In this document: positions 1-64,000 of the stretch, one piece after another
How the letters are laid out: every line of letters begins with the position of its first letter
Position numbering within the stretch: the first letter of the stretch is position 1
Source: an uncultured Alphaproteobacteria bacterium
Lineage (GTDB): Bacteria > Pseudomonadota > Alphaproteobacteria > Rhizobiales > Aestuariivirgaceae
DNA: 64,000 bases
Direction: 5' to 3'
NCBI GenBank assembly: GCA_937872985.1
Contig: CALMUW010000086.1
Span: 1-64,000, forward strand
Translations under genes and position numbers: made by a program
Notes under the pieces: generated by a model
Told to the model about the DNA's origin: nothing
Database searches by the model: none
What the model saw: only the letters and a program-made list of their open reading frames with translations

Positions 1-524
1 CCCCGGGGGGGGGGGGGGGCCTGCCCGGGGCGGGGCAGGGGGCGGGGGGGGCCGCGCCACCGGGTCTTGGATTGGGGGGGGCGGACGGCGACCCCCGCCG
101 GTGCCACCAGACCCTGCTCGACAAAATAGGCGTTGGCCGTGCCGGAGGGCGACAGCAGCGTGATGATGGGACTCTGGGGGTCGACCGTCTCGTGGTAGGC
201 CTTGAGATGGAGATCATCGAGTTGGGCGCCCAGGAGATTGATGGAGCCGGACAGGAGTGGTGTGTCGATGGCAAGGCGCGGGCTGGCGGCCACGGCCTCC
301 GTGCGGGTGGCAAGCTTCGCCGTTTCCATGCCCGGCACCGTGGCCTGGCCGGGGGCGGCTTGCGGGGCGGCGCCGGGCTGAGTTGCCGTCTGGGAGGTTT
401 CCTGCGGCAGCGGCGCAGCAGGCTTCTGCTTGGCGTAAAGAAACTGCCAGCCATAGATGATGACGATGGAGAGCGCGATCGCCAGGAGAAGATTCTTGGT
501 GTCAGGGGTGTTCTGCTGTTGCAT
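1..524 (-). CDS. yidC: Membrane protein insertase YidC, N-terminal part (runs off left edge)
   Basis: YidC inserts and folds inner-membrane proteins, alone or with SecYEG. The visible part begins MQQQNTPDTKNLLLAIALS, followed by a first membrane helix (about residues 11-27), a Pro/Ala/Gln-rich linker and the start of the periplasmic domain (segment SPSGTANAYFVEQG). It lies directly downstream of rpmH and rnpA on the same strand, the classical rpmH-rnpA-yidC order; the small yidD gene often found between rnpA and yidC is absent here, with only 9 bp separating them. The sequence before about position 85 is full of long G runs (C runs in the coding sense) and translates to implausible poly-Pro, so the left end of this partial gene is probably damaged by sequencing error. 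Identification rests on the N-terminus and context. Confidence 0.9.
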   Translation of the reverse strand, partial: MQQQNTPDTKNLLLAIALSIVIIYGWQFLYAKQKPAAPLPQETSQTATQPGAAPQAAPGQATVPGMETAKLATRTEAVAASPRLAIDTPLLSGSINLLGAQLDDLHLKAYHETVDPQSPIITLLSPSGTANAYFVEQGLVAPAGVAVRPPQSKTRWRGPPRPLPRPGQAPPPPR

Positions 525-533
525 GGGAAGTCC

Positions 534-875
534 CTATTTGTCCCTGGCGGAAACGTGGTGCAGCCGCTCGAGCGCGGCCACCAGATCTTTCTGAAGTGCG
601 GTAAAGGCACGGTGGGCCGAGGCCTGCCGGCCGATCACCACATAATCATGGCCGGGCCGCGCCACCGGAGGCAACGACAATCTCACCGCCTCGCGCAGCC
701 GACGCTTGATGCGGTTGCGGGTCACGGCGTTGCCCAGCTTCCTGGTGCAGGTGAAGCCGACGCGGGGCGCGGCGTCATCCCCACGGGCGCGCATCTGCAC
801 GACCATGCCGGGCATGGCCTGGGAGGCGGCACGGGCGGCGGCGAGAAAATCCTGCCTCCGCGTCAGACGCTGCAT
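534..875 (-). CDS. rnpA: Ribonuclease P protein component
   Basis: RnpA is the protein cofactor that helps RNase P RNA process tRNA 5' ends. The product is 113 aa starting MQRLTRRQDF and contains the family's RNA-binding signature near residues 61-72 (RNRIKRRLREAV), plus the preceding FTCTRKLGNAVTRN segment. The open frame extends upstream to 992, but that would read through rpmH; the start at 875 leaves a 10-bp gap after the rpmH stop and matches the family length. It is transcribed with rpmH and yidC, which is the normal arrangement. Confidence 0.95.
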   Translation of the reverse strand: MQRLTRRQDFLAAARAASQAMPGMVVQMRARGDDAAPRVGFTCTRKLGNAVTRNRIKRRLREAVRLSLPPVARPGHDYVVIGRQASAHRAFTALQKDLVAALERLHHVSARDK

Positions 876-885
876 GGAAATGGGA

Positions 886-1020
886 TCAGGCCGACAGCCG
901 CTTGCGGCCCTTGGCGCGGCGGCGGCTGATGACATTGCGGCCGCCGACGGTGGCCATGCGGCTGCGGAAGCCGTGCCGGCGCTTGCGGACAAGTTTGGAC
1001 GGCTGATAGGTGCGCTTCAC
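886..1020 (-). CDS. rpmH: 50S ribosomal protein L34
   Basis: L34 is a small basic protein of the large ribosomal subunit. The 44-aa product begins (V/M)[18 protein letters not shown] and ends KGRKRLSA, an almost invariant family sequence. The start codon is GTG. The gene is first in the rpmH-rnpA-yidC unit and is preceded by about 110 bp of leader and a good sigma70-type promoter at 1136-1164. Confidence 0.98.
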
Positions 1021-1135
1021 GTCAAGTCTCCGTATCGATCAGACCCCCGGCCCATGGCGAGCACGAGACCCATGACCGGACCCCTGGTCCGGCTGGTTTG
1101 GGCGGGAGCCTATTATTCCCTGGAATTGGCGGGGC

Positions 1136-1164
1136 GTTATGGGCGAAAACCGCCCAAGAGTCAA
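1136..1164 (-). promoter_or_regulatory. Putative sigma70 promoter for rpmH-rnpA-yidC
   Basis: Read on the minus strand there is TTGACT (1164-1159), a 17-bp spacer and CATAAC (1141-1136). This is close to the housekeeping consensus with ideal spacing. The spacer contains a short inverted repeat (GGGCGG-TTTT-CGCCC). A transcript would start near 1128, giving a leader of about 108 nt before rpmH. The site also lies inside the possible upstream extension of the kinase gene on the other strand, which argues for the later kinase start at 1262. Confidence 0.6.
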
Positions 1165-1261
1165 CGCGTTCCGCTGGGCTGGAAACCGGACCCTGGAGGG
1201 AACAAAACCCGGCCATTGGCATTATTCTTCCAGGATCAAGCCTGATTTAACCTTTTCACCC

Positions 1262-2779
1262 ATGACCGCTTCCCCGGAGTTCAGCCCGGCCCCCCCGCGC
1301 CCGCGCCTCGGCGGCTTGTCCGGCAAGCTGCTGGGCTTGACGCTTCTTTTTGTTTTTCTTGGGGAAATTCTGGTCTTTCTGCCATCCATCGCCAACTACC
1401 GGTCACAATGGCTGAAAACCCGCATCGCCCAGGCCGAGGTGGCGGCCCTGGCCATCGAGGCCGCCCCCGACCAGATGGTGAGCGATGAATTGCGCGCCGA
1501 TCTTCTGACCGGGGCGGGGGTGGCGGCGGTGTCGCTGAAACGCGGCAATACCAAGCGGCTGGTGCTGCGGGCCGAAGACCTGCCGATGATCGAGGCGCAT
1601 TTCGACCTGCGCCATGGCCTGACCTTCGCCGAGGTGGCGCAATCGCTGCGCACCCTGGCGCGCCCCCGCGACCGGCTGATCGGCGTCACCGATGTCTCGC
1701 CGGGGGCGCCGGAGGGTGTCGTGGACATTGCCCTGCATGAGAGCAACCTGCGCGCCGCCATGCTGGGCTTTGCGCGCGATATTCTGCTCATCTCCATCCT
1801 GCTCTCGGTCATCGTCGGCAGTCTGGTCTATGCCGCGCTGCACCTGCTGCTGGTCAAACCCATCGAACGCCTGTCGGCCAATATGGTGGCCTTCGCCGCG
1901 CGACCGGAAGACCGCACCCGCATCATCACCCCGCGCGGTGACGATGGCGACGAGATTGCCGCCGCCGAACGCGCGCTGGCGGATTTGCAGAGTGAACTCT
2001 CGGGCCTGCTGGCGCAGAAGAACCACCTCGCCGCGCTGGGGCTCGCCGTGTCCAAGGTCAGCCATGACCTGCGCAACATGCTGACCTCGGCCCAGCTTCT
2101 GTCGGACCGCATCGGCCACGTCAATGATCCCACGGTGCAGAAGCTGGCCCCCAAGCTCATCTCATCGCTTGACCGGGCCATCGGCTTCCTCAACCAGACC
2201 CTGCACTTCGGCCGGGCGCAGGAGTTGCCGCCGGTGCTGGAGCAGATCGCGCTGAAGCCCCTGGTGAAGGAGGTCTTCTCCGTTTCCGCCCTGTCCAGCG
2301 GCGGGAGGGTGAAGCTTATCAATGGCGTGGAAGACAAGTGTCTGGTGGAGGCCGACCGCGAGCAATTGACCCGCATCCTCTCCAATCTCATCCGCAACGC
2401 CCTGCAGGCGCTGGAACAGGACGGCCGCGCCGACCGGCCCCGGCCCGCCATCACCCTGGCCAGCCGGCGGGAGCGCCACACCATCCACATCACCGTCACG
2501 GACAATGGCCCCGGCATCCCCGAGCGGGTGCGCGACAAGCTGTTTCAAGCCTTCCACGCCTCGGCCACGCCGGGGGGCACGGGTCTGGGCCTCGCCATAG
2601 CCGCCGAACTGGCGGAGGCCCATGGCGGCGGACTGGCGCTGGTGAAAAGCGATGCGACCGGCACCACCATGGAACTCACCCTGCCCGCCCCCGAGTTGCC
2701 TGCCGCAAAGGGTTCCCTCATCCAGGGCTTGCCTTCCCGGGGTGAGCGTATTATGAACCGCCCACTCAAGCGCCGGTAG
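1262..2779 (+). CDS. Sensor histidine kinase, membrane bound, orphan
   Basis: A 505-aa two-component sensor kinase. Two membrane helices (about residues 20-42 and 175-198) enclose a periplasmic sensor domain of about 130 residues with no recognised fold. A HAMP-like linker follows, then the H-box VSHDLRNMLT with the phospho-acceptor His near residue 271, the N-box (LIRNALQAL, ~377), the G1 box DNGPGIP (~414) and the G2 box GGTGLGL (~438). No response regulator gene is adjacent, so its partner is unknown. The start at 1262 has no strong ribosome-binding site; an in-frame ATG at 1139 would overlap the rpmH promoter. Its stop codon lies inside the downstream tRNA-Arg gene. Confidence 0.85.
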   Translation: MTASPEFSPAPPRPRLGGLSGKLLGLTLLFVFLGEILVFLPSIANYRSQWLKTRIAQAEVAALAIEAAPDQMVSDELRADLLTGAGVAAVSLKRGNTKRLVLRAEDLPMIEAHFDLRHGLTFAEVAQSLRTLARPRDRLIGVTDVSPGAPEGVVDIALHESNLRAAMLGFARDILLISILLSVIVGSLVYAALHLLLVKPIERLSANMVAFAARPEDRTRIITPRGDDGDEIAAAERALADLQSELSGLLAQKNHLAALGLAVSKVSHDLRNMLTSAQLLSDRIGHVNDPTVQKLAPKLISSLDRAIGFLNQTLHFGRAQELPPVLEQIALKPLVKEVFSVSALSSGGRVKLINGVEDKCLVEADREQLTRILSNLIRNALQALEQDGRADRPRPAITLASRRERHTIHITVTDNGPGIPERVRDKLFQAFHASATPGGTGLGLAIAAELAEAHGGGLALVKSDATGTTMELTLPAPELPAAKGSLIQGLPSRGERIMNRPLKRR

Positions 2780-2846
2780 CTCAGTTGGATAGAGCACCAG
2801 ACTACGAATCTGGGGGTCGTGGGTTCGAATCCTGCTCGGCGCGCCA
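2770..2846 (+). tRNA. tRNA-Arg (anticodon ACG)
   Basis: A 77-nt cloverleaf including an encoded CCA. The acceptor arm GCGCCGG pairs with TCGGCGC (one G-T pair), the D arm is TAGCTCAGTTGGATAGAGC, the anticodon stem CCAGA/TCTGG closes the loop CTACGAA with anticodon ACG, and the T loop is TTCGAAT. Its first ten bases overlap the end of the histidine kinase reading frame. This isoacceptor reads CGU/CGC/CGA after A34-to-inosine conversion. Confidence 0.97.
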
Positions 2847-2855
2847 TTATTTCCT

Positions 2856-3238
2856 TCAAAGCTTGCGCTTCGAGCCGCTGTCGCGGCTCTCAACGTGCGC
2901 TTTGAAGATGTCATTGGTTCTCAAGCCCAAAGCCAAAGCCTGCGCTTCGAGCCGCTGTCGCGGCTCTCAACGTGCGCTTTGAAGATGTCATTGGTTCTCA
3001 AGCCCAAAGCCAAAGCCTGCGCTTCGAGCCTCTGTCGCGGCTCTCAACGCGCCCTTTGAAGATGTCATTGGTTTTCAAGCCCAAAGCCAAAGCCTGCGCT
3101 TCGAGCCGCTGTCGCGGCTCTCAACCTGCGCTTTGAAGATGTCATTGGTTCTCAAGCTCAAGCCAAAGCCTGCGCTTCGAGCCTCTGTCGCGGCTCTCAA
3201 CGTGCGCTTTGAAGATGTCCTTGGTTCTCCTCTTAAGC
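2856..3238. repeat. Tandem array of five 77-bp palindromic repeats
   Basis: Copies begin at 2864, 2941, 3018, 3095 and 3171, so the period is 77, 77, 77 and 76 bp. Each unit has a strong hairpin, GAGCCGC-TGTC-GCGGCTC, flanked by partly complementary arms (TTCAAAGC...GCTTTGAA for the first copy), then an AT-richer stretch and a short CCAAAGCCAAAGCC motif. Copies 3 and 5 carry GCCTC instead of GCCGC, weakening the stem. The period is not a multiple of three, so it is not a protein repeat. The array fills the gap between tRNA-Arg and xylB; no gene is seen in it. It resembles a REP/BIME-type palindrome cluster. Confidence 0.9.
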
Positions 3239-3315
3239 AGCACACGTCGCCTGGCGCACCTGTTGCCACTCCGCCAAAGTAGGATCATGCTGGCCTCCTC
3301 TGATGGAGCGCTCCC

Positions 3316-4770
<1,455 letters not shown>

Positions 4771-5379
4771 ATGATGGCGGCGGCAGCGGCGAAGGCCATG
4801 GCGCGGCTGCAGCGCCTGTGGCAGGCCAAGCCCACCTTCTGGCTGTTGCTGGCGCTGCCGGCACTGCCCATGATGGCGGAATTCTTCGGCGGCAATGTTC
4901 ACCGGCTCTATTATCCCTCCGGCGTCATGGCGGTGCGGCTGGTGGTGGCGGCCCTGCTGCTGACGCCGCTTTCCCTGCTCTTTCCACAATCAACCGCGCT
5001 GCGCTGGCTCATCCGGCGCCGGCGCGCCATCGGCGTGGCTGGCTTTGGCTATGCGGCATTGCACACGCTGGCTTATGTGGTCGATGAGGGGTCGGCCGCC
5101 GCCATGGTGGCGGCCCTGCCCGATCCGGCCATCTGGAGCGGCTGGCTGGCCTTTGTGATCCTGCTCGTTCTGGCCGCCACCTCCAACGATGCCTCGGTGC
5201 GGCGCCTGGGGCGGCGCTGGAAACGCCTGCAACGGCTGGCCTATGGCGCTGCCGGGGCCGCTGTCCTGCACTGGATCACCCTGCAATATCATTTCGCTCC
5301 GGCGCTGTGGCATGTCATGCCGCTTGTCCTTCTGTCGCTGTGGCGCGTGGGCCGCTGGCAGGGCTGGTGGCGCAGATAA
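4771..5379 (+). CDS. msrQ: MsrQ-like heme-binding ferric-reductase-type membrane protein
   Basis: A 202-aa integral membrane protein with about five or six hydrophobic helices, of the ferric reductase-like transmembrane (YedZ/MsrQ) family. Members bind b heme through conserved His residues and pass electrons from quinol or flavin to the periplasmic methionine sulfoxide reductase MsrP. The segment RRRAIGVAGFGYAALHTLAY, with the histidine of the second helix, and VLHWITLQYHFAPALWH near the C-terminus fit this family. The ATG begins at the base directly after the xylB stop. The usual partner gene msrP is not in this window. Confidence 0.8.
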   Translation: MMAAAAAKAMARLQRLWQAKPTFWLLLALPALPMMAEFFGGNVHRLYYPSGVMAVRLVVAALLLTPLSLLFPQSTALRWLIRRRRAIGVAGFGYAALHTLAYVVDEGSAAAMVAALPDPAIWSGWLAFVILLVLAATSNDASVRRLGRRWKRLQRLAYGAAGAAVLHWITLQYHFAPALWHVMPLVLLSLWRVGRWQGWWRR

Positions 5380-5477
5380 TCCGCCAGACCGGAAGCGCCG
5401 CGTCCCTTTTGCGCATTGCAGCAACGGCGATCGCGTGGCATCATGGTGCTTGCGTGACAGGGATTCAGGAGAACTCC

Positions 5478-5723
5478 ATGACATCGCATTCCGGTTCCGG
5501 CGACCGCAACGCCCGCATCGCAGCCCTGGCCTACAAACTCTGGGAGGAAGAGGGCCGCCCCCACGGCAAGTCCGAGGAGCATTGGCACCACGCCGCACGC
5601 ATGGTCGACGCGGATGTGGCGGCCAAGCCCATTCATGCCCAGAAGGGTCCGGCGACCAGAATCAAGCCCGCCCAGGCCAAGGTGAAGGCGCCCATCCGGC
5701 GCACCGCCCCCAAGGGCAGGTAA
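5478..5723 (+). CDS. DUF2934 domain small protein
   Basis: An 81-aa protein, MTSHSGSGDRNARIAALAYK..., with the short DUF2934 pattern (IAALAYKLWEEEGRPHGKSE followed by HWHHAAR) common in Rhizobiales. The rest is a basic, Lys/Pro/Ala-rich tail. A ribosome-binding site (AGGAGAA) lies just upstream of the ATG. The function of the family is not known. It is followed by an intrinsic terminator, so it ends the xylB-msrQ side of the region before gap. Confidence 0.8.
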   Translation: MTSHSGSGDRNARIAALAYKLWEEEGRPHGKSEEHWHHAARMVDADVAAKPIHAQKGPATRIKPAQAKVKAPIRRTAPKGR

Positions 5724-5725
5724 AC

Positions 5726-5757
5726 CGCCAATTCCGCATAGCGGACTGGCGCTTTTT
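5726..5757 (+). terminator. Intrinsic terminator after the DUF2934 gene
   Basis: A bulged stem pairs CGCCA (5726-5730) with TGGCG (5747-5751) and TCCGC (5733-5737) with GCGGA (5741-5745), loop ATA, followed by CTTTTT. Confidence 0.7.
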
Positions 5758-5772
5758 CCCGAAAGCGCCCCC

Positions 5773-5800
5773 TTTTGTCTGGCCGGAATCAGCCTATAGT
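5773..5800 (+). promoter_or_regulatory. Possible promoter for gap
   Basis: TTTTGT (5773-5778), a 16-bp spacer and TATAGT (5795-5800) lie 34 bp upstream of the gap start, after a terminator. The -10 element is good and the -35 weak. A GAATC (GANTC-type) sequence lies in the spacer. Confidence 0.4.
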
Positions 5801-5833
5801 TTCTCCTGACTGATGGATTCAAGGAGGAGAGAC

Positions 5834-6844
5834 ATGTCCAAAGTTCGCATTGCCATCAATGGTTTTGGCCGTATCGGCCGCAACGTCGTCCGCGCCATCT
5901 ATGAGTCCGGCCGCAAGGACATCGACGTGGTGGCCATCAACGACCTGGGCCCGGTGGAAACCAATGCCCATCTGCTGCGCTGGGACTCGGTGCACGGCAA
6001 GTTCCCGCACGAGGTGAAGGTGGACGGCGATTCCATCTCCATCGGCACCGACAAGTTCAAGGTCACGGCCATCAAGGATCCGTCGCAGCTGCCGTGGAAG
6101 GATCTCGGCATCGACATCGCGATGGAATGCACCGGCATCTTCACGGCGCGCGACAAGGCCGCCGCCCATCTTGCCGCCGGGGCCAAGCGCGTCATCGTCT
6201 CGGCCCCGTCGGACGGCGCTGACATGACGGTGGTCTATGGCGTCAACCACGACAAGCTGACCAAGGATCACGTCGTCATTTCCAACGCCTCCTGCACCAC
6301 CAACTGCCTCGCGCCGGTGGCCAAGGTGCTGCACGATGCCATCGGCATCGAAAAGGGCATCATGACGACCATCCATTCCTATACCGGCGACCAGCCGACG
6401 CTGGACACCATGCACAAGGACCTCTACCGCGCCCGCGCGGCGGCTCTGTCCATGATCCCGACCTCCACCGGCGCGGCCAAGGCCGTGGGCCTGGTGCTGC
6501 CGGAGCTCAAGGGCAAGCTCGACGGTTTCGCCATGCGCGTGCCGACGCCCAACGTCTCGGTGGTGGACCTCAAGTTCATCGCCAAGCGCGCGACCTCGAA
6601 GGACGAGATCAACGAGGCCATCAAGAAGGCGGCCAATGGCGCGCTGAAGGGCATCCTGGGCTACACCACGGAACCCAACGTCTCGGTGGACTTCAACCAC
6701 AACCCGCATTCCTCGGTGTTCCACATGGACCAGACCAAGGTGATGGACGGCACGCTGTGCTCGATCCTGTCCTGGTATGACAACGAGTGGGGCTTCTCCA
6801 ACCGCATGGGCGATACCGCCGTGGCGCTGGCCAAGCTCATCTGA
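5834..6844 (+). CDS. gap: Type I glyceraldehyde-3-phosphate dehydrogenase
   Basis: A 336-aa cytoplasmic enzyme that oxidises glyceraldehyde 3-phosphate to 1,3-bisphosphoglycerate with NAD(P). The N-terminus [14 protein letters not shown] is the dinucleotide-binding loop; the catalytic cysteine is in [12 protein letters not shown] (~residue 155), and SYTGDQ supplies the catalytic His region. The length is typical. AAGGAGGAG lies 6-7 bp before the ATG at 5834; the in-frame ATG at 5813 is before this site and is not preferred. The gene stands alone between two terminators. Confidence 0.97.
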
Positions 6845-6860
6845 GATCGGCCTCGGCACG

Positions 6861-6892
6861 GAAAACCCCCGGAGACATCCGGGGGTTTTTCT
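6861..6892 (+). terminator. Intrinsic terminator after gap
   Basis: The stem CCCCCGGA-GACA-TCCGGGGG is preceded by AAAA and followed by TTTTTCTTT. It may work in both directions. Confidence 0.9.
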
Positions 6893-6969
6893 TTGCCGAC
6901 AGACCGGGCGTTAACGGCGCGGCAAGGCGGGCCACAATAGAGATGCAGCCAGCAGCGCGGGAGACAGGC

Positions 6970-7314
6970 ATGGCAGGCACGGGGGCAGGATGGGGGGCGG
7001 GACTTGGCGCTGCCGCCGTGGTCTGGGTGGTGGCGCAATTGACCGTGGGGCAAGTGCTGGCGGCGCGCGTTGGCGAGATCGGGGAACTGCTTACGGCGCG
7101 TCCGCAGGGCCATGGCATGGCGGAGCCCATTGCCGTGTCCTCTGACATTTGTTCCATGCTGACCAGAAGCGGCCTGCGCCACGGGCTGATGCTGGTTGCC
7201 TTTCCCGCAGCGACCAAGGCCGCGGATCGGCTGCGCCTGAGCTTTCGCTTCGAACCCGTTGGCCGGTGCCACAGGGGCCGCGGCAATGCGGTGGTCGCTG
7301 CACCCGTGACCTGA
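6970..7314 (+). CDS. Hypothetical small membrane-anchored protein
   Basis: A 114-aa reading frame, MAGTGAGWGAGLGAAAVVWV..., with one hydrophobic segment near residues 9-28 and a soluble tail with no recognised motif. A GGAGA sequence lies 6-7 bp before the ATG, and the third codon positions are GC-rich like neighbouring genes. It fills the gap between the gap terminator and the convergent photolyase gene. No family was recognised, and a non-coding status cannot be excluded. Confidence 0.45.
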   Translation: MAGTGAGWGAGLGAAAVVWVVAQLTVGQVLAARVGEIGELLTARPQGHGMAEPIAVSSDICSMLTRSGLRHGLMLVAFPAATKAADRLRLSFRFEPVGRCHRGRGNAVVAAPVT

Positions 7315-7333
7315 GGCGGCAGGCTTCTGCCGG

Positions 7334-8725
7334 TCACGTGCCGAGCGACTGGTAGGCAAGGAGAGCGCGGGCGCGGGCCCCGGCGTGGTCCACCAGGGGC
7401 GGCGGATAGTTTTTCGGACGCACGCTTTCCGGCAGGGTCCAGGGCGCGTGGACAGATTTGTCCGGCAGAGCTGCAAGAGCGGGCAGCCACCGCCTGACGT
7501 AGCGGCCCTGGGGATCGAACTTCTCGCCCTGCAAGACGGGATTGAAGATGCGGAAGAAGGGTGCGGCATCGGCCCCCGAGCCTGCCACCCATTGCCAGTT
7601 GGCCACGTTGGACGCGAGGTCGGCATCAATCAGTGTGTCCCAGAACCAGGCCTCGCCGGCGCGCCAGTGCTGCAGCAAATGCTTGATGAGGAAGGAGGCC
7701 ACGATCATGCGCACGCGATTGTGCATGGTGCCGGTGGTCCAGAGTTCGCGCATCCCGGCGTCGACCATGGGGTAGCCGGTTTCACCGCGCTGCCAGCGCG
7801 CCAGAATCGCCGGATCATCCGTCCACGGAAAATCGGCAAATTCGGTGCGGAAGGGCTGGTCCGTGATGTGAGGAAAATGAAACAACAGGTGGGCGCAGAA
7901 GTCGCGCCAGATGAGTTCGCTGAGAAATTTTTCGCCGCCGTGATCCTTCATGCCGCCCGCTTGCGCCATGACACTGTGACTGGCGGTCCACACCTGGGCC
8001 GGGCTGATCTCGCCCCAGTGCAGATGGGGCGACAGGCGCGAGGTTGCGGGTCGGGCGGGCATGTCGCGGGCCGCCGCATAGGCGGCCACGTCGTCAGCGA
8101 GGAACTCTGCCAGCCGTGCCCGCGCGCCCGCCTCGCCCGGCTGCCACACCCCTGCAAAACCCGTGGCCCAGTCGGGGCGTGTGGGCAGGAGCCCCCAGTC
8201 GGTCAGGCTATCCCCCCCAGGAAGGTTTCCGGCCAGCGTGACTTCAGCGCGCGCTTTGGGCGCACGCGGCGGCAGGCCACGCAGCGCCCGGGCAAAGGGG
8301 GTGAAGACCTTGAAGGGCGTGCCCTGTCCGGTGGCAACGGCCTCCGGTTCCTGCAACAGCCCGCCGCCATGGCGATGCAGCGACACGCCGCGGCCATCGG
8401 CCCAGGCCTTGGTCTCGCGCTCCTGCCTGATCTCGCCCGGTTCATACCCGCGCGAGAAATAGATGGCGCTGGCCCCCGTCTCCGCCGCCAGCCGCTCCAG
8501 CACGGTTGCGGCCCGGCCCCGCCGCAGCACCAATGGCAGGTCACGGGCGAGACTGTGCAGCGCATGGTGCAGCCACCAGCGCGCGGCACCGCCGAGGGGG
8601 CGCAGCGTCGCCTCATCCAGCACGAAGACGGGAATGACGGGTCCGGCCCTGACGGCTGCCGCCAGTGCCGGATGATCGGACAGGCGCAGGTCGCGGCGGA
8701 ACCAGAGGATAACGGGCGCGGTCAT
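7334..8725 (-). CDS. phr: Deoxyribodipyrimidine photolyase (class I CPD type)
   Basis: A 463-aa flavoprotein that uses light to split cyclobutane pyrimidine dimers in DNA. The N-terminal antenna domain starts APVILWFRRDLRLSDHPAL; the C-terminal FAD domain has SELIWRDFCAHLLFHFP, TGYPMVDAGMREL, MHNRVRM and FWDTLIDADLASN, all family signatures, and conserved Trp residues of the electron-transfer chain are present. The start at 8725 is chosen because the family N-terminus begins there and its ATG overlaps the upstream hydrolase stop (ATGA), pointing to translational coupling. A related cryptochrome/photolyase subclass is possible, but the helix with MHNRVRM favours a DNA photolyase. Confidence 0.93.
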   Translation of the reverse strand: MTAPVILWFRRDLRLSDHPALAAAVRAGPVIPVFVLDEATLRPLGGAARWWLHHALHSLARDLPLVLRRGRAATVLERLAAETGASAIYFSRGYEPGEIRQERETKAWADGRGVSLHRHGGGLLQEPEAVATGQGTPFKVFTPFARALRGLPPRAPKARAEVTLAGNLPGGDSLTDWGLLPTRPDWATGFAGVWQPGEAGARARLAEFLADDVAAYAAARDMPARPATSRLSPHLHWGEISPAQVWTASHSVMAQAGGMKDHGGEKFLSELIWRDFCAHLLFHFPHITDQPFRTEFADFPWTDDPAILARWQRGETGYPMVDAGMRELWTTGTMHNRVRMIVASFLIKHLLQHWRAGEAWFWDTLIDADLASNVANWQWVAGSGADAAPFFRIFNPVLQGEKFDPQGRYVRRWLPALAALPDKSVHAPWTLPESVRPKNYPPPLVDHAGARARALLAYQSLGT

Positions 8726-10740
8726 TGCAGCTGGCGCGGAATTTTCTTTTTCCAGGTGCGGCTGGCCACTTTCTTCTTGCCCTCGAAGGCCTCCAGCTTC
8801 GCCTCCACCAGCCAGTGGGTTTTTGTCGCCGCGAACCTGGTGTGGGTCTCGGTGCGCACCTGCCACGTGGCGCGGGTCATCTCCTCGGTCCAGTGGGTCG
8901 CCATGCGGGCCGACAGGGGATCGCCAGGCTGGAGGCTGTAGGTCTCACGCGCGATGGTTTGCGTCACCAGGCCATGGGGCCTGATCTCCTCGCGGCCGAA
9001 ATCATCGAGGATGGTGAGGGTCTGCGCGCCGGTCTTGTCGTCGGTGGCGAAGCGGCGCTCATGCCGGGGCGGTGACACCTGCTTCACCCTGGCGGGTAGA
9101 GCGCCCTCCGCCGGTTTGAATTCCACTGGCGGCTCGAAGGCCTTGACCCGGCGCAGCGGCAGCAGAAGCTGCGAAGCCCCGGCATGAACGGTGAGCGCCA
9201 CCGGCGCGGCCACGGGCCAGACCAGCGGAAAGCACGAGGTGGCCACACTCAAGCGGAGGCGATGGCCCGCGGGCACATGGGCGGCGAGATCATTGAGCTT
9301 CACCTTGACCCGGATGCGCTTGCCCGGCACCAGTGGCTTCGGCGTGTCGCGGCCGGTGAGCATGGCGGGATTGAACACCTGATAGCTCAGGCGCGATACC
9401 TCGCCCGACGGCCAGATGTGGGCGAGGCGCACCACCAGTTGCGCCACCGGCTGGTCAACCGCGATGTCGAGTTCGGCCACGGGCTGGCCCGCGAGGTCGA
9501 TGCCTTCAGCCAGCGGCGGCGAATCAAAGGTGATGGCGGCGGCATCATCGGCCTGCTGGTCGGCGGGCAATTCAGCGCCGCCGAACATGGCGCAGTATTC
9601 GCCCTGCCCGGTCATCAGGCGGATGGGCGCATCCAGGGTGAGGGCCATCTCATCACCGCCCGGCGTCATGGCAATGCCCTGCGTGGTGAGGTGGAAGGTC
9701 TTGAGCGTGGTCTGGCCCGAACCCCAGAAGGCATCGCCCAGCCAGCGGCCCGCGAATTCTTCCGGCACCGCGCCGGTGGGGCGGTGCGGGTCGGCGATGA
9801 AGAAGCGGAAATCGGGATCGAGGTGAACGCCGGTGGGCTTGTCCTTCAGCCAGCGGTCAAACCAGCGCAGCATCTCGTGCAGGAAACCGATCTGCGGTTC
9901 GGCCCCGAGGTGGGGATAGGCGTGGGTCCAGGGACCGATGATGGCCTTGCGCACGGAACGCAGGCCGCGCATGAGGCGCGGCACAGCGTTGACATAGGCA
10001 TCATTGAAGCCGCCCACCACCAGGGTTGCCGCTTCGATCCTGCCGAAGTCCTCGCACACCGAGGCGCGCTTCCAATAGGCGTCGCGGTGCGGATGTTCGA
10101 GCCAGGGTAGGGCGAGGAAGGGCATGGTGTTGAGGCGGTCGAGCCAGAGCTTCTTCCAGCTGCGCCCGACACATTTCGGATCCGGCGGGCGCGACAGGAT
10201 GGCGAGCATGGCGGCGGCCCAGCCGATGTTCTCGGCCAGCAGACTGCCGCCCTTGTAATGGATGTCATCCTCATAGCGGTCGTCGGTGGAGCAGAGGGTG
10301 ACAATGGCCTTGAGGGCGGCGGGGCGCCTGGCCGCCACTTGCAGCGCGTTGAAGCCGCCCCAGGACATGCCGAACATGCCGACCGTGCCGTCACACCATT
10401 TCTGGCGCGCCAGCCAGCCGATCACCTCCACCGCGTCGTCCAGTTCCTGCTCGCTGTATTCATCCTCGAAGACGCCCTGACTGTCGCCCGTGCCGCGCAG
10501 GTCGACGCGCAGGCAGGCATAGCCATGGCCGGCGAGATAGGCATGGGTCACGGCATCGCGGGCATGGGTGCCGTCGGTCTTGCGATAGGGCAGGAATTCC
10601 AAGAGCGCCGGCACGGGATGTTTCAGCGCGTCCCGGGGCCGCCACAGGCGCGCCGCCAGCTTCACCTTGCCGGAAAGCGGAATTTCAAAATGTTCGATGG
10701 TGTCGATCTTGTGCGGCAGGGCGCTGACGGTGGCGGGCAT
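8722..10740 (-). CDS. CocE/NonD family alpha/beta hydrolase (X-Pro dipeptidyl-peptidase S15 type)
   Basis: A 672-aa hydrolase. The N-terminal alpha/beta domain has the nucleophile elbow GMSWGG (Ser near residue 122) after RVDLRGTGDSQG, and the C-terminal half is the jelly-roll domain of the X-Pro dipeptidyl-peptidase/CocE family (for example SYQVFNPAMLTG and GHRLRLSVATSCFP). Members hydrolyse esters or amides such as cocaine, glutaryl-7-ACA or proline dipeptides; the natural substrate here cannot be told from sequence. No signal peptide is seen. Its stop overlaps the photolyase start by ATGA, so the two are probably co-translated. Confidence 0.87.
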   Translation of the reverse strand: MPATVSALPHKIDTIEHFEIPLSGKVKLAARLWRPRDALKHPVPALLEFLPYRKTDGTHARDAVTHAYLAGHGYACLRVDLRGTGDSQGVFEDEYSEQELDDAVEVIGWLARQKWCDGTVGMFGMSWGGFNALQVAARRPAALKAIVTLCSTDDRYEDDIHYKGGSLLAENIGWAAAMLAILSRPPDPKCVGRSWKKLWLDRLNTMPFLALPWLEHPHRDAYWKRASVCEDFGRIEAATLVVGGFNDAYVNAVPRLMRGLRSVRKAIIGPWTHAYPHLGAEPQIGFLHEMLRWFDRWLKDKPTGVHLDPDFRFFIADPHRPTGAVPEEFAGRWLGDAFWGSGQTTLKTFHLTTQGIAMTPGGDEMALTLDAPIRLMTGQGEYCAMFGGAELPADQQADDAAAITFDSPPLAEGIDLAGQPVAELDIAVDQPVAQLVVRLAHIWPSGEVSRLSYQVFNPAMLTGRDTPKPLVPGKRIRVKVKLNDLAAHVPAGHRLRLSVATSCFPLVWPVAAPVALTVHAGASQLLLPLRRVKAFEPPVEFKPAEGALPARVKQVSPPRHERRFATDDKTGAQTLTILDDFGREEIRPHGLVTQTIARETYSLQPGDPLSARMATHWTEEMTRATWQVRTETHTRFAATKTHWLVEAKLEAFEGKKKVASRTWKKKIPRQLQ

Positions 10741-10835
10741 GGGGCAAACCTCTTGGCCCCGACGTTAGGTAAAGAGCCTGACAGCCACAAGGGCAGGCGC
10801 AAACAAAAGAGCCGGAAGCTGGGCTCCCCGCTCGA

Positions 10836-10946
10836 GCGCAACGGACGATCAAATCGGAACGATTTGAGAGAGAAAGTTGCGCCAACATATTGATTTTCGA
10901 GCAACCTATCGGCGGCAGTTGATTCCAACTGACCGCCGGTTGCTCG
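10836..10946 (+). repeat. Dispersed ~111-bp stem-loop element, copy 1
   Basis: This intergenic segment is repeated at 46753-46865 in the same orientation with about four differences. It holds three inverted repeats: CAAATCG/CGATTTG (10850-10866), GTTGC/GCAAC (10876-10905) and GGCGG-CAGTTG/CAACTG-A-CCGCC (10911-10937). The ends are themselves inverted (CTCGAGCGCAAC at 10831-10842 and GTTGCTCGAG at 10939-10948). It lies between the gcrA stop and the hydrolase start. There is no coding potential beyond short shadow frames. It looks like a MITE- or REP-like element. Confidence 0.9.
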
Positions 10947-10967
10947 AGGGTCATGACCGTGTGCGTC

Positions 10968-11495
10968 TCAGGCGCTGCGGCGCTGGCGGCGGTCCTGCAC
11001 CGGCTGATAGGCCATGCGGGCGTGATACTCGCAATAGGGCGAGCCTTCACGCGGGTTGTGGCCGCAGAAGCAGAAGTCCTCGTTGCCGGGATCGCCGATG
11101 GGCCATTTGCAGGTCTTGTCGGAGAGATGAAGAATGGTGATGCGGCCATCCTTGGGCAGGTCGAGGAGGCGGAGCGGCTTGGGCTCCGGCAGGGCCTCCA
11201 GGCGCGGCGCGGCCTCGGGGCGGGTGTAGGATTTCAGCGCCGCCGAGCCGGACGACGGCATGGAGGGGCCGGCGGCGGGACGGCCGGGGTGGCTCGGCTC
11301 GCGCGTCTTGCGCGGGGCACGCGGCGCGGTTGAACGCGGCTGGGTGACCCGGCCCGAGAGGTTGAGGCGATGCACCTTGCCGATGACGGCATTGCGCGTG
11401 ACGCCGGCGCCGAGGCGGAGCGCGATCTGGCTGGCGGAGAGACCATCGTCCCACAGCTTCTTGAGCAGTTCGACCCGCTCCTCGGTCCAGGGCAT
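10968..11495 (-). CDS. gcrA: GcrA-family cell-cycle regulator
   Basis: A 175-aa DNA-binding cell-cycle regulator confined to Alphaproteobacteria; in Caulobacter GcrA acts with sigma70 at promoters carrying CcrM-methylated GANTC sites. The N-terminal helix-turn-helix domain MPWTEERVELLKKLWDDG and GVTRNAVIGKVHRLNLSGR is diagnostic, a Pro/Arg-rich linker follows, and the C-terminal sigma-interacting region CKWPIGDPG...CFCG...YCEYHARMAY is conserved. The start at 11495 matches family length; a GTG at 11534 with an AGGGA upstream is an alternative that would add 13 residues. The upstream region contains candidate DnaA and CtrA sites. Confidence 0.95.
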   Translation of the reverse strand: MPWTEERVELLKKLWDDGLSASQIALRLGAGVTRNAVIGKVHRLNLSGRVTQPRSTAPRAPRKTREPSHPGRPAAGPSMPSSGSAALKSYTRPEAAPRLEALPEPKPLRLLDLPKDGRITILHLSDKTCKWPIGDPGNEDFCFCGHNPREGSPYCEYHARMAYQPVQDRRQRRSA

Positions 11496-11537
11496 TTTCT
11501 CGTTGCCTGCGGCTGGTGACAAATTCTCGTTCACGGT

Positions 11538-11853
11538 GAATCCCTTAGCTCGCGCCGCTTTGACCCGAAGCGGCGTTTGGTGTGCTTGATACTGACCTTG
11601 AAGCCCTACATTTCGTAGAAGTGTTGGGTGGACCCTACAATAGGCGGTGACTCCCCCGCAAGAATCCGGCGGTTGCTGACGGGTTGTTTTCCCCAGCTTC
11701 CGCCATTTCCGCGTGGTTAACCAAACGTTACCCACAGTCGGAATCTCTGGTCCATGCGCTGTTTTGACTCAGGACGGCAAAAGCGATGCATTCGCGCAAC
11801 AGGCGCGGAATAATTGACCCTCACGCACAGGTGATTTAGGGTATTTATCCACA
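11538..11853. promoter_or_regulatory. gcrA/argD divergent control region: DnaA box, CtrA-like site, GANTC cluster
   Basis: The 408-bp gap between gcrA and argD holds no gene but several recognisable sites: a perfect DnaA box TTATCCACA (11845-11853), a CtrA-like site TTAA-N7-TTAC (11717-11731), and five GANTC sequences at 11538, 11649, 11662, 11741 and 11766. The motifs are seen directly; their role is inferred from Caulobacter, where DnaA activates and CtrA represses gcrA. The DnaA box is about 350 bp from the gcrA start and 50 bp from argD. Confidence 0.6.
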
Positions 11854-11903
11854 GCGTTGCGCCGGTGGCCCCGGCGCATTTTCTTTTGAGCGGCGAGGCC
11901 AAG

Positions 11904-13091
11904 ATGATTGCTCCCGTGCTTCCTACCTATAACCGCGCCGCGGTTGGCTTCGTGCGTGGCGAGGGTGCCTGGGTCTTCACCGCGGATGATGAGGCCTATC
12001 TCGATTTCGGCGCGGGCGTGGCGGTGACGAGTTGCGGCCATGCCCATCCGCATCTGGTGGCCGCCCTGACCGAGCAGGCCCGCGCCATCTGGCACACCTC
12101 CAATCTCTATCAGATGCCGGGACAGGAGAAACTGGCGCGGCGGCTCATCGATGCGAGTTTTGCCGACACGGTGTTCTTCACCAACTCCGGGGCAGAGGCT
12201 CTGGAGTGCGCCATCAAGATGGCGCGCAGGCACCATTGGGCCCTGGGCCAGCCGGAACGCCATCGCCTCATCACCTTTGAGGGCGCTTTCCATGGCCGCA
12301 CACTCGCCACCATCGCGGCGGGCGGGCAGGAGAAATATCTCGAGGGTTTCGGCCCCCGGGTCGATGGCTTCGATCAGGTGGCCTTCGGCGACCTGGCGGC
12401 AGTGGAAAGGGCCATCAGCGCTGCCACGGCGGGCATTCTCATCGAACCCGTTCAGGGCGAGGGGGGCTTGCGCCCCTGCCCGCCGGAATTCCTGCGGGCC
12501 TTGCGCAAGCTCTGCGACGAGCGTGGCCTGTTGCTGGTGCTCGATGAAGTGCAAAGCGGCGTCGGTCGCACCGGCAAGCTCTTTGCCCACGAGTGGGCGG
12601 GCATCACCCCCGACATCATGGCCATTGCCAAGGGCATCGGCGGCGGCTTTCCCCTGGGTGCCTGCCTTGCCACGGAGAACGCGGCCAAGGGCATGACGGC
12701 GGGCACGCATGGCTCCACCTTCGGCGGCAATCCGCTGGCCACCGCCGTGGGCAATGCCGTGCTCGACGTGATCCTGGCCGAGGGCTTTCTTGATGGCGTG
12801 CGCCGGAAGGGCCTGCTGCTGAAGCAGAAGCTTGCGGCATTGAAGGATGCCCATCCCGAAATCATCGGCGCGGTGCGGGGCGAGGGCCTGATGCTGGGCC
12901 TGGCCTGCACGGTGCCGAACACGGCGGTGCAGGCGGCGGCGCTGGATCAGAAGCTCCTGATCATCGGCGCGGGCCAGAATGTGGTGCGACTGTTGCCGCC
13001 GCTCACCATCAGCGATGCTGACATCGACACGGCGGTGGCGCGGCTTGATGCCGCCTGCGCCGCATTGGAACAGAAGAAGGATGAGGCGTGA
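11904..13091 (+). CDS. argD: Acetylornithine aminotransferase
   Basis: A 395-aa class III PLP-dependent aminotransferase of arginine biosynthesis (N-acetylglutamate semialdehyde to N-acetylornithine), possibly also acting in the succinyldiaminopimelate step of lysine synthesis. Evidence: [17 protein letters not shown] (PLP phosphate site), [18 protein letters not shown] (PLP ring Asp), and the Schiff-base Lys in [16 protein letters not shown] (~residue 244). The ATG at 11904 follows CGAGGCCAAG; an upstream in-frame ATG at 11865 is less likely. Its stop codon overlaps a GTG that could start argF. Confidence 0.95.
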
Positions 13092-13093
13092 CC

Positions 13094-14023
13094 ATGGCTG
13101 AGGTTCTCCGGCATTTTCTCGACATCGCAGACCACACGCCGGCCGATCTCCGCGCCATCGTGGACCGGGCGCGGGCCATCAAGGAAGCGCGGGCCGGCAA
13201 GCCCAAGGGCTGGCGCGATGCCGGCGAGCCGCTGAAGGGCCGTATCCTCGCCATGGTGTTCGAGCGGCCCTCGACCCGGACCCGCGTCTCCTTTGAAGTG
13301 GCCATGAAGCAACTGGGCGGCGAGGCCGTGGTCATCACCGCCAACGACACGCAGATCGGGCGCGGCGAAACCATTGCCGATACGGCGCGCGTGCTGTCGC
13401 GCTATGTGGACGCCATCATGATCCGCGCCGCGAAGCATTCGAGCCTTCTGGGCATGGCGGAACATGCCACGGTGCCTGTCATCAACGGGCTGACCGACAA
13501 GACTCATCCCTGTCAGGTGCTGGCCGATGTGCTGACGCTGGAGGAACGCAAAGGACCACTGGCCCGGCAGACGGTGGCCTGGCTGGGGGATGGCAACAAT
13601 GTCGCGGCCTCATGGATTCATGCGGTTGGCCGCCTGGGCGGCCGGATGCAACTGGGGTGCCCCACGGAACTGGCGCCCGATCCTGCGGTGCTGGACTGGG
13701 CCCGGCGCGAGAAGGCCGATGTGATGCTGACGACCGCGCCGGAGGCGGCGGTGAAGAATGCCAGTTGCGTCATCACCGACACCTGGGTTTCCATGCATGA
13801 CACGGATGCCGCAAGCCGCCACAATCTGCTCAAGCCCTATCAGGTGAATGGCGCGCTGATGCGGAAGGCCGCGCCCGGTGCCATCTTCATGCATTGCCTG
13901 CCCGCCCACCGCAACGAGGAAGTGACCGACGAGGTGATGGACGGGCCGCAATCGGTGATCTTTGACGAGGCGGAAAACCGACTCCATATCCAGAAGAGCA
14001 TTCTTCTGTCCTGCATGGCCTGA
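13094..14023 (+). CDS. argF: Ornithine carbamoyltransferase
   Basis: A 309-aa cytoplasmic enzyme that makes citrulline from ornithine and carbamoyl phosphate. It shows the carbamoyl-phosphate loop STRTR (~residue 58), HPCQVLAD (~138), and the ornithine/Cys loop [15 protein letters not shown] near the C-terminus. The ATG at 13094 lies 2 bp after the argD stop; a GTG at 13088 overlapping that stop is an alternative. It forms an argD-argF-hslO unit, an order common in Rhizobiales. Confidence 0.96.
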
Positions 14024-14024
14024 C

Positions 14025-14924
14025 ATGACCCAGACCGACGACATGGTCCTGCCCTTTCAGGTGAAGACCCTGGGCGCGCGCGGCAGGCTGGTCCGCCTTG
14101 GCCCGGTGATTCACGACATCCTGTCGCGCCATGATTATCCCGCACCCGTATCGGCGCTGCTGGCCGAGGCGGTGGCGCTGGCGGCCCTGCTGGGATCGGC
14201 GCTGAAATTCGAGGGCCGCTTCATCCTTCAGACCAAGACCGATGGCCCGGTTGATCTCATCGTGGCGGATTTCGCCTCGCCCCATGGAGTGCGCGGCTAT
14301 GCGCGCTATGACCTGGCCCGCATTGCCGCCATGGCAAGACCGACGCAGGCCGCCCTGCTGGGCCAGGGCCACCTCGCCATGACGGTGGACCAGGGCGGCG
14401 ACATGGACCGCTATCAGGGCATTGTGCCGCTGGAGGGGATTTCGCTGGCGCAGGCGGCCGACATTTACTTTGCGCAGTCGGAGCAGATCCCGACGCGGCT
14501 GAAGCTGGCGTCAGGCCCGCTCACCACCAGGGATGGCACCCATTGGCGCGCCGGGGCGGTCATGGTGCAGCATCTGCCGGGCGAAGGCGGCCACGGCGAT
14601 GCCAGCCGGGATGACGACTGGGCCACGGCCCACATGCTGCTGGACACGGTGGAGGATCACGAGTTGCTGGATCCGCAGCTTGGCGCCGAAGCCCTGCTCT
14701 ACCGGCTCTATCACGAGCCGGGGGTGACGGCCTATCCGGCGATCGCCCTTGCCCGGCATTGCACCTGTTCACGCGCCGCGGTGGAACGGATGATCCGCAA
14801 CTTCCCGGCAGACGACCGCGCCGCCATGGTGCATGATGGCGCAATTACGGTGACCTGCGAGTTCTGCTCGTCGGTCTATGGCTTCAAGCCTTCCGAATTT
14901 GCTGCGTCCCCGGCAGAAGACTGA
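14025..14924 (+). CDS. hslO: Hsp33 redox-regulated holdase chaperone
   Basis: A 299-aa cytoplasmic chaperone that is activated by oxidative unfolding. The C-terminal zinc centre is present as C-T-C (in HCTCSRAAVERM) and C-E-F-C (in VTCEFCSSVYGF), the four Cys that bind zinc when reduced and form disulfides under oxidation. The ATG lies 1 bp after the argF stop. Its last 41 bp overlap the convergent yccF gene. Confidence 0.95.
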   Translation: MTQTDDMVLPFQVKTLGARGRLVRLGPVIHDILSRHDYPAPVSALLAEAVALAALLGSALKFEGRFILQTKTDGPVDLIVADFASPHGVRGYARYDLARIAAMARPTQAALLGQGHLAMTVDQGGDMDRYQGIVPLEGISLAQAADIYFAQSEQIPTRLKLASGPLTTRDGTHWRAGAVMVQHLPGEGGHGDASRDDDWATAHMLLDTVEDHELLDPQLGAEALLYRLYHEPGVTAYPAIALARHCTCSRAAVERMIRNFPADDRAAMVHDGAITVTCEFCSSVYGFKPSEFAASPAED

Positions 14925-15321
14925 TCTGGTTCACCGCCACCACGCTCTTGCCCACGGGGAAGAGCGAGGCCAGCGCCAGCTTCACATGCTGCCAGGCGAA
15001 GGGCAGGCCGATGATGGTCATGGCAAGGCCTGCGGCCAGCGTGATGTGACCCAGCGCCAGCCACCAGCCCGCCAGCAGGAACCACAGCACATTGCCGATG
15101 GCGCCGAGCGCGCCGGTGCCGAGGTCATGCTGGCCCACATGCTTGCGGTCCACCATGTCATGGCCGAAGGGCCAGGCGGAAAAGCGCGCAATGGCAAAGC
15201 AGGAGCGTGCCCATGGCAGGCCGACAATGGTGAGCGCCATAATGACGCCGGCCAGCACCCAGCCGAGCGCAGCGAGAAAGCCGCCCATGACAAACCACAG
15301 CACATTCAACAGGAACAGCAT
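14884..15321 (-). CDS. yccF: YccF family inner membrane protein
   Basis: A 145-aa inner membrane protein with two repeated YccF modules: LLNVLWFVMGGFLAALGWVL and IGNVLWFLLAGWWLALGHI, each followed by a second helix with GLPWARSCF or GLPFAWQH. Family function is unknown. The start at 15321 is set by GGAGG 6 bp upstream; an ATG at 15333 in the same frame would contain that site. The 3' end overlaps hslO by 41 bp tail to tail. Confidence 0.87.
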   Translation of the reverse strand: MLFLLNVLWFVMGGFLAALGWVLAGVIMALTIVGLPWARSCFAIARFSAWPFGHDMVDRKHVGQHDLGTGALGAIGNVLWFLLAGWWLALGHITLAAGLAMTIIGLPFAWQHVKLALASLFPVGKSVVAVNQISLLPGTQQIRKA

Positions 15322-15366
15322 CGTTGCCTCCATCACGGCCCCCGAGATGGGAAATGACTGCGGCCT

Positions 15367-16530
15367 TTACAAGGAGAGGCGGGCGGCAAGCCGCTCGATG
15401 AAGCTGCGGCAGCGCGCGAGCTCGCTGGCCGCGATGAATTCATCGGGCTTGTGGGCCTGTTCAATGGAACCGGGGCCGCAGATGACGGTGGAGAAGCCCG
15501 CCTGCTGGAACAGGCCCGCCTCGGCACAATAGGAGACAGCCTCGGTGGCATTGGCCCCGGCACAGTGGCGGGCCAGCGCTTCCGCGGCACCCGCCCCGCC
15601 CGGTGCCCGAGCCGCCACCTCATTGGTGGTCCGGGGGGGGGTGCCCGCGGCCCGGCCGGTAGCCCGCCTGGCGGGCACAAGGGTTGCGGCGAAGGCATCG
15701 AGGCGGGCGAGGATGGCGCGCGGATCGGTGCCCGGCACCACGCGCGTCTCCCACTGGAACTGGCACTGGCGCGGAATGATGTTGCGCGCCGTGCCGCCCT
15801 GGATGGTGCCGACATGGATGGTGGTGAAGGGCGGATCGAAGCGCCCGGCGGGATCGCCCGCCGCCGTGAGGTCGGCGCGGAGGCGCGAGATTTCGCCGAT
15901 GAGCTCCGCCGCCACCATGATGGCGTTGACGCCGCGATCGGTGAGGCTGGAATGGGCCTCGTGCCCCGTGACCGTGGTTTCAAAACTGGCGATGCCCTTG
16001 TGGCCCGTGACCACCGCCATGAGCGACGGCTCGCCGACGATGACGGCCTCCGGCTTCGCTGTCCGCTCCTGCAACCAGCGCACCAGCGGGCGCACCCCCT
16101 TGCAGCCCACTTCCTCATCGCAGGAGAAAGCCAGATGGATGGGGCGCTTGAGATTCTGCCGCACCAGCCAGGGCACCATGGCCAGCACCACGGCGGCAAA
16201 GCCCTTCATGTCACAGGTGCCTCGACCGAAGAGCCGATCGTTCCGGCGGACAAGTTCAAAGGGATTGCTGGCCCAGTTCTGGCCCGTCACCGGCACGACA
16301 TCGAGATGGCCGGAGAGGACCACCCCGCCCGGCCCATCGGGTCCGATGGTGGCGAAGAGATTGGTCTTGTGGCCGGTCTCATAATCGATGCGGGTGTGGG
16401 GCACGCCATGGTCATCGAGCCAGGCCTCGATGAATTCGGTGATGGCGATGGTGCCCTGAGCGAAGGTGGTCTCGAAGGCGATGAGCCGTTCCAGCAGGGT
16501 TTCAATGTCGGAAAGCGCGGGAAGTAACAT
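15367..16530 (-). CDS. argE: Acetylornithine deacetylase (M20 family)
   Basis: A 387-aa M20 metallopeptidase-type enzyme that releases ornithine from N-acetylornithine. The metal-binding segments are visible: SGHLDVVPVTG (His/Asp), GTCDMKGFAA (Asp) and CDEEVGCKG (catalytic and metal Glu), with the C-terminal GPGSIEQAHKPDEF giving the last His. The ATG at 16530 overlaps the apaG stop (TGATG). Around 15600-15670 the coding strand has a 9-base homopolymer and the product (VPARRATGRAAGTPPR) departs from family sequence while the frame is restored afterwards, so a pair of compensating sequence errors is possible there. Confidence 0.92.
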   Translation of the reverse strand: MLLPALSDIETLLERLIAFETTFAQGTIAITEFIEAWLDDHGVPHTRIDYETGHKTNLFATIGPDGPGGVVLSGHLDVVPVTGQNWASNPFELVRRNDRLFGRGTCDMKGFAAVVLAMVPWLVRQNLKRPIHLAFSCDEEVGCKGVRPLVRWLQERTAKPEAVIVGEPSLMAVVTGHKGIASFETTVTGHEAHSSLTDRGVNAIMVAAELIGEISRLRADLTAAGDPAGRFDPPFTTIHVGTIQGGTARNIIPRQCQFQWETRVVPGTDPRAILARLDAFAATLVPARRATGRAAGTPPRTTNEVAARAPGGAGAAEALARHCAGANATEAVSYCAEAGLFQQAGFSTVICGPGSIEQAHKPDEFIAASELARCRSFIERLAARLSL

Positions 16531-16922
16531 CAGTTGACGCTGTGTTCGGCGTGGGGACTGTCGAGGGAGAAGGCGGGAATGGCGATGTCGAACCTCTCGC
16601 CCGCCAGCGTCGTCATCTGGTAGCTGCCGGACATGATGCCGGAGGGCGTCGAGAGGGGGCAGCCCGAGGAATATTGATAGCGGTCTCCCGGCCCCAGCAC
16701 CGGCTGATCGCCCACCACGCCCTCGCCCTGCACATGCTGCACATGGCCGCGCGCGTCGGTGATGATCCAGTGGCGCGACAGCAGTTGCACCGTCTCTTGC
16801 CCCAGGTTCTCCAGCGTCACTGTATAGGACCAGAGGAAGCGGTCGGCGTCCGGCTCGGACTGGCTGGCGAGATAGGCCGGGGTCACGGCGACGCGGATCT
16901 GGCGGGTGGTTTCCTGATACAT
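16530..16922 (-). CDS. apaG: ApaG domain protein
   Basis: A 130-aa protein of the ApaG family, an immunoglobulin-like beta-sandwich domain; bacterial ApaG is linked to Co2+ resistance and Ap4A levels, but the biochemical role is unsettled. Family hallmarks are RIRV-type first strand ([12 protein letters not shown]), [20 protein letters not shown] (~residues 47-66), and the C-terminal [11 protein letters not shown]. It is translationally coupled to argE by TGATG. Confidence 0.93.
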
Positions 16923-17021
16923 GGGGGCATCCTAGACCAGCTCGGCGCCATTGCCACGGGCAAGTTTGCCGACAGCCATGCTTGACAGGGCGGGCCTGCC
17001 GCGCTGTAACGCGACAGGAGC

Positions 17022-17096
17022 GCGGGCGTAGTTCAGTGGTAGAACGGTAGCTTCCCAAGCTGCATGTCGTGGGTTCGATTCCCATCGCCCGCTCCA
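17022..17096 (+). tRNA. tRNA-Gly (anticodon CCC)
   Basis: A 75-nt cloverleaf with encoded CCA. Acceptor GCGGGCG pairs with CGCCCGC; the anticodon stem GTAGC/GCTGC closes the loop TTCCCAA, anticodon CCC, reading GGG. The T loop is TTCGATT. Confidence 0.97.
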
Positions 17097-17123
17097 GTTT
17101 CTCCGACATTTCAACGGCTTGAC

Positions 17124-17150
17124 GCGCCTCACCGGGGGTGCGGCGTTTTT
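17124..17150 (+). terminator. Intrinsic terminator after tRNA-Gly
   Basis: GCGCCTCACC-GGG-GGTGCGGCG forms a stem with one mismatch followed by TTTTT, 27 bp after the tRNA. Confidence 0.7.
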
Positions 17151-17329
17151 GCCGCCAGTTTGCAGGTGCACAACGTCATTTTTCTTTCACAAACATCTTC
17201 TTAACAGGCTCCGCAGGCCCTATATTCTGCGTTGCAGCATGATTTTCCGCGGCGCGGAAAGAATGGGGCAACGATTTGGGTGCACCATGCTGGCACCCCA
17301 AGCCCCCCGCCCTGCCGGAGCGAGTGATT

Positions 17330-18901
17330 ATGATGATGAATTCACGCCTGACCCCTGCCGACCGCATCCAGTGCCCGGCTCTCAAATCCCGTGTGATGAC
17401 GGCAACCGAAGCCGCCCGCCTCATCCCCCACGGGGCAACCATCGGCATGAGCGGTTTCACCGGTTCGGGCCATCCCAAGCTGGTGCCGCTGGAACTGGCC
17501 GACCGGATCAATGCCGCCCATGCGGCGGGCGAGGATTTCAAGGTGTCCATCTGGACGGGGGCCTCCACCGCGCCGGAGCTTGACGGTGCCCTGGCCCGGG
17601 CCGACGGCATTGCCATGCGTCTGCCCTATCAGTCCGATCCCGTCTGCCGCCAGCGCATCAACGCCGGGCAGATGTATTACAATGACATGCACCTGTCGCA
17701 TGTGGCGCAGGACGCCTGGTTCGGCTTTCTCGGCAAGCTTGACTTCGCGGTGGTGGAAGTGACCGGCATTCTGCCCGACGGCCGCCTGATCCCGACGACC
17801 GCCGTGGGCAACAACAAGACCTGGGTGGACCTTGCCGACAAGATCATCCTCGAGGTGAACCACTGGCAGGACCCGCGCCTGGAAGGCATGCACGACATCT
17901 ATTACAACGCCGCCCTGCCGCCGCACCGCAAGCCCATTCCCATCATCGGCCCGGCCGACCGCATCGGCGAGGCCTATCTGCATTGCGCCCCGGGCAAGGT
18001 GGTGGCCATCGTCGAGACCCATCACCCCGACCGCAACAATGAATTCACCCCGCCGGACGCGGCGTCCCATGCCATTGCCGGACATATCCTGGAGTTCCTG
18101 GCGCATGAGGTGAAGATGGGGCGCATGCCCAAGGATCTGCTGCCCCTGCAGTCGGGCGTGGGCAATGTGGCCAACGCGGTGATGGCCGGGCTGGAGGACG
18201 GGCCCTTCGACAATCTCACCGCCTTCACCGAAGTGTTGCAGGACGGCATGCTGCGGCTGATCCGTTCGGGCAAGATGGTCTCGGCCTCGGCCTCGGCCCT
18301 GTCGCTGTCGCGCGCCGCGCTGGCCGACTTTCTCGACAATATCGATTATTACCGCGAGCGCATCATCCTGCGTTCGCAGGGCATCTCCAATCACCCTGAG
18401 GTGATCCGCCGCCTCGGCGTCATCGCCATGAACGGCATGGTGGAGGCCGACATCTATGGCAACGTGAACTCGACCCACATCCAGGGCACGTCGATCATGA
18501 ACGGCATCGGCGGCTCGGGCGACTTCACCCGCAACGCCTATCTCAATTTCTTCATGACGCCCTCGGCGCGCAAGAACGACACCATCTCGTGCATCGTGCC
18601 TATGGCAACCCATGTGGACCACACCGAGCATGACGTGATGGTGCTGGTGACCGAACAGGGTCTGGCCGACCTGCGCGGCCTGGCGCCCCGGCAGCGGGCT
18701 GAACTCATCATCAGGAATTGCGCGCATCCGAAATTCCGCCCGGCCCTGCAGGAATATTATCTGCGCGCCCTGGGCTTCTCGCCGGGTCTGCATACGCCGC
18801 ATGTGCTGGAGGAGGCCTTCACCTTCCTGCCCAACTGGCTTGCCGAACAGGATGCGGACAAGACGGTGAAGCGCCCCGTGAAGACTCCCGCCGCCGCCTG
18901 A
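17330..18901 (+). CDS. Acetyl-CoA hydrolase/transferase, succinyl-CoA:acetate CoA-transferase type
   Basis: A 523-aa CoA-transferase. Motifs of the SucCoA:acetate CoA-transferase (AarC/ScpC-like) branch are clear: GMSGFTGSGHPK near the N-terminus, QSGVGNVANAVM (~residue 279), and FTEVLQDGML (~299), whose Glu is the expected acyl-carrier residue; MNGIGGSGDF lies in the C-terminal half. It would move CoA between succinyl-CoA and acetate (or a related short acid), or hydrolyse acetyl-CoA. Three ATGs lie in series at the start; the first, at 17330, has GGAGCGAG upstream. An AT-rich stretch with TATATT at 17221 may be its promoter. It stands alone, convergent with the glycosyltransferase. Confidence 0.9.
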   Translation: MMMNSRLTPADRIQCPALKSRVMTATEAARLIPHGATIGMSGFTGSGHPKLVPLELADRINAAHAAGEDFKVSIWTGASTAPELDGALARADGIAMRLPYQSDPVCRQRINAGQMYYNDMHLSHVAQDAWFGFLGKLDFAVVEVTGILPDGRLIPTTAVGNNKTWVDLADKIILEVNHWQDPRLEGMHDIYYNAALPPHRKPIPIIGPADRIGEAYLHCAPGKVVAIVETHHPDRNNEFTPPDAASHAIAGHILEFLAHEVKMGRMPKDLLPLQSGVGNVANAVMAGLEDGPFDNLTAFTEVLQDGMLRLIRSGKMVSASASALSLSRAALADFLDNIDYYRERIILRSQGISNHPEVIRRLGVIAMNGMVEADIYGNVNSTHIQGTSIMNGIGGSGDFTRNAYLNFFMTPSARKNDTISCIVPMATHVDHTEHDVMVLVTEQGLADLRGLAPRQRAELIIRNCAHPKFRPALQEYYLRALGFSPGLHTPHVLEEAFTFLPNWLAEQDADKTVKRPVKTPAAA

Positions 18902-18910
18902 ACGGCTGCG

Positions 18911-20677
18911 TCACCGCCTTCTTTGAAAGCGGGAGAGACCGTGCTCGGTCTTGTTCCAGTGGAAGGGGGCGCGCGCGAACTGCCACAGGGCAAGCCAGGC
19001 CGCGAGGCTGATGAGCAGCCAATAGACGGGCATGGTGGCAATGGCGAAGGGCCAGCGCCGGATGCCCGTCTGGCGCAGCGCCACATGGCCCGCCAGCATG
19101 GAGACGCCATGGCCGGCGACAAAGATCGCGAGCGCCAGACCGCCAACCAGGGGACCGGCGGATGTGGCGAAGGGCGTGGTCATGTCGGCATGGGCGAGGA
19201 GCCACAGACCCGCGACCATGAAGAACGGATGGAACAGCCCCGAAACGAGCATGCCGAGAAACAGCGCCTGCACGGTGATGAAGCCGGGCCACCCCAGTTG
19301 CCGACGCAACATGGCCGGTTCGCGCATATGCACCAGCCAGGTTTGCAGAAAGCCCTTGAGCCAGCGGGCGCGCTGCTTCAGCCAGTTGCCGAGGCGGGAA
19401 TTGGCTTCCTCGTAGGTCACGCCCGGCAAGACATCGGTGTCATAGCCGATGCGGGCAAGGCGCAAACCGAGGTCGGCATCCTCGGTGACGTTGTAGGGAT
19501 CCCAGCCGCCAACATGAGCGAGGGCCGCCACGCGGAAATGATTGGAGGTGCCGCCCAGCGGCAGAGGCAGGCCAAGCCGGGCCAGGGCGGGCAGGAGCAA
19601 ACCAAAGAGCACGCCATATTCGATGGTGAATTGCCGGGTGAGCCAATTCTCATTGGGATTGTAGAAGGCGAGTCTGGCTTGCAGGCAGGCCAGCTCCGGC
19701 GGCGCGGCGGCGAAGGCGGCGGCCGCCTGACGCAATTGCTGCGGCTCCGGGACATCTTCGGCATCGTAGATGGTGAGCAACTCCCCCCGGGCGAAGGGCA
19801 GCGCATAACACAGGGCGCGCGGCTTGGTCTGGGGTGTGCCCGAGGGTGCCACGATGACTTCCATGTGGGCCGGCAGAGGGCGCTGCGCCAAGGCCTGCTG
19901 CATGGGGAGATCGCTTTCCTCGAGGATCAGTTTGATATCGAGCCGATCGGCGGGATAGTCGAGGGCGGCCAGAGCCTGAAGCAACTGATCGAGCACCGAG
20001 GTCTCGCGGAAGAGCGCCACCAGCACCGAATAGGTGGGCAGGTCAGCTTGGGCCAGGGGAGGCGCGGGCACTGCCGCCTTGTCCGGCAGGAGGGCGAGAA
20101 TGCGCAAGCCCACCACGGCCATGAAGAAGCCCCCCAGCGCGAGACTCGCCGTGGGCAGGCGCAGCGGCTGCGGCAGAAGCAGAAGCGCCAGCAGCGCCAA
20201 TACCAGACCGCCCGCCATGGCGCCGAGTTGGTCCGGGGCAAAACGGTGGAAGGCGGAAAAATGCGGCTGGCGGCGGCGCAGGCCGTTGGCTGCCTGGGCC
20301 ATGAGCCGCCGGCCCCAGAGGTGATGGACCTCGGCAAGAAAGGCATGGGATTCGAGACGCGCCACCACCTTGAGGCCGCGCGCTTCCGCCCCGGCGCGCG
20401 CCGCCTCGTCCTGGGCGGCATAGAGGGTGAGATCGGGCAGGATGGCCACCGGCACCAGCCGGTCGCGCAGCACCGCCCGCATTTCAGCCGGCGAAAGACG
20501 CGCCAGAGACTGGCGGAGAATGCGCCGGTTCAACAGGGGCAAGACAGGGCTGGCGGCAGCCGCTATGATGGGGCCGGATTCAGGCAGCGGCGGTGCACCA
20601 GCACCTCCCCGGTGGCCGGAAGTTCCATGCCCAAGCCCGTCCAAATAGCCCCCAAGCACATGAAAACAGCACCTCAC
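18911..20677 (-). CDS. Family 2 glycosyltransferase, multi-pass membrane protein
   Basis: A protein of up to 588 aa of the cellulose-synthase-like GT2 group. After an N-terminal region of about 160 residues with no clear fold and two membrane helices come the nucleotide-sugar domain (YSVLVALFRETSVLDQLL, then the DxD-type IYDAEDVPEP), TEDADLGLRL (catalytic TED) and QRARWLKG (Q-x-x-R-W), which mark processive synthases; three or four C-terminal helices follow. Such proteins make exopolysaccharide or beta-glucan; the product is unknown. The 20677 start is a GTG without a clear ribosome-binding site; a later GTG at 20659 would remove the overlap with the divergent binding-protein gene. Confidence 0.82.
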   Translation of the reverse strand: MRCCFHVLGGYLDGLGHGTSGHRGGAGAPPLPESGPIIAAAASPVLPLLNRRILRQSLARLSPAEMRAVLRDRLVPVAILPDLTLYAAQDEAARAGAEARGLKVVARLESHAFLAEVHHLWGRRLMAQAANGLRRRQPHFSAFHRFAPDQLGAMAGGLVLALLALLLLPQPLRLPTASLALGGFFMAVVGLRILALLPDKAAVPAPPLAQADLPTYSVLVALFRETSVLDQLLQALAALDYPADRLDIKLILEESDLPMQQALAQRPLPAHMEVIVAPSGTPQTKPRALCYALPFARGELLTIYDAEDVPEPQQLRQAAAAFAAAPPELACLQARLAFYNPNENWLTRQFTIEYGVLFGLLLPALARLGLPLPLGGTSNHFRVAALAHVGGWDPYNVTEDADLGLRLARIGYDTDVLPGVTYEEANSRLGNWLKQRARWLKGFLQTWLVHMREPAMLRRQLGWPGFITVQALFLGMLVSGLFHPFFMVAGLWLLAHADMTTPFATSAGPLVGGLALAIFVAGHGVSMLAGHVALRQTGIRRWPFAIATMPVYWLLISLAAWLALWQFARAPFHWNKTEHGLSRFQRRR

Positions 20678-21535
20678 CTACTGGAAATCCCTACTGCCAT
20701 TCTGACAATAGGCCTGTGGATGAATCTGCTGCTGTGCGTTCACCCTGCGGTTGCGCAAGAATCGGCTCCGGCTGCGAATTTTCCAAATTTTCGACATGTT
20801 GACGCGGGCTTAGCCGGCCCACCTCCGGTGGAGCGGCCAACCGTACGACTATTGGCCGATGGCGACTTCCCGCCCTTCAGCTTCGTCGATGCCAGCGGCA
20901 AGATGACCGGCATCTCGGTTGATCTGGCCCTGGCGGTTTGTGCCCGGCAGCACCTGACCTGCGAGGTGGCACCGCGCCCCTTTGCCAGTCTGCTGCCGGC
21001 CCTCCTGGCCAAGGAGGGCGATGTCATCATCACCGGCATGCGGCTTGACGCGGCGACCCTGGACCGGGCCAGCATGACCCGGCCCTATTTCCGCTCCGGC
21101 GGGCGCTTTCTGGTGAAGAAGGGGAGCGCGCTCGCCAAGCCTGACGTGCCGACGCTGGCGGGACGGCGCGTTGGCGTGGTCAGGGGCACGCGCCACGAGG
21201 CCTTCCTCAATGACTATTTCAGCCGCTCGGCGGTGCAGGGCTTCGCCAGCGAAGCCGAGTTGCTGGAGGCGCTGAAGACCGACAAGGTCGACACCGCCTT
21301 CGGCGACAGCCTGCATATGGCCTATTGGCTGAACGGGGAGGCCTCGGGCGGCTGCTGTCAGGTGCTGGGCGGCACCTTCATGGACCCTGCCACCATTTCA
21401 ACCAGCCTGTCCTTCCTGACGCGCAAGGAGGACCCGGCGCTGCGCCTCAATTTCGACTATGCGCTCGACCGCTTGCAGGAGGCGGGCGACACGGCGGGCA
21501 TCTTCGGGCGATATTTGCCTTCGGCGATCTGGTGA
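20660..21535 (+). CDS. Periplasmic solute-binding protein, family 3 (PAAT type)
   Basis: A 291-aa secreted protein. MKTAPHLLEIPTAILTIGL followed by a hydrophobic run ending HPAVAQE is a Sec signal peptide with AxA-type cleavage near residue 33. The mature part matches amino-acid-type binding proteins: RLLADGDFPPFSFVDASGKM, GISVDLALAVCARQ, GDVIITGMRLDAATLDRASM (typical TRPYF follows) and GRRVGVVRGTRHEAFL. No ABC permease or ATPase is next to it, so it may be an orphan receptor or signalling partner. Its 3' end overlaps pyrD by 79 bp tail to tail. Confidence 0.85.
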   Translation: MKTAPHLLEIPTAILTIGLWMNLLLCVHPAVAQESAPAANFPNFRHVDAGLAGPPPVERPTVRLLADGDFPPFSFVDASGKMTGISVDLALAVCARQHLTCEVAPRPFASLLPALLAKEGDVIITGMRLDAATLDRASMTRPYFRSGGRFLVKKGSALAKPDVPTLAGRRVGVVRGTRHEAFLNDYFSRSAVQGFASEAELLEALKTDKVDTAFGDSLHMAYWLNGEASGGCCQVLGGTFMDPATISTSLSFLTRKEDPALRLNFDYALDRLQEAGDTAGIFGRYLPSAIW

Positions 21536-22587
21536 GCCTCGCCGCCCACGGCCTCGCTGAGGGTGGCGAGACGGTGGATTTTCAGACGCTGTTCCAGCCC
21601 GGCCAGAATGTCGGCCACCAGTTGCGGCCCGCCATAGATGAGGGCGGAATAAAGCTCGATGAGGGAGGCCCCGGCGCGGATCTTGGTCCAGGCGCTTTCG
21701 GCATCATGAATACCGCCGACGCCGATGAGCGGGATCTTGCCTTCGCTCATGAGCCAGAAATTCGCCAGCCGCGAGGTGGCCATGAAGAACAGCGGCCTGC
21801 CCGACAGGCCGCCCTGCTCCTTGGCCGCGCGTGACTTCAGCGGCGGGCGGGCGAGCGTGGTGTTGGACACCATGAGAGCATCGACCGCGCCCCTGCCGCA
21901 GCACAGCACGATGTCTTCCATCTCGTCATGGCGCAGATCGGGGGCGACCTTCAGCACCATGGGCACGGGGCGCGCGAGCTTGGCCCGCGCCGCGTTCAGC
22001 CGGTCGAGCAATTCCTGCAACTCCTCGCGCGATTGCAGGCCGCGCAGGCCCGGCGTGTTGGGCGAGGAAATGTTGATCACATAGAAGCTGGCGACATCGG
22101 CGAAGGCGGCAAGCCCCGCCACATAGTCGGCCATGCGGTCGTCCGAATCCTTGTTGGCGCCGAGGTTGACGCCGACGATGCCGCCCCGGCTGCGGCGCGC
22201 CTCCAGCCGCTTCAGTGCGGCGGCATGGCCGTCATTGTTGAAGCCCATGCGGTTGATGACGGCCTGATCCTCGCTGAGGCGAAACAGGCGGGGCTTGGGG
22301 TTGCCCGCTTGCGGGCGCGGCGTCAGCGTGCCCACCTCCACGAAGCCGAAGCCCAGGCCCAGCATGGCGTCCGGCACTTCGGCATTCTTGTCGAAACCGG
22401 CGGCAAGCCCCACGGGGTTGGGGAAGTCGAGGCCCATGACGGTCTGGCGCAGGGCGGGTGACGCGGCGGGGGTGGCGCCGGCAAGGCCGGTCTTCAGCAT
22501 CTGAATGGTGAGGCCGTGGGCGGTTTCGGCGTCCATGCGGTGAAGCAGGGGGCGGGCCAGCGCGAAGCCCAGCGATGACAATGTCAT
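21457..22587 (-). CDS. pyrD: Dihydroorotate dehydrogenase (quinone), class 2
   Basis: A 376-aa membrane-associated flavoenzyme that oxidises dihydroorotate to orotate with quinone in pyrimidine synthesis. It has the class 2 N-terminal amphipathic extension (ARPLLHRMDAETAHGL), GLAAGFDKNAE, INRMGFNNDG, ISSPNTPGLR (with the catalytic Ser region) and SNTT. It is about 20 residues longer at the C-terminus than usual, and that tail (YRPKMPAVSPAS...) is the part antisense to the binding-protein gene. Its ATG overlaps the upstream DUF952 stop (ATGA). Confidence 0.95.
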   Translation of the reverse strand: MTLSSLGFALARPLLHRMDAETAHGLTIQMLKTGLAGATPAASPALRQTVMGLDFPNPVGLAAGFDKNAEVPDAMLGLGFGFVEVGTLTPRPQAGNPKPRLFRLSEDQAVINRMGFNNDGHAAALKRLEARRSRGGIVGVNLGANKDSDDRMADYVAGLAAFADVASFYVINISSPNTPGLRGLQSREELQELLDRLNAARAKLARPVPMVLKVAPDLRHDEMEDIVLCCGRGAVDALMVSNTTLARPPLKSRAAKEQGGLSGRPLFFMATSRLANFWLMSEGKIPLIGVGGIHDAESAWTKIRAGASLIELYSALIYGGPQLVADILAGLEQRLKIHRLATLSEAVGGEAHQIAEGKYRPKMPAVSPASCKRSSA

Positions 22588-22952
22588 GGCGCAAACCTTT
22601 CAGGAAAAACGTGCTCTCCGTTACGCCAGGGCAGGGCCGCGGTCCAGACGGCAGAAGCGGGATCGAGCCCGCCATGAACATGGGGGAAAAGATCGCCGCC
22701 GCGCGAAGGTTCCCAGCGCAGGAGGCCCAGGTCTTCGGCCACGAAGGCCACCAGCAGCAGGTCATCTTGCCCGGCGAAGTGACGGCGCGCCGTCTCCCTC
22801 ACCTGATGGGCGGCGGAGATGTGGATGAAGCCGTCCCTCAGGTCCACGGCGGAACCGGTGAAGCACCCCGCCGCCACGGCACCCTGCCAGTCCGCTGCGG
22901 CAAGGATCTTGAACACCAGGGTTTTGGGGGGATTTTCCGGCACTGGACACAC
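22584..22952 (-). CDS. DUF952 family protein
   Basis: A 122-aa protein of the DUF952 family, with the characteristic VFKILAAADWQGAVAAG, GSAVDLRDGFIHISAAHQ and LRWEPSRGGDLFPHVHG segments. Family function is unknown. It starts with GTG (22952; GTG at 22943 is another choice) and is coupled to pyrD by ATGA overlap. It diverges from the S24-type regulator across about 70 bp of AT-rich DNA. Confidence 0.87.
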   Translation of the reverse strand: MCPVPENPPKTLVFKILAAADWQGAVAAGCFTGSAVDLRDGFIHISAAHQVRETARRHFAGQDDLLLVAFVAEDLGLLRWEPSRGGDLFPHVHGGLDPASAVWTAALPWRNGEHVFPERFAP

Positions 22953-23023
22953 AATCCTGTAAAAGGTATTATTTCCTATTCGCCGTGCCTGAACCGATCC
23001 ACGATTCGACAGGGGATGATCCG

Positions 23024-23659
23024 ATGTTTTCGCACAAGCAGGTTTGGGGCGCCATTGACACCATCGCCGAGCGCTATGGCTTTTCCGCCTCGGGGCTGGC
23101 CAGGAAGGCGGGGCTGGACCCCACCTCCTTCAACCCCTCGAAGCGCACCAGCGCCGATGGCCGCCCGCGCTGGCCGACGCTGGAAAGCCTGTCCCGCGTG
23201 CTGGAGGCATCGGGGGCCAGCGTCGATGAGTTCACCGAGCTGCTGGCGGGCCGCCGGGGCGAGAAGCCCAGGCTGCGCACCCTGCCGCTGCTCGGGCTGG
23301 CGCAGGCGGGCCAGGGCGGCTTCTTTGACGACTCCGGTTTTCCGGCGGGCGCGGGCTGGGAGGCGGTGGAGGTTCCCGGCGTCACCGACGCCACGGCCTA
23401 TGCGCTGGAGATCACGGGCGAGTCCATGCTGCCGCTCTACCGCGAGGGCGACCGCATCATCGTCTCGCCCGAGGCCACGGTGCGCAAGGGCGACCGCGTG
23501 GTGGTGAAGACCACCGATGGTCAGGTGATGGCCAAGATCATGCAGCGCCAGACGGCGAGGACGGTGGAACTGGCCTCGCTCAACCCCGAACACCCGACCA
23601 AGGTGATCGACCTGAGGGACGTGGACTGGATGGCGCGCATCATCTGGGCGAGCCAGTGA
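23024..23659 (+). CDS. XRE/S24 repressor-like transcriptional regulator
   Basis: A 211-aa regulator with an N-terminal helix-turn-helix (about residues 5-75, with RYGFSASGLARKAGLDPTSF) and a C-terminal LexA/CI-type S24 domain. The catalytic Ser is in ITGESMLPLYREGDRII (~residue 135) and the Lys in GDRVVVKTTDG (~residue 163), so self-cleavage is possible. AGGGG lies 8 bp upstream of the ATG at 23024. It is a chromosomal type widespread in Rhizobiales rather than a prophage remnant: no phage genes are near. Targets are unknown; the divergent DUF952-pyrD pair is a candidate. Confidence 0.87.
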   Translation: MFSHKQVWGAIDTIAERYGFSASGLARKAGLDPTSFNPSKRTSADGRPRWPTLESLSRVLEASGASVDEFTELLAGRRGEKPRLRTLPLLGLAQAGQGGFFDDSGFPAGAGWEAVEVPGVTDATAYALEITGESMLPLYREGDRIIVSPEATVRKGDRVVVKTTDGQVMAKIMQRQTARTVELASLNPEHPTKVIDLRDVDWMARIIWASQ

Positions 23660-23792
23660 AATTGCGCACAAATCCGCACGAAGTTGCCAAAACTTTCCGT
23701 GTCTGATGATGCCGTGACCAAAACCGGCAAGGGTTGCCGATGGTCATGCCGCCGGTGGGGATTGATGCTGTCTCCGCAGTGGAGGAGCAGCC

Positions 23793-24011
23793 ATGCGGAT
23801 CAGCGACGAGCTCTTGCAACGGCGGCTGGCGCGCGAGGGATTGACGTCAGCCGAAGGCCTGAATCTCACCGCGCAGGAAAAGGCGCTGGCGGGCACGGGC
23901 CCCTACAGCGCGCGGCTGCACGACTGGCATGAGGCGTGGCGGGTCAGCCCGCACACTTCCGTGACGCAAGCTAGCCCTTCAGCAAGTCGCCCTTCAGCGC
24001 CTTGGCGATGA
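23793..24011 (+). CDS. Hypothetical 72-aa protein
   Basis: A small reading frame, [19 protein letters not shown]..., with a strong ribosome-binding site (GGAGGAGC 6-7 bp before the ATG). The first 50 residues have codon use like the neighbouring genes and a pattern of charged helices; the last 14 are read antisense to the end of lysK. No family recognised. Confidence 0.5.
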
Positions 24012-25593
24012 GGCTGCGGGTGTTGTCCAGACCGTAAAGCGCCACGAAGGAGCCAAAGCGCGGCCCCTTCTCCTCGCCCAGCAGCACCTGATAGAGCATG
24101 TTGAAGAAGGCCTGGCCCACGCCCGTGGTGCCGTCCTTCTGGATGACGGTGTAGGGTTGGCGCCGGCCCACGTCATAGACCGCCTTCTGGATGTCCTCCG
24201 GCGTTGTGTGCTCGGGCAGGGTGGCGAGCTTGTCGGCGAGGGCGGAGAGCGCCCCCGCCTCATCCTCCGTGGGCGGACGATATTGCTTCTTCGGCTTCAC
24301 GAAGTCATCAAAGTAGCGGAGCGCATAGCCGGTGAGGGCATCAAGCCTGGGGTTCGTTTCCGGCGACAGGTGCGGCTCATAGCGGCGGATGAAGCCCCAC
24401 AGGGCCGACTTGTCGTGGGCATTGGCCACGGCGGCAAGGTTCAACAGGAGCGAGAAGGAAATGCCCCCCTCCTCCGGTGCGGGCGGATTGCCGCCATGGA
24501 TGTGCCATGTCGGGTTCATCAGCAGGTCGGCGGGCTTGTCGCCCTGACGCTGGAAGGCCGCAAGGAAGGCTGCATAGTCATCAACCGCGCGCGGGATCAC
24601 ATCAAAATACAGCCGCTTCGCCTCACGCGGCTTGTTATACATGAAGAGCGAGAGCGACTGCGGGTCGGCATAGGTGAGCCATTCGTCAATGGTCAATCCG
24701 TTGCCCTTGGACTTGGAAATCTTCTGGCCCTTGTCGTCGAGGAACAGTTCATAGACATAGTGCTGGGGGGCGGGCGCGCCGAGGATTTCGCAAATCCGGT
24801 CATAGATGGGCGCGTTGGTCTGGTGGTCCTTGCCGAACATTTCAAAGTCCACGCCAAGGGCGGCCCAGCGCATGCCGAAGTCCGGCTTCCATTGCAGCTT
24901 GGTGCGCCCGCCGCGCACATCAAGGGTCACATCGGTGCCGTCCTCGTCGGCGAAGGTGATGGTGCCCTGCCTGGCGTTCACGTCCTTCATGGGGACATAG
25001 AGCACGCGGCCCGTGGTGGGCGAGATGGGCAGGAAGACGCTGTAGGTGGCCTGGCGCTCCTCACCCAGGGTTGGCAGCATGACGGCCATGATGTCATCGA
25101 ATTTTTCCAGCGCGCGGATCAGCATGTCGTCGAAGCGGCCGGACCTGTAATAGTCGGTGGCGCTGGCGAATTCATATTGAAAGCCGAAGGTGTCGAGGAA
25201 GCGCCGGAGCATGGCGTTGTTGTGGTGGCCGAAGCTTTCGAACTGCCCGAAGGGATCGGGCACCACGGTCAGGGGCTTGTGCAGGTTGGCCCGCAGCATG
25301 GCCTGATCGGGAACATTGTCCGGCACCTTGCGCATGCCGTCCATGTCGTCGGAGAAGCACAGGAGCCGGGTCGGGATGTCCGAGATCAGTTCGAAGGCGC
25401 GGCGGATCATGGTGGTGCGCGCCACTTCGCCAAAGGTGCCGATGTGGGGCAGGCCCGAGGGGCCATAGCCGGTTTCGAAGAGCACTTCCTTCTTGCCCGC
25501 TCTGGTCACGCGGTCGAGGAGCTTGCGGGCTTCCTCAAAGGGCCAGGCCTTGCTGTCGAGGGCGGCGGCGCGGAGAGTGGCGGAGGCGGTCAT
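23971..25593 (-). CDS. lysK: Lysyl-tRNA synthetase, class I
   Basis: A 540-aa class I enzyme that charges tRNA-Lys. The class I signatures are PHIGTFGE (HIGH box, ~residue 50) and KISKSKGNG (KMSKS box, ~residue 291). This is the archaeal-type LysRS found in many Alphaproteobacteria in place of class II Lys[15 protein letters not shown] and the helical anticodon-binding C-terminus are as expected. Length is normal for the family. It stands alone on its strand. Confidence 0.95.
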
Positions 25594-25651
25594 GTTCAGG
25601 GTCCACGATGAAAGTGGGCCTGTTTAGGAAGCCAGCCCGCCCCGGTCAATG

Positions 25652-26509
25652 TCAGGCGAGGTATTTCTTCAGAAATGCGACGGTTCGCCCCCAGGCCAGC
25701 GCCGCCGCCCTGGCGTCATGGCGGGCGGCATTGGTGTCGTTGTTGAAGGCGTGGTTCACGCCATCATAAACGTAAGCCTCGAACACCTTGCCCTGGGCCG
25801 CAAGGGCGGCACCATAGGCCGCCATGCCGGCGTTGATGCGGTCATCAAGGCCGGCATAGTGCAGCAGCAGCGGGGCCTTGATGCGGTCGATGCCGGTCCT
25901 GGGCTGCATGCCGTAATAGACCACGCCGGCGGCGAGCATGGGTTCGGCCACGGCGAGAGCATTCACCTGGCCGCCGCCCCAGCAGAAGCCCATGGCCCCC
26001 ACCTTGCCGGTGGTGGAACTGAGAGACGAGAGCACGCGGAAGGCGGCGCCGGAGGTGGCGGCGACGGCGTCCGGTTTCAGCGCGCCGATCAGGTCGCGGG
26101 CCTGGTCGGCATCCGGCGGCGTGCCGCCTTGGGCGGCGAGATAATCCGGCGCATAGACGACGAAGCCTTCGAGCGCCAGGCGGCGGGCGACATCACGGAT
26201 ATGGGCGTTGAGGCCGCGGTTCTCATGGATGAGGATGACGGCTCCCGGCACGGGATCAGCCGCCGCGGGACGGACCAGATAACCGGCGGTGCCGGGAAAT
26301 TTCACATCCTCGCCCACAAGGCGCGGGTCCGTGGCGGCGACGGTTTCGGCCCGGGCATAGTTGTTTTCAAGGAGGGGCAGGATGGCTTGCGCGGCAGCGG
26401 CGGAACCGGTCAGGGTGGTCAGCCTTGCCATGAAGGCGCGGCGCGTCATGCCGCCATGGGTGAAGCGGTCAAAAAGAGTGATGAACCTCTGGTCCAGTTT
26501 CTCCTGCAT
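25652..26509 (-). CDS. Dienelactone hydrolase family protein with Tat-like signal
   Basis: A 285-aa alpha/beta hydrolase. The N-terminus carries TRRAFMARLTTLTGSAAAAQ, a twin-arginine-type export signal, so the enzyme probably acts in the periplasm. The mature part has ILIHENRGLNAHIRDVARRL, the cysteine nucleophile elbow GFCWGGG, and a late GVNHAFNND giving the His of the triad; this Cys-Asp-His set is that of carboxymethylenebutenolidase. Substrate unknown. A much longer frame upstream on this strand (to 29221) is antisense to the helicase and is not coding. Confidence 0.88.
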   Translation of the reverse strand: MQEKLDQRFITLFDRFTHGGMTRRAFMARLTTLTGSAAAAQAILPLLENNYARAETVAATDPRLVGEDVKFPGTAGYLVRPAAADPVPGAVILIHENRGLNAHIRDVARRLALEGFVVYAPDYLAAQGGTPPDADQARDLIGALKPDAVAATSGAAFRVLSSLSSTTGKVGAMGFCWGGGQVNALAVAEPMLAAGVVYYGMQPRTGIDRIKAPLLLHYAGLDDRINAGMAAYGAALAAQGKVFEAYVYDGVNHAFNNDTNAARHDARAAALAWGRTVAFLKKYLA

Positions 26510-26548
26510 GGTGGGCCTCCGCTTGTGCTTTAAGTCGGAGGCTAAACA

Positions 26549-29359
26549 GTGATTCCCGCTCCCGCCATGACCGAAGCCTTCACAATCGCGTGCGCCTCTG
26601 CCGCCCTGTCGGGGGTCGGGCTGGTCAGCGACGGCGTGGTGATGTCGGCGGGCGATGGCCTGAAGCGGCTGGCGGCGGCGCCGCATCTGCTCTGTCATGC
26701 GCCCTTCATGGCGGCGCGGCTGGGTGCGGCGGCCAGAGCGGCGCGGGCGGCGGTGCGGGCCGCGGCAGAGCAGAAGCATCTCGACGTGGCGGAACTCTTT
26801 GCCTTCGTCTGTCCGGCGCAACTGGCCATTCCCAGTGCGCGCGGGCTGGCGCTGGCCCTGGCGCTGGAGCCGGGGGCAACCGAGGATGACACGCTGCGCG
26901 CCGTGGCCGCCGATCTGTTGCAGCGTCTGGCCAGCCGCCATTATCCCCATGCACGCGAGACGGCGGAGGCCGCGACCTATCTGGCCCATGCCAATTGGCC
27001 GTGGAGCGGACTGGTGCTGAAGGCGCTGACCCAGGGCCATCCCCGGCTGGAGGTGGCGCGCTTTGCCACGGGGCTCAATGTCTGGGACCGGCTGGAGGAA
27101 TGGGAGGACGAGGGACCGCGCCCGCCGCCCGCTCAGGAGGCGATCAGCGCGGACGAGGCCCGGCGCGAGCTGGCGCAGGCGCTTGGCCCCTTCGCCGAGG
27201 CGCGGCCCGCCCAGCGCGATTATGCGGCGGCGGCGGCCCATGCCTTTCAGCCGCGCCAGAGCCAGGCCTTCAACAACATCCTGCTGGCGGAGGCAGGCAC
27301 CGGCCTGGGCAAGACGCTGGGCTATCTCGCGCCCGCCTTTCTTTATGCCACGCGCACCAGAGGACCGGTGTGGATTTCCACCTACACCAAGAACCTGCAA
27401 CGGCAGCTCGATCAGGAAAGCCGCCGTCTCGTCGATGACCCGGCGCTGCGCCGCCGCCAGATCGTCATCCGCAAGGGACGCGAGAACTATGCCTGCCTGC
27501 TCAACATGCAGGAAGCCTTCGGGCGTCTTGGCTCCGGGCGCGGCGCACTGCTGGCCACGCTCATTGCGCGCTGGGCCCGCAACTCGCGCGATGGCGACAT
27601 GGTGGGCGGGGACTTTCCCTCGTGGATCTTCGGCCTGTTCGGTGAAGGCGAGGGCGCGCCGACCCCTGCCGGACTGGGCCTCACCGACCGGCGCGGCGAG
27701 TGCATCTATGTGGCCTGCCCGCATTACCGCAAATGCTTCATCGAGAAGTCTCAGCGCGCGGCGCGCAATGCCGCGCTCGTCATCGCCAATCATGCCCTGG
27801 TGCTGCATCAGGCGGCCATGGATCACCTCTTGGGCGCGGCCCGGACGGAGGAGGAGGAAGCGGCACCGGGAGGCCTGCGCCGGCTGGTGTTCGACGAGGG
27901 CCATCATCTGTTTGATGCCGCCGACAGCGCCTTTGCCAGCCACCTGACGGCGCTGGAGACCTCCGAGTTGCGGCGCTGGCTGCGCGGACCCGAGGATCAG
28001 CGGCGGCGCGGGCGCGGGCTGGTGGAGCGGCTGGGCGATCTTGCCGCCAATGACGACGAGATGGAGCGCCTGACGCAGCAGGCGCTGCGCGCGGCCCTGG
28101 CGCTTCCCGGCCCGGGCTGGACGCGGCGCATTCAGGCGGGCCAGGCGGAGGGCGCGACCGAGGAATTCCTCGCGCTGGTGCGCCAGCAGGTTCTGGCGCG
28201 GGCGGAACAGCAGGACACCACCGCCGCGCTGGAGACGGATTGCCTGCCGCTGGTCGACGGGCTTTCCGGGCGCGCGGTGGAACTGGCGGAGGCTCTTGCT
28301 GATCTCAGGCGCCCGCTGGTGGCTCTGGCCAGGCGGCTGGCGGCCAAGCTCGACACGGAGGCGGAGGACCTGACCTCGGCCGAACGCGGGCGGATCGAGG
28401 CCCTGGCGCGCTCGCTGCGGCGGCGGGGCGATCTCATGCTCGCGGGCTGGATCGCCATGCTCGATCATCTGCCGGAGGAAAAGGGCGGGCTGCATGTGGA
28501 CTGGTTCGCCATCGAGCAGGCCTTCGGGCGCGAGGCGGATGTGGGCCTCTACTCCCACTGGCTCGACCCCACCGAGCCTCTGGCGCTGTCGGTGCTGCGG
28601 CCTGCCGATGGCGTCATCATCACCTCGGCCACGCTGAAGGACCGCCCGCCCGATGTGCCCGACGACTGGGAGAGTGCGGAGCTTAGAACCGGCGTGGTCC
28701 ATCTGCCCTGGCCGGTCAAGCGCGTGGGTCTGGCCTCGCCCTTTGACTATCCGGCGCGGGCCCAGGTGATCGTGGTCAATGACGTGAACCGCGCCGACAT
28801 GGATCAGGTGGCCGCCGCCTACCGCGAATTGTTTCTGGCGACGGGCGGCGGGGCGCTCGGCCTGTTCACCGCCATTGCGCGGCTCAGGGCCGTGCACAAG
28901 CGCATCCTGACGCCGCTCGCGGGTGCGGGACTGACGCTCTATGCCCAACATGCCGACCCCATGGATACGGCAACCCTGGTCGACCTGTTCCGGGCCGAAA
29001 GGGATGCCTGCCTGCTTGGCACCGACGCGGTGCGCGACGGGGTTGATGTGCCGGGGCGGGCTTTGCGCCTCATCGTGCTGGACCGGGTGCCCTGGCCCAC
29101 GCCCACCATATTGGAGCGCGCCCGGCGCGAGGCCTTCGGCGGCCAGAGCTATACCGACATGGTGGTGCGGCTGCGCCTGCGGCAGGGCTTCGGGCGGCTG
29201 ATCCGGCAGGCGGCGGACCACGGCTCCTTCGTGGTGCTGGATCCGCGCCTTGCCTCCCGCTTCGGCACGGCCTTTCCCGATGGCGTGGCGATCCGGCGCA
29301 TGGGGCTGGCGGACGCCATCGACGCGGTGAAGGCCTTCGACGAAAGGTTCAGGCCCTGA
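26549..29359 (+). CDS. DinG/XPD-like Fe-S ATP-dependent DNA helicase
   Basis: A 936-aa superfamily 2 helicase. Domain order: an N-terminal region of about 220 residues with no clear motif, Walker A AEAGTGLGKT (~residues 249-258), four cysteines between motifs I and II suited to a 4Fe-4S cluster (YACLL, then GECIYVACPHYRKCF), the DEGHH box (~residue 449), and C-terminal motifs ITSATLKDR, LGTDAVRDGVDVPG and RQGFGRLIRQ. This fits DinG/YoaA helicases that unwind DNA 5'-3' with a role in repair. GGAGG lies 7 bp before the GTG at 26549; ATG at 26567 is an alternative. Its end overlaps the convergent MATE gene by 11 bp. Confidence 0.9.
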   Translation: MIPAPAMTEAFTIACASAALSGVGLVSDGVVMSAGDGLKRLAAAPHLLCHAPFMAARLGAAARAARAAVRAAAEQKHLDVAELFAFVCPAQLAIPSARGLALALALEPGATEDDTLRAVAADLLQRLASRHYPHARETAEAATYLAHANWPWSGLVLKALTQGHPRLEVARFATGLNVWDRLEEWEDEGPRPPPAQEAISADEARRELAQALGPFAEARPAQRDYAAAAAHAFQPRQSQAFNNILLAEAGTGLGKTLGYLAPAFLYATRTRGPVWISTYTKNLQRQLDQESRRLVDDPALRRRQIVIRKGRENYACLLNMQEAFGRLGSGRGALLATLIARWARNSRDGDMVGGDFPSWIFGLFGEGEGAPTPAGLGLTDRRGECIYVACPHYRKCFIEKSQRAARNAALVIANHALVLHQAAMDHLLGAARTEEEEAAPGGLRRLVFDEGHHLFDAADSAFASHLTALETSELRRWLRGPEDQRRRGRGLVERLGDLAANDDEMERLTQQALRAALALPGPGWTRRIQAGQAEGATEEFLALVRQQVLARAEQQDTTAALETDCLPLVDGLSGRAVELAEALADLRRPLVALARRLAAKLDTEAEDLTSAERGRIEALARSLRRRGDLMLAGWIAMLDHLPEEKGGLHVDWFAIEQAFGREADVGLYSHWLDPTEPLALSVLRPADGVIITSATLKDRPPDVPDDWESAELRTGVVHLPWPVKRVGLASPFDYPARAQVIVVNDVNRADMDQVAAAYRELFLATGGGALGLFTAIARLRAVHKRILTPLAGAGLTLYAQHADPMDTATLVDLFRAERDACLLGTDAVRDGVDVPGRALRLIVLDRVPWPTPTILERARREAFGGQSYTDMVVRLRLRQGFGRLIRQAADHGSFVVLDPRLASRFGTAFPDGVAIRRMGLADAIDAVKAFDERFRP

Positions 29360-30677
29360 ACATGCGGCGTTCGATGGCGGGCATGCGCAGCGCCATGGTG
29401 AGGCCGCGCATGATGAAGAAGGCGCATAGCGCCAGCCACAGGCCGGTGATGCCGTAACGCGGCTCCAGCCACCACCACAGGCCCATGAAGGCGGCGAGCG
29501 AGACGAGCATGGTGTTGCGCATGTCGCGGGTGGCCAGCGCCCCGGTGTAAATCCCGTCGAACTGGAAGGCGACCGCGCCGAGGAAGGGCGTCAGGGCGGC
29601 GAGCCACAGGGAGGCCCGCGCCATGGCGCGCACCGGCGGACTGACGGTGAGAAGATCGATGAACCATGGCCCCGCCGCGAGCAGGATGAGCGAGCACAGC
29701 GCCCCCACCGCCACGGCCCACTTGGAGGTGAGCCAGATGGCGGCATTGAAGCGCTGGCGGTTGCCCGCACCCGCCGACTGGCCGACCAGCGCCTCCGAGG
29801 CATAGGCAAAGCCGTCGATGAGATAGGCCGAGACTTCGAAGAGATTCATCAGCACGGCGTTGGCCGCCACCACCGTATCTCCCAGCCGCGCGCCGCGCGC
29901 CGTGAACCAGCCGAAGGCGAAGATGAGGCAGAGGGTGCGCACCATGATGTCGAAATTGGCACCCATGGTTTTGCGATAGGCATGGAGGTCAAAAACGCGC
30001 GCGGCCTCGAAGCCCTGCCCGAGCTGGCGCAGGCGGAAAAAGACGATGGCGAGACCCAGGGCGAGCGCCAGATATTCGGCGATGAGGGCGGCCTGGCCCA
30101 CGCCTTCCGAAGTCTTGTGCAGCACCAGCACGAAGAGGGCCGAGAGCGCCATGTTGGTGAGGTTCAGCACCACCTGGGTGATGAAGGCGGCGGTGGCCCG
30201 GCCCTGCCCGGTGAGCCAGCCGAGGATGACGAAATTCATGAGCGCTGCCGGGGCCGACCAGACGCGCCAGTGGAAGTAGCTTTCGGCATGGGCGAGCAAG
30301 TCCGGCGAGCCGCCGATGACCCGGAAGGCGAGGCGGCCGATGACGGGCGAGAGCGCCACGATGACGAGGCCGAAGCCCAGGGCAAGGAGAAGCGCCCGGA
30401 AGAACACGGCGGCGAGTTCCGGCGTATCACCAGCCCCCGTGGCCTGGGCGGAAAGCCCGCCGGTGGAGAGCCGGAGAAAGCCGAAGCCCCAGAACAGGAA
30501 GGAGAAGACGAGGGCGCCGACGGCGATGGAGCCGATGTAATAGGGATCGGGCAAGCGGCCGATGACGGCGGTGTTGACGACACCGATCAGCGGTTCGGTG
30601 ACGTTGGACAGCATGATGGGCACCGCGATGGCAAGGACCGAGCGGTGGGTCAGCGGAAGGGCCTGGGCCTGGGTCAT
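29349..30677 (-). CDS. MATE family efflux transporter (DinF-like)
   Basis: A 442-aa inner membrane protein with twelve predicted helices and the MATE pattern (AVPIMLSNVTEPLIGVVNTA, then GFGFLRLSTGGLSAQATGAG and, in the second half, DGFAYASEALVGQSAGAGNR). MATE/DinF proteins export drugs or toxic metabolites using a Na+ or H+ gradient. Substrate unknown. It diverges from the Lhr-type helicase with only 47 bp between starts. Confidence 0.9.
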   Translation of the reverse strand: MTQAQALPLTHRSVLAIAVPIMLSNVTEPLIGVVNTAVIGRLPDPYYIGSIAVGALVFSFLFWGFGFLRLSTGGLSAQATGAGDTPELAAVFFRALLLALGFGLVIVALSPVIGRLAFRVIGGSPDLLAHAESYFHWRVWSAPAALMNFVILGWLTGQGRATAAFITQVVLNLTNMALSALFVLVLHKTSEGVGQAALIAEYLALALGLAIVFFRLRQLGQGFEAARVFDLHAYRKTMGANFDIMVRTLCLIFAFGWFTARGARLGDTVVAANAVLMNLFEVSAYLIDGFAYASEALVGQSAGAGNRQRFNAAIWLTSKWAVAVGALCSLILLAAGPWFIDLLTVSPPVRAMARASLWLAALTPFLGAVAFQFDGIYTGALATRDMRNTMLVSLAAFMGLWWWLEPRYGITGLWLALCAFFIMRGLTMALRMPAIERRMFRA

Positions 30678-30724
30678 GACGCCTGTTGCGCGTCGGCGCG
30701 GCCTCGGTCAAGTTCCAGCGCAGC

Positions 30725-33208
30725 ATGACTGTGCCAGACCAGATTCTGCCGGAGGGGTTCCAACGCTGGTTTGCGGCGCGCGGCTGGCAGCCACGGCCGC
30801 ACCAGGTGACCATGCTGCGCCATGGGCTGTCGGGTGAGAGCGCGCTGCTGATCTCGCCCACCGGCGGCGGCAAGACGCTGGCGGGCTTTCTCGCCACGCT
30901 GGTGGAATTGCGCGAGACCCACAAAACGCCGGGCATTCACACGCTCTATGTGTCGCCGCTGAAGGCGCTGGCGGTGGACATTGCCCGCAACCTTGAGGCC
31001 CCCATTGCCGAGATGAACCTGCCCATCACGGTGGAGACGCGCACCGGCGACACGCCGCACGACCGTCGCCAGCGCCAGCGCCGCAAGCCGCCGGACATTC
31101 TCATCACCACGCCCGAACAGGTGTCGCTGCTGGTGGCGGACCCGGAGGCCGGGAAGCTGCTGGCGCATCTCTCCTGCGTCATCCTCGATGAGTTGCACGC
31201 GCTGGTGCCGAACAAGCGGGGCGCGCTCCTGTCGCTCGCGCTCACGCGGGTGCGGGCCCATGCGCCGCAGGTGCGCCTTGCCGGACTGTCGGCCACGGTG
31301 GCGGATGAAGGTGCCCTGGCGGCCTGGCTTGCGCCCGCCGGGGCAGCACCCGTGGCGCTGGTGAAGGGTCAGGCCGGGGCGGCACCGGATATACAGATCC
31401 TGAAGTCGCAGGAGCGCGTGCCCTGGGCCGGGCATTCGGCGCGCTATGCGGTGCCGGAAATCTATGCCGCGCTGAAACCGGCGGGGCTTGCCATCATCTT
31501 CGTCAATACGCGCTCGCAGGCCGAGCGGCTGTTTCAGGATCTGTGGGAGGCGAACGAGGATCACCTCGCCATTGCACTCCATCACGGCTCGCTCGACATG
31601 GCCCAGCGCCGCAAGGTGGAGGCGGCCATGGCAGCGGGGAAACTCCGCGCCGTGGTGGCGACCTCGACCCTCGACCTCGGCATCGACTGGGGCACTGTCG
31701 ATCTGGTTATCCAGGTGGGCGCGCCCAAGGGCTCCAGCCGCCTGTTGCAGCGCATTGGCCGGGCCAATCACCGGCTGGACGAGCCAAGCCGGGCGCTGCT
31801 GGTGCCGTCCAACCGCTTCGAGGTTCTGGAATGCGAGGCGGCGGCCCTGGCGGCGGCAGAAAATGCTCAGGACACGGATTATCCCGTCATCATGAAGCTC
31901 GACGTTCTGGCCCAGCACATCCTGGGCCGGGCGGTGGCGGGGCCGTTCCATGCCGATGACCTCTACACCGAGGTGACCTCGGCCTTCACCTATCGCCGGC
32001 TGGAGCGGGAGCTGTTCGATCAGGCGCTCGATTATGTGGCAACCGGCGGCTATGCGCTCAAATCCTACGAGCGTTACGCCAAGCTGAAGCGCATGGGCGA
32101 CGGGCGCTGGCGGCTGGCGCACCCGAGGATCGGCCAGCAATACCGGCTCAATGTCGGCACCATCGTGGAAAGCCCGATGCTGAAGGTCCGGCTGGCGTCG
32201 GTCAAATCGCGCGCCAGCCGACGGGTGCTGACCGGCGGGCGCGTGCTGGGCGAACTCGAGGAATATTTCCTGTCACAATTGAGCCATGGCGACACCTTCC
32301 TGTTCTCCGGCGAGGTATTGCGTTTCGAAGGGCTGGATGAATTCGGCGCGCTGGTGACGCGCGCCGCAGGCCGCGATCCCATGGTGCCGTCCTATCAGGG
32401 TGGCAGGTTTCCGCTCTCCACCCATCTTGCCGCCCGGGTGCGCGCCATGCTGGCCGATCCCGGCCAATGGCAGCACCTGCCGCCACAGGTGCGCGACTGG
32501 CTCTCGGTGCAGAAGTGGAAGTCGGTGGTGCCAGGGGCCGACCAGATGCTGGTGGAGACCTTCCCGCGCGCCGGGAAGCATTATCTCGTGTGCTACCCCT
32601 TCGAAGGCCGGCTGGCGCAGCAGACGCTGGGCATGTTGCTGACGCGGCGGCTGGAGCGGCGGGGGGCGCGGCCTTTGGGTTTCGTCGCCTCGGAATATGC
32701 CCTGGTCATCTGGACCGTAGCCGATCTTTCCAGCCTGATCGCGCGGGGACGATTGTCGCTGGCAGAGCTTTTTGACGAGGACATGCTGGGCGATGACCTG
32801 GAGGCGTGGCTGGCCGAAAGCGCGCTGATGAAGCGGACCTTCCGCGACGCCGCGCTGATCGCGGGCCTGATCGAGCGCCGCCACCCCGGCAGGGAAAAGA
32901 CCGGGCGGCAGGTGACGGTGAACACCGACCTCATCTACGACGCGCTGCGCAGCCACCAGCCCGATCACATTCTGTTGCGCGCGGCCTGGGACGATGCCGC
33001 CTCCGGCCTCATCGATATTCACCGGCTGGGTGATCTGTTGCGGCGCATCCGGGGCCAGATCGTGCACCGCGCGCTCGATCAGGTGTCGCCGCTGGCGGTG
33101 CCGGTGCTGCTTGAGATCGGGCGCGAATCCATTTACGGCGAGGCCCATGATGCCCTTCTCGCCGAAGCCGCCGACGACCTCATGGAAGAGGCCATGCGGC
33201 TTGTCTAG
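30725..33208 (+). CDS. Lhr-type DEXH helicase, DNA ligase-associated family
   Basis: A 827-aa superfamily 2 helicase of the short Lhr-like, ligase-associated DEXH-box type. Motifs: Walker A SPTGGGKTLAGF (~residues 44-55), SPLKALAVDIARN, TTPEQVSLL, DELH in ILDELHALVPNKRGALLS (~160), LAGLSATV, STLDLGIDWGTVDLV, and QRIGRANHR. The C-terminal winged-helix and Lhr core follow. In many bacteria this helicase is encoded with a PdeM-type phosphoesterase, an ATP-dependent ligase and a beta-CASP-type exonuclease as a DNA repair module; here only the phosphoesterase is adjacent. ATG at 30725 preferred over an earlier in-frame GTG/ATG at 30686. Confidence 0.92.
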   Translation: MTVPDQILPEGFQRWFAARGWQPRPHQVTMLRHGLSGESALLISPTGGGKTLAGFLATLVELRETHKTPGIHTLYVSPLKALAVDIARNLEAPIAEMNLPITVETRTGDTPHDRRQRQRRKPPDILITTPEQVSLLVADPEAGKLLAHLSCVILDELHALVPNKRGALLSLALTRVRAHAPQVRLAGLSATVADEGALAAWLAPAGAAPVALVKGQAGAAPDIQILKSQERVPWAGHSARYAVPEIYAALKPAGLAIIFVNTRSQAERLFQDLWEANEDHLAIALHHGSLDMAQRRKVEAAMAAGKLRAVVATSTLDLGIDWGTVDLVIQVGAPKGSSRLLQRIGRANHRLDEPSRALLVPSNRFEVLECEAAALAAAENAQDTDYPVIMKLDVLAQHILGRAVAGPFHADDLYTEVTSAFTYRRLERELFDQALDYVATGGYALKSYERYAKLKRMGDGRWRLAHPRIGQQYRLNVGTIVESPMLKVRLASVKSRASRRVLTGGRVLGELEEYFLSQLSHGDTFLFSGEVLRFEGLDEFGALVTRAAGRDPMVPSYQGGRFPLSTHLAARVRAMLADPGQWQHLPPQVRDWLSVQKWKSVVPGADQMLVETFPRAGKHYLVCYPFEGRLAQQTLGMLLTRRLERRGARPLGFVASEYALVIWTVADLSSLIARGRLSLAELFDEDMLGDDLEAWLAESALMKRTFRDAALIAGLIERRHPGREKTGRQVTVNTDLIYDALRSHQPDHILLRAAWDDAASGLIDIHRLGDLLRRIRGQIVHRALDQVSPLAVPVLLEIGRESIYGEAHDALLAEAADDLMEEAMRLV

Positions 33209-33881
33209 GGAACACCGGATCAGCCTCGGGGGACTGGCCCTCATCCCCGACCGTTCGGGTGCCCTTTCGGTGCCGGATTTTTCCGCCCTGCTGGTGGCCG
33301 ACCTGCACCTTGAGACCGGGGCTGCCCTGGCGCGGCGGGGCCTGCATGTGCCGCCCTATGACAGCCGCTCGTCCCTGACGCAACTCGAAGCCGTGCTGGC
33401 CATGACAAGGCCTGAACGGCTCATTTTCCTCGGTGACAGTTTTCACGATGCCGCCGGGGCGGCCGCCATGGACCCCGCCGACCGGCAGCGCCTTGCCGCC
33501 ATCACGGCGCGGCATGACACCATCTGGGTCACCGGCAATCACGATCCTCATGCACCTGATGATCTGGGTGGGCGCGGCGTTGATGCGCTGGCGCTGGGGC
33601 CGGTGACCTTGCGCCATATCCCATCGCCCCGGCTGGGCGATGGCCATGAGATCGCGGGCCACCTGCATCCCGGCGCAACGGTGGTGCAGCGCAACGTGGC
33701 GGTGAAGCGCAAATGCTTCATCGCCGACGCGCGGCGGCTGATCATGCCGGCCTTCGGCAGTTACACCGGTGCCTTAAGTGTCTCATCTTCTGCTTTTAAA
33801 GGCCTGTTTGAGGAGGCGGATGCCCGCGTCTGGCTGACGGGCGCGGAAATTCACGTCTTTCCGCGCCAGCGCGTGGCCTGA
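33201..33881 (+). CDS. pdeM: Ligase-associated metallophosphoesterase (PdeM)
   Basis: A calcineurin-like phosphoesterase of about 226 aa. Metal-binding motifs are in order: VADLHLETGAA (D-x-H, ~residue 33), LGDSFHDA (G-D...H-D, ~80), VTGNHDPH (G-N-H-D, ~113) and GHLHPG (~154). It corresponds to the ligase-associated phosphoesterase family. No ATG fits; a TTG at 33201 inside the helicase 3' end, with GGAAGAGG upstream, is the likely start and gives an 8-bp overlap, so it is co-expressed with the helicase. Exact start uncertain. Confidence 0.85.
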   Translation: MSREHRISLGGLALIPDRSGALSVPDFSALLVADLHLETGAALARRGLHVPPYDSRSSLTQLEAVLAMTRPERLIFLGDSFHDAAGAAAMDPADRQRLAAITARHDTIWVTGNHDPHAPDDLGGRGVDALALGPVTLRHIPSPRLGDGHEIAGHLHPGATVVQRNVAVKRKCFIADARRLIMPAFGSYTGALSVSSSAFKGLFEEADARVWLTGAEIHVFPRQRVA

Positions 33882-33906
33882 AGGTTTTATCCCAAGCGCC
33901 TGTGTC

Positions 33907-36900
33907 TCAGCTCTTTTTTGCCTTCAGAGCCGCGACGATCTCCGGGGTTGCCTCACCCGTCACCTTGAAGCCGTTCTGCATCTGGAAGAGGCGGATGGCG
34001 TTGGCGGTGCGGCTGCCCATGCGCCCGTCCGGCGTGCCGATGCTATAGCCCAGACCGTTGAGCAAGGTCTGGACCTCGGCGATGTCGGAGTTGACGACGG
34101 GGGCCACCGCTTCCGGCGCGGCAGCGGTGCCCGAGGCATTCCAGTCGCCGCGCGTGACCGCGACGACATTGGCGACGTCCATGGTGCGCTTGGGCTGCCA
34201 GGAGGCCACCCGTTTTTTCACGTCATCCACCATGGCGGGCGACAGGCTGCGCGCGAGAACGGCAGCGCGATTGCTGGCGTCGGTGTCCTTCTGCTGGGCG
34301 GCGAGCGAATACCAGAAGAGCGCGTCGGAGCCGGAGGGCACGGTGCCGAGGCCGCGCTCGATCAGGACGGCGAGATTGAACTGGCTGTCCTTCAGGCCAT
34401 GGTCGGCGGCCTGGCGGAACCAATAGACCGCACGGGTGTAGTCGGGCTTGCCCACGTTGCCGCTGGCCGCGATGCTGGCGGCATTGTGCATGGCGCGGAT
34501 GTTGCCCTGGCGGCCTGCCTTCTCATAGAGCGACAGGGCGCGAGTGAAGTCCTGGGTGACGCCGGTGCCGCGTTCATAGAGGGTGGCAAGGCGGTATTGG
34601 GCGGGGGCCAGACCGCTTTGGGCAGCGCGTTCATACCATTCCGCTGCCTTGGCGGAGTCCTGCTTCACCACGCCGCCGTCGAGATAGCGGGTGGCAATGA
34701 TGAATTGTGCCGTGGCGTCACCATCGCGGGCCGACTGGCGCAGCGCCATGGCCCCCAGCTCGGCGGGCGGCATTTCCACCGGCGGGGCACCGGCCTGCAC
34801 CACGGCAGGCGGCGTGATGGAGGCGGTGGTCAGGCCGCCATCAGCGGCGAGAAGGCTGGCGATGGTGGTGGCCTTGCTGGTGATGTCCAGGCTGCCCTGC
34901 ACCTTGGCCGGTTCAGCCGGTGCGGGTGCCGCGCCGTCAATGGCTGCAGGGGCGGTGTCCGTGGCGCTGCCGGGCATGACCTGAGGGGTTTCGGCCGGAA
35001 GCGGAACGGGCGCGGAGGCGGCGGGCTGGGGCACGGCGGTGGCGGCGGGCGGCGGCGCTGCCGGCTGCTGCACGGCCGCCGGTTCCACCGGCAGGGGTGC
35101 AGGCCTGGGCTGGCCGAAAATGTTCATGGTATAGGCCGAGACCGCCGCCAGCAGCAGCAGGCCGAGGAGCATCAGGCGCTTGCGCCTGGCGTCATTGTCG
35201 TTGGCAGCCGACTTGATTTCGGGCGCCGTCTTGGTGCCGTCCGGCTTGACGCCGGGCACCACCTTGCTGCCCTTCAGCGGCTTGCCCGGCTTTTCGGGCT
35301 TGGCGGCCTTGGGGGCCTTGGGGCCACGATTGAAAAAGGGCAGCCGGGAGAGCAGGCTCTTGACGCCCGTGGATTTCACACCGGCGAGGGCCCCCGCCGC
35401 GCCCGGGGTCACGCCCGCGAGGACGCTCTTGTGGGCGTTGGAGGCCTGGGCCATGCGGCGGGCGGCGGCGATGATGTCATCGACCGAGCCGGGAGCCGCT
35501 TCGGCAGCGCTTGTCTGCACACCGGCAAAGGGATTGGCCGGGGCGGTCGCTTCGACCGCTTCCGGGGTGAAGGGATTGGCGTCGAAGATCGGCGGCTCGG
35601 CGAAGATTTCCGCGGCAGCGGGCATGGCGGGAGGCGCGGTCTCGGCCATGGCGGGAGCGGCGGCCATGGTGCCGACGGCGGGCTGGGCCAGGGCATTGTT
35701 TTCCAGCTCAGCCAGCTTGGAGACGATCTGCTCCAACGTGTCGTGGACTGCCTGCAGCGTCTCCTGATTGCGCTGGTCGGCGCTGGCGGCGGTTTCGCGC
35801 ACCGCGCGCAAGCCGTCCTGCAGGGCCTGAATTTCCGGTGCGGCGTCCATGGCCGCCATGGCCGCCATGGGCTGGGCGGCGCCAGAGAATTCGGCGGCGA
35901 CACGCCGGGCCGCTTCCTCCGCCGTCTTTTCCGAGGTGGTGCGCGTCTGCTCCATGGCGTCATAGAGCTGGTTCACGGCCCGCTCGATGGTGTCGAGGCT
36001 GGTCAACTGGCTTTCGGCCCGGGCCAGGCGCTCGGCCATGGCGGTGATCTGGTTTTCCAGCGCCGACTGGGCGATGGGCGCAGCCCCCTGACTCATGGCT
36101 TCACTCAGCCGGCGGTCCATTTCGGCCATGCGCCGTTCCAGATCGGTGAGCTGCGGCTTGTGGGCCATGGAGCCTTGGGTCTGCTCCAGCCGCTCATGAA
36201 TGTCGGTGACGCGACGGTCGAGGTCGGCCAGCGGACGCAGGTCCTGGCTCTGGGCGACGCGGGTGGAGAGCTGTTCCACGGCGGTGCGGAGTGCCGTCAC
36301 GTCACGATCGGAGGCCAGGCCCTGACGGGTCTGGTCGATGCGCTGGTTCAGGGTTTCCACTTCGCCGCGCAGACGCTGCATTTCGGCAGGCGTGCCGTTC
36401 TGGCTGGCAAAGGCGGACTGGGCATCCTTGAGAAGGGTCAGGATGCGCTGTTCGATGGTGCGCAGTTCCTTCTGGCTGGCCTGCACCGCCGCCGTCTGGG
36501 CGCGCGAGGCCAAGGCCTCGGAATCCTGACGCACCCCGTCGATGCGTCCGGCAAGCTGCGACAGTTCGCGCTGCAGCAGTTCCGGCAGGGCCACGGCCTT
36601 GCCGGTTTCGGTGCGATCGATGCGGTTGGCCAACTCGCTGATGCGGGCTTCGAGATTGCGGATGGCGGGAGCCTGCTGCAGCACCTGTTCGTTGACCGAA
36701 CCTGCCGCGCGGGTGGCCATGTCGGCCATGCGGTCCTGCATGGTCTTGAGCGTGTCGCGGGTGCGGCGCTCGCCGTTTTCAATGTGCTCGATGATGTTGC
36801 GCACCGCCTTTTCCAGCGACTGGAAGGCGGGGGTATCTTCGGGCTTGGTGGTGGATCGGGCGGATGGCGTGGTCTGGGCCAGCTGGCTGACCTGACGGCC

Positions 36901-37296
36901 GACGGCCGACAGGCGCTCATTGACGGCGGAGAAGGCTTCCACCGTCTGGCGCTCGTTGCTTTCGACCCGGTTCAGGATACGGCTCAAGGCTTCCTGGTCG
37001 GCCTGGCGGGTGGCGGCATAGGGAGCCGGTGTGGTGTCCTGGTCGCGGCGGGCGATGCGGGCCAGTTGTTCGGCGATATCCTCAAGGCGCACCGCATCAC
37101 GCGGCTCATCGCGGCGATAGGAAGGGCGCGGTGGCGGGGCGGCGGGGGCGGCATCGTCGGCCTGTTCCAGAATGACGTTGTTCAGCCACTCGCCGAGCGT
37201 CATGCCCGAGCGGCGGGCAGCGAACTTGGCGGCCTCGCGCACTTCCGGCTCAATGCCCTTCACGCTCCATGGAATTCCCGGCTTCATCGCTGCCAT
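33907..37296 (-). CDS. podJ: PodJ-like polar localisation factor (coiled coil, TM, Sel1, peptidoglycan binding)
   Basis: A 1129-aa polarity protein. The N-terminal motif KPGIPWSVKGIEPEVREAAK and MTLGEWLNNVIL is the signature of alphaproteobacterial PodJ. A long coiled-coil region (about residues 60-560, rich in Q, E, R) follows, then a Pro/Ala stretch, a basic segment and a membrane helix (~705-725), a Pro/Ala periplasmic linker, Sel1-type TPR repeats (~845-990, e.g. AAEWYERAAQSGLAPAQYRL) and a C-terminal peptidoglycan-binding domain (SDIAEVQTLLNGLGYSIGTP...). In Caulobacter PodJ recruits pole-specific factors for pili, flagellum and holdfast and is cut by periplasmic proteolysis; here the gene sits in the same window as Tad pilus genes and gcrA. 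Confidence 0.88.
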   Translation of the reverse strand: MAAMKPGIPWSVKGIEPEVREAAKFAARRSGMTLGEWLNNVILEQADDAAPAAPPPRPSYRRDEPRDAVRLEDIAEQLARIARRDQDTTPAPYAATRQADQEALSRILNRVESNERQTVEAFSAVNERLSAVGRQVSQLAQTTPSARSTTKPEDTPAFQSLEKAVRNIIEHIENGERRTRDTLKTMQDRMADMATRAAGSVNEQVLQQAPAIRNLEARISELANRIDRTETGKAVALPELLQRELSQLAGRIDGVRQDSEALASRAQTAAVQASQKELRTIEQRILTLLKDAQSAFASQNGTPAEMQRLRGEVETLNQRIDQTRQGLASDRDVTALRTAVEQLSTRVAQSQDLRPLADLDRRVTDIHERLEQTQGSMAHKPQLTDLERRMAEMDRRLSEAMSQGAAPIAQSALENQITAMAERLARAESQLTSLDTIERAVNQLYDAMEQTRTTSEKTAEEAARRVAAEFSGAAQPMAAMAAMDAAPEIQALQDGLRAVRETAASADQRNQETLQAVHDTLEQIVSKLAELENNALAQPAVGTMAAAPAMAETAPPAMPAAAEIFAEPPIFDANPFTPEAVEATAPANPFAGVQTSAAEAAPGSVDDIIAAARRMAQASNAHKSVLAGVTPGAAGALAGVKSTGVKSLLSRLPFFNRGPKAPKAAKPEKPGKPLKGSKVVPGVKPDGTKTAPEIKSAANDNDARRKRLMLLGLLLLAAVSAYTMNIFGQPRPAPLPVEPAAVQQPAAPPPAATAVPQPAASAPVPLPAETPQVMPGSATDTAPAAIDGAAPAPAEPAKVQGSLDITSKATTIASLLAADGGLTTASITPPAVVQAGAPPVEMPPAELGAMALRQSARDGDATAQFIIATRYLDGGVVKQDSAKAAEWYERAAQSGLAPAQYRLATLYERGTGVTQDFTRALSLYEKAGRQGNIRAMHNAASIAASGNVGKPDYTRAVYWFRQAADHGLKDSQFNLAVLIERGLGTVPSGSDALFWYSLAAQQKDTDASNRAAVLARSLSPAMVDDVKKRVASWQPKRTMDVANVVAVTRGDWNASGTAAAPEAVAPVVNSDIAEVQTLLNGLGYSIGTPDGRMGSRTANAIRLFQMQNGFKVTGEATPEIVAALKAKKS

Positions 37297-37377
37297 CCGT
37301 TGTTATGCCGCCAGGCCATGGGTCAAAGACCCCACGGCAGGCGTCTGCCATTCGGCGTCAAAAGTTAACGGCTTTGG

Positions 37378-37475
37378 TAAATATTCGGTTAAGCCGGCGC
37401 GCGGACCGGGCCGCTTTCCGGGGCGGTGCAATTCGCCTGTTAAAACGCCGGGTGGCTTGGTTTCACAGTGGATTC
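37378..37475. promoter_or_regulatory. podJ upstream region with CtrA-like and GANTC sites
   Basis: Upstream of podJ there is, on the minus strand, TTAA-N7-TTTA (37378-37392), one base off the CtrA consensus TTAA-N7-TTAA, and a GATTC at 37471. The whole gap (37297-37571) has no gene. Function is inferred from Caulobacter podJ control. Confidence 0.35.
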
Positions 37476-37571
37476 AGCCATGGCCCGGCCAGCCCTGCTG
37501 TCCGGGCGAAAGGGCGATGATTCGCACAAACCTGACCACACTCCTTAAGGTTCGGCTGCGGCAGCGCCGCT

Positions 37572-38435
37572 TTACTCCCCGGCCATACGGCTTCTGATCT
37601 CGGCGCGGTGCGGGTGGGCCGGATAGGTGCCGAGGATGCGCATGTAGGAGGTGAAGAAGGCCAGTTCCTCCAGCGCCAGGCGGACATTGCGGTCCTCCGG
37701 GTGGCCGTCGATGTCGGCATAGAACTGGGTGGCCGAGAACTGGCCCTCGAGCTGATAACTCTCCAGCTTGGTCATGTTGACGCCATTGGTGGCAAAACCG
37801 CCGAGCGCCTTGTAGAGGGCGGCGGGCACGTTGCGCACCCGGAAGACGAAGCTCGTCACCACCGGCCCGTCGCCCGGTGCGGCGTCGCGGCGCTCCGGCG
37901 CCAGCACCACGAAGCGGGTGGTGTTGTGGACCTCGTCCTCGATGTTCTCGCGCGCCAGTTCCAGGCCATAGATTTCGCCCGCCAGTCTGGTGGCGATGGC
38001 AGCCCGCGCGGGGTTGCGGTTTTCCGACAGTTCGCGGGCCGCCCCCGCGGTGTCCACCGCCACCACGGGGGAAAGCCCCAGGTCGCGGATGGCCTTGCGG
38101 CACTGGCCCAGGGCATGGACGTGGCTGTGCACGGTCTTGACCGTCTTCAGGTCGGTGCCGGGCAGGACGAGAAGCTGGTGATGCACACGCAGGAAGTGTT
38201 CGCCGATGATGGCGAGATTGCTGGCGGGCATGAGGTGGTGAATGTCGGCCACCCGGCCTGCCACCGAGTTGTCGATGGGGATCATGGCCAGCCGCGCCTG
38301 CCCGTCGCGCACCGCCTGAAAGGCATCCTCGAAGGTGCGGCAGGACAGGGGCTCATGGTCGGGGTAGGCTTCAAGGCAGGCGATGTGGGAATTGGCTCCG
38401 GGTTCACCCTGATAGGCAATCTTGGCGGTCATCAT
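37572..38435 (-). CDS. pheA: Prephenate dehydratase
   Basis: A 287-aa monofunctional enzyme (no chorismate mutase domain) making phenylpyruvate from prephenate. The catalytic domain starts KIAYQGEPGANSHIAC, includes IPIDNSVAGRVADIHHL, and has the catalytic Thr in VHNTTRFVVL (~residue 172). The C-terminal ACT domain (about 195-280) contains GVNMTKLESYQ, the phenylalanine-sensing motif related to ESRP, so feedback inhibition is expected. It begins 4 bp after the kdsB stop and is co-transcribed with it. Confidence 0.95.
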   Translation of the reverse strand: MMTAKIAYQGEPGANSHIACLEAYPDHEPLSCRTFEDAFQAVRDGQARLAMIPIDNSVAGRVADIHHLMPASNLAIIGEHFLRVHHQLLVLPGTDLKTVKTVHSHVHALGQCRKAIRDLGLSPVVAVDTAGAARELSENRNPARAAIATRLAGEIYGLELARENIEDEVHNTTRFVVLAPERRDAAPGDGPVVTSFVFRVRNVPAALYKALGGFATNGVNMTKLESYQLEGQFSATQFYADIDGHPEDRNVRLALEELAFFTSYMRILGTYPAHPHRAEIRSRMAGE

Positions 38436-38439
38436 GGTC

Positions 38440-39189
38440 TCACTTGGCCGGCCTTAACATCAGCCGGGCCTGTTCCAGGTCCTCCGGCGCATCCACTCCC
38501 AGAGGCACCGCATCCACCCGCACTACGGCAATCCGCATGCCATGATCAAGGGCGCGCATCTGTTCCAGCCGGCGCTCGCGCTCGCGGGCCGACACCGGCA
38601 GGGCGACGAAGCGCTCCAGCGCGGCCCGGCGATAGGCATAGACGCCGATGTGGTGCCAGAAGGGCGGCTCATGCTCCGGCGTCAGGGTGCGCACGAAGTC
38701 GCGGGCAAAGGCGACCTCGCGCGTGGCGCTCAGGGGGGCAATGGCCTTGACCACATTGGGATTGTCACGCTCGGCGGCCGTGGTGATGGGGGCGGCGATG
38801 GTGGCGATGTCCACCTGCTCATTGGCCAGGCCCGCCAGACAGCGCTGGATGGCCAGCGGATCGATGGTGGGAAGATCGCCCTGGACATTGACGGCATATT
38901 GGAACTTGCGGGCGGGATCACGCAGGGCCAGCGCCTGGGCAATGCGGTCCGAACCCGAGGGCAGGTTGGGGTCGGTGGCCATGGCGTCGCCGCCCTGGCG
39001 GCGGACGGCCTCGGCAATGTCGTTTTCGGCGGCGGCGACCAGAACCTGGCCGACATTGGCCGCCAGCGCCCGGCGCCAGACATGGACGATCATGGGCTGG
39101 CCGTGGATGTCAGCCAGGGGCTTTCCGGGCAACCTTGTGGAGGCCAGACGGGCGGGAATGACGACGATGGTATTGGCGAGTTCGATCAT
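38440..39189 (-). CDS. kdsB: 3-deoxy-manno-octulosonate cytidylyltransferase
   Basis: A 249-aa enzyme that activates Kdo as CMP-Kdo for lipopolysaccharide inner core. Signature motifs are VVIPARLASTRLPGKPLADI (nucleotide-binding) near the N-terminus, the NVQGDLPTIDP site (~95-105) and WHHIGVYAYRRAAL. The ATG at 39189 is preferred to an in-frame TTG at 39195. The presence of kdsB confirms a Gram-negative with Kdo-bearing LPS. Adjacent pheA follows after 4 bp. Confidence 0.95.
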   Translation of the reverse strand: MIELANTIVVIPARLASTRLPGKPLADIHGQPMIVHVWRRALAANVGQVLVAAAENDIAEAVRRQGGDAMATDPNLPSGSDRIAQALALRDPARKFQYAVNVQGDLPTIDPLAIQRCLAGLANEQVDIATIAAPITTAAERDNPNVVKAIAPLSATREVAFARDFVRTLTPEHEPPFWHHIGVYAYRRAALERFVALPVSARERERRLEQMRALDHGMRIAVVRVDAVPLGVDAPEDLEQARLMLRPAK

Positions 39190-39297
39190 ACGCAAAAAAG
39201 TCTAATTGGTTTGGTGGGCTGCTTATACCGGTTGCGCAAGGGCCGGGAAAGCACTAGGTAAGTTTCCGCTAATATGCCTCAACAAGGATAGCGTCGC

Positions 39298-39969
39298 ATG
39301 AACATCATTCCCTTCCTGTCCAAGACCGCCCTCTCGGCGGTTGGCACGGCTGCCATGCTCGTCGGCATCAATGCCCTGGGCTCCAGCCTCTACAGCACGT
39401 CCGCTCCGGCCACGCCGGGCTTTCTGATCCAGACGGCGGAAGCTGCGGCTCCGGCGGCGCCTGCTCCGGCGGCGGCCCCTGCGCCGGCGGCTGAAACCCA
39501 GGTTGCCCAGACCGAAACGCCTGCGGCCCCTGCTGCGGCGCCTGCGGCTCCCGCCGCTGCCCCGGCTGCCGCTCCGGCGGCTCCCGCCGCTGGCGGTGAG
39601 TCCCTCGGCGCCCGCATGGCCAAGGCCGACATGGCCGCTGGCGAAAAGGCCGCCAAGGTCTGCGTCGCCTGCCACGACTTCGCCAAGGAAGGCAAGAACA
39701 AGGTCGGTCCGCACCAGTGGGGTGTGGCTGGCCGCGCCATGGGTTCGGTCGCCGATTTCAAGGGCTATTCCGAGGACCTGAAGGCCAAGGGTGCTGCCGG
39801 TGAGACGTGGACGCTCGAAAACCTCGACGTCTACCTGACCTCGCCCAAGGACTTCGTGAAGGGGTCCAAGATGGCCTTCGCCGGCATCAAGGACGCCCAG
39901 CAGCGCGCCAACGTCATTGCCTGGATGAACGCCCAGTCCGATGCGCCGCTGCCGGCTCCGGCCCCGTAA
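39298..39969 (+). CDS. cycM: Membrane-anchored class I cytochrome c (CycM-like)
   Basis: A 223-aa protein. An uncleaved N-terminal anchor helix (about residues 8-30) is followed by an Ala/Pro-rich tether (about 45-100) and a class I cytochrome c domain. Heme is attached through CVACH (~residue 123), and the distal ligand is the Met in GSKMAFAGIK (~198). This layout resembles CycM/cytochrome c552 proteins that link the bc1 complex to the aa3-type oxidase in Rhizobiales. Monocistronic, ended by an intrinsic terminator. Confidence 0.88.
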   Translation: MNIIPFLSKTALSAVGTAAMLVGINALGSSLYSTSAPATPGFLIQTAEAAAPAAPAPAAAPAPAAETQVAQTETPAAPAAAPAAPAAAPAAAPAAPAAGGESLGARMAKADMAAGEKAAKVCVACHDFAKEGKNKVGPHQWGVAGRAMGSVADFKGYSEDLKAKGAAGETWTLENLDVYLTSPKDFVKGSKMAFAGIKDAQQRANVIAWMNAQSDAPLPAPAP

Positions 39970-39995
39970 GCGACATAATCACTTGCTTCAAGACC

Positions 39996-40028
39996 CACCG
40001 GCGGAGCGATCCGCCGGTGTTTTGTTTT
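39996..40028 (+). terminator. Intrinsic terminator after cycM
   Basis: The stem CACCGGCGGA pairs with TCCGCCGGTG around the loop GCGA, followed by TTTTGTTTTG. Confidence 0.9.
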
Positions 40029-40089
40029 GTGTTTGCATCACCGGGCGCCTGACTATACTCGCCCGAATCACCTTGCCGCCGGAACCGCC

Positions 40090-41943
40090 ATGACGATTGA
40101 CCGCCGCCGTTTCATCAAGCTTGCTGCCGCGCCCCTTGCCGTTCCTGCCTTTCCCTGGCGCGCGCTGGCCCAGGACCGGTCCTTCACCCATGCGCTCACC
40201 CTGTTCTCCGACATCAAGTATCCGGCGGACTTCAAGCAGTTCGATTATGTGAATGGCGCAGCGCCCAAGGGCGGGGTGATCCGCGTGGGCGTGGTCGGCT
40301 CCTTCGACAGTCTCAACCCCTATACCTTCAAGGGCGAGGCCGCCGCCGCCGCACCGGCCGAGACTCTCATGACCCGGTCGCTCGACGAACCGGCGACGCA
40401 ATATGGCCTGCTGGCGGGTGAGGTGTGGCATCCCGAGGACCGCTCCATGGTGGTCTTTCGCCTGCGGCCGGAAGCGCGCTTCCACGACGGTTCGCCGGTG
40501 ACGGCGGAGGACGTGGCCTGGAGCATGATGACGCTCAAGGAGGTGAACCCGCGCATGGCCGCCTATTACCACAACGTGGTGAAGGCAGAGGTGACGGGCG
40601 CGCGCGAGGTCACCTTCATCTTTTCCGAAAAGGGCAACCGTGAGATGCCCTCCATCACCAGCGAACTGCCGGTCTTGTCGAGGGCCTGGTGGACCGGCAA
40701 GGATGCGGCGGGCAAGGCGCGCAACATCGCTGAAATCGCGCTGGAGCCGCCGCTCACCTCGGGTCCCTATCGCGTGGCGGACTTCAAGCCGGGGGCCAGC
40801 ATCAGCCTCGAGCGGGTGAAGGACTATTGGGGCGAGAGGCTGCCGGTCAACGTCGGCCAGAACAATTTCGACCGCATGGAGATCATTTATTTCCGCGATG
40901 CCAATGTGGCGCTGGAGGCCTTCAAGGCCGACCAGTATGACTATCGGGTCGAGTCCTCCTCGAAGATGTGGGCCACGGGCTATGATATTCCCGCGGTGAA
41001 GGACGGGCGCTGCATCAAGACCGAACTGACCTTCCGCAATGTCAACGGCATGCAGGGCTATGTGTTCAACCTGCGCCGTGACAAGTTCAAGGATGTGCGG
41101 GTGCGGCGCGCCTTCAACCTGGCCTTCGATTTCGAATGGGCCAATGCCAACTTGTTCTACGGGCAATACACGCGCTCGCGCTCCTTCTTCAACAAGTCGG
41201 ACATGGAGGCCAAGGGCCTGCCGTCGCCCGAGGAACTGGCGCTGCTGGAGCCGCTGAAGGCCGATCTGCCGCCGGAGGTCTTCACCACCGAATATCAGAA
41301 CCCGGTGAACGCCACGCCCCAGGACCGGCGCAAGAACCTGCGCGAGGCCGCCGATCTTCTGGCCCAGGCAGGCTGGACCATCACCAGTGCGGGCGGGCGC
41401 AACCTCTTGAAGAACGCCAGGGGCGAGCCCTTCACGGTGGAATTCCTGCTCGATTCACCACTCTTCGAGCGCATCACGCTGCCCTTCCAGAAGCAACTGG
41501 AGATGCTGGGCTTCACGGTGAACGTGCGCACGGTGGACTCGACGCAATACGAGCGCCAGCGGCAGACCTTCGATTTCGATATGGTAGTGAACGTCTGGGG
41601 CGAGTCGCTCTCGCCCGGCAACGAGCAGCGCGGGCAATGGGGCAGTGCCGCCGCCGACCAGGCGGGCAGCGACAATCTTGCGGGCCTGAAGAATGCCGCC
41701 ATCGACAGGCTCATCGAGGCCGTGATCTTCGCCACGGATCGCGCCGCCCTGACCACGGCGTGCAAGGCGCTGGACCGGGCCCTGGCCTGGACGCAATTCG
41801 TGGTGCCGCACTGGTATTCGGCCACGACGCGGCTGGCCTATTGGAACCGCTTCGGCATGCCCGACACGCTGCCGGAATATGATGCGCCCATTCCCTCGGG
41901 CTGGTGGTATGAAGCAGAGAAGGCCAGGACGGTGAAGCCGTGA
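40090..41943 (+). CDS. yejA: Oligopeptide/microcin C-type ABC transporter substrate-binding protein
   Basis: A 617-aa family 5 binding protein. The N-terminus MTIDRRRFIKLAAAPLAVPA is a twin-arginine signal, so export is folded or via Tat. It has YejA-type features (FNLRRDKFKDVRVRRAFNLA, then GEPFTVEFLLDS and FDFDMVVNVWGESLSPGNEQ). In E. coli YejABEF imports microcin C and peptides; in Rhizobiales the system imports peptides and affects antimicrobial peptide resistance. First gene of the yejABEF-ghrA unit. Confidence 0.92.
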   Translation: MTIDRRRFIKLAAAPLAVPAFPWRALAQDRSFTHALTLFSDIKYPADFKQFDYVNGAAPKGGVIRVGVVGSFDSLNPYTFKGEAAAAAPAETLMTRSLDEPATQYGLLAGEVWHPEDRSMVVFRLRPEARFHDGSPVTAEDVAWSMMTLKEVNPRMAAYYHNVVKAEVTGAREVTFIFSEKGNREMPSITSELPVLSRAWWTGKDAAGKARNIAEIALEPPLTSGPYRVADFKPGASISLERVKDYWGERLPVNVGQNNFDRMEIIYFRDANVALEAFKADQYDYRVESSSKMWATGYDIPAVKDGRCIKTELTFRNVNGMQGYVFNLRRDKFKDVRVRRAFNLAFDFEWANANLFYGQYTRSRSFFNKSDMEAKGLPSPEELALLEPLKADLPPEVFTTEYQNPVNATPQDRRKNLREAADLLAQAGWTITSAGGRNLLKNARGEPFTVEFLLDSPLFERITLPFQKQLEMLGFTVNVRTVDSTQYERQRQTFDFDMVVNVWGESLSPGNEQRGQWGSAAADQAGSDNLAGLKNAAIDRLIEAVIFATDRAALTTACKALDRALAWTQFVVPHWYSATTRLAYWNRFGMPDTLPEYDAPIPSGWWYEAEKARTVKP

Positions 41944-41968
41944 TGATGATCGGGGCGGCGGCACACTG

Positions 41969-43075
41969 ATGGGCGCCTATATTCTCAAGCGCCTGCTTCT
42001 GATGATCCCGACGCTGCTCGGCATCATGCTCATGACCTTCGTGGTCATTCAATTCGTGCCGGGCGGTCCCATCGAGAAGATCATCTCCGACATTCAGGGC
42101 ACCGGCCAGGACGCCGCGGGGCGCATCTCCGGCAATACCGGCACCGAGGCGGGAGGCGGAAACCAGGCGGGCGCGGGCAGCGAGGTCACCGGCAAATATC
42201 GCGGCGCGGCGGGGCTTGATCCCGAACTCATCAAGCAGCTCGAAAAGCAGTTTGGCTTCGACAAGCCGCCGGCCACGCGCTTTCTCCTGATGGTGCGGGA
42301 CTACGCCACCTTCAATTTCGGCCAGAGCTATTTCCGCGGCCGTCCGGTGGTCGATCTCATCATCGAGAAGATGCCGGTGTCCATCTCGCTCGGCCTGTGG
42401 TTGACGCTCATCACCTATTTCGTGTCCATTCCCCTGGGCATCGCCAAGGCGGTGCGCGACGGGTCATCCTTTGACATCTGGACCTCGGCGGCGATCATCG
42501 TCGGCTATGCCATACCCGGCTTCATCTTCGCCATCATGCTGGTGGTGGTCTTTGCCGGGGGCAGTTATTTCTCGTGGTTTCCCCTGCGCGGGCTGACCTC
42601 GGACAATTTCTCGTCCCTGAGCCTCGTCGGCAAAATTCTCGACTATGCCTGGCATCTGGTGTTGCCGCTTACCGCCATGGGCATTTCCAGTTTCGCCACC
42701 ATGACGCTGCTGACCAAGAATTCCTTCCTCGATGAAATCCGCAAGCAATATGTGACGACGGCGCGGGCCAAAGGCCTGACCGAACGTCAGGTGCTCTATG
42801 GCCATGTCTTCCGCAACGCCATGCTGCTGGTCATCTCCGGTTTTCCGGGAGCCTTCCTGTCCGCCTTCTTTGCCGGCTCGCTGCTGATCGAGACGATCTT
42901 CTCGCTCGACGGCCTGGGCTATCTCATGTTCAAGGCGGCCATCGACCGCGACTATGCTATCGTCTTTGCCAATCTCTACATCATGACGCTCTTCGGCCTC
43001 ATCGTGGCGCTGATCAGCGATCTCACCTACACCTGGATCGATCCGCGCATCGATTTTGAATCGCGTGAGGTGTGA
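41969..43075 (+). CDS. yejB: Peptide ABC transporter permease YejB
   Basis: A 368-aa DppB/OppB-type permease with six helices. MGAYILKRLLLMIPTLLGIM starts the first helix; an extended periplasmic loop of about 60 residues, rich in Gly (DAAGRISGNTGTEAGGGNQ), precedes LDPELIKQLEKQFGFDKPP, a feature of YejB. The EAA loop is seen in TTARAKGLTERQVLYGHVFR. It begins 25 bp after yejA; its stop overlaps the GTG of yejE. Confidence 0.94.
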   Translation: MGAYILKRLLLMIPTLLGIMLMTFVVIQFVPGGPIEKIISDIQGTGQDAAGRISGNTGTEAGGGNQAGAGSEVTGKYRGAAGLDPELIKQLEKQFGFDKPPATRFLLMVRDYATFNFGQSYFRGRPVVDLIIEKMPVSISLGLWLTLITYFVSIPLGIAKAVRDGSSFDIWTSAAIIVGYAIPGFIFAIMLVVVFAGGSYFSWFPLRGLTSDNFSSLSLVGKILDYAWHLVLPLTAMGISSFATMTLLTKNSFLDEIRKQYVTTARAKGLTERQVLYGHVFRNAMLLVISGFPGAFLSAFFAGSLLIETIFSLDGLGYLMFKAAIDRDYAIVFANLYIMTLFGLIVALISDLTYTWIDPRIDFESREV

Positions 43076-44180
43076 GGATCGTGGCGCTGTTTCACCTCAG
43101 CCGTCTGAACCAGAAGCGCTGGAGCCTGTTCACGCGCCATCGCCGGGGCTTCTGGTCGCTGTGGATTTTCATCGCCTTGACCGTCTTGTCCTGGCTGGCG
43201 CCGGTCATCGCCAATGACCGGCCCATTCTTGCCTCCTACAAGGGCGAGCTTTTGTTTCCCACCCTTGTCGATTACCCGGAGGCAAAATTCGGCGGCTTCC
43301 TGGCCCAGACCGATTATCGCAATCCTCTGAACACGGATGAAATTGCCGCCAATGGCTGGCTGATCTGGCCGCCCATCCGCTATTCCTATGACACGGTGAA
43401 CCTGGAACTGCCGCGGCCGGCGCCGTCGCCGCCTGCCTTCAAGCTGACCCGGGAGGAGGTCTGCGCCAAGTATCCGCAAGGGGGGGCTGACCCGCAATGC
43501 GTGGCGGGCAACATGAACTGGCTCGGCACCGACGATCAGGGCCGCGATGTGGTGGCGCGGCTGATCTGGGGCTTCCGCCTGTCGGTCACCTTCGGGCTTA
43601 TCCTGGCGCTGCTGTCGTCCATCATCGGCGTGGCGGCGGGCGCGGTGCAGGGTTATTTCGGCGGCTGGACCGATCTTCTGTTCCAGCGTTTCATCGACAT
43701 CTGGTCGTCCATGCCGACGCTTTACCTGCTCATCATCCTGTCGGCCTTCATCACGCCGAACTTCTGGCTGCTGCTGTTGATCCTGGTGCTGTTCTCATGG
43801 ACCTCACTCGTCGGCGTGGTGCGCGCCGAATTCCTCCGGGCACGGAATTTTGAATATGTGCGCGCCGCCAAGGCGCTGGGCCTGTCCGACACGAAGATCA
43901 TGATCAAGCACCTTCTGCCCAATGCCGTGGTTTCCACCATCACCTTCCTGCCCTTCATCGTCTCGGCCTCGGTGACCACCCTGACGGCGCTGGATTTCCT
44001 CGGTTTCGGCCTGCCGCCGGGCTCGCCGTCGCTGGGCGAGCTTCTGGCCCAGGGCAAGAACAACCTGCAGGCGCCCTGGCTCGGCATCACCGGCTTTCTC
44101 GTCACCTCGGTCATGCTCACCCTTCTCGTCTTCATCGGCGAGGCGGTGCGCGATGCCCTTGATCCCCGGAAGACCTTCAC

Positions 44181-44184
<4 letters not shown>
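43072..44184 (+). CDS. yejE: Peptide ABC transporter permease YejE
   Basis: A 370-aa DppC-type permease. The N-terminal part SRLNQKRWSLFTRHRRGFWS and the long first periplasmic region with NPLNTDEIAANGWLIWPPIR are YejE hallmarks; NMNWLGTDDQGRDVVARLIW and the EAA loop YVRAAKALGLSDTKIMIKHL follow. The start is GTG overlapping the yejB stop (GTGA); a second GTG at 43081 is possible. A loop at about residues 120-145 carries two Cys (EEVCAKYP, DPQC) that could form a periplasmic disulfide. Confidence 0.93.
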
Positions 44185-45805
<1,621 letters not shown>

Positions 45806-45809
<4 letters not shown>

Positions 45810-46753
45810 GCGCGTTCCTCATCGTTGCCCCCACCTGGCCTGCCGATGTCTGGCGCACGGCCATGGCGGAGGCCGCTCCCGACCACGACATCAGGGTCTG
45901 GCCGGAGGTTGGCGCGGTGGCGGACATTCACTATGTCGGGGCCTGGCTGCCCCCGGCCCATGCGCTGGCTGGCCTGCCCCATCTCAAGGTGATCTTTTCA
46001 CTGGGTGCCGGGGTTGATGCCATTCTGCGCGATGACACCCTGCCCCGGGATGTTCCGCTGGTGCGGGTCAATGATGCCGACCTCACCATGCGCATGGGCG
46101 AATACATCATGCTCCATGTGTTGCTGCATCACCGCCAGCAGCGACGGCTCGATGAAAACCAGCGCAACAAGGTGTGGGACAGTTTTGCCACCCATGCCGC
46201 GAGCGACTTGCGCATTGGCGTGATGGGCTTGGGGGTTCTGGGGGCCGATGCGGCCCGCAAGCTCGCGGTCATGGGCTTTCCCGTGGCCGGCTGGAGCCGC
46301 ACGCGCAAGGACATTCCCGGCATCGAGAGTTTTGCCGGGCCGGATGAGTTCGACGGCTTTCTGGCGCGCAGCGATGTGCTGGTGTCGCTTTTGCCCGCCA
46401 CGCCGGAGACCACGGGCATCATTAATCATGGCATGCTGCGCAAGCTGGCGCGCACCGGCCCCTTTGGCGCGCCCATTCTGATCAATGCCGGGCGCGGCCG
46501 CCAGCAGGTGGAGGCCGACATCCTGCGGGCACTCGACGACGGCACCCTCCATGGCGCGAGCCTTGATGTTTTCCAGACGGAACCGCTGCCCAAGGAGTCG
46601 CCCCTGTGGAGCCATCCGAAGGTCATCGTGACCCCGCATGCGGCAGCGGACTCCGATCCCGCCGCGATCTGCCGCTACATCGCGGGGCAGATGGCGCGTT
46701 TTGAACGCGGCGCGGAATTGCAGAATGTGGTGGACCGGAGCCGCGGCTATTAG
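45806..46753 (+). CDS. ghrA: Glyoxylate/hydroxypyruvate reductase A (D-2-hydroxyacid dehydrogenase)
   Basis: A 315-aa NAD(P)H-dependent enzyme that reduces glyoxylate and hydroxypyruvate. The Rossmann loop GVMGLGVLGADAARKL (~residues 139-154), NAGRGRQQVEADIL and the catalytic Arg, Glu (DVFQTEPLP) and His (VTPHAAADSDP) are present. The ATG overlaps the yejF stop by ATGA, so expression is tied to the peptide transporter. The final base of its TAG stop is the first base of the 111-bp repeat. Confidence 0.9.
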
Positions 46754-46865
46754 CGCAACTGACGATCAAATCGGAACGATTTGAGAGAGAAAAAGTTGCG
46801 CCAACATATTGATTTTCGAGCAACTTATCGGCGGCAGTTGATTCCAACTGACCGCCGGTTGCTCT
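46753..46865 (+). repeat. Dispersed ~111-bp stem-loop element, copy 2
   Basis: Nearly identical to 10836-10946 (two extra A, one C-to-T change, end differences) with the same three stem-loops. It exactly fills the space between the ghrA stop (46751-46753) and the NlpC/P60 stop (46864-46866), two convergent genes. It holds no gene. A terminator role for both sides is plausible but lacks a clear U run. Confidence 0.9.
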
Positions 46866-47706
46866 AGAGCCGCTTGACGGATGTGACCGGCTTGCCGGAA
46901 GCGGCGATGCGCTTGACCGCCTCGGCCAGCGGCTCGCTTGCGACCAGCATGTGGTGGCCGTTGGCATGGAGCAGCATGGTCGCGTCGGTCATGATGCCGA
47001 CATGGCCATCCCAGAAGACGAGATCGCCGCGCTGCAGACCCGTGCGGTCATTCTGCGGCAGGCTGCGGCCCAATTCCTTCTCCTGCATGTCGCTGTCGCG
47101 CGGGGCGCGTTTGCCGCAAGACTGCAGCGCCACCTGCACCAGCCCTGAACAGTCAAGGCCATGGACGGTCTTGCCGCCCCAGAGATAGGGCGTGCCGAGG
47201 AACTGTTCCGCCACCGCCACGAAGTCGTGGTGATGTTCCGTGAGCGGACGAAGGTGCGCCGAAAAAACATAACCGCCGCTGGCCAGCGCGGCATAGGCAC
47301 CGTCGGTGCCGGTTACCGTCACCCCGGCATTGAGCGGCAGGAAGCGGTGCGGCGTGGTCTTGAGGTTGGCCTGGGGATAAATGAGCGTCGCGGGCACGGC
47401 GACATGATGGGTGGGCGCCAGCGCCACGGGTGCGAGAGCGGCCACCGGCACATGCCCGACATAACCATCGCGCGTCAACTGGGCCCAGGCAAAACCGTCC
47501 TTCACCGCGAAGACCTGCAACGTCTCACCGAAGAGAGCTTCGGTCAACTGCATGGCGTCGGCTTGCGGTTCCTTTCGCAGCGGTGCGGCAAAGACCTTCA
47601 CCTGCATGGTGACGCCGGGTTCAAAACGGGCGGCCGCCACCCTGCCCTTCAGGCGCGCATCAGCAAGGTCGGCGCGGGCCGCATGAAGCCGTGGGTCCAG
47701 CGCCAT
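46864..47706 (-). CDS. NlpC/P60 family peptidoglycan hydrolase with SH3 domains
   Basis: A 280-aa cysteine peptidase. The N-terminal part (about 30-150) resembles two bacterial SH3-like domains (MQVKVFAAPLRKEP, GYVGHVPVAAL); the C-terminal NlpC/P60 domain has the Cys in GLDCSGLVQVAL (~residue 187), the His in DGHVGIMTD (~237) and HANGHHM. Such enzymes cut D-Glu-meso-DAP bonds or their amides in murein peptides. No signal peptide is visible, so it may act on recycled muropeptides in the cytoplasm. It follows the MarR gene with a 2-bp gap. Confidence 0.9.
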   Translation of the reverse strand: MALDPRLHAARADLADARLKGRVAAARFEPGVTMQVKVFAAPLRKEPQADAMQLTEALFGETLQVFAVKDGFAWAQLTRDGYVGHVPVAALAPVALAPTHHVAVPATLIYPQANLKTTPHRFLPLNAGVTVTGTDGAYAALASGGYVFSAHLRPLTEHHHDFVAVAEQFLGTPYLWGGKTVHGLDCSGLVQVALQSCGKRAPRDSDMQEKELGRSLPQNDRTGLQRGDLVFWDGHVGIMTDATMLLHANGHHMLVASEPLAEAVKRIAASGKPVTSVKRL

Positions 47707-47708
47707 GG

Positions 47709-48062
47709 TCAGCGTCCCTTCCGGCTTTCGGCGGCGGCGAGATCGCCCAGCCGTTCGAGATAGAGGGCGCCTTCCACCGTGCGCTGGATCAGCACATTGC
47801 GCCGGTCGCTCTCGTCGCGACGGCGGTTGACCAGGCGGTGCTTGCCCATGGAGTCCAAGGCGCGGGTGATGACGGGCTTGGTCACCCTGAGGCGGGTTGC
47901 GAGATCGCGCACCGTGTGCGGCGGCGGATCGAGATAGATGGTGAGCAGGATGGTCATCTGGCGCAGCGACAGATCGGGGGCATCATCCAGCACCTGGCGC
48001 AGCGATACCGCGTGCCACAATTCCAGTGCTCGTCCGGGGGTGAGACCGTCGCCCAGGGCCAT
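47709..48062 (-). CDS. MarR family transcriptional regulator
   Basis: A 117-aa winged-helix protein, shorter than typical MarR (~140 aa). LSLRQMTILLTIYLDPPPHT, VRDLATRLRVTKPVITRALD (recognition helix region) and the wing HRLVNRRRDESDRRNVLIQ are present; the dimerisation C-terminus is short. It overlaps nothing and is encoded just upstream of the NlpC/P60 gene, which may be its target or merely co-transcribed. Confidence 0.85.
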   Translation of the reverse strand: MALGDGLTPGRALELWHAVSLRQVLDDAPDLSLRQMTILLTIYLDPPPHTVRDLATRLRVTKPVITRALDSMGKHRLVNRRRDESDRRNVLIQRTVEGALYLERLGDLAAAESRKGR

Positions 48063-48089
48063 GTCTCCAGCCTTCGTTTCGGATCCGGT

Positions 48090-49505
48090 TCAATTGTGCC
48101 GCGAAGTCCGCCGGGCCGCAACCACCTTGCCGTGGCGTTCCCGCAAGAGGGTGAACAGGGCGCGAATGGCCTGGGCCTCGCCGCCCATGGGCCGCCCCGG
48201 CCTGGCCTTGGGCACCCAGGCATAGAGGTCGAAGTGCACGAAGGACCGGGCCCGTTCGACGAAGCGGCGCAGGAAGAGCGCGGCCTGGATCGACCCGGCA
48301 AAACCCGCCGTGCCGTTGTTGTTCATGTCGGCCACGGGGCTGTCGTAAAGCGCATCATAGGGCCGCCACAGGGGAAGCCGCCACAGGGGATCATTCTGGG
48401 CCGCGGCATGGCGGGCGATGGCGGCGGCGAGGTCGTCGTCATCGGTGTAGAAGGGCGGCAGGTCCGGCCCCAGGGCAACGCGCGCCGCGCCGGTGAGGGT
48501 TGCCATGTTGATGAGCAGGTCGGGCTTTTCCTCGTCGGCCAGGGCCAGTGCCTCGCACAGGATGAGGCGGCCTTCGGCATCGGTGTTGCCGATCTCGACG
48601 GTGAGGCCCTTGCGCGTCCTGAACACGTCGCCGGGGCGGAAGGCGGCCCCGGAAACGGCGTTTTCCACGGCGGGAATGAGAACGCGGAGCCGCACGGGCA
48701 GTTTCTCCGCCATGACGAGACGGGCGAGACCCAGCACGCTGGCGGCCCCGCCCATGTCCTTTTTCATCAGCGCCATGCCGGCGGCGGGCTTGAGATCAAG
48801 GCCGCCGGAGTCAAAGCACACGCCCTTGCCCACCAGCGTCACCTTCGGATGGCGCGGATTGCCCCAGGTGAGATCGATGAGGCGGGGGGCGCGCGGGCTG
48901 GCCTGACCCACCACATGAATGAGGGGGAAATTCCTGGCCAAGGCCGCCCCGCGCGTAACGGCGACCCGCGCGCCATGGGCGCGGGCGGTGGCCTTGACCG
49001 TGGCTTCCAGCTCGTCAGGGCCCAGCAGATTGGCGGGCGTGTTGACGAGGTCGCGCACCTGATGGACGGTTTCGGCCATGCGCAACACCAGCGCGCGGTC
49101 AACCCCGGCGGGACAGACCAGTGCCGCCCTGGCGGATTTTGCCGGGCGGAAGGGATCATAGGCATAGGCCTCCAGCAGCCAGGCCAGGGCCACGATTTCC
49201 TCCCCCCCGGCGGCGTCGGCAAACCGATAGGTGCCCGGCGGCAGGGACCACACGAGCTTGCCGAGAGTGAAGGGATCAGCATCAGGCCGGGGCGCGCCCA
49301 CCAGAACCGCCGACACCTTGCCCGAGGCTTCGGCCAGGGGCAGCAGGCTCAGGGGTGCCGCGCTGAACCCTTGCGCCTCGGCCCAGGTCCGGTCACGGGC
49401 GGAGAGCTTGCCTGCCTCCCGGTGCCAGTCATCGGCGGCAATGAGGCGGAGGGATGTGGCCGCGCGGGTGGCAGCGGGCAGAAGAAGCCGGGAAAGGTCG
49501 GTCAT
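48090..49505 (-). CDS. Leucyl aminopeptidase family protein (M17)
   Basis: A 471-aa two-zinc aminopeptidase. The C-terminal catalytic domain has the metal/active-site motifs GKGVCFDSGGLDLKP (~residues 227-241), MKKDMGGAASVLG, NTDAEGRLIL (the M17 signature, ~310-319) and INMATLTGAARVALG. The N-terminal domain is more divergent than PepA/CarP. It removes N-terminal residues from peptides in the cytoplasm. It lies 27 bp upstream of the MarR gene on the same strand and may be its co-transcribed leader gene. Whether PepA or PepB subtype is not decided. Confidence 0.88.
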   Translation of the reverse strand: MTDLSRLLLPAATRAATSLRLIAADDWHREAGKLSARDRTWAEAQGFSAAPLSLLPLAEASGKVSAVLVGAPRPDADPFTLGKLVWSLPPGTYRFADAAGGEEIVALAWLLEAYAYDPFRPAKSARAALVCPAGVDRALVLRMAETVHQVRDLVNTPANLLGPDELEATVKATARAHGARVAVTRGAALARNFPLIHVVGQASPRAPRLIDLTWGNPRHPKVTLVGKGVCFDSGGLDLKPAAGMALMKKDMGGAASVLGLARLVMAEKLPVRLRVLIPAVENAVSGAAFRPGDVFRTRKGLTVEIGNTDAEGRLILCEALALADEEKPDLLINMATLTGAARVALGPDLPPFYTDDDDLAAAIARHAAAQNDPLWRLPLWRPYDALYDSPVADMNNNGTAGFAGSIQAALFLRRFVERARSFVHFDLYAWVPKARPGRPMGGEAQAIRALFTLLRERHGKVVAARRTSRHN

Positions 49506-49616
49506 GGCGCGTCCATTCAGTCATTATGACGGTCTCGCCGCCCCCGATTAACAGTTTGTTGACCATGAGGCTCACAAGATCGGGCCACTCTATCTCACGA
49601 TTCCCCGGAGTTTTCC

Positions 49617-50414
49617 ATGTGTGCCTGTGTCTGCGCTTTTCCCCGGCGGGGTGTCGCGGCCACGATGCTTTTGGTGTCCGCCCTGGCGCTCTCAGCCTGC
49701 CAAAGCCGCACGAGCCAACAGCTCTCCACCGACCCGATGACCACTGCCAGCACCACGGCCCCCTCCCTGTCGGATACGGCCAGGCTCAGTGACCAGTGGC
49801 AGAAGGATCCCGGCAATGTGAAGGTCGGCCTTGCCTATGTGGCCGGCCTGGAAAGGGTTGGCAACAGCCAGCGGCAACTCGAAGTGCTCGGCAGATTGGC
49901 CGCAGCTCATCCCGGAGACGGCACCGTTCAAGCCGCCTATGGCAAGAAGCTTCTGGCAGTGGGCCGGGCAGATCAGGCTGCCACGGTGCTGGAACAGGCT
50001 GCCGGCCAGCCCGGGGCCACCTGGCAAATTCACAACGCCCTGGGCTCGGCCTATGACGACCAGGGCCAATATGCCAAGGCGCAGGAGACCTATGATCGCG
50101 CGCTTGCCATGAGCCCCAGTCAGGTTCAGGTCCTGAACAACATGGGCATGTCGCAGGCCCTGTCCGGCAATCTCAAGGCGGCAGAAGCCACGCTTCGCAA
50201 GGCGCTGGCGCAACCCAACAGCCGCTCCTTCCCCAAGGTGCGCCAGAATCTGGCGCTGGTGGTGGGCTTGCAGGGGCGGTTCGATGAATCGCGCCAGATC
50301 GCCAGCACCGACCTGCCCGCCAATCAGGTGGAGGCCAACCTCGCCTATCTCGAGAAAATGCTGGCCCAGCCCAACACCTGGCAGCAATTGGCCGGCGGCA
50401 AAAGCGACGGCTGA
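49617..50414 (+). CDS. tadD: TPR lipoprotein TadD of the Tad pilus system
   Basis: A 265-aa outer-membrane-type lipoprotein. A signal peptide ends in LALSAC (lipid-modified Cys ~28), then low-complexity Ser/Thr, then TPR repeats (about 60-200, e.g. WQIHNALGSAYDDQGQYAKA and QVQVLNNMGMSQALSGNLKA). TadD helps the CpaC secretin assemble. Start may be 49617 or the internal ATG at 49665. Although its partners are on the opposite strand, it is convergent with and directly after the tad genes. Confidence 0.82.
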   Translation: MCACVCAFPRRGVAATMLLVSALALSACQSRTSQQLSTDPMTTASTTAPSLSDTARLSDQWQKDPGNVKVGLAYVAGLERVGNSQRQLEVLGRLAAAHPGDGTVQAAYGKKLLAVGRADQAATVLEQAAGQPGATWQIHNALGSAYDDQGQYAKAQETYDRALAMSPSQVQVLNNMGMSQALSGNLKAAEATLRKALAQPNSRSFPKVRQNLALVVGLQGRFDESRQIASTDLPANQVEANLAYLEKMLAQPNTWQQLAGGKSDG

Positions 50415-50445
50415 TCCGGCACTCCCGCAGCGGACAATTGCCAAA

Positions 50446-50475
50446 GAAAACGCCGGAGCACGCTCCGGCGTTTTT
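50446..50475. terminator. Bidirectional terminator between tadD and tadC
   Basis: AAAACGCCGGAGC and GCTCCGGCGTTTTT form a perfect stem around a short loop between the convergent tadD and tadC genes, with A and T runs on both sides. Confidence 0.9.
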
Positions 50476-50497
50476 CATTTGACGATGGGGATCGCCG

Positions 50498-51472
50498 TTA
50501 CTGGACGTTCATGACCATGATGATGGACGGCCCGAGGATGACCACGAAAATGATGGGGAGAAAGAAGAGGATCATCGGCACCGTGAGTTTGGGCGGAAGC
50601 GCCGCGGCCTTCTTTTCGGCGAACTGCATGCGCACTTCGCGGTTTTCCTGGGCGAGCACGCGCAGCGCGGTGCCGAGCGGCGTCCCGTAGCGTTCGGCCT
50701 GGATGAGCGAGGTGACGACCGAGCGCACCGTGTCGATGTCGACGCGCTTGCCAAGGTTCTCGAAGGCCTTGCGGCGATCCTGCAGGAAGGACAGTTCGGC
50801 AACTGTCAGCGTCAATTCTTCGGACAGCGGCACCGACTGGCGGCCGATCTCGCGGGCCACGCGGGTCATGGCGGGCTCGACGGACATGCCGGACTCAACG
50901 CAGATGAGCAGCAGGTCGAGGGCGTCGGACCAGGCGCGGCGGATCGACTCCTGACGCTTGGAGATCATGTTCTTCAACACCAGGGCGGGCATATAGAAAC
51001 CGGCGATGAGGCCGCCCATGGCCATGGCGAGACGCGTGGTGGTGGCCACCGGGGTGGTGTAAACAAACGAGGTGTAAAGAAAAACGCCAATGGCCGCGAC
51101 GATGGGCACCACCATGCGCACCACCAGATAGGTGAACAGGTGGCTTTCATTGCGCAAGCCCGCCTTGCGCAGGAATTCACGCGAGGTTTCGGCTTCGAAG
51201 ACCTTGCGCAGATTGAGCACATCGACCAGTTGGCGCGTCACGCCGCTCTTCTTGCTGTCACGCAGCTTTGCTTCACTGCCCGCCGCCAGAGCCGCCTTTT
51301 GCGCGGCGCGCAGGCGATCACGTTCCTGGGTGACGCCCTTGATGCGGCTGTTGAGCTTGTCGCTCTGGAACATGGGCATGGCGAGCGTGAGAACTGTGGC
51401 GAAGGTCGCCACGGCCACCAGCAGGGTGACGGCGGTTTCCATCTTCATCAGTTCACTGATCAGGCCCATCAT
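50498..51472 (-). CDS. tadC: Tad pilus inner-membrane platform protein TadC
   Basis: A 324-aa T2SSF-domain protein with a few membrane helices (one near residues 12-34 and two in the middle and C-terminal halves). Platform proteins TadB and TadC link the ATPase to pilin assembly. Motifs: WSDALDLLLICVESGMSVEP and YGTPLGTALRVLAQENRE are TadC-like. It is last in the minus-strand tad operon and ends at the bidirectional terminator. Confidence 0.93.
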   Translation of the reverse strand: MMGLISELMKMETAVTLLVAVATFATVLTLAMPMFQSDKLNSRIKGVTQERDRLRAAQKAALAAGSEAKLRDSKKSGVTRQLVDVLNLRKVFEAETSREFLRKAGLRNESHLFTYLVVRMVVPIVAAIGVFLYTSFVYTTPVATTTRLAMAMGGLIAGFYMPALVLKNMISKRQESIRRAWSDALDLLLICVESGMSVEPAMTRVAREIGRQSVPLSEELTLTVAELSFLQDRRKAFENLGKRVDIDTVRSVVTSLIQAERYGTPLGTALRVLAQENREVRMQFAEKKAAALPPKLTVPMILFFLPIIFVVILGPSIIMVMNVQ

Positions 51473-51481
51473 TTCCCCCGG

Positions 51482-52471
51482 TCAGAAATCGAAATTGATC
51501 ATTTTGCGCATGACCAGAACGCCCATGAGCATCCAGACGCCGCAACCGATCAGGAGCATGTTGCCGATGGAGGTGTTGAACATCGGCGAAAGATAGGTGG
51601 GGTTGAGGAAGGTCATCATCAGCGCGATGAAGAAGGGCAGCGCACCGATGATGGCGGCCGAAGACTTGGCTTCCTGGCTGACCGACTTGATCTTGGCTTT
51701 CATCTTCTTGCGGTCACGCAGCACCTTCGACAGGTTGCCCAGCGCTTCCGACAGGTTGCCGCCGGTCTTGGATTGAATGGCCATGACAATGGCGAGGAAG
51801 TTGACCTCGGCCAGCGGCATGCGCTCGACCATGCGCTCAATGCCCTGATCGATGGAAATGCCGACGCGCTGGCCTTCCACCACCTCGACAAATTCCGGCC
51901 CCACCGGCGGCCCGGTTTCATTGGCAATGACCTTCATGGCGTCGGACACGGGCAGACCGGCCTTGAGACCACGCACCATCACGTCAATGGCGTCGGCAAA
52001 GTCACGCAGGAAAATGTCCTGGCGGCGGCGGCGCAGGAACCCCAGAAACCAGCGCGGGAATCCGAGCGAGAAAACAAAGGCCAGACCAGCCGAAAGATAG
52101 AGCGGCAGGCCGAAAATCATGGGCACCAGTGCCATGCCGGCACCCAGAGCGAGGGAAAACAGCCAGAACTGGCGCACCGAAATGTCCAGACCCGACTGGG
52201 CAATGAGCGTGCGCAGCGTGATTTTCTTGCGCTTGCGTTCGCGCTCTTCGATCTGCTTCAGCGATTCCTGAACCTGTTTGCGGCGCTCCTTGCCTTCATC
52301 CTGCAGGCGGCGCGCCCCGCCACTGCTCTTGTTGTTGGCCAGGGCCTTGATACGCTGGTTCTTGGTATCGTTGGCGAACATGGGAAAGAGCACCGCCAGC
52401 GCCACACCGCCCACGGCAATGGCCACCATGATGGTGAAGGCCAGATTCTGCATGTCGCCGCCGAAATTCAT
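51482..52471 (-). CDS. tadB: Tad pilus inner-membrane platform protein TadB
   Basis: A 329-aa T2SSF-domain protein, paralogous to TadC. It has FADAIDVMVRGLKAGLPVSD and IQSKTGGNLSEALGNLSKVL, typical of TadB, and membrane helices near the N-terminus, middle and C-terminus. It is 9 bp upstream of tadC and 26 bp downstream of cpaF. Confidence 0.94.
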   Translation of the reverse strand: MNFGGDMQNLAFTIMVAIAVGGVALAVLFPMFANDTKNQRIKALANNKSSGGARRLQDEGKERRKQVQESLKQIEERERKRKKITLRTLIAQSGLDISVRQFWLFSLALGAGMALVPMIFGLPLYLSAGLAFVFSLGFPRWFLGFLRRRRQDIFLRDFADAIDVMVRGLKAGLPVSDAMKVIANETGPPVGPEFVEVVEGQRVGISIDQGIERMVERMPLAEVNFLAIVMAIQSKTGGNLSEALGNLSKVLRDRKKMKAKIKSVSQEAKSSAAIIGALPFFIALMMTFLNPTYLSPMFNTSIGNMLLIGCGVWMLMGVLVMRKMINFDF

Positions 52472-52497
52472 GAACTCAACTCTCCGAAACTCGCGGT

Positions 52498-54012
52498 CTA
52501 TTCGTCTTCGTTGCGCATTTCGGCCTTTTCGAGGGCCTCGGCGAGACGGCGCTCCTCATTATAATAACGGGCGCGGTCCCAGAAATGCGGGCGGGCAATG
52601 CCGGTGGAACGATGACGGCCGATGATCTTGCCGTTGGCGTCCTCGCCGGTGATTTCATAGACAAAGAGATCCTGGGTGATGATGACATCCCCTTCCATGC
52701 CGATCACCTCGGTGATGTGGGTGATGCGGCGCGAACCATCACGCAGACGCGCGGCCTGCACGATGACGTCGATGGAACCGGTGATCATCTCCTTGATGGT
52801 CTTGGAGGGCAGCGAGAAGCCGCCCATGGTGATCATGGATTCAAGACGCGAGAGAGCTTCGCGCGGGCTGTTGGCGTGGAGCGTGCCCATGGAACCGTCG
52901 TGACCGGTGTTCATGGCCTGAAGCAGGTCGAAGGCTTCAGGTCCACGGACTTCGCCGACGATGATCCGCTCGGGACGCATACGCAGACAGTTCTTCACCA
53001 GATCGCGCATGGTAATGGCCCCCTCGCCCTCGAGGTTGGGCGGGCGGGTTTCCAGACGCACCACATGGGGCTGCTGCAACTGAAGTTCGGCGGCGTCTTC
53101 GCAGGTGATGATGCGTTCGTCGTGATCGATGTGGCCGGTGAGACAGTTGAGCAGGGTCGTCTTGCCCGAACCGGTGCCGCCAGAGATGAGGACGTTGCAG
53201 CGCACGCGGCCCACGATCTCCAGAATGGTGGCGCCTTCCGGCGTGATCGACTTGAACTTCACCAGGTCGGAAAGTTTCAGGCGGTCGCGCTTGAACTTAC
53301 GAATGGTGAGGGCGGGGCCGTCGATGGCCAGCGGACCCACGATGACGTTGACGCGGGAGCCGTCGGGCAGACGCGCGTCGCAGATGGGGCTGGCTTCGTC
53401 GACGCGGCGGCCGACCTGGCTGACGATGCGCTGGCAGATGTTGAGGAGCTGGGTGTTGTCGCGGAAGCGCACCCCGGTCTTTTCCATCTTGCCGCCGACT
53501 TCGATGAAGGTCGTGGCCGCGCCGTTGACCATGATGTCGGCGATGTCGTCGCGGGCCAGCAAGGGTTCCAGCGGGCCGTAGCCCAGAACGTCGTTGCAGA
53601 TGTCCTCGAGCAGTTCTTCCTGCTCGGCGATGGACATCACCACGTCCTTCAGCGTGATGATCTCATTGACGATGTCGCGGATTTCATCGCGCGCGGCATC
53701 GCGGTCGAGCTGGCCCAGGTCGATGGCGTCGATGAGCGCGTTAAAGATGGTGCCCTTGATGTCGTAATAATTGTCCGAGCGGTTGCGCATGGCGGCGGGG
53801 GCGCGCGGTGCGGCGGGCTGGGGCGGAGCAGGCGCACGGGCCGGCTGGCTGCCGGCAAACTGGCCGGGGGCCGTTTGCATGGGCAGGTCGGGAATGAAAC
53901 CCGGCGCGGCCGGTGCGGCCAACCCGGGCGACGAGGCCGCAGCCGTGGCCGGCGGCAGGGGAACCTGCGTGACCGGCGGGGCTAGGCCATTATCGCTTCT
54001 CTTGCCGAACAT
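52498..54012 (-). CDS. cpaF: Tad pilus ATPase CpaF/TadA
   Basis: A 504-aa cytoplasmic secretion ATPase that drives pilus extension and retraction. An N-terminal Pro/Ala-rich disordered part of about 80 residues precedes the N-terminal helical domain, then Walker [14 protein letters not shown] (~residues 274-286), the ASP box, Walker B in [14 protein letters not shown] (~350), and the His box [13 protein letters not shown]. This is the VirB11-like ATPase of Tad. The stop lies between the cpaF and tadB genes with normal operon spacing. Confidence 0.96.
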
Positions 54013-54014
54013 GC

Positions 54015-55283
54015 TTATTTCTTCCTCAGGCTGGGCAGCTTCTGGAATATTTCATTGAGATTGAACTTGCCGCCGCTCTTGGCAGCAACGCGGCTGTTGC
54101 CGGACAGGATGTCGGCGAGCATATCGACCTGTTCGGCCGGCTTTGACTTGGGTCCGACTTCCACCAGCATCTGGCCGTTGCTCTGGGCCGTGCCGAAGGT
54201 CACCGGATCATAGGGGATGACCAGCGAGGGCGTGATGCCGATGGCCTTGGCGAAGTCCGCCGCCGTCACCTCGGGCCGCTTGGGCACGCCCACCTGGTTG
54301 AGCACGATGCGCGGCAAATGGTCGTTGGGGCGCGCCTGCTTCAACAGGTCCACCATGTTCTTGGTGTTGCGCAGGCAGGCGAGGTCCGGCGTGGCGGTGA
54401 TGATCACTTCGTCGGCGTTGATCAGCGTGTAGCGCACCCAGGGGGCCCAGACGTTGGGCACGTCCACGATGATACAGGGCACACTGCGGCGAAGCGCGTT
54501 CAAAACGGTCTCCACCGACTGCGCCTCGATGCTGAATTCACGATCGACCTGACAGGGACCACCAAGCAGGCTGAGTTTGGTGCCGATCTTGGTCAGCAGA
54601 CGGTCGATGAGGGTGGAGTCGACGCGATCCGGCTGGCCCAGAGCTTCGACCATGCCGTTGTTGGCGTCCTGGTTGAAGTTTAGGCCCGCGGTGCCGAAGG
54701 ACAGGTCAAGATCGGTGATGACGGTTTCGACGCTGTGCTTGCCCGACATGCGATAGGCAATGTTGTGGGCGATGGTGGAGGAGCCGACGCCGCCCTTGGC
54801 GCCGACAAAGGCAAAGATGCGGCCCAGGGGATCGCTCTTGGGATCCTTGTAAAGGCTGGCCACCGACTCGATGTATTGCAGCGCGGTGATGGGCGCCACG
54901 ATATATTCGCTGATGCCCTGGCGCATCAGCTCGCGATAGAGGATGACGTCATTGACGTGGCCGATGACGATGACCTTGGTGGTGGGCTGGCAGACTTCGG
55001 CCAACTGGCCCAGTTCGTTCAGAAGCTGGTCGCGGCCGGCGTGGGTTTCCACCACCAGCACGTTGGGCGTGGGCTGATGGTGATAGACTTGGATGGCGGC
55101 GGTAATGCCGCCAAGCTGGATCGAGACATGGGCGTGACCCATGCGCCGGTCCATGGCCGCCTGTTGCAGGATTTCACCGGTCTGCTGATTGTCACAGAAA
55201 TTGTGAATGTTCACATGCGGCACCATCACCACGGGATGATGGTCGGCGCCGTGGGCAGAGATTTGATGGGCAGAGGCGGTCAT
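54015..55283 (-). CDS. cpaE: CpaE/TadZ pilus localisation ATPase
   Basis: A 422-aa protein with an N-terminal receiver-like domain (~residues 50-140) lacking obvious phosphorylation support, and a C-terminal MinD/ParA-type ATPase with deviant Walker A GAKGGVGSSTIAHN (~165). CpaE directs the Tad machine to the pole. Ends 2 bp before cpaF. Confidence 0.93.
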   Translation of the reverse strand: MTASAHQISAHGADHHPVVMVPHVNIHNFCDNQQTGEILQQAAMDRRMGHAHVSIQLGGITAAIQVYHHQPTPNVLVVETHAGRDQLLNELGQLAEVCQPTTKVIVIGHVNDVILYRELMRQGISEYIVAPITALQYIESVASLYKDPKSDPLGRIFAFVGAKGGVGSSTIAHNIAYRMSGKHSVETVITDLDLSFGTAGLNFNQDANNGMVEALGQPDRVDSTLIDRLLTKIGTKLSLLGGPCQVDREFSIEAQSVETVLNALRRSVPCIIVDVPNVWAPWVRYTLINADEVIITATPDLACLRNTKNMVDLLKQARPNDHLPRIVLNQVGVPKRPEVTAADFAKAIGITPSLVIPYDPVTFGTAQSNGQMLVEVGPKSKPAEQVDMLADILSGNSRVAAKSGGKFNLNEIFQKLPSLRKK

Positions 55284-55308
55284 GGCAAGCGATCCCGTTG
55301 ATGATCGG

Positions 55309-55965
55309 TCAATTGGTCAGGGTGGGAGAGGCAGACGTGGTGGCCGGAACGCTGCTGGCGCCGGTCGTCGCCGTGCTGGCGCCAGAAACACCCGCCGCCG
55401 GCGCAAGGCTGGCGGGCGCAGGTGTCACGAAGTCTTGCGGGTTCACCACCTGGGCCGCAATGTTCTGCTGCACGGCGCAGCCGAAATTCGTGGCAGTGGT
55501 GTTTTCATGGGTGGCGGCAAGGTCGCGCGACCAGTCACCGCAGGGTGCGGTCCTGGCATAGGTGCGGGAATAGGAAATCTGCACCGGCGCGCCGGCTGGA
55601 CCGGGATAGGTGGCAAGCTTGATGCGGCTGCGGGCCACGCCCTGGGCGGTCATGACATCGACAACGCCATTGGCCGTGCCGGTGCCACCGGCCGAAGGAC
55701 GGCGCACGGTGATGGCCGAGGCGGAATTGCTGACGGCCTGGCGGGCGAAGGCGGCCACCGTGTTCACCTGGGCGGGCTTCAGGCCGCTGCGGCTGGACGG
55801 CACCGAGAGAGTGACCGGGCCACTGGCCACTTCGATGGGAAACTTCTCGGACCCGGAAAAGGGCACGAAGGTTTCGCCGGTCATTTCATCCTTGGCACAA
55901 CCGGCCAGCAGGCTGGACAGAATGAGCGCGGGCAGGAGACGCCTGGTGGCTGAATTCCGTTTCAT
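55309..55965 (-). CDS. cpaD: CpaD pilus assembly lipoprotein
   Basis: A 218-aa lipoprotein: MKRNSATRRLLPALILSSL then LAGC (Cys ~22). The mature domain (PVTLSVPSSRSGLKPAQVNT, ISYSRTYARTAPCGDWSRDL and TNFGCAVQQNIAAQVVNPQD) is the CpaD family core; the C-terminus is Ser/Ala/Thr-rich. The start at 55965 has GGAGAA upstream; a longer frame reaches 56067 inside cpaC and is not used. It acts with the CpaC secretin at the outer membrane. Confidence 0.92.
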   Translation of the reverse strand: MKRNSATRRLLPALILSSLLAGCAKDEMTGETFVPFSGSEKFPIEVASGPVTLSVPSSRSGLKPAQVNTVAAFARQAVSNSASAITVRRPSAGGTGTANGVVDVMTAQGVARSRIKLATYPGPAGAPVQISYSRTYARTAPCGDWSRDLAATHENTTATNFGCAVQQNIAAQVVNPQDFVTPAPASLAPAAGVSGASTATTGASSVPATTSASPTLTN

Positions 55966-55979
55966 GTTCTTCTCCACCA

Positions 55980-57398
55980 TCATTCCACGATATGGCCGAC
56001 GCTGCCGGTGTAGGTGCCGGTCTGGGTGCCGCCGGGCGCGCCGTAGAGTTTGTTCAGACGGCCCCACATCAGAGCCTGACCATCGGTGGGGGCGTTGAGG
56101 CCATCGGTCGGCATGGCCAAGTCGGACTGGCCCGCCGCGCCGACGATGAACGGCGTCACGATGACCACCATTTCGGTTTCGTTCTGGACATAGTCGCGGC
56201 TGCGGAAGAGGTTGCCGAGGACGGGCAGCTCCTTCAGGCCGGGCGTGCCATTGATGTTCTGGCGCACGCTGTCCTTGATCAGGCCGGCCAGCATCATGGC
56301 GCCGCCCGACGGCAGTTCCAGCGTGGTTTCGGCGTTGCGGGTGTTGACCGGCGGCGGCGAGCCTGCCGCAGCGCCCACGGGCAGCGAGGCCAGCTCGCTC
56401 ACTTCGGTGCGGATCTTCAGATTGATTCGCCCGGCATCCATGACAATGGGCGTGAACTCCAGCGAGACGCCATAGGGCTTGAACTCGATGGAGCAGATGC
56501 CGTTGCGGTCGCAGGTGCTGTAGGGATATTCGCCACCGGCGTGGAATTTTGCCGGCTGGCCGGAAACGGCCGTGAGGTTGGGTTCAGCCAGGGTGCGCAG
56601 CAGGCCGGTGCCCTCCAGCGCCTCGATGGAGGCATTGGCGGAGAGGTTGTTGCCGGCGTAGCCAACCGTGCCCTTGAGGGACGTGGAGGTGACGTTGGGG
56701 AAGGTGTTGTGCATCGGCAGGCTGAAGGCGAATTTGCCGGCATCGAAGGCAAGCTGGCTGAAATTCACACCAAGCTTCTTCAGCACATCGCGCTGCACCT
56801 CAGCGATGCGGACCTTCAGCATGACCTGACTTTCGGTCGCCACCTTGATGGTGTTGAGCACGTCCCCACCAAAACGCTTGGCCAGATCCTCGGCCGTCTT
56901 GGCTTCGGCGGGCGTGGCGGCAATGCCACCGAGAATCACGTTATTGCCAATCATGTCCACGGTGATGCGTGAACCCGGCAGGGTGCGCTTGATGAGCTTC
57001 TGCAGCGCGGTCATGTCCTGGGCCACCTCGATGTCGAGGTTCAGGATCTGCTGGCCATTGGCGTCGAAGAAGAAAATATTGGTCTGGCCCACGGCGCGGG
57101 CAAAGAGGTAGGCGGTGTTACGCGTGCGCACCACGGCGTCGACGATGTCGGGATTGCCGACCAGAACGTCCTTGGCATCAGCCGGCAGACGCAGGACGAC
57201 CGATTTGTTGAGACCGATGCGGAGAAAGTTGGCGCCCGAGGCGTCTGCACTCATGGGGGTGTCGAGGTCGGAGGCATAACCGGTGGGAACACCCGCCAGC
57301 CAGAGTCCGGTGAGGGAAGTCACGGCGATGGCCGCGACAAGGGCAAAACGGCTGATTTTCATGGCGGACACAGCGGGTTTGAATGACTTGAGGAACAT
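55980..57398 (-). CDS. cpaC: CpaC secretin of the Tad pilus
   Basis: A 472-aa outer-membrane secretin. Signal peptide at the N-terminus (possible start at 57362 instead, MKISRFALVAAIA), pilus-assembly N-terminal domain with LNKSVVLRLPADAKDVLVGN and QTNIFFFDANGQQILNLD, a BON-like domain (~105-170), and the C-terminal secretin domain with SGQPAKFHAGGEYPY, LELPSGGAMMLAGL and LPVLGNLFRSRDY. It forms the channel through which the pilus exits. Confidence 0.95.
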   Translation of the reverse strand: MFLKSFKPAVSAMKISRFALVAAIAVTSLTGLWLAGVPTGYASDLDTPMSADASGANFLRIGLNKSVVLRLPADAKDVLVGNPDIVDAVVRTRNTAYLFARAVGQTNIFFFDANGQQILNLDIEVAQDMTALQKLIKRTLPGSRITVDMIGNNVILGGIAATPAEAKTAEDLAKRFGGDVLNTIKVATESQVMLKVRIAEVQRDVLKKLGVNFSQLAFDAGKFAFSLPMHNTFPNVTSTSLKGTVGYAGNNLSANASIEALEGTGLLRTLAEPNLTAVSGQPAKFHAGGEYPYSTCDRNGICSIEFKPYGVSLEFTPIVMDAGRINLKIRTEVSELASLPVGAAAGSPPPVNTRNAETTLELPSGGAMMLAGLIKDSVRQNINGTPGLKELPVLGNLFRSRDYVQNETEMVVIVTPFIVGAAGQSDLAMPTDGLNAPTDGQALMWGRLNKLYGAPGGTQTGTYTGSVGHIVE

Positions 57399-57416
57399 GG
57401 GACTGGCCAGCCTTTC

Positions 57417-58253
57417 TCAGCGATAGGCCGTGTAGGACGGAACGCCGTAGCGCATGATCATGATGTCCTGCGCCTTGGTGGCGGGGGTGCTGGCGAAACG
57501 GCCGCTGAGTTCCGGAACGTCGGTGTCGGGCGTCTTGCCTTCGCTGTCGGCGATGGAACGGAGGGCCAGCGACAATTCCCCGACCGACTCGATCATCGAG
57601 ACGATTTCCGCCTGGCGCGGAGTCAATTCGACGGTGGCTGTCTTGCCGTCTTCCACAGCCACCTTTTCGCCGGTGGGATCCTGCTTGTAGGTCTGGTTCA
57701 CCGCCAGCACACGCACGTTGGTGAGAACGGTCTCGCTCACCACATTCTTGCCGCCGGAGGGGCTCTTGCCTTCCAGCTGGCGGGTGAGAATCAGGTCAAC
57801 CTTGTCGTTGGGCAGAATGAAGCCGCCGGCCGAGGAATTGACGGAAATGCCCACCGAGATGGCGCGCATGCCCTTGCGCACGATGGCGCTCATGAAACCG
57901 GCATCACCGGACTTCAGCAGTTTCTGCTCGAGGATGGTCTCACCGGTGGCAATGAAGGTGCGGGCACGATTCTTTTCCATGTCGGTCAGAGCATTGGGCT
58001 GCTCTTCTTTGGTGATCATGGGATCGGTGATATTTTCCTTGGGCCAGTCTTTCCAGATGACGGCGCCAGCCAGAAGCTTGTCGCCCAGCCCGATATCCTT
58101 GGCAGCCACCAGCACCGGGACGGTCACAACCTTGTTGATCTCGACGGTCTGCTGTTCGGGCGGCTTCTGCCCGATCATGTTGTTGGCCAACATGGCGGCG
58201 AGGGCTGCAGAACCCACCGCCGCAGCCAGGATGATGATGCGCATTTTACTCAT
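57417..58253 (-). CDS. cpaB: CpaB/RcpC pilus assembly protein
   Basis: A 278-aa protein with an N-terminal membrane helix (MRIIILAAAVGSAALAAML) and an SAF-type/RcpC domain (VPVLVAAKDIGLGDKLLAGA, then RAISVGISVNSSAGGFILPN and DKVDLILTRQ). It acts at the periplasmic side of the secretin. First gene of the long minus-strand cpaBCDEF-tadBC run. Confidence 0.94.
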   Translation of the reverse strand: MSKMRIIILAAAVGSAALAAMLANNMIGQKPPEQQTVEINKVVTVPVLVAAKDIGLGDKLLAGAVIWKDWPKENITDPMITKEEQPNALTDMEKNRARTFIATGETILEQKLLKSGDAGFMSAIVRKGMRAISVGISVNSSAGGFILPNDKVDLILTRQLEGKSPSGGKNVVSETVLTNVRVLAVNQTYKQDPTGEKVAVEDGKTATVELTPRQAEIVSMIESVGELSLALRSIADSEGKTPDTDVPELSGRFASTPATKAQDIMIMRYGVPSYTAYR

Positions 58254-58298
58254 ATTCTGTCCCTTACCTCACGCCAGACGGCATGGTCGCTTCGCCAA

Positions 58299-58329
58299 GA
58301 TTCGGCTTGAATGGTCAAATTTAGGTTAA
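58299..58329 (-). promoter_or_regulatory. Candidate CtrA-like and GANTC sites upstream of cpaB
   Basis: On the minus strand TTAA-N7-TTGA (58329-58315) differs by one base from the CtrA consensus, and GATTC lies at 58299-58303, both 46-76 bp upstream of the cpaB start in a 101-bp gap after cpaA. Caulobacter pilus genes are CtrA-controlled, which is the reason to flag it. Confidence 0.35.
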
Positions 58330-58354
58330 TGAGCCGCATGTTGTTGTTTGTGCG

Positions 58355-58855
58355 TTAACCGCTAAGGCCCATCCACCAGCTGTCACGGAAGGCCAGGATG
58401 CCGCCGATCGCCAGGGCAATGCCGTAGGGAACGGAGGGTTTGACCTCGGAGAATTTGCGGCTGAGTTTTTCGGCGGTGATTTCAAGATGAACCCCCGTCA
58501 TTGAAATGGCGGCAACCGCGAGGGCGAGAAGCCCGCCAGCGAGCACGGTGAAGAACAGGAAGGGCAGAATCTGCTGGGTGCCGAACCACAGGCCGGCAGC
58601 GGCCATGAGCTTGGCGTCACCGCCGCCGAAGAGCCGCAGCTGAAACAGCAGGAAACCCGCAAGGAACAGCAGCAGGCCGGAGAGCGCATGCCAGCCCAGG
58701 TCGGCCCAGGGCATGCCGGTGGCAAGCGCCATGGGGAAGAAGGCGAGTGCTGTGCCCAGGGTCAGCCAATTGGGAATGCGGAGGTAAAGCGTGTCGCTGG
58801 CTGCGGCAATGATCAGGAGTGCAGGCAGCAGATATAAGGACAAGGCATGCAACAT
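58355..58855 (-). CDS. cpaA: CpaA prepilin peptidase
   Basis: A 166-aa membrane aspartic peptidase that cleaves Flp-type prepilins. The two catalytic Asp residues lie in AASDTLYLRIPNW (~residue 21) and LFGGGDAKLM (the GxGD motif, ~78). Five to six helices; no methylase domain, as usual for TadV/CpaA. It is separated from cpaB by 101 bp. No Flp pilin gene is beside it. Confidence 0.93.
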   Translation of the reverse strand: MLHALSLYLLPALLIIAAASDTLYLRIPNWLTLGTALAFFPMALATGMPWADLGWHALSGLLLFLAGFLLFQLRLFGGGDAKLMAAAGLWFGTQQILPFLFFTVLAGGLLALAVAAISMTGVHLEITAEKLSRKFSEVKPSVPYGIALAIGGILAFRDSWWMGLSG

Positions 58856-59124
58856 GGCGCGGCACCAATCAGAAGGAACCCGAAGCGGGCTTCGGCGACC
58901 TTTCCACGGCGAGCGTAAAGGTGGAGTTAACCGTCTTGGTCCGGGCAGGAGATGGCGTGCGGATGGTCGCCGCCCACGGCCTGGGGGCGTTCAGGGCGAG
59001 CTGCGGGCGGCGGTGCCGGCAGGTTGAGGGCACATGTAAACAGTTGATTCACCATTTGCATGGCATTGTCGGGCAAGCGTTATCGCCCCTTTCACCCAAG
59101 GCGGCGTCTTACGAGGATGTGACC

Positions 59125-59628
59125 ATGAAAAACCGCCTGCGCCTGGCTGCTGCCCTGATGATTCTCACCGCTGTGCCGGCTGGCGCGGCCGAGGAACTGG
59201 TGCTGAACATCGATCGTTCGCAATTGCTCAATGTGACGACACCGCCCGGTGCCATTGTCATCGGCGATCCCTTTGTGGTGGACGTGACGGTGCAGGGTCA
59301 GCAGATCTTCGTTCATGGCCGGGCCTATGGCGAAACCGACATGGTGATTCTCGATACGCAGGGCAACCAGATCGCCAATTTCGAGGTGCTGGTGAAGGAA
59401 AGCTCCAGCAACCATACGCTCTCCGTCTACAAGGCGGGCAAACGCTACAGCAGCCTGTGCCTGCCGGACTGCCAGTCCGTGGTGCGGGTGGGGGATGATC
59501 CGGGCTATATGGGCGCCACCGCGGGCTCCCTGATGCAGAAACAGGGTCTGGCCCAGGGGCGCAGCATGCCCGTGGCCGTGTCGGCGCCGCCGCCGACGCC
59601 GACCGAGGGCGCCAACGGCTCGCAATAA
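59125..59628 (+). CDS. Secreted pilus-assembly N-terminal domain protein (CpaC-N-like)
   Basis: A 167-aa secreted protein: MKNRLRLAAALMILTAVPA signal, then a domain homologous to the secretin N-terminal domain (LNIDRSQLLNVTTPPGAIVI, TVQGQQIFVHGRAYGETDM, ILDTQGNQIANFEVLV), but no secretin channel. Two Cys pairs follow (LCLPDCQS). The C-terminus is Pro/Gly/Ser. It resembles the CpaC N-domain fragment found in many Rhizobiales tad loci and is divergent from cpaA. Probably periplasmic. Confidence 0.82.
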   Translation: MKNRLRLAAALMILTAVPAGAAEELVLNIDRSQLLNVTTPPGAIVIGDPFVVDVTVQGQQIFVHGRAYGETDMVILDTQGNQIANFEVLVKESSSNHTLSVYKAGKRYSSLCLPDCQSVVRVGDDPGYMGATAGSLMQKQGLAQGRSMPVAVSAPPPTPTEGANGSQ

Positions 59629-59759
59629 TATAAACGGACGTTTCGCCGCCAGCCTGGCGGAAAATGATTCGACTTTTAGTGAAGTTGTTAGAAATTCAGC
59701 AAAGAGCCGCTGATAGATTGATGCCACTCAGGGTCGCATTGCATCGACGGGAGACAGGC

Positions 59760-60353
59760 ATGGGACGGTTCAGGGCTTGGTTGCGCGGCGCCACCGGGCG
59801 CTTCAGCGCATCGGAGAGCGGTGTATCAGCCATCGAGTTCGCCTTCATCGGCGGACCCTTCCTGATGTTCCTGGGCTGCATGTTCGAAACGGGCATTCTG
59901 CTGTTCAGCGAATATACCCTGCAGGCGGCGGTGCAGAAGGCCTCGCGCGAGGTCCGCACCGGCATCGCGCAGGACAGCGAAGTCACCGCGGCCGACTTCA
60001 AGAACAAGATTTGCGGCACATCCACGGGCGTGGCGCGTTTTCTCATGACCTGTTCCAAGGTGGTGGTCTATGTGAGCCCCTCCTCCACCTTCACCGCGCT
60101 CAACAGCGCCACGCCGGCGGCCACGGCCATCGGGGTGGCAGCCGACGGCACGGCGCAGGCCACGGTCTACAACTGCGGCCAGGCCGCCCAGCCGACCACG
60201 ATCATCGCCACCTATGACTACAAATTCGCCTTCCCCTTCATGGGCACCGTTCTGGGCAACTTCACCAAGTCGGATGGCAGCAAGTATCGGCGCATTGCCG
60301 GCATTGCCGTGTTCCGCAACGAGCCCTTTGTGACCGCGAAAACCTGCAAGTAG
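59760..60353 (+). CDS. tadE: TadE/G-like pseudopilin
   Basis: A 197-aa protein with one N-terminal TadE-like segment: ASESGVSAIEFAFIGGPFLM (Glu at the +5 position after the helix start), where the prepilin peptidase would cut. The rest is periplasmic with Cys and Tyr-rich pattern. GGGAGA is 6 bp before the ATG at 59760; an in-frame ATG at 59721 is possible. TadE-like pseudopilins prime pilus assembly. Confidence 0.88.
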   Translation: MGRFRAWLRGATGRFSASESGVSAIEFAFIGGPFLMFLGCMFETGILLFSEYTLQAAVQKASREVRTGIAQDSEVTAADFKNKICGTSTGVARFLMTCSKVVVYVSPSSTFTALNSATPAATAIGVAADGTAQATVYNCGQAAQPTTIIATYDYKFAFPFMGTVLGNFTKSDGSKYRRIAGIAVFRNEPFVTAKTCK

Positions 60354-60355
60354 TG

Positions 60356-60967
60356 ATGACCATGATCCGCTCCCTCACCCGTTACCTCCGCAACAGCCAG
60401 GGCATGGCGGCGATCGAGTTTGCCCTCATCATGCCTCTGCTCATGCTGCTGTTCTTCGGCATGGTGGACCTGACCGGATTGATCTCCACCAACCGCAAGG
60501 TCACCTATGCGTCGGGCGTGATGGCCGACCTGGTTACCCAGAGCAAGACCACGGTGTATCGGACCTCTGATATCGATGACTATCTTCAGGCCGTCTACAT
60601 GATCATGAAGCCCGTGGCGTCGGGGGATGTCGGCGTTGCGGTCTATGGCCTGACCAAGACGCTCAATGCCACTGGCACCGAAGTGATCACGGTGTCGACC
60701 TGGAAGACGGCAGGCGTCAGTTGCGGTTCAGCACCCACCGGCGCCGGTCTCGCCGGCCTCATGGGCAGCGGCACGGTGGTGTCCAACTTCAACGATCTGG
60801 TCATTGCCCGGGTGTGCACCACCTTCACACCCTATGTCGGCACGCTCTTTGGCAAGAAGGTTCTGGGCAAGAGCAGCTTCACGCTGCTGGAAGACACGGT
60901 GCAGCGGCCGCGCGCCTCAACCAAGCTGAAGTGCCAGATCTCGCCCAGCAATTCCAACCCCTGTTAG
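60356..60967 (+). CDS. TadE/G-like pseudopilin, second copy
   Basis: A 203-aa TadE-like protein: NSQGMAAIEFALIMPLLMLL gives the pseudopilin motif and helix, then a periplasmic domain with Cys-containing C-terminus. It starts 2 bp after the first tadE stop; a GTG at 60353 overlaps that stop. The two genes are paralogous TadE/TadG-type proteins. Confidence 0.88.
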   Translation: MTMIRSLTRYLRNSQGMAAIEFALIMPLLMLLFFGMVDLTGLISTNRKVTYASGVMADLVTQSKTTVYRTSDIDDYLQAVYMIMKPVASGDVGVAVYGLTKTLNATGTEVITVSTWKTAGVSCGSAPTGAGLAGLMGSGTVVSNFNDLVIARVCTTFTPYVGTLFGKKVLGKSSFTLLEDTVQRPRASTKLKCQISPSNSNPC

Positions 60968-61006
60968 GCCGCCATTGCATCAGGCGCGGCCCAGCAATGG
61001 CCGGCC
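60967..61006. terminator. Stem-loop between convergent tadE and copA
   Basis: GGCCGCCATTGC and GCAATGGCCGGCC form a stem with one bulge around a 15-base loop, exactly in the convergent gap. No U run is present, so terminator activity is uncertain. Confidence 0.45.
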
Positions 61007-63523
61007 TCAGGCTGCCAGCAGCGCGATGGGCTGGCGGCGCAGGCGCAGCGCATTGCTGATGACCGAAACCGAGGACAGGCTCATGGCGAGCGCGGCAATG
61101 GCGGGCGTGAGCAGCAGGCCCAGCAGCGGATAGAGAATGCCCGCCGCCAGCGGAATGCCGATGGCATTATAGGCGAAGGCGAAGAACAGGTTCTGCTTGA
61201 TATTGGCCAGCGTGGCGTGGGCGAGATTGCGGGCGCGCTGAAGCCCGGTGATGTCGCCATGGAGCAGGGTGAGGCCGGCGTTTTCCATGGCGAGATCAGT
61301 GCCGGTGGCCATGGCGACACCGCAGTCGGCCTGGGCCAGGGCGGCGGCGTCATTGATGCCGTCCCCCGCCATGATGACCTTGCGTCCTTGCGCCTGAAGG
61401 TCCTTCACCAGCGCCAGCTTGTCCTGCGGCAGGACGCGGGCCTTCACCTCGTCAATGCCGAGGCTGCGCGCCACCGACTGGGCCACGCGCTCGTCATCGC
61501 CCGTGGCCATGATGATGCGCAGACCTTCGACCTTGAGTCTGGCCACCGCTTCGGCAGCGGCAGGTCTGAGAGGATCGGCAGCGGTAATGAGGCCCAGAAG
61601 GGTCGGGCCACGGGCGACAAAGACCGGGGTTTCACCGCGGGCGGCGGCGCCATCGGCGGCTGCCGACAGGGCGGGGGGAAGGACAATGGCGCGGTCCGCC
61701 ATCAGGCGGCGATTGCCGAGCAACACCGGCTGGCCGTCGCTGCTGCCTTCGAGGCCAAGGCCGGGCAGGCTTTTGCCCTTGATCTGAACCGGGGCCACAT
61801 TTTCAGCCGTGGCGGCGGTGCGGATGGCCTCGGCGAGGGGATGGTTGCCCGCTGCTTCAAGGCCCGCCGCGAGGGCCAGCACGGCAGCGCGCGTGACGCC
61901 TGGGGCGGTGATGATGTCCATGACCTGCGGCTTGCCCATGGTCAGCGTGCCGGTCTTGTCGATGACCAGCGTGTCGGCCTCGGCCAGGGCCTCCAGCGCC
62001 GGAGCCTTGCGGATCAGAATGCCATTGCTGGCACCCCGGCCTGCCGCCACCATGACCGACATGGGCGTGGCGAGGCCGAGCGCGCAGGGGCAGGCAATGA
62101 TCAGCACGCTGATGAAAGCGGCGATGGCATAGGCGAGTTTGGGCTCCGGCCCGACCAGCAGCCAGAGAACGAAGGCGAGGGCGGCAATGGCAATGACCGT
62201 GGGCACAAACCAGCGGGCGATGCGGTCAGCCAGGGACTGGATGGGGGCCTTGGAGCGCTGGGCCTCGCTCACCGCCAGAACGATGCGCGACAGCGTGGTG
62301 TCCAGTCCGACGCGCGTTGCCGTCAGGGTGAAGCCGGTGGCGCCGTTGAAGGTGCCGGCGTGAACCGGCGCACCCGCCGTCTTGGCCACGGGCACGGCTT
62401 CGCCGGTGAGCATGGATTCCTCGATCAAGGCCTCGCCGGTGACGACCTCGCCATCCACCGGCACGCGCTCATGGGCGCGCACCATCAGACGGTCGCCGAC
62501 CTTCACCTCGGCCAGCGGCACATCGGCTTCCGTGCCGTCGGCGGCGATGCGGTGGGCCGTGTCCGGCACCCGGCGGAGCAATGCCTTCAGCGCCTCTCCG
62601 GTCTTGGCCCGGGCGCGCAGTTCCAGAACCTGCCCCAGGAGGACCAGTGCGACAATGACCGCGGCACTTTCAAAGTAGACACCCACCGTGCCATCGGCGG
62701 CGCGCAATCCCGCCGGAAAGAGGCTGGGGGCCAGCATGGCGACGAGACTGTAGAGGAAGGCCGCCGCCGTGCCGACGCCGATGAGCGACCACATGTTGAG
62801 GTTCATGGTCTGGAAGGAAAGGAGCGCCCGCTTGAACAGCGGCAGGCCCGCCCAGAGCACCACGGGTGCCGCGAGGGCGGCCTGGGCCCATTGCCCAACG
62901 ACGCCATGGGCCCAGTGGCCGATGAACAGGCCGAGGTGCGGGGCCATGGCGATGACCAGCAGCGGCACGACGAAGAGCGCGGCAAACCAGAAGCGCCGGG
63001 TCATGTCCACCAGTTCGGGATTGGGCCCCTGATCCGCAAGCGAGGGCGTCATGGGTTCCAGCGCCATGCCGCAGATGGGACAATCGCCCGGCCCGTCCGC
63101 TTCCACCTCCGGGTCCATGGGGCAGCCCCACTTGGTGCCCGGCGGTGCCGTCACCGGCGCTGGCTTTGGCGCATCACCGCGGTAGGCCTCTGGGTTCGCG
63201 TCGAATTTCTTCTGGCAGCCCGCGCTGCAGAAATAGATCCTCTGGCCCTCATATTTCGACATCCAGGGAGCCGAGGCCTTGTCCACCACCATCTCGCAGA
63301 CGGGGTCAATGGCGGTGAGATGGGCCTCCGGGTCGGCGGCAAATTTCTCGGCGCATCTGGCGCAGCAGAAATGAAAGGTCCGGCCCTGATGGTCGCGCGT
63401 GGGCTTGCCGGCGTTGGGGTCAACCGTCATGCCGCAGATGACGTCGCGGATCACGACGGGCCGGGGCTTCTTCATGGCAGCCGGTTGCGGGAAGGCGCCG
63501 GGGGCGAGGGTGAACTGGGTCAT
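61007..63523 (-). CDS. copA: Copper-translocating P-type ATPase with two YHS domains
   Basis: A 838-aa P1B ATPase. The N-terminus is unusual: two YHS/TRASH-like zinc-ribbon domains in tandem (CGM...CCARC at ~30-60, CEM...CSAGC at ~73-105), then a heavy-metal-binding domain WGCPMDPEVEADGPGDCPIC (~132-152), but no HMA ferredoxin-like domain. The transport core has the metal site ACPCALGLA (~480), phosphorylation loop DKTGT (~523), TGEAVP actuator and GDGINDAAAL. It exports Cu+ (or Ag+) to the periplasm. The start at 63523 is chosen; 63475 is an alternative. Confidence 0.93.
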   Translation of the reverse strand: MTQFTLAPGAFPQPAAMKKPRPVVIRDVICGMTVDPNAGKPTRDHQGRTFHFCCARCAEKFAADPEAHLTAIDPVCEMVVDKASAPWMSKYEGQRIYFCSAGCQKKFDANPEAYRGDAPKPAPVTAPPGTKWGCPMDPEVEADGPGDCPICGMALEPMTPSLADQGPNPELVDMTRRFWFAALFVVPLLVIAMAPHLGLFIGHWAHGVVGQWAQAALAAPVVLWAGLPLFKRALLSFQTMNLNMWSLIGVGTAAAFLYSLVAMLAPSLFPAGLRAADGTVGVYFESAAVIVALVLLGQVLELRARAKTGEALKALLRRVPDTAHRIAADGTEADVPLAEVKVGDRLMVRAHERVPVDGEVVTGEALIEESMLTGEAVPVAKTAGAPVHAGTFNGATGFTLTATRVGLDTTLSRIVLAVSEAQRSKAPIQSLADRIARWFVPTVIAIAALAFVLWLLVGPEPKLAYAIAAFISVLIIACPCALGLATPMSVMVAAGRGASNGILIRKAPALEALAEADTLVIDKTGTLTMGKPQVMDIITAPGVTRAAVLALAAGLEAAGNHPLAEAIRTAATAENVAPVQIKGKSLPGLGLEGSSDGQPVLLGNRRLMADRAIVLPPALSAAADGAAARGETPVFVARGPTLLGLITAADPLRPAAAEAVARLKVEGLRIIMATGDDERVAQSVARSLGIDEVKARVLPQDKLALVKDLQAQGRKVIMAGDGINDAAALAQADCGVAMATGTDLAMENAGLTLLHGDITGLQRARNLAHATLANIKQNLFFAFAYNAIGIPLAAGILYPLLGLLLTPAIAALAMSLSSVSVISNALRLRRQPIALLAA

Positions 63524-63663
63524 GAACAATCCATTGCAGCTTTCCTTCATATTGGGCGGGGGCGCGGGCAAGCGCAAGCGCAGGGCCCATCAGTTCCCTG
63601 TGACAGCCGCTTTCATTTCCGGGGCGGCCTCGCCTATGGTGCAAAGACTGAGGAGCCTGCCTT

Positions 63664-64000
63664 GTGAGTCCCGCCGTCTTCTTCGCCGTGCTCGCCGCTG
63701 CATTTTTCCACGCGGGCTGGAACCTGCTGGTCAAGCTGAAGCTCGACCGGCTGCTTGCCCTCTTCCTGTTGCAGGTGATGATCGGGGGCATGGCCCTGGT
63801 GATGCTCGCCGTTTTCCCCTGGCCCGCCGCCGCCGCCCTGCCCTTTGCCGTCACCACCGGCATGCTGCACGCGGGCTATAATGTGTTTCTGGCGCGGGCC
63901 TATGAAACGGCGGACCTGTCGCAGATCTACCCCATCGCGCGCGGCACAGCGCCATTGGTCACCCTTCTGGGTGCCACCGTCTTTGCCGGCGACCGGCTGT
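63664..64000 (+). CDS. EamA/DMT family transporter, N-terminal part (runs off right edge)
   Basis: A drug/metabolite transporter starting (V/M)SPAVFFAVLAAAFFHAGWN with three or four helices before the window ends. GAGGAGC precedes the GTG start. The segment LARAYETADLSQIYPIARG is typical of an EamA subfamily. Substrate unknown; divergent from copA. Confidence 0.85.
   Translation, partial: MSPAVFFAVLAAAFFHAGWNLLVKLKLDRLLALFLLQVMIGGMALVMLAVFPWPAAAALPFAVTTGMLHAGYNVFLARAYETADLSQIYPIARGTAPLVTLLGATVFAGDRL

Follow-up and report, generated by a model that had tools for sequence, protein, structure and literature searches.

The short sequence that occurs twice in the window, the 64,000-nt stretch of alphaproteobacterial DNA analysed here, is most probably (about 85%) a non-autonomous mini-transposon (MITE) of the IS630/Tc1-mariner type, which consists of two hairpins and a linker and would be moved in trans by an IS630 transposase. 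A MITE-like element was one option of the first-pass annotation, next to a REP-type palindrome and a structured RNA, and it is supported by tens of copies, intergenic sites, the duplication of a dinucleotide, an unoccupied target site and ends in common with IS630 elements.

The two copies have the same orientation, as had been described, and are 96% identical across 110 bases. Both lie where they had been placed, and the alignment of copies now sets their exact limits at 10836-10945 and 46753-46864 (Table 1). The sequence had been read as three stem-loops. All the named inverted repeats are present, but the anatomy is that of two long hairpins, each of ~48 nt, with a 16-nt linker between them. 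CAAATCG/CGATTTG makes up the inner portion of hairpin 1 and GGCGG..CCGCC that of hairpin 2, whose full inner stem is CGGCGGCAGTTG/CAACTG-A-CCGCCG, and GTTGC/GCAAC forms the outer arms of the hairpins. The GATTC that had been assigned to a loop was indeed found within the loop of the second hairpin. When folded as RNA, the element reached -55.5 kcal/mol, compared to -27.8 kcal/mol for shuffled sequences (z = -7.8), and none of 200 shuffles was equally stable. The opposite strand gave z = -8.1.

Table 1. Positions of the element and its parts in the window
Feature	Position	Strand	Remarks
Copy 1, double-hairpin element, 110 bp	10836..10945	+	between gcrA 3' end and gcrA's terminator-like hairpin
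Hairpin 1 of copy 1	10836..10882	+	outer arm GCGCAAC...GTTGCGC; inner stem TCAAATCG/CGATTTGA; from fold and alignment
Linker of copy 1, CAACATATTGATTTTC	10883..10898	+	complement contains AATCAATATGTTG, which fits the IHF consensus WATCAANNNNTTR exactly
Hairpin 2 of copy 1	10899..10945	+	outer arm GAGCAAC...GTTGCTC; GANTC in loop
Left flank of copy 1, GA	10834..10835	.	apparent 2-bp duplication, atypical target
Right flank of copy 1, GA	10946..10947	.	
Copy 2, 112 bp	46753..46864	+	between two convergent genes
Left duplicated target TA, copy 2	46751..46752	.	upstream gene ends in a TAG stop (46751-46753) made of this TA and the initial G of the element
Right duplicated target TA, copy 2	46865..46866	.	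downstream gene ends in a TAG stop (46864-46866, minus) made of this TA and the final base of the element

The genome that contains the window comprises 2.65 Mb in 120 contigs, a fragmentation which suggests that it originates from a metagenome assembly. A search of this genome returned about 50 copies: the core of hairpin 1 gave 51 matches with at most two mismatches, and BLAST with the element gave 41. Since about 50 copies are present and not two, the number is far above chance and the notion of a single local duplication is ruled out. The copies are 97.9% identical to their consensus. Several contigs terminate within or next to a copy, and the true copy number is therefore probably higher than counted. 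The relative G009 carries a distinct version that shares 81% identity with the window family and reaches 98-100% within G009. G014, the closest relative (75-83% protein identity), showed no DNA match to the window family. Such a distribution is what separate recent bursts would leave. Plasmid and phage collections contained no match to the element. When a degenerate 23-base pattern was searched in 84,980 genomes, the only genome with the family was that of Hyphomicrobiales bacterium RU_4_15, apparently the same as G009; a few single matches in cyanobacteria and Bacteroidetes were near the chance expectation.

The first-pass annotation had proposed a search for flanking target duplications, and these were found. 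Identical dinucleotides flank 29 of 38 copies (8% expected at random); in 26 they are TA/TA, and 15 copies have the flanks CTA-GCGC...GCTC-TAG. Minority flanks are TG/TG in two copies and GA/GA in one, which is copy 1 of the window, and nine copies are without identical dinucleotides. The insertion of copy 2 could be followed in relatives. The filled site in its own genome reads GCGGCTC-TA-[112 bp]-TA-ATAGCC, whereas the empty sites have a single TA (GCGGTTC-TA-ATAGCC in G034 and GCGGCTT-TA-ATAGCC in G008), in which the convergent stop codons of the two genes overlap. In G014, the same site after the NlpC/P60 gene (L093) holds a different, degenerate short hairpin element that is also bounded by TA, which suggests that this stop-codon TA is a repeated target. 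Copy 1 is absent from the orthologous gcrA-peptidase interval of G014, between gcrA and the terminator-like hairpin. Duplication of a TA target is a trait of IS630/Tc1-mariner transposition (PMC2170065), and the TA duplication together with the empty site is the mark of such an event. For IS630, the preference for CTAG was described by Tenzen and Ohtsubo (1991), as cited in PMC2170065.

The gene context was determined for 28 copies that had enough flanking sequence, using a simple codon-based gene caller. All 28 were outside genes, in line with the intergenic placement that had been named as a mark of a repeat family. Convergent genes surround 15 of them and tandem genes 13, and none lies between divergent genes. 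The 49 background intervals of the window include 9 convergent, 31 tandem and 9 divergent ones, and the convergent excess (15/28 against 9/49) is significant (Fisher P = 0.002). At 14 ends, belonging to 12 copies, the neighbouring gene ends with a TAG stop that consists of the TA and the terminal G of the element. Copy 2 gives both of its neighbours their stops, a 2-hydroxyacid dehydrogenase-like gene and the NlpC/P60 gene.

The partner of the element was sought among the IS630 transposases (PF13358), which were found in 19 of the 37 genus genomes. In this genus, IS630 elements span 1049-1056 bp and have the ends TA-GAGC..., and the ends of one subgroup (G005, G018, G024 and G036) resemble GAGCATCGGATGGTCAATTGAATC. 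The MITE family, with 110-112 bp, many copies and no transposase gene, was compared to them by its ends GCGCAACGGACGATCAAATC and GAGCAACCGGCGGTCAGTTG. The right end shares 16 of 20 bases with the IS630 ends of G005 and G024 (P = 5e-5 for the best of 22 with shuffled sequences), and the left end at best 14 of 20 among the 22 IS630 ends (shuffled P = 0.002). One IS630 end in the own genome, TA-GCGCATCGGATGGTCAATTGAATC, was found at a contig end (C119:3-59), where it adjoins a MITE copy across a common TA and matches the left end of the MITE at 15 of 20 bases. The other end of an IS630 of this subgroup is located at a second contig end (C104:8-53). No complete matching IS630 was recovered from the own genome: both ends are at contig ends and the body is unassembled, and an intact partner transposase is therefore inferred. 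Such a complete partner would carry the ends GAGCATCGGATGGTCGAGG.../GCGCATCGGATGGTCAATTG....

The only transposase found in the own genome, on contig C48, belongs to another IS630 subgroup. As a partner of the MITE it was rejected, with its ends matching those of the MITE at only 5-10 of 20 bases; it may fit a second family better. This B-type double-hairpin family of the own genome is ~101 bp long (GAGCAACCTGACTTTTGACGG... / GAGCGG..., for example L146:54-155 on G000:C104) and has about 45 complete or almost complete copies, whose ends resemble those of the C48 IS630 more when compared by eye. B-type copies sometimes adjoin A-type copies across a common TA. Head-to-tail tandems of the two types were observed at G000:C40:5888-6194, C87:68443-68644, C25:142-344, C78:2182-2382 and C118:23-227, without exception in one and the same orientation, an arrangement that would not be predicted from random re-insertion at the common TA. 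Another repeat is found in the window at 2853-3229, directly after a tRNA-Arg(acg) gene (2770-2846), where five 77-bp units with 94% matches stand in tandem, each with an internal hairpin-like GAGCCGC..GCGGCTC.

The search was extended beyond the window family with a covariance model, R1, that was built from 12 representatives. The plan of two arms plus linker was detected with it in 22 of the 37 genus genomes, with differing stems. Ten genus genomes had at least 28-99 matches, since the number of candidates was capped, although a palindromic copy may match once per strand. Across 289 genomes sampled from the whole class, the plan was found in 8 other alphaproteobacterial genera. The stems covary, which the first-pass annotation had expected of a repeat family: 18 of 33 pairs were changed on both sides. 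In the alignment 96.8% of the cells were paired, compared to 84.9% after shuffling, a value that is flattered for the outer stem as some members came from a search that demanded inverted arms; none of 500 shuffles was as good and slid controls were far lower.

The strong covariation of both stems, the very stable fold and the sites at convergent gene ends, immediately past stop codons, would also be expected of a structured RNA or 3'-end element. According to this explanation the element spread by transposition and is kept because, when transcribed at a gene end, it terminates transcripts, protects them or undergoes cleavage by RNase III, as has been reported for the neisserial Correia/NEMIS. 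We consider this rather unlikely. Palindromes covary as well if their arms matter as DNA, the hairpins are not followed by a T-run, and the same placement would be left by selection against harmful insertions. The Rfam covariance models gave no match to the element, even at a relaxed threshold, and the near-identical copies and the empty orthologous site fit recent mobility. As judged from the covarying stems, a structured RNA could still arise as a by-product of a mobile element.

Three features recur among 26 representatives. TA adjoins 40 of the 52 ends, the linker has 14-17 nt, and an excess of unpaired bases, a bulge of 3-4 nt, is located on the inner arm in 49 of the 52 hairpins and never on the outer arm. 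Since the outer arms are the IS630-like repeats, the bulge sits in their inverted copy. The IHF consensus WATCAANNNNTTR (from PMC5896051) is matched exactly on the complement of the linker in the window family and in G009a and on the linker itself in G026. Over 28 linkers, 51 mismatches to the consensus were counted, compared to a mean of 92 (sd 4) after shuffling, a difference that does not give the probability of a function because the consensus is weak and the test is inflated by the common descent of the linkers. The gene for IHF-alpha is present in the own genome, with a score above the curated cut-off.

Many intergenic copies with two imperfect, bulged palindromes could also point to a REP/BIME-like element, in which a Y1 transposase (RAYT/IS200-type) acts on single-stranded hairpins. 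BIMEs are imperfect palindromes with bulges and carry IHF sites. However, no match to the Y1 transposase domain (PF01797, Y1_Tnp) was found in the own genome, and the REP-type palindrome of the first-pass annotation is therefore not supported. IS200/IS605 transposition is not known to make a target duplication, whereas here a clear two-base duplication and a precise empty TA site are observed. This makes a REP-type origin very improbable.

Among known systems, the CIR repeats of Caulobacter (CcrM-associated intergenic repeats; Chen and Shapiro 2003) have the same plan, as far as they are described in PMC2229807. They are intergenic, ~110 bp long, with two inverted-repeat arms and a linker, and have a GANTC at or in a terminal loop. 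The window element is likewise ~110 bp long, intergenic, alphaproteobacterial and made of two arms and a linker, a likeness to CIR by description, and all 38 of its copies have a GANTC in a terminal loop. How CIR repeats move was described as unknown and needing more information (PMC2229807), whereas the TA duplication, the empty site and the IS630-like ends point to a mover here; by analogy, this suggests that IS630 may also move other repeats of the CIR plan.

The conserved GANTC, exposed in a loop, could itself be the selected function of a cell-cycle methylation element (CcrM/GcrA), as speculated for CIR. The site is intact in all 38 copies, with N being T or G, and a loop of many relatives carries it. 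Copy 1 is located directly past the stop codon of gcrA (window 10968-11495, minus), which encodes the regulator reading GANTC methylation. Against this, one gcrA-adjacent copy among 50 is weak and the neighbourhood is probably a coincidence, while G004 and several others are without GANTC. In addition, most IS630 ends of the genus have GAAT(C) at positions 20-24, and since this is the same place, the GANTC may be part of the terminal repeat. A methylation element is thus quite unlikely, and a control of the transposition by methylation is conceivable.

RUP of Streptococcus pneumoniae is an intergenic repeat of 107 bp with IS630-like ends and TA targets (PMC2229807). The window element is as short and intergenic, with the same kind of ends and target, but neither a double-hairpin plan nor an IHF site or another motif is reported for RUP in PMC2229807. 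The Correia/NEMIS elements of Neisseria have 100-155 bp, TA ends, an IHF site within the longer form and a hairpin RNA (PMC2229807, PMC10969869). TA at the ends, an IHF-like site and a hairpin fold are found here as well; a Correia element folds end to end into one structure, whereas the two ends of the window element fold separately, with the IHF-like site in the middle, between the hairpins. The TA duplication, the CTAG preference and the short terminal inverted repeats are as in IS630/ISY100 (Tc1/mariner), but the window element has no gene and its arms are palindromic, in contrast to those of the genus IS630 elements. Bru-RS of the alphaproteobacterium Brucella are palindromic intergenic repeats of 103-105 bp (PMC2267715) and resemble the window element by description as short palindromic intergenic repeats of an alphaproteobacterial host. 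Judged by target, ends and anatomy, the window element would work like a RUP-like element, moved by IS630 into TA, with a Correia-like IHF site.

Based on these results, the MITE would move as follows. An IS630 transposase supplied in trans would recognise ~20 bp at the outer end of each hairpin, a stretch similar to the IS630 terminal repeats, excise the element and integrate it at a TA, with a preference for CTAG, so that it is flanked by TA on both sides. Both ends start with G, so insertion into a TA would always recreate TAG, and the reading frame stays properly ended when a stop codon is hit. Copies would then remain at gene ends through this rebuilding and through selection against the disruption of genes and promoters. 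Terminal hairpins like those of the MITE are absent from the genus IS630 elements, and end recognition alone thus does not explain the palindromic arms. Each hairpin consists of the outer repeat and then an imperfect inverted copy of that repeat, and the bulge of 3-4 nt on the inner arm probably stops this inner copy from serving as an end. The linker probably binds IHF, which would bend the two arms together. Tentatively, and as a possibility rather than an expectation, the CIR-like two-arm repeats of the alphaproteobacteria may form one superfamily moved by IS630, whose palindromic ends, fixed inner-arm bulge and IHF-bent linker fold into a two-hairpin transposition complex; this MITE architecture would be new to IS630 elements.

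Copies of the element supply stop codons to adjoining genes. They also appear to break assemblies, with many contigs of the own genome ending in or beside one. For a widespread class of intergenic repeats in the alphaproteobacteria, the spread of which was previously described as unexplained, IS630 transposition with TA duplication is offered as the mechanism of mobility. The covariance model and three rules, TA flanks, an inner-arm bulge and an IHF-like linker, allow the annotation of such repeats and avoid mistaking them for regulatory RNAs.
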